A stretch of DNA of 32,753 nucleotides from a virus. The position numbers and the translations under genes were made by a program. Below the pieces are notes generated by a model. It had not been told where the DNA came from. It ran no database searches and saw only the letters and a program-made list of their open reading frames with translations. The DNA lies in the IMG/VR virus record IMGVR_UViG_3300013111_000333, positions 1 through 32,753 of that record, one strand, 5' to 3'. This document shows, piece by piece, positions 1 through 32,753 of the stretch; positions within the stretch are counted from its first letter, which is position 1, and every line of letters starts with the position of its first letter.

Positions 1-47
1 ATAAAATCCTTGCCTTTTACGGCCGCGAGTTGCCTGTCTGCTAACCA

Positions 48-401
48 TTATGCACTTATCCTATTCACAAATCCGAAAATAGTTATTTCATTTGCATTGT
101 TCGAAAATGCTCTTACTACCAAGCTATTTTGTAACACGTTTCCTGGAACTATTAAATAAAGACCGCTTTTAGCTGGAATAGACATCTGAATTAAGTCATC
201 GGGGTCAGTCGTTCCTCCCCACTCGATGGTTAATTCTGTGGCACTTGTGCCATCATTGGTTGCATAAAGCCATAGCTCATCATAATCACTTGTTCCGGTA
301 ACCGCGGTGTGAATTGTTGTTCCCGGAGTAGCCGTTGCGACAACCTTGATTCCTCTTCCGTTCGTTGAGCCAGAAAAGGCCCGTTTTGCAAATGTTGCCA
401 T
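48..401 (-). CDS. Small beta-rich structural protein (117 aa)
   Basis: The protein is a single beta-sandwich-like domain (GIKVVATATPGTTIHTAVTG, ELWLYATNDGTSATELTIEW, MSIPAKSGLYLIVPG, NEITIFGFVNRISA). Similar small proteins occur near fibre genes in many phages and may cap or decorate the fibre. AAGGAG lies 11 bases before the ATG. It is the last complete gene seen before the window edge. The function is not established. Confidence 0.6.
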   Translation of the reverse strand: MATFAKRAFSGSTNGRGIKVVATATPGTTIHTAVTGTSDYDELWLYATNDGTSATELTIEWGGTTDPDDLIQMSIPAKSGLYLIVPGNVLQNSLVVRAFSNNANEITIFGFVNRISA

Positions 402-419
402 GTTATTTATTTCTCCTTA

Positions 420-1508
420 TTAACTAAATACCTGAACCTGAAGAACGTCGGCCCCGCCAGAACTCAAAGCAGCTATTGCTTGAGATACTCTTTGGGCTGT
501 CCATATTCTTTCAGTAGTTGCGGTTCCAGCCTCAGCTTCGGCTTGAGAAACCACATCCGGATTAACCTCTGCCCCATCCTCGACATTTAGTAGCGTCCTG
601 ACTTCTGTAGCCGTAAGAGCATCGATGTTTCCTGAAGTTATTCTCCCTACAAGTGTTTGCTCTGCTATTGTTAGAGGCAAGGGAGTATTATCCGCTGTAG
701 CGGCTAAAACCGTATTGGCGTTATAATCAGACTCCATAACCGCCCCGGCAGCGTCTACGTTTGTTGTGTCTGTTACATCGGCCCCATCCTCGACATTTAG
801 TAGCGTCCTGACTTCTGTAGCCGTAAGAGCATCGATGTTCCCGGCAGTAATACGACCGACAAGAGTCTGTTCTGCGACAGTTAGAGCCGCGGGTGTATTA
901 TCAGACGTAGCGGCAAGAACTGTATTGGCATCAAAGAGAGCTTTTGTTACAAAATCCGATGCCTTATTAGAGCTATCTTCCATAGAGCCATCAGACGCTA
1001 TAGAAATAAAGTTCCCCGCTGTTCCACCAATGTCTAGTTGGTCAGCAGACGTAGCGTTTATCCAGACCCACCTAGTTCCGTCATATGAAAATAGATAATG
1101 TCTGTCGGCCAATAGATTAGTATTATCTAGGTTTACTGCCGTTCCCGAAGAGTTTATTTTCATAACCGACTTCGTTCCCAGTCCGCTGATATTCAAAGTT
1201 ACTGTTCCATCAGAATCAGTATCTAGAACTAAATCGATAACGTCATCAGTAGCATAGGACGTTATCTCGGCAACTGTGGCCTCATAATAATTTGCTGATA
1301 TATATGTAGCAGGGACATTGATGATATTCTTTCTTGCCTGTAAGTCAACTATATCATCAGCATTATCCTTCATTGCAACATCAATCTTATTCATATTACT
1401 GGTTCCAGCAGTCCCCGCTATATCCGAGCGATAATCTAAAAATGATTCTGCTTGGTCAGTTGTACTATTATAAAGATGTAATCCATAATTAGTAGTAGTA
1501 GATGGCAT
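420..1508 (-). CDS. Tail fibre protein with tandem repeats
   Basis: The 362-residue protein starts with a tail-attachment-like region (NYGLHLYNSTTDQAESFLDY, TSNMNKIDVAMKDNADDIVD) found in fibres of Gram-positive phages. Its C-terminal half has two copies of a 70-residue unit (NTVLAATSDNTPAALTVAEQ, TLVGRIT-GNIDALTATEVRTLLNVEDGA) that would form a repetitive beta shaft, and it ends with VLQVQVFS. AAGGAGG lies five bases before the ATG. It probably binds the host surface. No catalytic motif is visible. Confidence 0.75.
   Translation of the reverse strand: MPSTTTNYGLHLYNSTTDQAESFLDYRSDIAGTAGTSNMNKIDVAMKDNADDIVDLQARKNIINVPATYISANYYEATVAEITSYATDDVIDLVLDTDSDGTVTLNISGLGTKSVMKINSSGTAVNLDNTNLLADRHYLFSYDGTRWVWINATSADQLDIGGTAGNFISIASDGSMEDSSNKASDFVTKALFDANTVLAATSDNTPAALTVAEQTLVGRITAGNIDALTATEVRTLLNVEDGADVTDTTNVDAAGAVMESDYNANTVLAATADNTPLPLTIAEQTLVGRITSGNIDALTATEVRTLLNVEDGAEVNPDVVSQAEAEAGTATTERIWTAQRVSQAIAALSSGGADVLQVQVFS
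571..839 (-). repeat. Direct repeat in the fibre gene
   Basis: A 59-base block is identical at 571-629 and 781-839, 210 bases (70 codons) apart. It encodes the shared IDALTATEVRTLLNVEDGA unit. DNA identity exceeds that of the flanking parts of the repeat, which suggests recent duplication or gene conversion. Confidence 0.9.
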
Positions 1509-1571
1509 TTAAACCTCCTTCCATATATTTAAAACTGTATTCATAAGAATTTTTGATTTGTTCATAGTTTT

Positions 1572-2060
1572 CTAGACTACAGTATAGTCTAAATCTCCTA
1601 ATGTCTCTACGTCCATTGTTCCCAATGTATCACCATCAAAGTCACCAAGATAATTGAGCGCGGCTGTTACCATGGTAAGAACCATTTTGATTCTCTTGTT
1701 ATTGAAAGTAGATTCGGCATAGGATAAAAACTTCATAACTGCGGTTAAAACATGGGTAATGTTTATAGTCGATGATATTTTATAAGACAGGCTCGCGACC
1801 GCGTCTATGACAATTCCGTTTAAAATCGTGGATGTCACGGAAGCCCTTAGCTTAACTGTATCATATATGTTTCTAATTATTCCTAAGTTGATTGTGGATG
1901 TCCCTCTCCGAATAATTAGAAGATTTGCGGTCATGACTATGGTTTGTACAAAGGTTATAAACCAGTTCGTTGTCTTAGAAAAATTATCCAGTGCGAATTG
2001 AAATGCCGCGCTTGACCTAACAGTGATGAGAAAGTTTCGGATATTTACTTTATTATCCAT
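1572..2060 (-). CDS. Unknown tail-region protein (162 aa)
   Basis: I do not recognise this gene. It is rich in Ile, Thr, Ser and Val with scattered basic residues (NIRNFLITVRSSAAFQFALD, TLKAVM-like helices around 100-120) and lacks long transmembrane segments, though NWFITFVQTIVMTANLLI is hydrophobic. It ends in an acidic tail (GDFDGDTLGTMDVETLGDLD). GAGGTAAGAG precedes the ATG. It is probably part of the baseplate or fibre complex because of its neighbours. Confidence 0.55.
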   Translation of the reverse strand: MDNKVNIRNFLITVRSSAAFQFALDNFSKTTNWFITFVQTIVMTANLLIIRRGTSTINLGIIRNIYDTVKLRASVTSTILNGIVIDAVASLSYKISSTINITHVLTAVMKFLSYAESTFNNKRIKMVLTMVTAALNYLGDFDGDTLGTMDVETLGDLDYTVV

Positions 2061-2077
2061 CTCTTACCTCACTCTCC

Positions 2078-2485
2078 CTAACTGTTGTTCATTTGTATAG
2101 AAATACCGCTGGCTGCGAAAAGAACAGTTGTTGCATCTGCGACAGTTCGTGATGTATCTAATGCCTCGTAGTACCACATATTCCCGGCCGTCAGAGCATC
2201 GCTTATAAATACGTGAGTAATAGTCCCCCATGATGCTGTGGATTCTGCAAATTCAACAGATGTCAGGTTCGCTAAAACGCCTAATGTCGCATTGCTCCAA
2301 TTCGTTTTATTATTAACCATTGCCACTCTTGCATAGGCTCCTCCAGAAGGCTCGGTAACTCCTGTTCCGTCAAATGCGGGCGATGTTGTACTAAGTCCAA
2401 TATAATAAGTTGTAGGAACAGTAAAAGACGTTCCTCCAAAGTTTCTGTCCAAGATTTTGTTTGATGCATAAGCACTTACACTCAT
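2078..2485 (-). CDS. Tail-fibre family protein (135 aa)
   Basis: The protein matches a small structural family common in phages of Gram-positive bacteria: NKILDRNFGGTSFT, TYYIGLSTTSPAFDGTGVTE, PSGGAYARVAMVNNKTNW, then WGTITHVFISDALTAGNMWY. It is a beta-rich, probably trimeric tail accessory protein. AAGGAG lies eight bases before the ATG. Its position among baseplate and fibre genes supports a role at the tail tip. Confidence 0.7.
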   Translation of the reverse strand: MSVSAYASNKILDRNFGGTSFTVPTTYYIGLSTTSPAFDGTGVTEPSGGAYARVAMVNNKTNWSNATLGVLANLTSVEFAESTASWGTITHVFISDALTAGNMWYYEALDTSRTVADATTVLFAASGISIQMNNS

Positions 2486-2497
2486 AATAATTTCTCC

Positions 2498-2851
2498 TTA
2501 TACTCCGTTTGCTGGTAAAATAATTAGTCGTCCCTGAGCGGGCCTAAAAGTATCCCCCGCTACATCAACAAGAACGGGCTGTATCACAAAGACTCCTGAA
2601 AGGGACTCTGTATCAGCAGAGGCCAAAATAGCGTACCATGTATTCGTTCCATCTATTACTCCTGCTTGGGTAATAATAGCTGTTTCCGGTTGACCTAGTT
2701 CCGATACTACTACCGATACCGTCCCTCCACTTATGTCGAGGATAGTAGTACCATCATTTTCAAACATTTCAAAACTGAAGGTAAATTCTGTTCCAGCTAT
2801 AAACTCTGTAGTAGACATTGAGTTAAGTATGTCATAACTAGTTTGCGCCAT
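2498..2851 (-). CDS. Baseplate accessory protein, BppU/Ig-like
   Basis: The 117-residue protein reads as one beta-sandwich domain: FIAGTEFTFSFEMFENDGTT, ILDISGGTVSVVVSELGQPE, NTWYAILASADTESLSGVFV and FRPAQGRLIIL. This resembles the N-terminal domain of phage upper baseplate (BppU) and similar tail-tip proteins, which dock receptor-binding proteins. AAGGAG lies nine bases before the ATG. The whole protein is one small domain, so a larger BppU function is unlikely. Confidence 0.5.
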   Translation of the reverse strand: MAQTSYDILNSMSTTEFIAGTEFTFSFEMFENDGTTILDISGGTVSVVVSELGQPETAIITQAGVIDGTNTWYAILASADTESLSGVFVIQPVLVDVAGDTFRPAQGRLIILPANGV

Positions 2852-3065
2852 TACTATCTTCTCCTTCTTTCTCTACGTTTTCTAAATTATCCTCTTCAAC
2901 AATTTCTCCATTAATTTTGTTTATATTATGCAGTGAAAAATTCAAGGCACTCATTGCATTAAATAAATTGGATAAATTATTATGACCTTTCACTTCGACG
3001 TTCTCAAGAAGAGTAAGGGCCTCGATAATCGCCTTGTGAGATTTATCATCTAATTTTTTATACAT
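2838..3065 (-). CDS. Small acidic helical protein (75 aa)
   Basis: The frame can start at TTG (3071) or ATG (3065); the ATG is eight bases after GGGG and overlaps the fibre stop by eight bases, so it is preferred. The protein is helical in its first 50 residues (KAIIEALTLLENVEVKGHNN) and very acidic at the end (EEDNLENVEKEGEDS). It overlaps the next gene by 14 bases. No family is recognised; such small proteins between fibre genes may be assembly factors. Confidence 0.55.
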   Translation of the reverse strand: MYKKLDDKSHKAIIEALTLLENVEVKGHNNLSNLFNAMSALNFSLHNINKINGEIVEEDNLENVEKEGEDSNGAN

Positions 3066-4521
3066 AATCAAATCCCCAGAATATTCCTTTATAAAATTTC
3101 ATTCTTTTATTTGAAAACAATGGCCCGACAAGTACATTTGCTGTACTGCCTGTATATGAATCCATCCTAAGACTTGTACCATACAGCCTGAGACTACCGG
3201 ACGCCTCTATTGTACAGGTTGATGCGTACATATAAGCATAGCCGCTTCCTACTTCCATTCTTGAACCAGGGCCATCCATGGCAACCCCAGATGTTCCATA
3301 TATTACGGGGAATCCCGTTGCACTATTTCCCATAGTGGCTCCAGGCCAAGCAATAGTCCCACCATAAATTCTAGTTCCTGACATTGTACCGGTAGTTACC
3401 TTTGCCGCACTGAGTCCAGAAGCAATTAGGTTATTGGTGACAGCGCTCGTCGCAATTTGAGGAGTATCAATTTGTCCTGATAATTTATCAGCATAAATCG
3501 TTCCATCAAATGTAGCCGTTGTTCCGGATACCCTCAGATTCCCTATTCTCATATCTCCATCGCTATTGATGTAATTACCAAAGGAGTCGGATAGTCCATC
3601 ATTCGATATTGTCCAACCACCAATAAAACCAGTGCTGGCAGAAATTGTTCCATCGAATGTCCCAGAAGACCCTGTAAGGTCTCCCGTGAATCTAACATTA
3701 CCTGCGCTATCTACATAGAACGTATCTCTCCATGTACCACCTTGATTTTGCTGAATTCTTATTCCGTCTTCGGCATTCAAGTCCAGCTTACTCTTTCCAT
3801 CATTAGCAGTTATTTCGAAAGACGCATTATTTAAAAATGCCCCCGCTTCATTTAGAAGAAAGTTATTTGAATCGTTTTTAATACTCAATGTGTTTCCCGC
3901 GATTACGCGGCCTACAATTGCGTCGGCTACAACAGTGTGCATCTGATAGGGTTCGGATTCTATGAAGAGTATGTCTAGTTCAGAACCTATTCCAGATACT
4001 TCTCCGGAAATTTTATCATATATTGATTGAAAATCTATGTTCGCATCGTTATTTTCCGCATAAATAGACTCTATCTTATCGGCCACATACTCAGACAAAA
4101 ATCCCCCGGTAAATAAGATTACATCCGAGAATCCGAAATCATAATAAAAAGTGACGGGAGAAAAATTATTATACTCTGAAATTTGAGTTATTTCAAATCT
4201 ATCCTTTTCATAATTCGTTCTTATAGAGAAAAATTCTATAGAGAATATATCGTCATGAACCACCGGTTGAAGGGCCACTATTTTCGAGATTTCCTGATAA
4301 AGATTTTCATAACAGATGCCGAATTCATAAATATATTCTAAAATGTGTTCAACAAGGTCAATATTTCCTGAACAAAAAAAAGTATGACCATCTATTTGAA
4401 AAATTTTATCCCTTCTTTCATTTGTCTCAACTATTTTTCCAGAAGGAGATATGGCCGAGACCATTCTATCTGAAATAAAAGTAAATTTATTATTTTTACC
4501 GAGTAATACGAATGAACTCAT
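3058..4521 (-). CDS. Tail fibre with N-terminal Ntn-hydrolase-like domain
   Basis: The 487-residue protein has two parts. Residues 1-205 resemble proteasome beta/HslV proteins: Ser2 would be the N-terminal nucleophile after Met removal, D18 in FISDRMVS and K39 in ERRDKIFQIDG match the catalytic Asp17 and Lys33, GHTFFCSGN matches the next strand, and VSGIGSELDILFIE matches the C-terminal strand. Residues 205-487 are fibre-like and Gly/Thr-rich, with VADAIVGRVIAGNTLSIKND, SSGTFDGTISASTGFIGGWT and TATFDGTIYADKLSG, typical of minor structural proteins at the tail tip. GGAGG lies eight bases before the ATG, inside the endonuclease gene. Proteolytic activity is a prediction. Confidence 0.72.
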   Translation of the reverse strand: MSSFVLLGKNNKFTFISDRMVSAISPSGKIVETNERRDKIFQIDGHTFFCSGNIDLVEHILEYIYEFGICYENLYQEISKIVALQPVVHDDIFSIEFFSIRTNYEKDRFEITQISEYNNFSPVTFYYDFGFSDVILFTGGFLSEYVADKIESIYAENNDANIDFQSIYDKISGEVSGIGSELDILFIESEPYQMHTVVADAIVGRVIAGNTLSIKNDSNNFLLNEAGAFLNNASFEITANDGKSKLDLNAEDGIRIQQNQGGTWRDTFYVDSAGNVRFTGDLTGSSGTFDGTISASTGFIGGWTISNDGLSDSFGNYINSDGDMRIGNLRVSGTTATFDGTIYADKLSGQIDTPQIATSAVTNNLIASGLSAAKVTTGTMSGTRIYGGTIAWPGATMGNSATGFPVIYGTSGVAMDGPGSRMEVGSGYAYMYASTCTIEASGSLRLYGTSLRMDSYTGSTANVLVGPLFSNKRMKFYKGIFWGFDYV

Positions 4522-5434
4522 TTCTCATACCTCCTCTTTTATTTGTATCTTTGTATCCTTCATCTTTCCAATCATCTAATTTTATGGCAAAATATTTTTT
4601 ATCGGACGACTTTAATTTTTCAATGGCATCTATTAAAACATCCTTGTCCGGGATTAGTTTACCGGATTTTATCCTTAAGATTTTATATCCCATCCTTTTC
4701 AAAAATTCGTCCCTTTTTCTATCTCTATAAGGTGTATGCCAATACCACGAATCATACTCTACATTAATCATGGTCTTATCATTGAATGTAATTAAAATAT
4801 CAAGGGAGAGATTAGAGAAAGCTTTGTTATATAAAACGGAGTGTTCCGGATAAACTTTACATAATATGTCATAAACCGCCTTTTGTTGTGACGAACCCCT
4901 GTTTATAGTTTTAAGAAGATTTCTCCTGGAAGACTCCGTCTCTAATGGACATCCTACCCCATATTTTTTAAGATTTGTATTTCTTGTTCTTTCTTGTATT
5001 TCTAATATTTCCTTTTTTGTTTTCTTTTTCCACGTTTTTGATATTTTTTCTTTTATTTCTGGGAGTGATGATATGAATGTAGTTCCGTACTTTGAAATAA
5101 GCGTTTTGCTATGAGATTTGCGGTGTTCCGGAACTAGCATTACATTAGAAACCCCATACGTAATCATATTAGATTCTTTAGTTTTTATAGGAGAACAATT
5201 TACACACGATTCTTTTCTTATAATATATCTCTGAATCATAATATCTTTATAGGGCCGCTTCAAGGACTTCCCGCAATAATCACATATTATATCTAACACG
5301 GCATTACTTCCCAATGTTAAATGGGCTATAGGGACTAGAATTTTCTCCCCTCTTTTTAAATCATATCCTAGATTCTCATAATGTTTCCAGTTCCTTCCTC
5401 CTATTCCCACTTCGACGGACTTAGATATTATCAT
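4496..5434 (-). CDS. Free-standing homing-type endonuclease
   Basis: The 312-residue protein begins with a treble-clef-like zinc site (C51/C54 and C77/C80). Three copies of a YG-centred repeat follow, near residues 92-112, 116-134 and 157-176 (ITYGVSNVMLVPEHRKSHSK; KYGTTFISSLPEIKEKISKT; KKYGVGCPLETESSRRNLLK), as in DNA-binding repeats of phage endonucleases. The C-terminal nuclease has D212 (LSLDILI), E226-YDSWYW-H233, and RDEFLKRMGYKILRI, a Vsr/EDxHD-like pattern also seen in the intron endonuclease. It overlaps the Tal gene by 14 bases and the fibre gene by 26, so it has been inserted with minimal disruption. GGGAG lies six bases before the ATG. Confidence 0.8.
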   Translation of the reverse strand: MIISKSVEVGIGGRNWKHYENLGYDLKRGEKILVPIAHLTLGSNAVLDIICDYCGKSLKRPYKDIMIQRYIIRKESCVNCSPIKTKESNMITYGVSNVMLVPEHRKSHSKTLISKYGTTFISSLPEIKEKISKTWKKKTKKEILEIQERTRNTNLKKYGVGCPLETESSRRNLLKTINRGSSQQKAVYDILCKVYPEHSVLYNKAFSNLSLDILITFNDKTMINVEYDSWYWHTPYRDRKRDEFLKRMGYKILRIKSGKLIPDKDVLIDAIEKLKSSDKKYFAIKLDDWKDEGYKDTNKRGGMRNEFIRITR

Positions 5435-7340
5435 TGTCTACTCCCGATTTCATAAGCCTGTTAGTTACAAAAGAATCAACAACACCGTATAAGGGAGTGC
5501 CATTGAAATCAATTTCTCCAATAGCCATTTCTGCCGTAGCCCAGGAATCGTTTGTAAAAGCCAGCATATTCGATGTTAACCATACTTCTCTGGAATCATA
5601 GGTTTCTGAAACACTATCCCAGTGCTTACCTCTCAGACCATTGTCATAAATCTTAATTTCTTCATCAGAAGCATTAATAAGATTATTAGTAGATGCATCA
5701 AGACTACTTGTTATAAAGCTTGTTACATCATTTTTATATGTAGATGCCCAGTTAGCCCATTTCAATTTATCAAACTTGACCGTAGTTCCTGTTTTAACAG
5801 GTTGACCGAATAAATCTGAAAAGACAAAGTCCCCGTTATCAAGTCGTAATCTGTTACTAAAGGTCATTGAAAAGCCCTGCGGATTCTCATAATCATATGA
5901 CATTTCTAATAGTACAAGAGTAAGAGTGCTACCATCATCCTTCTCCACATAGACAGTTGAACCTAGTTCTAGTTGGTCTGTAAAAGTCTCATACTCTTTC
6001 AGTGCTAATACAGATGCGGTATCCATTGAATACTCATATCTTGGCTGAGATATTCGAGCTAAAACAATAACGCCTTGGTCGTAAAGCGTTTGAGCTAAAT
6101 CTTGGACTTCATCAGCATCCATGCTGTCTAATTGTACTAAATTCTCGTTCTGATATGTGTTCTCAAAAGTAAAATAGGATAGCTCTTCTATTTGAACCGA
6201 TGTAAAGTTAGACTCGAAAGAGAGCGTTGTATTTATCCCTTCAAGAGTTGACCTCAGGTTTGTTATAGTAGTATTCTCATTAGTGATTTCATTTTCTTTA
6301 GAATCTATCTCAACCTGTTTCGCGGCCAATAGTATGTTTATATCAGTAAGACTTTGTCCAGATTCAATTCTCGCTCTCTGAGTCGCCTCTAGAGCCAAAT
6401 ACTCGCTATTGAGGTCTACTAACTCTCCCTCTAATACCACTAGGTTAGCTAAAGATGACTTAAGAGATGTCAAGGTAGATGCATATGTAGCTTGGTTGGC
6501 TAAGATTAATGCCTCCCAGTCTGTAATAGCATCTATTAAATCTTGTGTCATCCAGTCCGTTGTCTGATAATAAGAGAAGTTATATATAACATTTGTACCT
6601 AGAGGATTGACAGTTCTAATGTCAAGGTCTCCTCCTCCATATACATATAGAGCAGTTGTTAGCTCATCGGCCACTTCGTCAAGTTCCGAGTTCTCTATGA
6701 CGTTGTCATGAGAAAAATAAACATCTGTAGGACTAGATACATTCTCAATGGCAGTTGCAGAAATCTCATTGTTCACTGTGTCAAAAGTAAATACACAGCC
6801 GTAAGCATCAGACGCCTCGGTCATCAAAAAGTTGTATATATTAGTATCAGCGACATCAAAAGTTCGAAACTTTGTCAGGAGAGTAGAATCTATTGTTCCT
6901 ATCGACCAAGCAGGAATATATGCCAGCATCCTTCCTAGCAAGCTGTTATCAGGGTCAAGAACATCGTATATAGCCATGGTTCCACCAAACGCAGATAGTT
7001 TCTTAGCCATCATAGAGAATTCTAAAGATAGCCCTCTAACGTTTTTTACGGGAACTGCTCCCGAATCATCTATAGAAACATCGCTGATAACAAAATATCC
7101 TATGTCCGTATCATCTACCTTAAGTAACCTTTTCTGCGATACATACTCAAATCCGGGTACTGTTACACCATCAACCTCTTTAGGGATAGTCATTTCTATT
7201 TCGGATGTCGCATTATATCGTCTTTTCACTATGAATGAGGATGCCGCTTTCATTGAGTAAAGCTCATCTTTATTCGGGTTGCAAAGTGTTACTTCAGGTT
7301 TTTCTTGTCTGTTGAAGATGTCGTATAATTGTGTTACCAT
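5421..7340 (-). CDS. Tal-like tail hub protein
   Basis: The 639-residue protein follows Dit and matches the N-terminal hub domain of Tal / prophage endopeptidase-tail proteins (YDIFNRQEKPEVTLCNPNKD, DTDIGYFVISDVSIDD, FRTFDVADTNIYNFLMTEAS). The hub forms the tip plug of the tail. Residues about 270-370 are a coiled coil (LANLVVLEGELVDLNSEYLA, VEIDSKENEITNENTTITNL) inserted in the domain. The C-terminal part (DNGLRGKHWDSVSETYDSRE onward) is the usual linker to a fibre, but the protein ends soon after TPLYGVVDSFV. The stop overlaps the start of the endonuclease gene by 14 bases. Confidence 0.82.
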   Translation of the reverse strand: MVTQLYDIFNRQEKPEVTLCNPNKDELYSMKAASSFIVKRRYNATSEIEMTIPKEVDGVTVPGFEYVSQKRLLKVDDTDIGYFVISDVSIDDSGAVPVKNVRGLSLEFSMMAKKLSAFGGTMAIYDVLDPDNSLLGRMLAYIPAWSIGTIDSTLLTKFRTFDVADTNIYNFLMTEASDAYGCVFTFDTVNNEISATAIENVSSPTDVYFSHDNVIENSELDEVADELTTALYVYGGGDLDIRTVNPLGTNVIYNFSYYQTTDWMTQDLIDAITDWEALILANQATYASTLTSLKSSLANLVVLEGELVDLNSEYLALEATQRARIESGQSLTDINILLAAKQVEIDSKENEITNENTTITNLRSTLEGINTTLSFESNFTSVQIEELSYFTFENTYQNENLVQLDSMDADEVQDLAQTLYDQGVIVLARISQPRYEYSMDTASVLALKEYETFTDQLELGSTVYVEKDDGSTLTLVLLEMSYDYENPQGFSMTFSNRLRLDNGDFVFSDLFGQPVKTGTTVKFDKLKWANWASTYKNDVTSFITSSLDASTNNLINASDEEIKIYDNGLRGKHWDSVSETYDSREVWLTSNMLAFTNDSWATAEMAIGEIDFNGTPLYGVVDSFVTNRLMKSGVDNDNI

Positions 7341-7344
7341 AATA

Positions 7345-8136
7345 TTACGCCACCTTTCTTGCGAAACTGTATGTCATGTCTACGGAAGAAACATTTCCTA
7401 ATAAAGTTATATTATTCGTCCCTCTTATTAATCTGAACCAGTTTTTATTAAATTTTGACATTACCAAAAGACCACTGTCTGATGAAATAATTCCCCTATC
7501 ATTATCGATTGTGACAACTTCACTAGGACTAAAACCCGTTAGGGTGAATGCTCTAGAATTATCAGAATTATTTGTGAGAGTTAAATCCCCTCCAAAAATA
7601 TTAAAGGTTACAACAAGAGAAGGGTACAGATAATCATTATCATCAGATTTATTCCTGAAATCATAGGTTTCCGACGCCAGTTCAATTGTATAAGATTTAG
7701 TAAGAGTCTTTTCAAACTCCCACCCCCAAGGAGCATCGCAAACAACGGTAAATTCATATCCATGAATTTTATTTCCTACTCGAAGCGTCCGAGGATTATT
7801 TAGAAAACAGTTAAAATAAGACATTTGCAAGTCTTCTTGAAGTATTTGAAGTTTTTTATATTCTAAATGTCCAAATAACCATCTCTGGATTATTCCACTA
7901 TTTTCTGCCGTTATTTCATCTGGACTAGTAATAGCACAGTTGAACGACAGAACATTTCTTCCCTGAGTAACCCCATAAAAATAGGGCTTTGCTCTCCGGA
8001 ATATCGGCTCTGTAAGAATGTCCACGCTATTCCCGCTGGACATATAAGCTTCCCCTTCTCCAAGATTCGTTATGAAAAGGTTGTGTGCGGCACTTGGAAT
8101 GCCGTCGAATACAAAATCTTTTGAGAAAAATGACAT
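7345..8136 (-). CDS. Distal tail protein (Dit)
   Basis: The 263-residue protein forms the ring at the tail tip that joins tube and hub. It has the Dit hallmarks: an N-terminal FVFDGIPSAAHNLFITNLGE, the middle motif IIQRWLFGHLEYKKLQ with a later FNCFLNNPRTLRVGNKIHGY, and EFTVVCDAPWGWEFEK, then a C-terminal galectin-like beta region. A longer frame begins inside the terminator. The ATG at 8136 has GGAGG six bases before it and is chosen. Position between tape measure and Tal genes confirms the call. Confidence 0.88.
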   Translation of the reverse strand: MSFFSKDFVFDGIPSAAHNLFITNLGEGEAYMSSGNSVDILTEPIFRRAKPYFYGVTQGRNVLSFNCAITSPDEITAENSGIIQRWLFGHLEYKKLQILQEDLQMSYFNCFLNNPRTLRVGNKIHGYEFTVVCDAPWGWEFEKTLTKSYTIELASETYDFRNKSDDNDYLYPSLVVTFNIFGGDLTLTNNSDNSRAFTLTGFSPSEVVTIDNDRGIISSDSGLLVMSKFNKNWFRLIRGTNNITLLGNVSSVDMTYSFARKVA

Positions 8137-8158
8137 TCTTCGCCTCCTTTTTTGACAT

Positions 8159-8192
8159 AAAAGAGACATTTCCTATATAAAATGTCCCTTTT
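8159..8192 (-). terminator. Terminator after the tape measure gene
   Basis: AAAAGAGACATTT faces AAATGTCCCTTTT with one mismatch and a short AT loop. The transcribed side ends CTCTTTTATG. It starts 11 bases past the tape measure stop, and the next ATG is 23 bases further on. Confidence 0.75.
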
Positions 8193-8202
8193 ATTATATA
8201 AT

Positions 8203-11200
8203 TTACGTAAGAAACGCATTTGCATTTCTAGTCAGTCCTCGCCGTTGCATATTTTGATTTAGTCTTTCTACTACGCGGTCGGCAATTCGATTTATTTCTG
8301 GTAAAACAGTAGAATCTAGATTTCCTGTAACGGTTATAGGCATCAAATTTTCTATAATCATACCATCTCCCCCGTACATCTCTGCACTTGTTCCTAACAT
8401 GGATGGTAGTAGCGTGTTTATAAAGCTTTCCATTTGTGATTGAGTGGTGACAAGTTCTCCGGATAGTAATTTAGCTACAACCTCATTACTACCTTTTCCA
8501 TCGACTATTCCGCCCGTATGATAACTCGGCATAGAAACTCTTGTACCTGTCCCTATAGCGTCTATATTTGCTATTTTAGATTCGATATATCTTTTATAGT
8601 TCTGATATTCGGCATCTAGAGCGGCCTCTTGAATATCTATTCTTCTGTCAGCCTGTGCCTCAGCAATATCTAAAGTAACCTCGGCAACCTCTTCTTCTAA
8701 AGCTCTCCGTCTTGCGGCGGCTTCCTCGGAATCGTCTAGTCGAATTTCTTCAATTTCGGCCTGTAATCTTGATAAATCGGACTGCTTCGCAGAGAGTTTT
8801 CTCTGATAGTCCAACTCATCCTGCATTGTTTTGAGAAGTTCTTTTCGAGTATCGATTACTGCTTTATAGGCCCGAAGCTTTTCTTTAAGGGCATCTTTCT
8901 CAGCGTCTTGCTGTGCTTTGAATGCCTTTTCAGCCTCGTCCGCGGCTTTCTTCGCGGCGGCCGCTCCTGCTTTGGATGCCTTTTCTTTTTCTTTCTCAGC
9001 ATCTATTGCGGCCTGTTTCGCTTCATTGTACGTATGAGTTAAACTTCCGAGAGTATCTGCGTAGTTCTCGGCCTCTTGCGCCGCACTTTTAAAGGTTCTT
9101 GGTTCTCCAAAAACCCCTTCGCCATAGTCTCCCGCCCCAAAGTCCCTTTGGAATGTCTCGAAATTACTTCCAACATCTCTAAGCATGTCGGTTAAGCTTT
9201 TGGCCTTTTGATTTCCGTATTCGCTTAATCCTCCCCACCCAGAACCAATAGTAGGTCTGGATACGGATATGTCTGCTCCGACCTCGATTGATAATCTATT
9301 AGGCCATGGTAGGTTCGCACCTAGTATATTGATAGTACCCATGTCTAATATCGGAACAAAATTGATTGACGCATTAAAACTATCAATCATATCTGCTAAA
9401 CGAACTATCATACTACCAGCGCCGTTTACAACAGCCTCTATCATTTGTCCGGTAGTATTAGCACTTTGATTAGCTAAAATCTGGAAACTTCCATCTACCC
9501 GAGTAAGATATCCTAGAATATCATTTGCACTTCTAAGAGCATTCCCGTTCGCCTCGGTATACATGATTCCGCTGGCTTCCATGGCATGAGCCACAAGCTC
9601 CATTTGCTCATTATATGCCCTTGTTCCAAACTCTAAGCCTTCTTCTGTAACCTGTCGCATTGTATCTTGGACAATTACATTCATTTCTTGCGCTTCTCGA
9701 AGAGAGTTCACGCCATCTGTAATATTGGATATGGCCTGACTTACAACATTATCCGTCCCAAGAAAGGTCTCAGATATCTCACCGATACGAATAAATACAT
9801 CTCCCAGTTCAGAAAGAGAATCCGTATATTGGCTAAAGCTTAGTTCTCCGCTCTGCCATAATTCATTTATGTGGCCCAAGCTTTCTGTTGAACCTTCTAC
9901 AAGTCCGGTAAAGAATAGGCTTGCGGCCTCATCGTTATTTCTAAAGACATCCGTCATGTCGAGAATGTCTAACTGTTGTTCTATTTGTTCGAAATATTCA
10001 TCGGGAGCCAGAACGCCTTCTCGGAACATTCTATTCAGGTCACTAAAGCCCTGAACCAGATTATCTATCCCGACATCTCCCGCACCCTCTCCCGAGGTCA
10101 TTTCTAAGAGCTTTTCGAATACTTCATTAAACTCTGACATTCTGGTGATATTCTCACCAGCAATCTCCCTCAATAGCTTTTGACGATAAATATACTCGTC
10201 TAACTCTTCATTGAGAGAAAACATTGTTCTATCAAGAAGCTTAAATCCTTCCGCCTGCATTGTAATGGTTTCCCCATGGACATTCATCTCATAGGTTAGT
10301 TTTCCATTTTGGTCAACCGCGTAGCCGGTGGCTTTAGCAACCTTCGATAGATTCGAAATCCATTCTTCCCATGACCCTGAATTCTTGGCAATGAGAGGTA
10401 ACATTTCCTTAAGAGCATTGTCTAATATGTCTTGCTGATTTATAAACGGCTTTGCCCAAGCAGGAGCATCCTCATAAGCCTGCTTTATTCTGTCAAGCGA
10501 ATTAACATACTCTGTTACAACATCGTCAAAGTTGTCAGACTCTTCTGCTGTTTTTCGTACAAGTTCGCCAACTACCCTACCCGCTTCTTCCTCGTGAGCG
10601 TTTAATTCGGTAACAAAATCTACAATTGCTAGAGTAGCCGCGCTTATAGCTGTAACAATCGCTACCCAAGGATTAGCGGATATGAAAGTATTTAGTCCCC
10701 CGGCCGCGAAAGCTCCTCCTGCAAGCAATGCGAATAACAAGCTGAGAGCATCCGTTAGTCCACCCAACTGAGTAATAAACTCGCTTGCTCCAGCAGACGC
10801 ATCATAGAATGCCGTTACTAAACTGCTATCAATAGTGGTCTGCCACATTTCTTCCCAAGATGCTCGGGCTTTGTTTTGAGCAGATTCTACACCTTCTAAA
10901 TATATAGCATATCGTTCAGCCGCTAGTCCGTCTGAATCGCGTGACTCACTGAGTAAGCCCAATATCATCTCTTCATTTTCCATTAATGTCAGGAAGATTT
11001 CTCTCTGACGTACACCGGCCATTGCCTTAGATATATTAGCTTGTTCAATTTCAGTAAGGTCATCCCATACTGTGTATAGCTCTTTTAATACATCTGAGAA
11101 ATCTCTAAATTCTCCAGTATGTCGATTAACTATCGACATATTTTCACCAGATGCAAGCGTAACTCTATTCAATGCCGCCTCAACATTGTTGAGGCTCATT

Positions 11201-11257
11201 CCTGTATCGTCTATGGCTCCATGTTTAATATCTTGGAACCTAGCGAACATTGTCCTG
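8203..11257 (-). CDS. Tape measure protein, exon 2
   Basis: Exon 2 supplies the third base of codon 298 and the rest of the 1315-residue protein. The first residues after the junction, RTMFARFQDIKHG, complete the conserved tape measure motif. About 165 residues into exon 2 a hydrophobic stretch (LSLLFALLAGGAFAAGGLNT, then NPWVAIVTAISAATLAIVDF) probably crosses or inserts into the host membrane at infection. Near the C-terminus a long charged coiled coil (KAADEAEKAFKAQQDAEKDA onward) is followed by an ASMPSYHTGGIVDG-like segment (here VSMPSYHTGGIVDGKG) common to tape measure proteins. An ATG at 11250 opens this frame, but it has no good ribosome site and is internal to the spliced gene. Confidence 0.9.
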
Positions 11258-12800
11258 CTTTTCTGTTACTTGGTGTTTCTTTTATGACCTTGTTTTCTTA
11301 TTCAAGGCGGGACAGGTACTTCCTAGAATGTCTTTATACATTCGACCCATCCTCTGCGATTTCATAACTCTCTGACTTTTTATAGTCGCAGTTCAGACTG
11401 TTGCATATTCTCTTACGAGAATTCTTTTCGCTCAGTCGTTTTTAGTAAAACACAATTATTATTTTTCAAATCTAGGAACAATTCGTTCCCTATTCAACAC
11501 TAGTTTCCCTCTATCGATTTTATAATTCATCGAATGATAGTTCAAGAGCTTCCCATTTCTCTCAACAAATCTCAGTATTAGTTTCTCACACATTTCAGGA
11601 AATTCTTCAATATCTTTTTCCCATATGTACAGAACAGTAATACCATTTCTTTCAAGGAATAACTTTTTCTTTTTATCTTTCTTATCAGCCTTTTCTTGTA
11701 TCTTATTTATTGGCTCTGGGTAAAGTCTAACATCTCCATGCCAATATCCCCCTTGTATCTCAATGGACAGTCCCTTTCCCAAGTAACAATCTAATAAATA
11801 TTTTCCCGATGGATATTCTGTTCTATACCAAATTCTATTTTTTCTTAGTATATCCACAGTAATTCTATGAGGAAGAGTCATTGTATTTGATTGACTTTTT
11901 AAAAGACATTTTTTAGAACAATATTTTTTAGTTTTATCCTGATACGGTTTAGCCCGAATTACTTTTTTGCATTGTTTACATCGTCTATTTCTTTTGGATT
12001 CTGGATAAGAGTGCTTATAATTTGGAGAATTTTTCCCTCGTCTATTTTCGGACTGCCATTTCCCTTGACATTTCATAGAACAAAGAATGAGCTTATCGCT
12101 TTTCTTACATAAGAACGTTTTTCCACATTCTTTACATATTCTGGAATCTTCATTTTTCTTTATAACAAATTTTGATTCGCATTTTTTGGAACAAAATGAA
12201 TTTTCTCCTCGATGTTGCCAAACACTTCTTTCAAAACTTTTCTCGCAATAAGAGCATTTTATAGTTTCCTTTTTCGCATGAGTATGACCATATGCGCCCT
12301 TACATTTATTTGAACAAAAATAATGTTTCGAATGTTTTTTAGAAAATTTTGTTTCGCAATTTCTACAAAATCCTTCTTTTCCTATTCCTATTTTATTTTT
12401 ATGTTTTCCCGCACAGGAAAATGAACAAAACTTCGTATATTTCTCGTTGGATATAAAATCCCTTTCACATTCAAGGCATTTATGACGATAATCTTTAATA
12501 TTTCTTTTTCTCCATGCCCTAGATTTACATGCACCAGTGCAATAAATTTTTTTTACATTTCTAGCGTCAAAAGTATTTCCACATTCTTTACAAGTTTTTT
12601 TGAATACCTTTTTTCCCATAAAGGCTCTCCTTGTGTATTTATACATTTTTTAATAATTGTGTTTTTTCTAATTCGTTGTCTCAAAGTCATTGAGGTTTTC
12701 GAGTTGTCTTGTTTGGAATGGGCCAAACAAAACTTCAGAAAAGATTTTTCCATGAGGATTATGTATTATTCCTCAACTGCCTCCAGAAATTCAAAAAATT
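11258..12800 (-). mobile_element. Group I-like self-splicing intron in the tape measure gene
   Basis: The 1543-base intron begins after a U paired to G and ends in G (11258), as group I introns do. Stems visible on the minus strand: P1 and P10 (see splice site), a P2-like hairpin at 12753-12775 (TGAGG/CCTCA), a hairpin with a GNRA (GTAA) loop at 11407-11422, and perfect hairpins at 11326-11343 and 11288-11307. A 14-base inverted repeat (12652-12665 with 11447-11460, AATAATTGTGTTTT) closes a peripheral loop that carries the whole endonuclease gene. The P3-P8 core was not resolved by eye. Excision joins TT to C, giving Phe298, and restores a 1315-codon frame. Confidence 0.87.
11459..12619 (-). 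CDS. Intron-encoded endonuclease with six zinc fingers
   Basis: The 386-residue protein would spread the intron by cutting intronless copies. It has six consecutive zinc fingers of the form C-x2-C-x13to17-C-x3-C: C10/13/27/31, C48/51/65/69, C85/88/102/106, C122/125/143/147, C162/165/180/184 and C214/217/234/238. A NUMOD3-like piece (RRGKNSPNYKH) lies near 193-203. The C-terminus (about 250-335) is a Vsr/EDxHD-like nuclease: D277 in KYLLDCYLG, then E287-IQGGYW-H294 and D296, and a final KKLFLERNGITVLYIW strand-helix. An earlier in-frame ATG exists, but the start at 12619 has GGAG seven bases upstream. The stop lies in the intron's 14-base inverted repeat. Confidence 0.85.
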   Translation of the reverse strand: MGKKVFKKTCKECGNTFDARNVKKIYCTGACKSRAWRKRNIKDYRHKCLECERDFISNEKYTKFCSFSCAGKHKNKIGIGKEGFCRNCETKFSKKHSKHYFCSNKCKGAYGHTHAKKETIKCSYCEKSFERSVWQHRGENSFCSKKCESKFVIKKNEDSRICKECGKTFLCKKSDKLILCSMKCQGKWQSENRRGKNSPNYKHSYPESKRNRRCKQCKKVIRAKPYQDKTKKYCSKKCLLKSQSNTMTLPHRITVDILRKNRIWYRTEYPSGKYLLDCYLGKGLSIEIQGGYWHGDVRLYPEPINKIQEKADKKDKKKKLFLERNGITVLYIWEKDIEEFPEMCEKLILRFVERNGKLLNYHSMNYKIDRGKLVLNRERIVPRFEK

Positions 12801-12810
12801 AAGGCAGTGC
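12776..12810 (-). other. Group I intron 5' splice site and guide sequence (P1/P10)
   Basis: The exon end ACTGCCTT pairs with GAGGCAGT in the intron guide (12776-12783), with the terminal U·G pair expected at a group I 5' splice site. The five guide bases just before it (TTCTG, 12784-12788) pair with CAGGA at the start of exon 2 (11257-11253), forming P10. Both pairings agree on the splice sites. Confidence 0.85.
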
Positions 12811-13693
12811 CTATCCTAGAACTGGACTGTCTCGTTACGGATGATACAGTTCCCACGTATGCGATTAGTTCGTCTAAGTCTACACCAGCTTTTTGAGCAG
12901 AAACACTTCCTGCTTGAAGAGCGGTTGCCAGTTCTTTTACACTAGTTGCCGCGGCATTATCTACCGCAACTAGTTTACTAACCACTCCTTCTGCTTCCGT
13001 GGCCTCTAGTTTGAATCCGTTCAACACGCTGGTAAGATATTCGGTTGCTTCCGCGGCCTCTACGTTACCTAGTTTGGATAACATAAGAGTAGATTGAAGC
13101 AGTTTATTAGTCTCTTCAATTGTCTTACCCTGTCTTATCCATTCCAACGAACCAGATGCTACCTCTAACGTTGTTGCGCCCATCTGTTGAGCCAGTTCGC
13201 TATAAGTTACAGCAAGTTCGCCTATTTGAGAATCGGTATATCCAGCAACAATCTGGATATTACGCATCTCTTTGTCAAGGTCTTTTATAAATTGGACGCC
13301 CTCTCCAATCTGGGCCATTGCTTTATAAATAAGTCCTAGACCTAACGCGTATTTAGCGGCCTCAGCCGCGGCAGAAAGAAGTCCTTTTGTGAAGAAATTA
13401 GTAGACTTGGCCGACTTATTAGTAACCTCTGTTAAGGTCGTTGTTGTATCAATAGTTCCATCTAATTTCTTATTATATTTCCCGGTTTCTCTAGTGACGC
13501 TTCCGAAAGCATCTTTTCCTGTCGCGCTAAACCGTTTTAATCCGGTTTCGTCAAACGTGGTTCTAATCTTTATATCAGTCAAACCCTTTGCCTTAAGACT
13601 CTGTATTTTCTCTAACAGGTCTTTGTCTAAGGATTTCGAACCATCAAGCTTTGCTTGCATTAATAGTTGATATCTTGTTCCAGGATTTGCCAT
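12801..13693 (-). CDS. Tape measure protein, exon 1
   Basis: Exon 1 encodes residues 1-297 and two bases of codon 298. The tape measure runs through the tail tube and sets its length. The N-terminus is helical, and residues about 95-297 match the phage minor tail (PhageMin_Tail) region: TNFFTKGLLSAAAEAAKYAL, DLDKEMRNIQIVAGYTDSQI, KAGVDLDELIAYVGTVSSVT, then RQSSSRIGTA. Unspliced, the frame would run into the intron and stop at a TGA at 12791-12793. AAAGGAGG lies six bases before the ATG. The protein family always continues after RIGTA with a short FRTMFAR-like motif, which is what exon 2 supplies. Confidence 0.9.
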
Positions 13694-13732
13694 AAAGTCC
13701 TCCTTTCACATTTATATAAAACTAATCTTTTA

Positions 13733-14728
13733 TTATTTCAAATTATCTAATTCTTTCCATTCCATATCTTCGATATCTCGGTCGTCATAAATATCCACCA
13801 TTTCGGCTGATTTCCACCCTAAAAGGTGTTGTACAAGGTCTTTCGGTATTCCCCGTTCTCTAAGATAAGTAGTGCATCGATGTCGAAAGCTGTGAGGATA
13901 AACACTTAGTCCCAAATATTCTGAGAAGTGCTTTACCCATCCCCTCATTGTTCCGTCAGTTGCGGGTTCTCCGTTCTTTTTTATAAATAAAAAGTCATGT
14001 TCAATATTCTTGGACTCGAGAATAGTTTCTCTATATTTTTTCCAATTTTCAAAATGTGGAATAAAAATATCTCTGAGAATATATTTCCTAATCATTGTTC
14101 CCGCTTTTCCCCGTCCCTTTGATTTAATAGGGGTAGATGTATGAAGAAAGAGTCCGTCAAAAGCTTTGTCAGCATCATCTATAGTAGATACTGTAAAACG
14201 TAATAGCTCAGAAACTCGCGCACCACTAGCTACCGCGAGAGCAACAAAGCACGCCATTTGGGAATCATATCCCTTTAGATGATATAATAATTTATCTACG
14301 TCTTCATCTGATAATACAGTTTTCTCTCTTCGAATTTCTTTGGGTACAGATTCAATTATTTCTAATATAACATTTCTGAAGTTAGGATATTCTTTATAAA
14401 AGAATTTTACAATAAACTGAGAAAAAGAACTTAAGCAACTTCGCATTCTATTCATTCTCGAGCTACCCCACATCAATTCATCTGATGCATATGCAAAGAA
14501 ATCCGAGAATTCTATTCTCTCTATTTCTATAAAGAATTTATTTTTATTATGAAGAAGGTTCCATGTAAAGAATATCCGTAAATCTGATTCATAGTTCCTA
14601 ACTGTCAATTCAGATACTGACCTGCCTTTGTCTCTCAAGAACTGCTTTGATAATTTTTTATTGTTACCATGAATTTTTTTATCGGTCTGTTCGCCTGTAA
14701 TAATCTTTCGAAAAGTTTTTCTAGACAT
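13733..14728 (-). CDS. Tyrosine recombinase (integrase/XerD type)
   Basis: The 331-residue protein has an N-terminal SAM-like core-binding domain (about 30-125, with LTVRNYESDLRIFF) and a complete catalytic domain. Catalytic residues are R171 (ASGARVSELL), K202 or K204 (TPIKSKGRGK), H279 and R282 (HSFRHRCTTYL), W305 in the LLGWKS position and the nucleophile Y314 (DIYDDRD). It performs site-specific recombination, either phage integration or resolution of multimers. Its place inside the tail operon, beside a RuvC-like nuclease and far from any repressor, is unusual for an integrase. No attachment site was found in the 39 bases after it. Confidence 0.88.
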   Translation of the reverse strand: MSRKTFRKIITGEQTDKKIHGNNKKLSKQFLRDKGRSVSELTVRNYESDLRIFFTWNLLHNKNKFFIEIERIEFSDFFAYASDELMWGSSRMNRMRSCLSSFSQFIVKFFYKEYPNFRNVILEIIESVPKEIRREKTVLSDEDVDKLLYHLKGYDSQMACFVALAVASGARVSELLRFTVSTIDDADKAFDGLFLHTSTPIKSKGRGKAGTMIRKYILRDIFIPHFENWKKYRETILESKNIEHDFLFIKKNGEPATDGTMRGWVKHFSEYLGLSVYPHSFRHRCTTYLRERGIPKDLVQHLLGWKSAEMVDIYDDRDIEDMEWKELDNLK

Positions 14729-15213
14729 TACTCTGCTTCCTTTTGACTAAGATAATGAATTCCCACTGCTACTGCATCTGTTTCGTCATTATTCGCAAAT
14801 TCTTCTTTGGGATATATTTCTTCCACAGCTTCTCTAACAAAATCTTTCTTAACATTTCCTTTCCCGCAAATAGTCTTTTTTACTGAACTAGGAGCGTATG
14901 ACAATGTTTCTATTTCGTTGAATATTAAAAGCATTACCCCCTGGACTTGATAAAGTGCTTGTGTGCTTTTAACAAAACGAGAAAATCCGGATTCATATAC
15001 CATTACATCTGGTTTATATTCATCTTTTAATTCTCTAAATCTTTTCGCAATAATCGAAAGTTTCCTTGCCCGAGACATATTTTTCGGACTTTTTGTTTCT
15101 ATGCTGTACGTCGAAATTAATTTCGGAGGCCAGACATCACTATCGCTTGTATCGAATATCGCTACCCCAGTGCAACTCAATGACGGGTCTATAGCCATCA
15201 ATATTCTACTCAT
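14728..15213 (-). CDS. RuvC-like Holliday junction resolvase
   Basis: The 161-residue protein has the RNase H-fold resolvase signature with all four acidic residues: D9 in MAIDPSLSCTG, E74 in VMVYESGF, and D143 and D146 in NNDETDAVAVG. The GKGNVKKDFV segment at 117-126 matches the conserved GKG/AKK region of RuvC. Such enzymes cut branched DNA during replication and before packaging. A longer frame begins with TTG, but the ATG at 15213 has AAAGGA six bases upstream and is preferred. The stop overlaps the start of the recombinase gene (TAATG), so the two are translated together. Confidence 0.88.
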   Translation of the reverse strand: MSRILMAIDPSLSCTGVAIFDTSDSDVWPPKLISTYSIETKSPKNMSRARKLSIIAKRFRELKDEYKPDVMVYESGFSRFVKSTQALYQVQGVMLLIFNEIETLSYAPSSVKKTICGKGNVKKDFVREAVEEIYPKEEFANNDETDAVAVGIHYLSQKEAE

Positions 15214-15232
15214 CAATTTTCCTTTCAAAAAA

Positions 15233-15262
15233 AATAGGACGGGAAAATTTTCCCGTCCTATC
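15233..15262 (-). terminator. Strong terminator after the holin-like gene
   Basis: A perfect palindromic stem (ATAGGACGGGAAAA with TTTTCCCGTCCTAT) followed on the minus strand by eight T residues. It ends about 20 bases before the ATG of the next gene, so downstream genes depend on read-through or on a promoter hidden further upstream. Confidence 0.9.
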
Positions 15263-15284
15263 TATAATTCGTACAGTTGTTGCG

Positions 15285-15509
15285 TTATCCTCTTAAACCA
15301 TTAAGACCGTCTTCGATACCGGTAGCGCCCATATATGCCGCACCAGCCGCAACCAGTAGTTTTGCCGCCTCGAAATAATCTATAACACCTAGAGCTACGC
15401 CCTGAGCAACACCGATTACAGCCAGAACAAGCACCCAGAATTTACGACTTTTAAGCAGTCCAAATACTTTAACAAAGAACTCAGCAAACCAAACTTTTAA
15501 AGCTTCCAT
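15285..15509 (-). CDS. Holin-like membrane protein (74 aa)
   Basis: The 74-residue protein has two hydrophobic helices, about residues 24-44 (FWVLVLAVIGVAQGVALGVI) and 48-64 (EAAKLLVAAGAAYMGATGIE), separated by a short turn, and an N-terminal amphipathic helix. Small two-helix proteins of this kind in phages are usually holins, which form pores in the cell membrane to time lysis. AAGGAG lies seven bases before the ATG. A strong terminator follows. No lysin gene is adjacent, so the role is inferred from size and topology alone. Confidence 0.6.
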   Translation of the reverse strand: MEALKVWFAEFFVKVFGLLKSRKFWVLVLAVIGVAQGVALGVIDYFEAAKLLVAAGAAYMGATGIEDGLNGLRG

Positions 15510-15520
15510 AATTTTTCTCC

Positions 15521-16030
15521 TTATAAATGAGACATAGTTGCTTCAACAAAACCATATCTCTTAGCATGTTTATTTATGATTCTTTTCAATTTTCCAGAGT
15601 TATATATTTCTTTTATGAATTTTGACCAATATCCTCCTGCCCTATCTCCCGGATGTATTATTGACGATATGGGTTGACCATCTAAGTACTCTGGAAGCAT
15701 GTCCCTTGTATCCTCCGGCCATGAACCGCTATAACTAGAGTGAATAAAACGACCGTCTCTTACGCCCGGAGTCATCAGTACTGGGTTATTCCACATTGTT
15801 GTAACAAGGGTATCGGCCAACTGTTGAATTTCCGTCCATTCCCAAGCATTGAGGAATTCCTGCCCTCTGGGGTTATGGTATTTAGTAGGCCCATATACAT
15901 ACGCATATCGTCTAACATACTTATCGGTAAAAAGAGCTAGAACTTCTTCGGATAAATCCTCCATCAACGAGCGAGTAGCCTTTTCAACAACTCTATCCAA
16001 ATCACTAGCGTTTCTTACTCTATCTACCAT
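15521..16030 (-). CDS. HK97 gp10-like tail-completion candidate (169 aa)
   Basis: The N-terminal half begins with an amphipathic helix (DLDRVVEKATRSLMEDLSEE) followed by KYVRRYAYVYGPTKYHNPRG and FLNAWEW. This is the helix / YVY / P-Y / N-x-W layout I associate with gp10-like head-tail joining proteins. The C-terminus (DRAGGYWSKFIKEIYNSGKL onward) is basic. No catalytic motif of a peptidase or lysozyme is seen. AGGAG lies six bases before the ATG, which overlaps the zinc-ribbon gene. The position, away from the other connector genes, is unusual, so the function stays open. Confidence 0.4.
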   Translation of the reverse strand: MVDRVRNASDLDRVVEKATRSLMEDLSEEVLALFTDKYVRRYAYVYGPTKYHNPRGQEFLNAWEWTEIQQLADTLVTTMWNNPVLMTPGVRDGRFIHSSYSGSWPEDTRDMLPEYLDGQPISSIIHPGDRAGGYWSKFIKEIYNSGKLKRIINKHAKRYGFVEATMSHL

Positions 16031-16191
16031 TCTTCGCTCCTATCCGTTTTCCCCTCTCTAAAACCCTTTGTTTTTGCAAATTGCTCAGAAAATAAACATC
16101 TTGGACATTGCACCATTTTTTTATTCCCCCGAGTTATCTGCTTGAGCCTAGTCTTGCACTCCGGACAAATTTTTCTTCTACGACTCTTCAT
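16024..16191 (-). CDS. Zinc-ribbon protein (55 aa)
   Basis: A short basic protein with one zinc ribbon: C9-P-E-C12 and C29-P-R-C32, 16 residues apart. The open frame extends upstream into the chaperone gene, but the only earlier start there is a TTG without a ribosome site. The ATG at 16191 also lacks a clear Shine-Dalgarno sequence and overlaps the chaperone stop by 14 bases, so translation must be coupled or arise by frameshift. The stop overlaps the next start by seven bases. The protein may bind RNA or DNA; its target is unknown. Confidence 0.6.
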   Translation of the reverse strand: MKSRRRKICPECKTRLKQITRGNKKMVQCPRCLFSEQFAKTKGFREGKTDRSEEW

Positions 16192-16726
16192 CGGAAAGTA
16201 CGTCTTTCGCCTCGTCCATAAGGGATGATATGGCCGAATTGCTGATATCTTCTTGAACTTTAACAACGTTATCTTTAAGATTGTTCAAAGCATCAAAATC
16301 GAGGGCGCTAATGTCCGAAATAAGGTTTGTAAGAAGGGTAGAAATAGAATTTTGCTCTCTAATAACGTCTTCTAAAATCTCTTCTCTTTTCTTAACAACT
16401 TCTGAATAATTGGAGATTTTATCCGTAATCTTAGACATAAATCCGGATGCATATAGTTCATCCATATGAATCTGTTTTGAGTCGATTTTGACATTGGTCA
16501 TAATATCTAGCAAGACAATATCCCACATTACATCTGCGGCAAATCGATTAGAAGTGGCTCCGGCCAAAAGACCTTCGCTATCCAAGTCAAAATAGATTTC
16601 TAGGTAGTTGGATATAAGAATTCTCTGATTTTCTAGAGAAATATACTTATACACGCGCACCGTTTTACCCTGAATGCTAAACTCAGTTTTTCCCAACTTA
16701 GGAAAATCTACTACGATTTTTCTCAT
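16178..16726 (-). CDS. Probable tail assembly chaperone
   Basis: The 182-residue, acidic, helical protein lies after the major tail gene and upstream of the tape measure gene, where chaperones of the lambda gpG / gp24 type lie; these bind the tape measure during tail polymerisation. It starts with a short beta region (KTEFSIQGKTVRVYKYISLE) and continues as helices (NQRILISNYLEIYFDL, ADVMWDIVLLDIMTNVKI, then a coiled coil from about 115). Unlike most phages, several unrelated genes separate it from the tape measure. The overlapping downstream frame is +1 (or -2), and no convincing slippery site was found by eye. Confidence 0.6.
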   Translation of the reverse strand: MRKIVVDFPKLGKTEFSIQGKTVRVYKYISLENQRILISNYLEIYFDLDSEGLLAGATSNRFAADVMWDIVLLDIMTNVKIDSKQIHMDELYASGFMSKITDKISNYSEVVKKREEILEDVIREQNSISTLLTNLISDISALDFDALNNLKDNVVKVQEDISNSAISSLMDEAKDVLSDEES

Positions 16727-16779
16727 TATTCAGAATCTCCATTTTTAATAAAATATTGCATAAACTGTTTTGTATAAAA

Positions 16780-17208
16780 TTATTCTTTTATATCCTTACC
16801 GCTGTCCGCTTTTTCAATTTTATCACTTATAATCAGGCGTCTCAATGATTCGTTTTCTCTTTTGAGTTCTCTTAGAGTTATATTCATTTCCGCATTTTCT
16901 TTTATAAGTAGCCTATTCTGTTCAACAATTTCTTTATATGACCCTTCTAATTCAACCACTTTTTTATGTAAACGAGCATTCTTTTCTGCAAAAAGAGCAT
17001 TCTTAGTTAGTTGATTTTCATATAAGGCATCTAGCTTGCCCATGCCCTCGACTAGATTCTGTATTGTTTCAGAATCTACGTTATCGGTATCGGCCTCGGT
17101 TTTCTCTATCTCGGCACTTTCTTTTCTTTTATTGAGATGCCGTTGAAGAAACCAAAATGCACCATTTAATCCGACTGTGATGAATACTGTGATAATTTCA
17201 ATAGGCAT
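16780..17208 (-). CDS. Membrane-anchored coiled-coil protein
   Basis: The 142-residue protein starts with a single membrane segment (about residues 4-21, EIITVFITVGLNGAFWFL) followed by the basic RHLNKRK, suggesting that the rest faces the cytoplasm or forms a stalk. Residues about 50-125 form a long charged coiled coil (for example NALFAEKNARLHKKVVELEG and LLIKENAEMNITLRELKREN). It overlaps the preceding membrane protein gene by 43 bases and has its own AAGGA site. The pair resembles two-part lysis or membrane systems; a superinfection-exclusion role is another option. No known family is recognised. Confidence 0.5.
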   Translation of the reverse strand: MPIEIITVFITVGLNGAFWFLQRHLNKRKESAEIEKTEADTDNVDSETIQNLVEGMGKLDALYENQLTKNALFAEKNARLHKKVVELEGSYKEIVEQNRLLIKENAEMNITLRELKRENESLRRLIISDKIEKADSGKDIKE

Positions 17209-17513
17209 TTGTCCATCCTTGTTTTTAGATTTTTTTCCTTAACTCTGGACATTGCCTTAGAAAACGCGGCACTCAGAAGCCATGTTCCAAACGACATTGT
17301 TTGAAATAATCGAAGAATTGATGACAAATTGTGACCTGTGGCATCAAAACACAAGATGGCGCAATAAAATATTACTCCGCCAAAATGTCCCAAAAAGAAA
17401 CTTATATAAATCCATTTTACCTTTGGTTTGGATACATAAATCATATATAGAGATGCGAGGGAAAAAATTACAGACATGGTAAGAACCATTATTTGTGTAA
17501 TCCAAGTTTCCAT
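17166..17513 (-). CDS. Small membrane protein, holin-like
   Basis: The 115-residue protein has three likely membrane helices: about residues 5-27 (TQIMVLTMSVIFSLASLYMI), 33-54 (VKWIYISFFLGHFGGVIFYC) and 68-88 (LRLFQTMSFGTWLLSAAFSK). A basic tail follows. Size, three-helix layout and charged tail suit a class I holin, but the sequence is not diagnostic, and no endolysin is found beside it. Its last 43 bases overlap the next gene in another frame, so the pair is translationally linked. AGGAG lies seven bases before the ATG. Confidence 0.5.
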   Translation of the reverse strand: METWITQIMVLTMSVIFSLASLYMIYVSKPKVKWIYISFFLGHFGGVIFYCAILCFDATGHNLSSILRLFQTMSFGTWLLSAAFSKAMSRVKEKNLKTRMDKCLLKLSQYSSQSD

Positions 17514-17523
17514 GCTCCGTCTC

Positions 17524-17721
17524 CTAGATTTCTATCATATCCCCAACACTCACATCTTTATCTTTTTTGTTTCTAGGAACTGATAGACCATTTCCGTCTA
17601 CTAAAACAACGATGCACGAGGGCTTTACAATAAGAACCTTATATTTTTTTTTGGGTTTCGGAGATGCCTTAGTTTTAGAGGTATACGTCCGTTTCCCTTT
17701 TTTACTATCAGTATCAGTCAT
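17524..17721 (-). CDS. Small basic protein (65 aa), unknown
   Basis: The longer frame beginning at 17763 starts inside the terminator stem. The ATG at 17721 has GGAGG eight bases before it, so it is the likely start. The N-terminal half is strongly basic and disordered-looking (SKKGKRTYTSKTKASPKPKK). The second half reads as a small beta-barrel (YKVLIVKPSCIVVLVDGNGL, then DVSVGDMIEI), reminiscent of nucleic-acid-binding SH3-like folds. I do not recognise the family. It could be a regulator or an internal particle protein. Confidence 0.6.
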   Translation of the reverse strand: MTDTDSKKGKRTYTSKTKASPKPKKKYKVLIVKPSCIVVLVDGNGLSVPRNKKDKDVSVGDMIEI

Positions 17722-17750
17722 TTTCCATTCCTCCACAACACTATGTTGAA

Positions 17751-17790
17751 TAAAAAGCCCCATATCTATAATGTAAATTGGGGCTTTTAT
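17751..17790 (-). terminator. Terminator after the major tail gene
   Basis: TAAAAAGCCCCA pairs with TGGGGCTTTTA around a loop of about 16 bases. On the minus strand the stem ends in CTTTTTATT. Only about 30 bases separate it from the next ATG, leaving little room for a promoter. Confidence 0.85.
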
Positions 17791-17816
17791 TATCTCAATC
17801 TGGCATCTCTAACTTA

Positions 17817-18851
17817 CTAGCTTACAGTAAGTGTTACAGATGCATCATACGCCGGGGCTGAGGTAGGATAAACAGATATCAACGAATTCCCTGTGGCAAC
17901 CGTTGTAATAAGACCTGTATTAGCTCCAATAGTCGCTGTTGCTCCCGTAGCACTTGCAAATGTCAAGTCGGCTGGAGGAGGCGTAGACACGGAACCGTCA
18001 GAGTGAATAGCCTTTGCTACAACAGTATGAGTGGTAGGATGTGTCAATGCAATATCTCCGCCTACGATAGCCATAGCCACAACGGTATCATACCAGTTTG
18101 CCGAATCAATAACTCTCGTAATATAACCTAGTACATCCTGATTGGCACAAGAGCCAGATGTCGGAGTATAGGATAGTGCTCTGCCTGTCAGAGGCGTATT
18201 TGAAACACCGTCTGGGGTCATTGATAAAGCGAATGCTCCTGATAAAGATAGTTGAGGAATTGTGAACACAACCTTACCTACAACGTTGGTTGAGCTTTCG
18301 CTGTTAGCTAATTGAGCTTCTAATTCAACACGAACAATGTTAGGGATAATATTCGCATTGACGCTCACTTGACGAGCCGCCGAATCTAGGTTATAATAAC
18401 GAACACATACTACATCATTTTCACTACCACTAGCAGATGTAAAGTTACTTCCGCTGAATGTAACACGTTCTACAGTGGCATCACTGTGAGTAACCCATCC
18501 ATATACCGTCGTTACAGTATATGCAAGCGGTGTTCCAGTTACGGTACCAGTTCCACCTGCGCCAAGAGTAACATCTTCTTCAGAAAACACATTTACGCCT
18601 GTTCCCAGAGTTGCTCCCAATGTTTGAGCTAAGAAGTCAATATTAAACTGGGTATCGGTCAGAGTAAGGTTCATTTCCGGGCCATTGAATAAGATGTATT
18701 GAAGAGGATTTCCCTTTCCTCCCCTCACATCCGTATTAGATAATGTTACTTCTACAGATGAGTCCATTAGTGTTTTGGCCGTAGCTAATAGATTGTCGCT
18801 ATCATCATACATATACGCGTCCGCCACACTTGTCATAAAGTACTTTGCCAT
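17817..18851 (-). CDS. Major tail protein with C-terminal Ig-like domain
   Basis: The tail-tube subunit. The 344-residue, beta-rich protein opens with AKYFMTSVADAYMYDDSDNL and continues with DNLLATAKTLMDSSVEVTLS, a start often seen in major tail proteins of Gram-positive siphophages. The tube domain runs to about residue 255. The last 80 residues form a Big_2-type Ig-like domain (HTVVAKAIHSDGS... ATGATATIGANTGLITTVAT), which would decorate the outside of the tail. A strong AGGAGG precedes the ATG, and a terminator follows the stop, as for the capsid gene. Confidence 0.82.
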   Translation of the reverse strand: MAKYFMTSVADAYMYDDSDNLLATAKTLMDSSVEVTLSNTDVRGGKGNPLQYILFNGPEMNLTLTDTQFNIDFLAQTLGATLGTGVNVFSEEDVTLGAGGTGTVTGTPLAYTVTTVYGWVTHSDATVERVTFSGSNFTSASGSENDVVCVRYYNLDSAARQVSVNANIIPNIVRVELEAQLANSESSTNVVGKVVFTIPQLSLSGAFALSMTPDGVSNTPLTGRALSYTPTSGSCANQDVLGYITRVIDSANWYDTVVAMAIVGGDIALTHPTTHTVVAKAIHSDGSVSTPPPADLTFASATGATATIGANTGLITTVATGNSLISVYPTSAPAYDASVTLTVS

Positions 18852-18868
18852 ATTTATTCCTCCTAAAA

Positions 18869-19621
18869 TTAATGTGTGCCAACTGCACCGGACACACTTT
18901 GTTCAAATTCTTCATACTCAATCATATTAGATAGTCCGTCTTTGGATAAATCAGATAACCAATGTTTAACAGCATTTTTATCTTTGAATGTCACAAATCC
19001 GGACAACGATGCCGCCAAGTATATTTCATAATGTAATTTATGGTCAACTCGCTCGAGCATCTTTACGAACTTTCTAATCGTCAATTCATATATATCATTC
19101 ATAGGAATAGACGTAGCTATTGATAGAGATATCATTTGGTCTTCTATTCCAGATGGTTTATTTCCACTCATCTTTCTTCTAAGTCTATCTGCTTCTTCCA
19201 TAGAATCGCGAATAGCTTTTTGAACCGTATCGTCGGGGATAGTCAGACCGTTCTGGTTTATTATAATATCTCTAATTTCGTCAAATGATTTTGAGTCGAA
19301 TATTACGTCTCCTATTTTAAAATAGGGCTTATTCTTTTTATCCTTAAAATATTGTATTTCTTCATCTATCTTAAAAGCTATCTTAAGAAGACTGTCTAGA
19401 AAAAGCATATACATATTATCATCTGTCGATGCGTAGTATATATATTCCAAGTAAGACATTGAGATTATCTTTGCATCCGGAATGCTATTTTTGTCCAGCA
19501 GAATAACTTCGGCAACCGTAAGGAATTGAAGATATTGTCTCATCGTTACGGGATAAATAACCAATGTATCATAAGGAATAGGGTCATCATATATTATATA
19601 AACATCATAATTTTTCGACAT
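18869..19621 (-). CDS. Conserved tail-module protein, possible assembly chaperone
   Basis: This 250-residue helical protein precedes the major tail protein by 17 bases. Telling segments are YPVTMRQYLQFLTVAEVILL, IPDAKIISMSYLEYIYY and LTIRKFVKMLERVDHKLHYE followed by IYLAASLSGFVTF. I recall similar proteins in siphophages of Gram-positive gut bacteria, where they are usually unnamed or called tail chaperone-like. The ribosome site (TAGGTAAC) is weaker than those of its neighbours, which fits a non-structural protein made in small amounts. A different gene at 16726 also looks like a tail assembly chaperone, so the exact role is unsure. Confidence 0.45.
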   Translation of the reverse strand: MSKNYDVYIIYDDPIPYDTLVIYPVTMRQYLQFLTVAEVILLDKNSIPDAKIISMSYLEYIYYASTDDNMYMLFLDSLLKIAFKIDEEIQYFKDKKNKPYFKIGDVIFDSKSFDEIRDIIINQNGLTIPDDTVQKAIRDSMEEADRLRRKMSGNKPSGIEDQMISLSIATSIPMNDIYELTIRKFVKMLERVDHKLHYEIYLAASLSGFVTFKDKNAVKHWLSDLSKDGLSNMIEYEEFEQSVSGAVGTH

Positions 19622-19635
19622 GTTACCTACTTATA

Positions 19636-20190
19636 TTAGGACGACTTTGCTGATTTATTTCCTAATAAAATCCATTTTCCCCGAAACGGGATTTGACCAG
19701 ATGACTCCATTCTAGTAGCACTTGTTCCTATTTTATTCATGTGTAAACGGCCTATGGCCCCAAGGGTTTCGATAGCTGTACCATTAAAGACTTCAAGAAG
19801 TTGCTGTGTAATCGTATCAACACGAGTAGTATAATTCGACAGAGTATTGATTTTATAATGACTATAGGCCTCCATTAGAACAGTAATTGTATCTACAGTC
19901 CTATTATCGGGGAATATCCCGTATGGAGATATTCTCAATATGCATACTTCTCCCATTTGAGCATCTGGAGCACCTTCATCCATGAAAACTCGAAAATCAG
20001 ATGAACTACCTTCTCCATTCCATATAAGTTCGGCCTTTTCTGCTTGAGTCAGATTAGATTCGCTCCATGCATCAGGACTATCATATTTCAACAATTTCCA
20101 TATGAGTTCATTTTCGGATATAAGATGTTGGATGCATTGATATGAGTAATGAGGAAAATCTGTATAAAAGTTATAACCATATCTATCCAT
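19636..20190 (-). CDS. Probable tail completion/terminator protein
   Basis: This 184-residue protein sits between the head-closure-type gene and the major tail genes, the usual place of the protein that ends the tail tube and joins it to the head. A helical N-terminus (QCIQHLISENELIWKLLKYD) is followed by beta strands (EVCILRISPYGIFP, VDTITVLMEAY) and a helix (RVDTITQQLLEVF), a pattern seen in tail-terminator and gp10/gpU-type proteins. AGGAGG lies close before the ATG. The assignment is mainly positional. Confidence 0.5.
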   Translation of the reverse strand: MDRYGYNFYTDFPHYSYQCIQHLISENELIWKLLKYDSPDAWSESNLTQAEKAELIWNGEGSSSDFRVFMDEGAPDAQMGEVCILRISPYGIFPDNRTVDTITVLMEAYSHYKINTLSNYTTRVDTITQQLLEVFNGTAIETLGAIGRLHMNKIGTSATRMESSGQIPFRGKWILLGNKSAKSS

Positions 20191-20199
20191 GATGTCCTC

Positions 20200-21483
20200 C
20201 TACCATGCGCCTTTCAGCAACGTCGATATATCTTTTGTATAAATCCCGCTTGTAGCTCTGACCACAAGGCTTTCGGAGATATATTTCTCAATATTTTCTA
20301 ATGAGAAGTTATTTCCGTCAATAGACGAGAAAGAGTAATTAGCGCTAGGCACATTACCCGCTACAATAGCGAAAGAGAATGTATCAGCTTGAGTAACGTT
20401 GTTCTTTTCTAATGTAACATTATATGTCTGAGATGTCCCTTCAAGCAAGTAGTTTGTGTCAGGAGACACTACAATAACATATTCGCTGATAGGCGTTCCG
20501 TCACTTGTAACAACACATGTTGCATCTACGTCAGTATCCCCATCTAAGGATGCTGTCATAGTAATTGTTCCAGCATCTAAGACTGTAACCAGTCCTGTCG
20601 AAGAAACCGTGGCTTTTGCCTCATCATCTGAAGCCCAATTTACCGTTCTTGTCACAGTTTCGCCATTCAAAAATACAAACGCTTCTAACTGGAAAGTATC
20701 AGACACAGATGCCGCGATAGCTGTTTTATCTAGTGTAATAGAATAGGTTCGTTCCGTAGAATTAGCGTAACCGTCTGTGAGGTCATCTACTTCTTCATTT
20801 AATTGAACTACTCCCATAGTAAGTTTCAAAAGTCCTGTCGAACTAGCGACTAGGCTTTGAGGATTATTAAAGTTGTGTATACCGCCTCCGAAAACGGAAT
20901 ATGATGTCCAGTTATTCGTATTGCCAAATAAGAATCTCTCATTCGCTTTAATTAAATTTGTATTACTGTTTAACTGGGTTATTACTTGCAAGATACCTGA
21001 CGGATTTACTAACTTACTTCCAGAAGTACTATAATTTCTATTTTCTTGTATCACATAGTCCAACACACAGGGAATAGAATGTTTAGCCCCAAGCGAGTCT
21101 ATCCATCGAAGAGTATTATTACATCTTCTAACAACACATGTAGATGTAAGATTCGATAGTGCGCCAGTGCTTACTGTAACCCAATAATTAGAATCGAAAA
21201 TGAACAGTGCTCCTACCCGAATAGTTTTATCTATGTCGGCAAAAAGAAGCTTTTTCCAATCATCGCCCTGATTAGCTCCAGTCGTAGTATTGACAACGTG
21301 ATTTATTCTAACATCTAGGTTAGAATAAATTCCGGAAGCAAAAGATGTTTCTTCTTGTATTGTGTACCAGTCAGACGAGTTATAGAACTGGTCAGTTACT
21401 ATCTCTTGCATATCATTGTGATAATCTGCTTTAGGAGTAGCCGCTACTTCATCAATATAAACATTATAATATTTATATGTCAT
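20200..21483 (-). CDS. Head-closure protein with Ig-like (Big_2) domain
   Basis: I place the start at the second in-frame ATG, which has GGAG seven bases before it and lies two bases after the previous stop, giving 427 residues. The N-terminal half (to about 240) has segments such as DWYTIQEE and FIFDSNYWVTVS that fit head-closure or stopper proteins, which seal the connector. Residues about 245-330 form a bacterial Ig-like group 2 domain (YSITLDKTAIAAS... NWASDDEAKATVSSTGLVTV). A second beta-rich domain follows (about 335-425). Ig-like additions on phage particles often bind cell-surface sugars weakly. The stopper role is inferred from position. Confidence 0.65.
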   Translation of the reverse strand: MTYKYYNVYIDEVAATPKADYHNDMQEIVTDQFYNSSDWYTIQEETSFASGIYSNLDVRINHVVNTTTGANQGDDWKKLLFADIDKTIRVGALFIFDSNYWVTVSTGALSNLTSTCVVRRCNNTLRWIDSLGAKHSIPCVLDYVIQENRNYSTSGSKLVNPSGILQVITQLNSNTNLIKANERFLFGNTNNWTSYSVFGGGIHNFNNPQSLVASSTGLLKLTMGVVQLNEEVDDLTDGYANSTERTYSITLDKTAIAASVSDTFQLEAFVFLNGETVTRTVNWASDDEAKATVSSTGLVTVLDAGTITMTASLDGDTDVDATCVVTSDGTPISEYVIVVSPDTNYLLEGTSQTYNVTLEKNNVTQADTFSFAIVAGNVPSANYSFSSIDGNNFSLENIEKYISESLVVRATSGIYTKDISTLLKGAW

Positions 21484-21485
21484 AG

Positions 21486-21941
21486 TTATACTCCAAAATC
21501 GCCAGCAATCCAAGCTTCCCAGTCATTATTACCCCAAGAATAATCAACGAGAATCTGACTAAGTTTTTCTCTAACAATGGTTAGATATGAAGACTTTTCT
21601 CTTAAGTTCTGTCCCTCGGAATACGTTTTGAAATCTTTATCAGTTACATGTAGATTTATTTGTCTAATATCTTGAATTTCTTTTAATAACCATTGCTCCG
21701 TCATTAGCGTGGCTAGAACAGTTATATTTTCATCTGTCAAAGTTTCGGTGAATTCTCCTGTACTGTCATTTCTTGCAAGACTCTGGTCTGCAAAAGGCAC
21801 AAAGACTGGAACCGATAGGACTAAAAATCCCTCAAGATAAGTCTCCATATCAGTTGGGGATGTCGCATATAGAGCATCTATCTTCCAATCCTTCACCTGT
21901 ATTAAAAATCTGTCATAGATATCTGAATACGCTGTAGCCAA
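21486..21941 (-). CDS. Head-tail connector protein
   Basis: The 151-residue, mostly helical protein occupies the slot of the adaptor that binds beneath the portal (HK97 gp6 / SPP1 gp15 type). Features are an N-terminal helix (SDIYDRFLIQVKDWKIDALY), a short middle, and two C-terminal helices (TLMTEQWLLKEIQDIRQINL and LTIVREKLSQILVDYSWG). The start is TTG with AGGAGG seven bases upstream; no in-frame ATG is near. The stop is two bases before the next start. Position and helical pattern support the call; no decisive motif is visible. Confidence 0.65.
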   Translation of the reverse strand: MATAYSDIYDRFLIQVKDWKIDALYATSPTDMETYLEGFLVLSVPVFVPFADQSLARNDSTGEFTETLTDENITVLATLMTEQWLLKEIQDIRQINLHVTDKDFKTYSEGQNLREKSSYLTIVREKLSQILVDYSWGNNDWEAWIAGDFGV

Positions 21942-21969
21942 ATCGACACCTCCTAACTGTGACCGTTAT

Positions 21970-22587
21970 CTATTTATCATTTTCAATTAATTTATTATAA
22001 TCCTTAGTGTTCTCAGCCCGGGCAATAATATCTATTCCCGTAGCATTAGATATTTTATGAACAAGATTCATATCTACATCTGATTCATCTTTCACTAAAA
22101 GAGCTTCTACCAAATCAGCAATATGCCGTTGTTGTTTATCGTTGGCAGAATCAAAAATTTTCATTGCCGCATTTGTGTCTAAGGTCAGGACGTCAGATAT
22201 CTCGTCTTTAGTCAAAATTGAATCGTAGTGACCTAATAACCCATGTCTCCGAACAACATCCGGATTCGTAATATAAAATAGCCCACTTTCCGCAAAAGTA
22301 GGATGATTTTCGATTATCTCTACCAAATACTCATACATAATATGCTTGGTATCTCCCAGTTTAGGAAAGCGAAATACTTTCTTATTGGGCGAATGCCTAG
22401 ATGTAGATAGATTCAAGGGATTTGGGCAGAGGCTCATTACCTCTATATATTCATCTGGTCGAATATGACGAGATGTCCCTGTCCCCTCAGCTTGTTCTGC
22501 CAAGAGTGCTTTCAAACGCTCGTTTTCTTTCCGTACCTCTGCTATAGGTTGTTTTTTTGTCTTGGCTGTCGTGCTTTTGGTAGTCAT
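21970..22587 (-). CDS. Conserved head-module protein (205 aa), unknown function
   Basis: The first gene after the capsid terminator. The N-terminus is basic and helical (KQPIAEVRKENERLKALLAE, likely a short coiled coil). The body contains short conserved-looking pieces such as RPDEYIEVMSLCPNPLNLST and FRFPKLGDTKHIMYEYLVEI. Proteins of this size and place are common in Gram-positive siphophages, between capsid and connectors, but I cannot give a role. AGAGGAG lies three bases before the ATG, which is close. Confidence 0.6.
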   Translation of the reverse strand: MTTKSTTAKTKKQPIAEVRKENERLKALLAEQAEGTGTSRHIRPDEYIEVMSLCPNPLNLSTSRHSPNKKVFRFPKLGDTKHIMYEYLVEIIENHPTFAESGLFYITNPDVVRRHGLLGHYDSILTKDEISDVLTLDTNAAMKIFDSANDKQQRHIADLVEALLVKDESDVDMNLVHKISNATGIDIIARAENTKDYNKLIENDK

Positions 22588-22618
22588 TTTCTCCTCTAAA
22601 AATAATATACTATTTTAT

Positions 22619-22650
22619 AAATAGGGGCCATATTTCTACAGCCCCTATTT
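22619..22650 (-). terminator. Terminator after the major capsid gene
   Basis: AAATAGGGGC pairs with GCCCCTATTT around a 12-base loop, and the minus-strand tail reads TTTATAAAAT. It lies 26 bases after the capsid stop. The weak T run suggests partial termination. Confidence 0.75.
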
Positions 22651-22676
22651 TCTTAATAAATCTACGAAATATCAGT

Positions 22677-23792
22677 TTACGAAAGGTCAATCATTGCCGC
22701 GAGAGAGTTAGTAGCAACCCCTACGCCCCAAGCTTTATAAAGTGTTGAAACCTGAGTCAGATTGGCATTGTCGAAAGCTCCGCTGGTATTAGCCATAGTG
22801 CTACCTTCTAATACGAGCTTGATTAGTTTATCGTTACCGGGAGCAACAATCCATAGAGACGTATCGCTAATTGAAACAGCGAATTCCGTACTCCAGTCTG
22901 CGACCTGAGGAAGAGCGATTGCATCGTATCCAAATACATTCTTTAGATAGCCAACTTTGACATAATCGCTGGTAACATCGTATCGATAGTTAGCGTCATC
23001 AGGAAGAACGGATTGTAATGCCCGTTGCGTACCCAAAAGAACAGGTTTAGAATTGCCCCATGCCTGTACTTTTTGAGCAAGTCGAACGAAGTCATCTTTT
23101 GACCATCCCGAAACTTTTAATTGAGTATCTCCTGCGGTAGCAGTAAGAGCGGCCATGGCTGTAGCAAAAGCATTATATGCGTCAAGAGAAACCTGACTTT
23201 CGATACTTCGAATAGCTTTAGCTGTGAATGATGCCAGAGATTCCATTCCTGCCAGTACTTTGTATAAAGAAACAGCGACGGTTAGTTCGCGAAGTTCTGG
23301 AAGAATAGTAACTTGACCACGGAACTGCTTACGGATTTCCGACTGTCTCATACCTCGACCGGCTTTAGAAACCACGAATAAGTCACGAGGTTCGATATCA
23401 AATGCGGCTGAATCTCCATAACCAATGCTTCGAACGTCAGTATAGTATCCGATAGTATCAATCAGTGTATCGGGAAGTACTGCGTCAATAAGCTGGTTTA
23501 CAACAGCAAAAGAAGCCCACTTTAAGGTTGGGTGAGATGCCCATGCTTGAAGCGGGAATTCGGAAATATCCTTAATCCCTGCCACACGAAGAATCTCTGC
23601 TCGAAGAGCCGTGTTCAACTGTTTTTCTTTTTCAGAAAACGAAACTCTTTCACCATCAGCATTTGTTGTCTCATAATCGAAATTTTTATCAGTATTCTCA
23701 GAGCGGTACTGGTTCCAATAATCTTGGAACATTACATACAGTTTATCGTTACCCGCCGCGAAATTAGCTACCGAAATAGGTAATCTTTTCAT
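22677..23792 (-). CDS. Major capsid protein (HK97 fold)
   Basis: The 371-residue protein has the size and order of HK97-type shell proteins. An N-terminal charged region (about 1-80) precedes a body with the features of the fold: a long-helix region around residues 180-215 (SLASFTAKAIRSIESQVSLD), the P-domain segment GWSKDDFVRLAQKVQ, the A-domain segment KPVLLGTQRALQSVLPDD, and a C-terminal strand region ending KAWGVGVATNSLAAMIDLS. The protease upstream suggests its N-terminus is trimmed during maturation. TAGGAGG lies six bases before the ATG, and a terminator follows the stop, as expected for the most abundant protein of the particle. Confidence 0.88.
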   Translation of the reverse strand: MKRLPISVANFAAGNDKLYVMFQDYWNQYRSENTDKNFDYETTNADGERVSFSEKEKQLNTALRAEILRVAGIKDISEFPLQAWASHPTLKWASFAVVNQLIDAVLPDTLIDTIGYYTDVRSIGYGDSAAFDIEPRDLFVVSKAGRGMRQSEIRKQFRGQVTILPELRELTVAVSLYKVLAGMESLASFTAKAIRSIESQVSLDAYNAFATAMAALTATAGDTQLKVSGWSKDDFVRLAQKVQAWGNSKPVLLGTQRALQSVLPDDANYRYDVTSDYVKVGYLKNVFGYDAIALPQVADWSTEFAVSISDTSLWIVAPGNDKLIKLVLEGSTMANTSGAFDNANLTQVSTLYKAWGVGVATNSLAAMIDLS

Positions 23793-23848
23793 ATTATAGT
23801 CCTCCTAAAAATTATTTATTGAGTTATATCAGTGTAGAATATTACTGC

Positions 23849-24388
23849 TTATCTAAGGGCTAAGCATTCCATGCGATAAGCCGTAATTCTTTGCGTCCCA
23901 ATGCTTCCTAAGCCAATCGAGATACTAGTAGTAGTCATCAAACGGAAAGACACTACGTTAGCTGTTTGAGTTGCTCCCCAAGTAAGCTGGAAGTCTCCGT
24001 TCGTAGCATTCACAAACGTGTTTGTTGATTTTGTTCCTGTAACTGCGTCAGCAGAAAAAGTAACAATGTCGCCAACCTGAATCTTGAATGCGCTTACAAT
24101 GTCGCCAATAGCGTGTTGTAAGTTACGTGGGTCTGGGTCTAATCCACGATATTTGTCAGCAGTGTTTACTACTTCGGGTTCGTAAATCATCCATAAATCT
24201 TCCAAACCGGGGGCAGAGGTTGCGGGCGCGGTGGCAACCCAAACTTCACTCTCTCCAGCGGTGCTAGACATAGTTTCTAATCTAGCAACGAAACCGTTTT
24301 CTAGTGCTGTAGCGGAAACAACAGGTCGATTATATGCATCTACGTTTTGAGCCGCGATTTTATCCGGTACAATTAATCCATAAGCCAT
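23849..24388 (-). CDS. Probable capsid decoration protein
   Basis: The 179-residue protein lies between the protease and the major capsid gene, the position of head-decoration or stabilising proteins such as lambda gpD. It is rich in Ala, Thr and Val, has no long helices, and reads as alternating beta strands (for example QVGDIVTFSADAVTGTKSTN and SISIGLGSIGTQRITAYRM). No transmembrane segment or catalytic motif is visible. A strong AGGAGG precedes the ATG, consistent with a highly made structural protein. The function is from context; a capsid-associated protein of another kind is possible. Confidence 0.6.
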   Translation of the reverse strand: MAYGLIVPDKIAAQNVDAYNRPVVSATALENGFVARLETMSSTAGESEVWVATAPATSAPGLEDLWMIYEPEVVNTADKYRGLDPDPRNLQHAIGDIVSAFKIQVGDIVTFSADAVTGTKSTNTFVNATNGDFQLTWGATQTANVVSFRLMTTTSISIGLGSIGTQRITAYRMECLALR

Positions 24389-24406
24389 GGTAAATCCTCC
24401 TAAAAT

Positions 24407-24424
24407 TTGTTAATTCTTTAACAA
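24407..24424 (-). promoter_or_regulatory. AT-rich hairpin just upstream of the decoration gene
   Basis: TTGTTAA-(4)-TTAACAA forms a perfect 7-bp stem in the 60-base gap between the protease stop and the next gene, close to the TTTAGGAGG ribosome site. It could be a weak terminator or a translational control element. Confidence 0.35.
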
Positions 24425-24448
24425 TTATCTATTATTTTTTTATTAAAC

Positions 24449-26149
24449 TTAATTCCAGAGAGATTCGGAATCAGCTTTCTTATTAAAAAGAGTTTCCATT
24501 CTGATGATTCCGTCATCTTCTTCAACAACATCTTTGGATGCGGCAAAAGCTTCTGCTTTTACTGAGTTTTTCCAACCATCGAGAGTTTCCAAGGTAAAAT
24601 TCTTAGACTCTTCTCTGGCAACAGAGACGGCATCTTCTCCTAAAACAGGTAGAACCTCATTCAATACGCTGTTTACCTCGAATTCGAATTGTTTAGACAG
24701 AATATCGTTTTTGAATTCAACTAGTTCAGCGAACTCAACTTTCTTTGCTTCAGCCGTTTTGACAAGCATGGGTTCATAAACAATTTCTTCAGCCATGCTT
24801 ATTTCAATAGAAACACTGTCGTCCGTTGAAGAATATTTCATTCTATAGCTCTTACCGTCTTCATAACAATAGACATAAGCATACTCATCATCGTGAGTTT
24901 CTACCCAATATTTTCCATAGCCATAAGAATCTTTCTCTTCTTCAAGAGCTTGTTGAAGCTGATAGTCGATGTTTCTAGCTGTCATGGCGAAAGACATTTC
25001 TTCTTCATCTTCCTCTTCATTTTCTTCTTCGCCACTTTCTTCTTCAGCATCTTCTTCCATCATTACATCTTCGTCCTCTGCTTCCTCTTCGGACTCTTCT
25101 TCGAACTCTGCGACGATAGGTTCTTCAATTTCTTTTTCTTCTATCTTTTTTGACATATTACTATTCTCCTTTTTATCTTTGGCTTTTTCATCATCACGAG
25201 ATATGTCATTTTCGCTTGTTGAGTCGAAATAAGCCATTATTTCTTCGTCTATTAAGTCCATTTCTTTAGAAAGGGTTTTAGACCATACAACTGACGCATC
25301 TCCCCCATATAGTTGCCAAGTTATCCAGCTATCTCCTGACTCGACAAGTGGTCTATCAACAGTTTTTCGTGCAAAGTATTTTGCAATCTGACGAACTTTT
25401 TCAAAGTCCGCTTTTTCATTTTCTACAATATACTTAGCTAAAGAAACAGAGACAGCAGTGCCTCCATACTCCCCCTCAGAACGTAAGTCTAATCCGTTTT
25501 GAGAATTCAATTTAACATCGTCAGGTATTGAAAAATCAAGAGATGCGTATTTCGAGAATTCTCTTTGATACGCTATACTGTATTCTCGCTTCTCTGCATC
25601 TATATCTTCTTTAGAAAAAGATGTTAGTTGAATATTCGCTCCAGGACTAGCGGGAGTGAAAAAGTCTCCAATAACTGTAATTGCGGCATAAGCAAATGAT
25701 AACATCTCTGATGCCCCGGATGAATCATCTTCGGTCTTTTCATATATTTCTATTTCCACTGAAACACTTTTATTTTTGTCAGATGAAAATTCAAACACTT
25801 TCATAAAGTCTCTAGCATACTTTTTCCATATTTTCGCAATAACTTTAAGAGTAGTTCTCCCATCGTCTCTTGTAACAAATTCCGCCGTGTCAGACACAAC
25901 AAAGCCTGCCGGGACTGTTACTCCCTCGTTATGAGTTCCGAAGTCATAAAAGTTGGGGTCAACCTCGAATATAACAGGCTTCTCAAATATGGTATGAGCA
26001 GTTTTTCTCAAAGTTTCTTCTGAACAAATTAAATCATGGAGATTATCTCCTGTTGAAAAAGCTTCGATTTCGGCTGTAGCAAACTGAGAATCACTTAGTT
26101 CGTCAAGTAGTTCTACACCTTCGACAGCAAAACTTAATGTTTTAGCCAA
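24449..26149 (-). CDS. Prohead protease fused to an acidic scaffold domain
   Basis: The 566-residue protein sits before the decoration and capsid genes, where head maturation proteases are found. The N-terminal 200 residues resemble serine prohead proteases: a candidate catalytic His at GTHNEGV (about residue 74) and a candidate Ser in NKSVSVEIE (about residue 130). Residues about 265-300 carry the ITWQLYGGDASVVW segment seen in some phage head proteins. A very acidic stretch follows (about 330-390, mainly E and D), then a helical region to the C-terminus, as in scaffold domains that are cleaved out during maturation. The start is TTG, with GGAGG nine bases upstream. The protease assignment is from position and weak motif matches. 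Confidence 0.7.
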   Translation of the reverse strand: MAKTLSFAVEGVELLDELSDSQFATAEIEAFSTGDNLHDLICSEETLRKTAHTIFEKPVIFEVDPNFYDFGTHNEGVTVPAGFVVSDTAEFVTRDDGRTTLKVIAKIWKKYARDFMKVFEFSSDKNKSVSVEIEIYEKTEDDSSGASEMLSFAYAAITVIGDFFTPASPGANIQLTSFSKEDIDAEKREYSIAYQREFSKYASLDFSIPDDVKLNSQNGLDLRSEGEYGGTAVSVSLAKYIVENEKADFEKVRQIAKYFARKTVDRPLVESGDSWITWQLYGGDASVVWSKTLSKEMDLIDEEIMAYFDSTSENDISRDDEKAKDKKENSNMSKKIEEKEIEEPIVAEFEEESEEEAEDEDVMMEEDAEEESGEEENEEEDEEEMSFAMTARNIDYQLQQALEEEKDSYGYGKYWVETHDDEYAYVYCYEDGKSYRMKYSSTDDSVSIEISMAEEIVYEPMLVKTAEAKKVEFAELVEFKNDILSKQFEFEVNSVLNEVLPVLGEDAVSVAREESKNFTLETLDGWKNSVKAEAFAASKDVVEEDDGIIRMETLFNKKADSESLWN

Positions 26150-26154
26150 GATTA

Positions 26155-26349
26155 TTATCCTCCTTCCTCTATCAGATTTCTTACCCAGTCAGGGCATTCT
26201 TTTATAATATCTTTTAAAAGGGATGTTTGACGAAAATATATTTTTCCATCTTCTTTTTTAAAAGGGGGGACGCCCACCATAATAAGATATTCTTGAACGC
26301 GAGGATGGAAAGATAATAAATCCTTGGTCTGCGCGTTTATTACATACAT
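26155..26349 (-). CDS. Small protein of unknown function (64 aa)
   Basis: This short gene fits tightly between the ferritin and protease genes, with 6 and 5 intervening bases. No good Shine-Dalgarno sequence precedes it, so it is probably translated by coupling to the ferritin gene. The protein is mixed in charge and has a YFRQTSLLKDII segment followed by CPDWVRNLIEEGG, which suggests one or two helices. I do not recognise the family. The tight spacing supports its being a real gene. Confidence 0.6.
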   Translation of the reverse strand: MYVINAQTKDLLSFHPRVQEYLIMVGVPPFKKEDGKIYFRQTSLLKDIIKECPDWVRNLIEEGG

Positions 26350-26355
26350 TTATTT

Positions 26356-26841
26356 TTACCCCAGGGCCGTATCCCATAAAGAGATACTCACCCAGTCATC
26401 TCCGAAAGTATTGACCTTATCTACAAAATCCAACGCTTCAGAATATTCTGTTTGCTGAAGAAGTATCATTCTTCTACAAAATTCCTCCGCCACAGGACAA
26501 GATTCATCGATGGCTAATTCTTTTATTGAGTTAAGAGATTTTGTGGTAATTACTTCTCTATTTAAATATTTATTCGCCATATCTGTCAATCCAGAGAATT
26601 CAGATGAAGCAGTGAGTATTTGTGGAATATCAAATGTTTTCCCCAAGTCTGAAAGAAACATGGCGATTTGTATAGAATGAGATGTTTCTTCATTGTGCTG
26701 GCTCAAAAACAGAGATGCTAGATTACTCAACCCTTTAGATTCAAGGTAGCTATACATGCATAAATAAATATTCGCATTAAGCTTCTCTTCAGCAATCTGT
26801 TCTTGAAATGCAGAAACAATACTGGTTGTCAATAATTTCAT
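26356..26841 (-). CDS. Ferritin-like iron-storage protein
   Basis: The 161-residue protein has the length and four-helix layout of bacterial ferritins, which oxidise Fe(II) and store it as ferric mineral. By-eye comparison with E. coli FtnA places every ferroxidase ligand: E19 (EQIAEEKLNA), E52 and H55 (SQHNEETSH), E96 (YLNREVITTK), Q129 and E132 (LLQQTEY). The helix B core YLESKGLSNLASLF is also typical. It is the first gene after a terminator and is followed at 6 and 5 bases by the 64-aa gene and the protease, so it is transcribed with the head genes. GGAGG lies 12 bases before the ATG, a long spacing that may lower translation. Iron handling in the host or loading into the head are both possible; the latter is speculation. 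Confidence 0.85.
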   Translation of the reverse strand: MKLLTTSIVSAFQEQIAEEKLNANIYLCMYSYLESKGLSNLASLFLSQHNEETSHSIQIAMFLSDLGKTFDIPQILTASSEFSGLTDMANKYLNREVITTKSLNSIKELAIDESCPVAEEFCRRMILLQQTEYSEALDFVDKVNTFGDDWVSISLWDTALG

Positions 26842-26872
26842 TATATATATTTGCCTCCGCAGTCATATTAAG

Positions 26873-26903
26873 AAAAGCCGGTAAAACAGGATTACCGGCT
26901 TTT
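26873..26903 (-). terminator. Rho-independent terminator after the beta-helix gene
   Basis: A perfect 12-bp stem (AAAAGCCGGTAA paired with TTACCGGCTTTT) with a 7-base loop, followed on the minus strand by TTTTCTT. It lies between the stop of the beta-helix gene and the ferritin gene. Confidence 0.88.
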
Positions 26904-26925
26904 CACATTCTAATTATTATTAATT

Positions 26926-27912
26926 TTAGGTTACTAATTCGACCGCTACACCGGACAAATCTGCTCCACTAACAGCGTTCATATTCCCTAAGAAAACATC
27001 TCTATCATTTGCGTCTAATTTAGTTGAACCATAAATCATGCAATCTTTAAATAAGATTCTTCGGGGTGCTCCCATGCCCGTAGGGGCAACGAAAGCACTG
27101 GTCATCGCGTTTGCTGTATGGTTATTTGTAAAAATGCAGTCTTTAAAGATATTATCTCTATCAATGCCCGTTGAATCAGCAACTTCCATAAATGCGGCTC
27201 CGGCATTACCGGCGCGCATACGAACTGTGCAGTCTTCAAATGTGTTTCTATGAGCTTCGCCGTCAAACAAAATTCCGACCATTCCTGTAGCCGCGTCAAT
27301 AGTATCCACACCAATGGTACATTTAACAAAAGTATTTTCTTCTGCGCCATTCAAATGAAGAGATGCGCCGCCGTTGACGGCTTGAGTCGCGTGGCCTCCG
27401 CCAGCAAAATGGACGTTTTCAAAATAATTACGACCACCGGTAACAGAGACATTGATTAAGCTAGTAGCATCGTCTACACCTTGGAAAATATAAAAATCTT
27501 TGAAAATACATCCGGATGCCGAAATCGTAAATAACGGGCTTGCTCCAGTTAAGGTTGATAATTGGAAAAGGCGCGCGCGTTGAGCTACGCGAGTTGGAGC
27601 ACATGCACCAATAAAGTGCGTATAGCTTTTTGCCCAAGTCGCGGCGGCTTGTAATGTAACGCTTGTGTTATTTCCAATATATACTAAAACATCGTTTTGA
27701 TTAGCTGTCAATGCTGCATAAGCTGTTTCGTAACTAGCAAATGCTGAACCAGGAGCGAGACCGTCATTAGCACTGTCATCGCCATTCGCGGCATCTAAAT
27801 AATAAACATCTCCCAGCGGGCCGATTTGACCCAGAAGGGTTCCTATTTGAGCGCGCTGATGAGCGGCGTTAGAATTATTTAATTGAGTCACTTGCAGTGA
27901 AGTTAAAGCCAT
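26926..27912 (-). CDS. Right-handed beta-helix protein in the head module
   Basis: The 328-residue protein starts with a short helical segment, then YYLDAANGDDSANDG near residues 37-51, the usual entry to pectate-lyase-like beta-helix domains. Beyond about residue 125 it has repeated rungs of the form F-[KE]-[DN]-[CV]: FKDFYI, FENVHF, FVKCTI, FEDCTV, FKDCIF, FKDCMI. This fold is common in phage adhesins and depolymerases, which bind or cut carbohydrate. Here it lies between portal and protease, where a capsid decoration or head-fibre role is more likely; that is inference. No catalytic residues can be assigned. AGGAGG lies nine bases before the ATG, and a strong terminator follows 22 bases after the stop, so it can form its own transcription unit. 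Confidence 0.75.
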   Translation of the reverse strand: MALTSLQVTQLNNSNAAHQRAQIGTLLGQIGPLGDVYYLDAANGDDSANDGLAPGSAFASYETAYAALTANQNDVLVYIGNNTSVTLQAAATWAKSYTHFIGACAPTRVAQRARLFQLSTLTGASPLFTISASGCIFKDFYIFQGVDDATSLINVSVTGGRNYFENVHFAGGGHATQAVNGGASLHLNGAEENTFVKCTIGVDTIDAATGMVGILFDGEAHRNTFEDCTVRMRAGNAGAAFMEVADSTGIDRDNIFKDCIFTNNHTANAMTSAFVAPTGMGAPRRILFKDCMIYGSTKLDANDRDVFLGNMNAVSGADLSGVAVELVT

Positions 27913-27947
27913 AATATTATTCCTCCTAAGAATTTTGAATTATTTTT

Positions 27948-27998
27948 GCAGGTATCTCCTGCGGTAATGAAATGCATATTGGACATCACCCGATATGC
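27948..27998 (-). promoter_or_regulatory. Leader hairpins before the beta-helix gene
   Basis: The 97-base gap between portal and the beta-helix gene holds two short stems: GCAGG-(5)-CCTGC at 27948-27962, and GCATAT...ATATGC at 27974-27998 with a further GG/CC pair. Neither is followed by a T run on the transcribed strand, so they do not look like terminators. They may be an mRNA processing or stability element, or hide a promoter. Confidence 0.35.
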
Positions 27999-28009
27999 CA
28001 AACCATAAC

Positions 28010-29602
28010 TTATTTATCTTGTTCGTTTCCACCATCTTGACGAGTCTGTTCGCCGCTTTCACTAATTTCATCTTCTGATTTTTTTGGCGCACCAACTTCA
28101 TCATCCGATGACATTTGAGAAGACATTTTGATTGGGGTTAACTTATCTACCCAACCAGACGCAACAGCTTCTTCCATTTGTCTCTCCATTTCAAAAGGAG
28201 ACATGCCCATAGCGGCACTTATCTTTTGAGGAAGAACGATTCCTCTATCTGAAAGTAGGAAAGCGTTTTCTAATCTTCTTTTACTATTTGTATAAAATTT
28301 ACTTCCTTCAAAAACAACTTTGAATTTAAATTTATTTGTACGTTTATTAATATGCCAGTTTAAAAAGTTCTCAAATTGTGGGTACACAGACGTTACCAAT
28401 ATCTCATCAACAGCTAAAGATAGCTGAGTTTCGAGAGTGTTTGGTTTAACATCATTGGCAAATAACAAGTTTGAACTTGCCCCACTTGCTCCCAAGGTTG
28501 TTCTAAGATACGATGAACGTATATCTGGGTCACTTTTCCAATCGAAGCCTTGTACATTTTGAAGAGGGGACGCGGCCACTTTTACGGCCGTGGAATTGAT
28601 TGCCGATTGTACAAGAGCCAAGAATTTTCCTAACAAATCGGGAGTAATAGAAATTCTGTCTTTTATTGCCGCTTTAGAATCTAAAATTAGTGGTACTTCT
28701 CCAATCATTATTTTCGACGCGGCGGCCATATAACTACTTTTTTGCAATGCTCTAATAGTTCCTTCGTTTACTATATCAGGAAATAGTCCTGCGAAATAAG
28801 GAATTCTAGTCGCCATTTCAGGAGTAAACTTAAAGGCCCAAAAACCATCGATAGGGGAGCAATCCACGTATTGAGAAAATCCGTAGTTTCCGCGAGACAG
28901 AATGCTATCTGAAGGATTGTACGAGCCTTGATTCATTTTCCCCTTTCCCAATTTATTCAAAGTTTCTTTAAATATTGGGGGATAGAAGTCTATATCTACG
29001 CCGCCCTGTAAGAAATAATAATAGTCAAAGCTGAACAGAATCCCATAATCCCATCTTCCTGTTATTTTTATCCTATCCGAAGGTAACTCTTGTAACACAT
29101 ACTTTTCCCCTTCGTCTCTAAAAACGGAGAAATGGCTTTCTTGTCGAAATAGTTGTCTAACGACTTTTCCGAATTCTTCCTTATAATCAAACGAATCCAT
29201 AAAATCTCGGAATATTTTTAAATCTTTCTTATATCCTAATTTCGAATAATCTTTCATCTCAGCATTTACACATGTATATGTGAAATCGAAAGACAGAAGA
29301 TTTCCCATGTAGGAAAGCAATCTCTTGTAAAGAGGGAACGTAATCTCGAAAGATTCGCTGATTCGCTGTAATTCCCGCTCGTTATCTTTAGGAGAATTTA
29401 AAGCATCGGTAACTTCGTCCTCTGTGACATCCCCTGTATCAAGTAGGGACACGTCTTTAAGACGTTGATTGAGAAGGTCAATGCTCAGAGGCATACCGGC
29501 CAGTCCTAGGCCAGTGCTTTCTCTGGCAAAAGTCAGAATGTCCCATACCTCTTGTTCGGAAATTTCATTCGTATTTGATTCAGAAGGTTTTTCAGTTGTC
29601 AT
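28010..29602 (-). CDS. Portal protein
   Basis: The 530-residue protein follows terL by 45 bases and has the size and features of siphophage portals, which form the dodecameric DNA gate at the capsid vertex. The N-terminal third is acidic and helical. The central region alternates strands and helices and includes a phage-portal-like segment near residues 290-330 (SYMAAASKIMIGEVPLIL). The C-terminal part contains SKRRLENAFLLSDRGIVLPQ followed by a hydrophilic, Glu/Gln-rich tail, as is usual for portals. A GGAGG lies about 11 bases before the ATG. The call rests on length, order and overall composition; no single diagnostic motif exists. Confidence 0.85.
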   Translation of the reverse strand: MTTEKPSESNTNEISEQEVWDILTFARESTGLGLAGMPLSIDLLNQRLKDVSLLDTGDVTEDEVTDALNSPKDNERELQRISESFEITFPLYKRLLSYMGNLLSFDFTYTCVNAEMKDYSKLGYKKDLKIFRDFMDSFDYKEEFGKVVRQLFRQESHFSVFRDEGEKYVLQELPSDRIKITGRWDYGILFSFDYYYFLQGGVDIDFYPPIFKETLNKLGKGKMNQGSYNPSDSILSRGNYGFSQYVDCSPIDGFWAFKFTPEMATRIPYFAGLFPDIVNEGTIRALQKSSYMAAASKIMIGEVPLILDSKAAIKDRISITPDLLGKFLALVQSAINSTAVKVAASPLQNVQGFDWKSDPDIRSSYLRTTLGASGASSNLLFANDVKPNTLETQLSLAVDEILVTSVYPQFENFLNWHINKRTNKFKFKVVFEGSKFYTNSKRRLENAFLLSDRGIVLPQKISAAMGMSPFEMERQMEEAVASGWVDKLTPIKMSSQMSSDDEVGAPKKSEDEISESGEQTRQDGGNEQDK

Positions 29603-29647
29603 ACCTTTTCAAACCTCCTTTTATTTTTATATTATATTTTATCATTT

Positions 29648-31477
29648 CTAAACCACACCAAAAGCTCCGACCCACGAGTCCAAATCATCTTGGTCATCAT
29701 CGTCCTTTAATAACTCTTGGTCTAAAAGTGACACATAGTAATTCAGATAAGATACAGATGAATATCTATCTTTTCTTCCTCCGGACGGTTCTACAAGTTT
29801 GATATTTTCGCCTCCTGTGAGGCTCATATCTAGACTAATGGCTTCGTTTATAAGCAATGTCGTATTTATATTCGGTGACAGCAATAGCGCCCTTGATTCC
29901 GGGTCTTTGCCAGACACGTCTTTATTTTTCTTTTTTATATATATTTCTTCTTGAGTTGTAGCATCTACAAGAAACCGTAATAACTTTGATTTCAACCTTG
30001 TTCGAAAAGCAGATGCTATTTCACTATTCAGTGCCGCCGATGCAGAAATAGGATAGATACAAGGAACAGCATCTTTAGATGCGCATCTCCCACTCAGTTC
30101 GTCATATTCCTTGTCCGATATTGTTGAATGCATCATAACTGTCATAGGTTCGTAATCAATGTCTCGCTCATCATCATGAGTCACTGTAGTCAGCGTATCG
30201 TACAAAAATATTCCTACGTTAAGAACATCCAGTACCAATACATCGTCTGGAGAATCGAACCCGCAGAATTCATGGAATATTTGTTTTATACGAAGAGTTT
30301 GTTGAGATACATTTTCTCCTGAATGAACTTCCACATACACTATCTCTGTAACCCATCCTTTTTTACTAGGAAATAGTCTTGCACAGGAAATAACGGTATT
30401 GTCGTTTCTGCTACCACCTTTTGCGGCGACATCTATTGCAACTACTCTTATTTCCCCCAGTTTTCTCGGTATCCCATAAGGATTTTTCCCTTTTACATAA
30501 TTAGGCCCACCAAGTCGAATAGGTATCCATGCTCTTTTTAGACTTCTTTGGAAAAAATCTAATTTATAGAATGAACGCGAGCTTCCTCCAAAGGGAATGT
30601 TGCCGTATTCCATATCAAAAGTTATAGAGTCTAAAGTATCTTTTTCATTCTTCATTTGTTTCTTAGTTTTTATACCGTGTTTCAGAAGTATAAGATAGTC
30701 TAAGAAAAAGGCTTTTACATCATCGCTTCCTCTCGCAATAGACAGTAGTCTTTTCTTTGCTTCTGCGAACCATTCTCCACTCTTATAGTGAACACTCGAT
30801 ATAGTTATTTCTTGAGGCTCCTCTATGAGATGAGAATATGCAGGGTCTTTCATATAAGGAGGAGTGCGCGCTACAAGAAAGGGTCTAATTATCGAGTCTA
30901 TAATTTCCGACGGAATAAGTCGTCTTTCCTCTAATATACATATATTTGAGCGATGACCTCTTCCAGACTCGCCAGAAATAACTACATTTATCTTCGAGCC
31001 ATTATGGAAGTTTACCTCCCACTTGTTTACATTCGTCGTTATATTGGATATTTCTCTTGTAACATTTGGGTAATCGTTATAAAAAGACTGTATTTTCTCA
31101 GAAATAATCAATCCGGCCTGAGCCTTTGTTGAGCTACTTAATGATACTATTGTCCCAGGATATAGGATACATTTTGCAACCGTATAGGCTCCAATAAGCC
31201 AAGATTTTGCTGAGGCTCGCGATGCTAGACCTAAGAATATAGTAGACTGAGAAATAAGATATACCCATATTCTTTGATATGGATATAAATTTACTCCCAT
31301 ATAGTGCTGAATAAATCTATGAATATTATTTCTATAGAATGTTACCCAGTCTTTGATGTTATTCTCCCTATCTTTATCTAATTTCTCCGATAGAGGTATA
31401 GTCCTAGTTCTTTTAAATACATCTTTTGATTTGCGGTTTCTTTGTGCTGTATTAGACTGATAATTCTTATGGCTCAT
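29648..31477 (-). CDS. terL: Terminase large subunit (packaging ATPase/nuclease)
   Basis: This is the motor that pumps DNA into the prohead and cuts concatemers. With the start chosen here it has 609 residues. The N-terminal ATPase shows a Walker A-like loop at 83-92 (GLASRASAKS, with R87 and K91) and a Walker B-like strand at 179-184 (ICILEE) that ends in two acids. The C-terminal RNase H-like nuclease has D349 in VVAIDVAAKGG and D417 in VLVLDVLN. An in-frame ATG lies 42 bases further upstream, but the ATG at 31477 is preceded by GGAGG with a six-base spacer, so it is preferred. The start overlaps the end of the upstream gene, which suggests coupled translation. Confidence 0.93.
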   Translation of the reverse strand: MSHKNYQSNTAQRNRKSKDVFKRTRTIPLSEKLDKDRENNIKDWVTFYRNNIHRFIQHYMGVNLYPYQRIWVYLISQSTIFLGLASRASAKSWLIGAYTVAKCILYPGTIVSLSSSTKAQAGLIISEKIQSFYNDYPNVTREISNITTNVNKWEVNFHNGSKINVVISGESGRGHRSNICILEERRLIPSEIIDSIIRPFLVARTPPYMKDPAYSHLIEEPQEITISSVHYKSGEWFAEAKKRLLSIARGSDDVKAFFLDYLILLKHGIKTKKQMKNEKDTLDSITFDMEYGNIPFGGSSRSFYKLDFFQRSLKRAWIPIRLGGPNYVKGKNPYGIPRKLGEIRVVAIDVAAKGGSRNDNTVISCARLFPSKKGWVTEIVYVEVHSGENVSQQTLRIKQIFHEFCGFDSPDDVLVLDVLNVGIFLYDTLTTVTHDDERDIDYEPMTVMMHSTISDKEYDELSGRCASKDAVPCIYPISASAALNSEIASAFRTRLKSKLLRFLVDATTQEEIYIKKKNKDVSGKDPESRALLLSPNINTTLLINEAISLDMSLTGGENIKLVEPSGGRKDRYSSVSYLNYYVSLLDQELLKDDDDQDDLDSWVGAFGVV

Positions 31478-32447
31478 CGTCATCCTCCAGGACGCCGTCG
31501 CCATCAATATCATAGCCATCTTCTACTAGGTCGAAGTTTGATGTACCTGTTAGATAGTTTCGTATGGGTCTGACAATATAGTTATCGTAATACTTGTGGA
31601 CATCGTCTACATCGAAATGCAGGTCTTTCCCATCCTCTTCTAACCATTGAGCAGGAGTCTTTTTTTCTATCTCAGCTATCCACATACCGAATGTATCTAC
31701 AGATTTTCCACTGCTTGCGGCATTTGCGTGTGCTGGAGAAATAGCCAAATCTTTCATTAGTGCCATTAACTGCTTTTCTAGATTACCAACATTCTTTCCG
31801 CTAACATCTTCTTCGTTTCTGATAGCTAATATCTTTTTACAAACACGCTTCAAAAGTACTATATCTGTATATGTTTCTGGAGAATAACTTTGTTTGAAAT
31901 TAGAATACTCTGTTTCTAGAAATTCTAAATCCTCCAAAGAATACTTATCTCCCCAGAACTCGTTAGGAGTAGAAAGCTCATTATTCATTTCGGCAATAGT
32001 TTCTTTTGAAACAGTATTGAAATTAAATGTCATATCATGCGATGATGGGGAATCCATCTTTTTTCCCCTAGCATACATTGCCCCTAGTCTCATTATATAT
32101 AAAGAGAAGGGCTTAGGAGCTTTTCTATTACTAGACTGTGCATTATTAATTTGATTCCGTACACTATCTACTACCGCAGTATCATATACGATATTAAGTA
32201 TTTGACAGAGTCTCAATATTGCCTTGTCCAAAGTTCTTTCTACGAGATAATGTTTATCATATAGTTCTAATATGCATTCTTTGCATATACTAAAAAGTCC
32301 GTTAGCATCGAGAATCTTGTCCGTGGCCGTGTAGAATTCAGTGTACTTTTTGTTTTCCATGCACTTTCTACAATAACTTTCTGTTAACACTACGCCTGTT
32401 TTAGATTCCCATGGCTTTATCTTAGTTCTTTTTGAACGCGTAGCCAT
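31467..32447 (-). CDS. Zinc-finger protein in small-terminase position
   Basis: This 326-residue protein lies directly upstream of the large terminase and overlaps it by 11 bases, the usual place for the small terminase subunit, which recognises packaging-site DNA. Near the N-terminus two CxxC pairs (C26/C29 and C55/C58) can form a zinc finger. The middle is helical and the C-terminus is very acidic (DGDGVLEDDDEP). AAAAGGAG sits nine bases before the ATG. A helix-turn-helix typical of small terminases is not obvious by eye, so the function rests on position and on the zinc-finger N-terminus. It could also be a DNA-binding packaging accessory protein. Confidence 0.6.
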   Translation of the reverse strand: MATRSKRTKIKPWESKTGVVLTESYCRKCMENKKYTEFYTATDKILDANGLFSICKECILELYDKHYLVERTLDKAILRLCQILNIVYDTAVVDSVRNQINNAQSSNRKAPKPFSLYIMRLGAMYARGKKMDSPSSHDMTFNFNTVSKETIAEMNNELSTPNEFWGDKYSLEDLEFLETEYSNFKQSYSPETYTDIVLLKRVCKKILAIRNEEDVSGKNVGNLEKQLMALMKDLAISPAHANAASSGKSVDTFGMWIAEIEKKTPAQWLEEDGKDLHFDVDDVHKYYDNYIVRPIRNYLTGTSNFDLVEDGYDIDGDGVLEDDDEP

Positions 32448-32466
32448 CGTACAAAATCTCCTTTTA

Positions 32467-32753
32467 TTATATGTGTTTCCAACTTATTCTGTTAACTATG
32501 CTTGAGATATTTGCCTGTGCACAATCGAACATTTCTGCTAATTCAGCTTGTGTATATTCTTCACTAGCATACATTTCTCGAATTTCGAGAACATCCTTTT
32601 CTGTAAGTTTCGAATTATAACAACCTTCCCCGCTTTGAGATTCCGATATTTTTCTTTTTGTTTCTTCAGAATGCGTTTTTCCGATTTGAGATTCCGATAT
32701 TTTTCTCTTTGTTTCATCAGAATGCGTTTTTCCGATTTGAGATTCCGATATTT
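32467..32753 (-). CDS. Homing endonuclease, C-terminal part (runs off the window)
   Basis: The reading frame is open from the window edge to a TAA stop, so only the last 95 codons are visible. It holds two complete and one edge-truncated copy of a 17-residue unit (ISESQIGKTHSEETKRK) typical of NUMOD3, a DNA-binding module of phage homing endonucleases. A helix-turn-helix-like tail follows, with the core YTQAELAEMFDCAQANISSI, which probably contacts the target DNA. The nuclease domain (GIY-YIG or HNH in relatives) must lie upstream and cannot be seen. The gene ends 19 bases before the terminase-associated gene, a common landing place for such selfish genes. Assignment to the homing endonuclease class is confident; the catalytic type is unknown. 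Confidence 0.8.
   Translation of the reverse strand, partial: ISESQIGKTHSDETKRKISESQIGKTHSEETKRKISESQSGEGCYNSKLTEKDVLEIREMYASEEYTQAELAEMFDCAQANISSIVNRISWKHI
32641..32753 (-). repeat. 51-bp tandem repeat encoding NUMOD3 units
   Basis: The 51-bp period (17 codons) is seen by aligning TTCCGATAT at 32641, 32692 and 32743. The copies differ at only a few bases. The period is a whole number of codons and the translation is the NUMOD3 unit, so this is a coding repeat. Confidence 0.85.

Follow-up and report, generated by a model that had tools for sequence, protein, structure and literature searches.

The window, by which we mean the whole stretch of DNA analysed here, corresponds to an IMG/VR record (32,753 bases) with the class linear and may therefore be a fragment. 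Its head genes follow one another, in the direction of transcription, as a 326-aa gene, terminase, portal, a beta-helix gene, a hairpin, ferritin, a 64-aa gene, a 566-aa gene, a 179-aa gene and the capsid gene (Table 1). Six nucleotides separate ferritin from the 64-aa gene and five separate the latter from the 566-aa gene, with about 60 nt before each of the next two. The earlier note on this DNA had described the genes from ferritin to capsid as a tight unit following a terminator. The unit is real, and the hairpin upstream of it is a probable terminator, although it is missing from the results of a consensus terminator scan, owing to the location of its U run within the stem. As to the names that the note had given to the products, that of the capsid is backed by the evidence in Table 1, whereas protease, decoration protein and HK97 fold received no support from profile or solved-structure searches, and the 566-aa protein had no sequence match in the PDB.

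Table 1. Head gene region of the window, in the order of transcription
Feature	Position	Strand	Evidence or remark
Terminase large subunit	29648..31519	minus	phrog_2, E 5.4e-16
Portal protein	28010..29602	minus	phrog_2739 portal, E 1.8e-47
Beta-helix protein between portal and ferritin	26926..27912	minus	Pfam Beta_helix, 6.4e-6
13-bp hairpin between beta-helix gene and ferritin, probable terminator	~26872..26904	minus	-23.2 kcal/mol, z -4.3
Ferritin, 161 aa, complete diiron A/B site	26356..26841	minus	ORF, Pfam, PDB sequence match, alignment, AlphaFold, Foldseek
64-aa conserved small gene	26155..26349	minus	after ferritin in most relatives
566-aa head gene	24449..26149	minus	phrog_3313; putative protease or scaffold, by position only
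179-aa gene	23849..24388	minus	phrog_4147; decoration role inferred from position
Major capsid protein	22677..23792	minus	phrog_4088; position and PMBT24 homologue annotated as major capsid protein

The beta-helix gene beside the portal looks modular and head-fibre-like. The first ~30 residues of its product (MALT..QLNNSN..HQRA.IGTLL) recur at the same place in another locus (L005), where the C-terminal part is unrelated, and similar short N-terminal anchors are found in loci L011, L021, L033, L059, L069, L076 and L081. The 64-aa gene stays beside the head genes with or without ferritin, and its counterpart in Thomasclavelia phage TR-TP1 is annotated as DUF5659. Elsewhere in the window (8203-13693), an endonuclease-like frame rich in cysteine (11459-12646) stands between two tape-measure-like frames (12791-13693 and 8203-11250), an arrangement suggestive of a homing endonuclease having invaded the gene. 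Tyrosine recombinase-like and RuvC-like genes lie within the tail gene cluster (13733-15228); the recombinase is situated likewise in SPbeta-like and Sundance phages, and the RuvC in PMBT24. In a genome scan for hosts of the window phage, the three metagenome bins returned belong to dissimilar organisms (Woesearchaeota, Brachyspira and Methanosphaera), and no host is indicated by it.

The window ferritin and its diiron site

The open reading frame that the earlier note had taken for a ferritin, giving no strand, does exist; it is encoded on the minus strand and starts with ATG. Pfam Ferritin (PF00210) matches its product with 50 bits (E 3.8e-13), the curated cut-off being 24.5 bits, and the top sequence match among solved structures is an archaeal ferritin (1.2e-12). 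Structure prediction, which had been proposed as a check, gave an AlphaFold model with pLDDT 90.5 in which the ferritin four-helix bundle (residues 6-35, 39-65, 85-112 and 116-146) is followed by a short fifth helix (150-160). The top matches of this model in a Foldseek search against the PDB are all ferritins, with TM of about 0.9 and a maximum of 0.94.

The six ligands had been named correctly: E19, E52, H55, E96, Q129 and E132 align with E17, E50, H53, E94, Q127 and E130 of the E. coli FtnA site, and Y26 is the equivalent of FtnA Y24. A third iron site, C, is not common to all ferritins. In the window protein the C site of FtnA (E49, E126 and E129) is incomplete, since E51 is retained while L128 and T131 replace E126 and E129. 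Sequence, model and ligand conservation together make it nearly certain that the gene product is a true non-heme ferritin of the FtnA type. It is also likely to be competent as a ferroxidase.

A conserved ferritin slot in related phages

The capsid protein matches those of Enterocloster phages at 37-38% identity and those of SPbeta-like and Sundance phages at 23-24%, and an alignment search of IMG/VR with it yielded 80 loci. With an iterated profile run on the ORFs of these loci, a ferritin-like gene was detected in the slot of most of them. Our survey set comprises 53 loci, all found through the capsid only and differing in its sequence, in which the portal, the homologue of the 566-aa gene and the capsid are all visible. 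Among these 53, which are distinct at 100% capsid identity only, so that some are near copies, 36 carry a ferritin-like gene beside the head genes (29 with a complete diiron site and 7 degenerate) and 17 carry none. In a wider set, including loci fetched via ferritin itself, the gene is present in 45 of 66.

The position of the gene is constant. In every ferritin locus with both flanks visible, it comes after the portal and is followed by a small gene of ~65 aa, by the homologue of the 566-aa gene (~570 aa) and by the capsid. In about ten loci its start overlaps or abuts the stop codon of the portal gene, at a distance of -4 to +8 nt, from which we infer that the ferritin would be made late, alongside the head proteins. 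Loci devoid of ferritin frequently keep the 64-aa gene, and their portal-adjacent slot may carry a short protein with the shared N-terminal anchor. When larger phage records were searched as a whole with Pfam, ferritin matches were located in the slot, with one weak exception inside a 1647-aa frame; records with an empty slot, many of which may be fragments, had no ferritin elsewhere in the same search.

Such synteny decides against host contamination or a stray recent acquisition in one assembly. Several 'phage' records with ferritin matches do resemble pieces of bacterial chromosome (e.g. L001). Yet the region of the window recurs on a second contig with 99.98% DNA identity and 100% identity of the ferritin protein, dozens of diverged phages possess the gene at the same place, and the diiron site is conserved among proteins whose mean identity is 37%. 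We therefore reject this explanation, the probability of which is negligible. The sole record in the phage collection that matches the window ferritin is MT838721 (L001, 1-4944); although it is filed as a bacteriophage, its gene content is that of a piece of bacterial chromosome, with a normal cellular ferritin.

Within the intact class, distances between ferritins correlate only weakly with those between capsids (Mantel r 0.24, p 0.0006), which makes a certain amount of swapping likely. In our tree the sampled cellular ferritins form a single group, separate from the intact phage ferritins; this cellular sampling comes mostly from one phylum and is too thin for naming a donor. The gene is best read as one that was recruited into the head module of a clade of large tailed phages (siphophages) and has long resided there. 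As 17 of 53 relatives have no ferritin, it is not required for head assembly as such.

Intact and degenerate ferritins

By their ligands, the slot ferritins divide into two sharply separate classes. The distribution of ligand counts is bimodal: the window protein and 35 phage relatives (36 in all) possess all six, 15 proteins possess one to three, and there are no intermediates. Among the 36 intact proteins, 11 of 165 FtnA positions are invariant, and seven of these are E17, Y24, E50, H53, E94, Q127 and E130; part of the ligand invariance follows from the definition of the class by its ligands, the bimodality does not. The degenerate class retains the H53 position, has invariant positions of its own and includes isolated phages (Enterocloster PMBT24, CB457P1 and CB473P1, Thomasclavelia TR-TP1). 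Both classes are under purifying selection, dN being well below dS for intact genes (0.033/0.53, 0.051/0.53 and 0.032/0.57) and for degenerate ones (0.38/1.66).

The degenerate proteins are relatives of ferritin, as three kinds of evidence show independently. Pfam Ferritin matches one of them (locus L058) with 31.1 bits, which is over the cut-off, and within a small set of ORFs a profile built from the degenerate class only picks cellular ferritins (1e-8). The AlphaFold model of a degenerate protein has pLDDT 93.6, and the top of its PDB list consists entirely of ferritins, with TM 0.8-0.89. Profile-profile comparison of the two classes gave E 3e-6 with deeper alignments and no signal with five intact against five degenerate proteins. 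The degenerate class was missed when a profile of intact proteins alone was used for a direct search, and homology at the sequence level therefore rests on Pfam, on the comparison of profiles and on the search in the reverse direction. Relatives of the PMBT24 protein, of which one search returned none, were found by an alignment search. The degenerate class thus retains the ferritin fold and the slot, without the diiron ligands.

The earlier note had held that relatives without the gene or without its ligands would refute its reading. Both kinds do occur in our survey (17 and 7 of 53, respectively). They speak against the view that the function shared at the slot is iron loading, but say nothing against a ferroxidase activity of the intact class. 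The degenerate class having no diiron site, ferroxidase at the canonical site cannot be what the two classes have in common. The simplest shared function is then a physical one, during assembly of the head or within the particle; we give it an even chance. That some phages have kept the slot ferritin after loss of the site hints at a service to the head beyond iron chemistry. The protein probably forms a shell or a smaller oligomer, which would act on or in the assembling head as a partner of the portal or prohead, or as an internal protein. Ferritins of the intact class would additionally oxidise and store Fe(II), keeping iron and peroxide off the DNA under packaging. The head-associated role would be common to both classes, ferroxidase activity having been kept by one and lost by the other. 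Rather unlikely, in our estimate, is that the ferritin was recruited as a head building part or internal cage, such that intact particles carry an iron-oxidising shell and the degenerate form is purely structural.

It counts against a head role that position in the slot can by itself mean just late expression. A late-expressed ferritin might be a free, soluble 24-mer in the host cell, outside the particle, its place among head genes reflecting late transcription only. It would take up Fe(II) from host iron proteins being broken down and thereby limit Fenton damage to phage DNA, or else starve host functions. The invariance of the diiron site in 36 phage ferritins agrees with this, the absence of the gene from 17 of 53 loci fits an optional fitness gene, and other phages, e.g. 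Thermus phage phiLo, have their ferritins located elsewhere. This main rival accounts well for the intact class. Left unexplained are the one constant slot, never exchanged for another place, and the preservation of a site-less class in it by purifying selection. We consider a soluble ferritin a serious possibility, short of a probable one.

Encapsulins carry ferritin-like cargo, and this, together with the neighbourhood of the capsid gene, had led the earlier note to speculate about iron loading into the head. The ferritin would then be a cargo that brings iron into the phage head, or particle iron would serve host entry (Ferrojan Horse). A protein called ferritin-like by Phyre2 in particles of Kuttervirus Sajous1 (PMC10892097) is in favour of this, being the sole virion evidence for a phage ferritin that we found in the literature; it comes from a different phage group, and Sajous1 was independent of TonB/FeoB in the single host tested (PMC10892097). 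Moreover, no targeting tail follows the ferritin body: in the representatives compared, a C-terminal extension of the encapsulin-cargo type was not found, the phage proteins ending near FtnA residue 158 (helix E region). Nor is the ligand-less class able to oxidise iron at that site. Iron cargo is therefore improbable.

The finding of the earlier note is confirmed and extends further than was seen there, and a role of the ferritin in the head is plausible. So far, phage ferritins have been regarded as auxiliary genes of scattered occurrence. A fixed slot in the head module of dozens of diverged phages, occupied by catalytic and site-less forms, allows us to ask if ferritin serves as a part of the capsid, if iron belongs to the design of phage particles, and how an enzyme turns into a structural protein. 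The isolated phages of the degenerate class (PMBT24, CB457P1, CB473P1 and TR-TP1) make the question of a head role approachable.

Comparison with known ferritins

Annotations of phage ferritins, including that of PMBT24 in the slot, are already known. The authors of PMBT24 place their ferritin ORF39 under other functions and do not comment on its position (PMC11035940). Ferritin-like proteins are mentioned in relatives of Clostridium phage phiCP26F (PMC4981718), giant viruses of eukaryotes also carry ferritin according to the literature, and a reference list includes the title of a survey on viral ferritins from 2015. In the literature searched, openly accessible papers other than preprints, we found no previous account of the conserved slot, of how widely it occurs or of the division into two classes.

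PMBT24 ORF39 and its homologues in CB457 and CB473 occupy the same slot, behind the portal and ahead of the genes for the small protein, the long head protein and the capsid, but differ from the window ferritin in belonging to the degenerate class, their diiron ligands having been lost. The same applies to the 'Ferritin domain-containing protein' of Thomasclavelia phages TR-TP1 and TR-TP2, which is situated in the slot adjacent to a DUF5659 gene, is degenerate and was named in the record via structure alignment. Gp217 of Kuttervirus Sajous1 (PMC10892097) and the protein of Thermus phage phiLo are likewise phage-borne ferritins or ferritin-like proteins, but lie beside tail or other genes and not between portal and capsid. 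A0A8D9C9X5 and A0A8S5Q7U4 from BFVD are ferritin or ferritin-like proteins of phages as well. In BFVD, the window ferritin model also has weak fold matches to ferritin/Dps-like regions in two viral 'prohead protease' proteins (A0A6J7WIS1 and A0A6J7WPK9), hinting at further links between the ferritin fold and phage heads.

With FtnA-type ferritins (Archaeoglobus fulgidus 1S3Q, Thermotoga maritima 1VLG and SynFtn) the window protein shares the fold of four long helices plus a short fifth, all A/B ligands and Tyr24. It differs from FtnA in keeping the E49 equivalent without the C-site residues E126 and E129, in its short C-terminus and in being encoded in a phage head operon. Encapsulin systems with ferritin-like cargo (EncFtn, IMEF, EncB/EncC) resemble our locus in that a ferritin-like gene is found beside a shell gene. 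Unlike their cargo, the phage ferritin is a classical full-length one with no targeting peptide, and unlike an encapsulin-type shell, which is without portal and terminase, the shell encoded in the window is a phage capsid accompanied by both.
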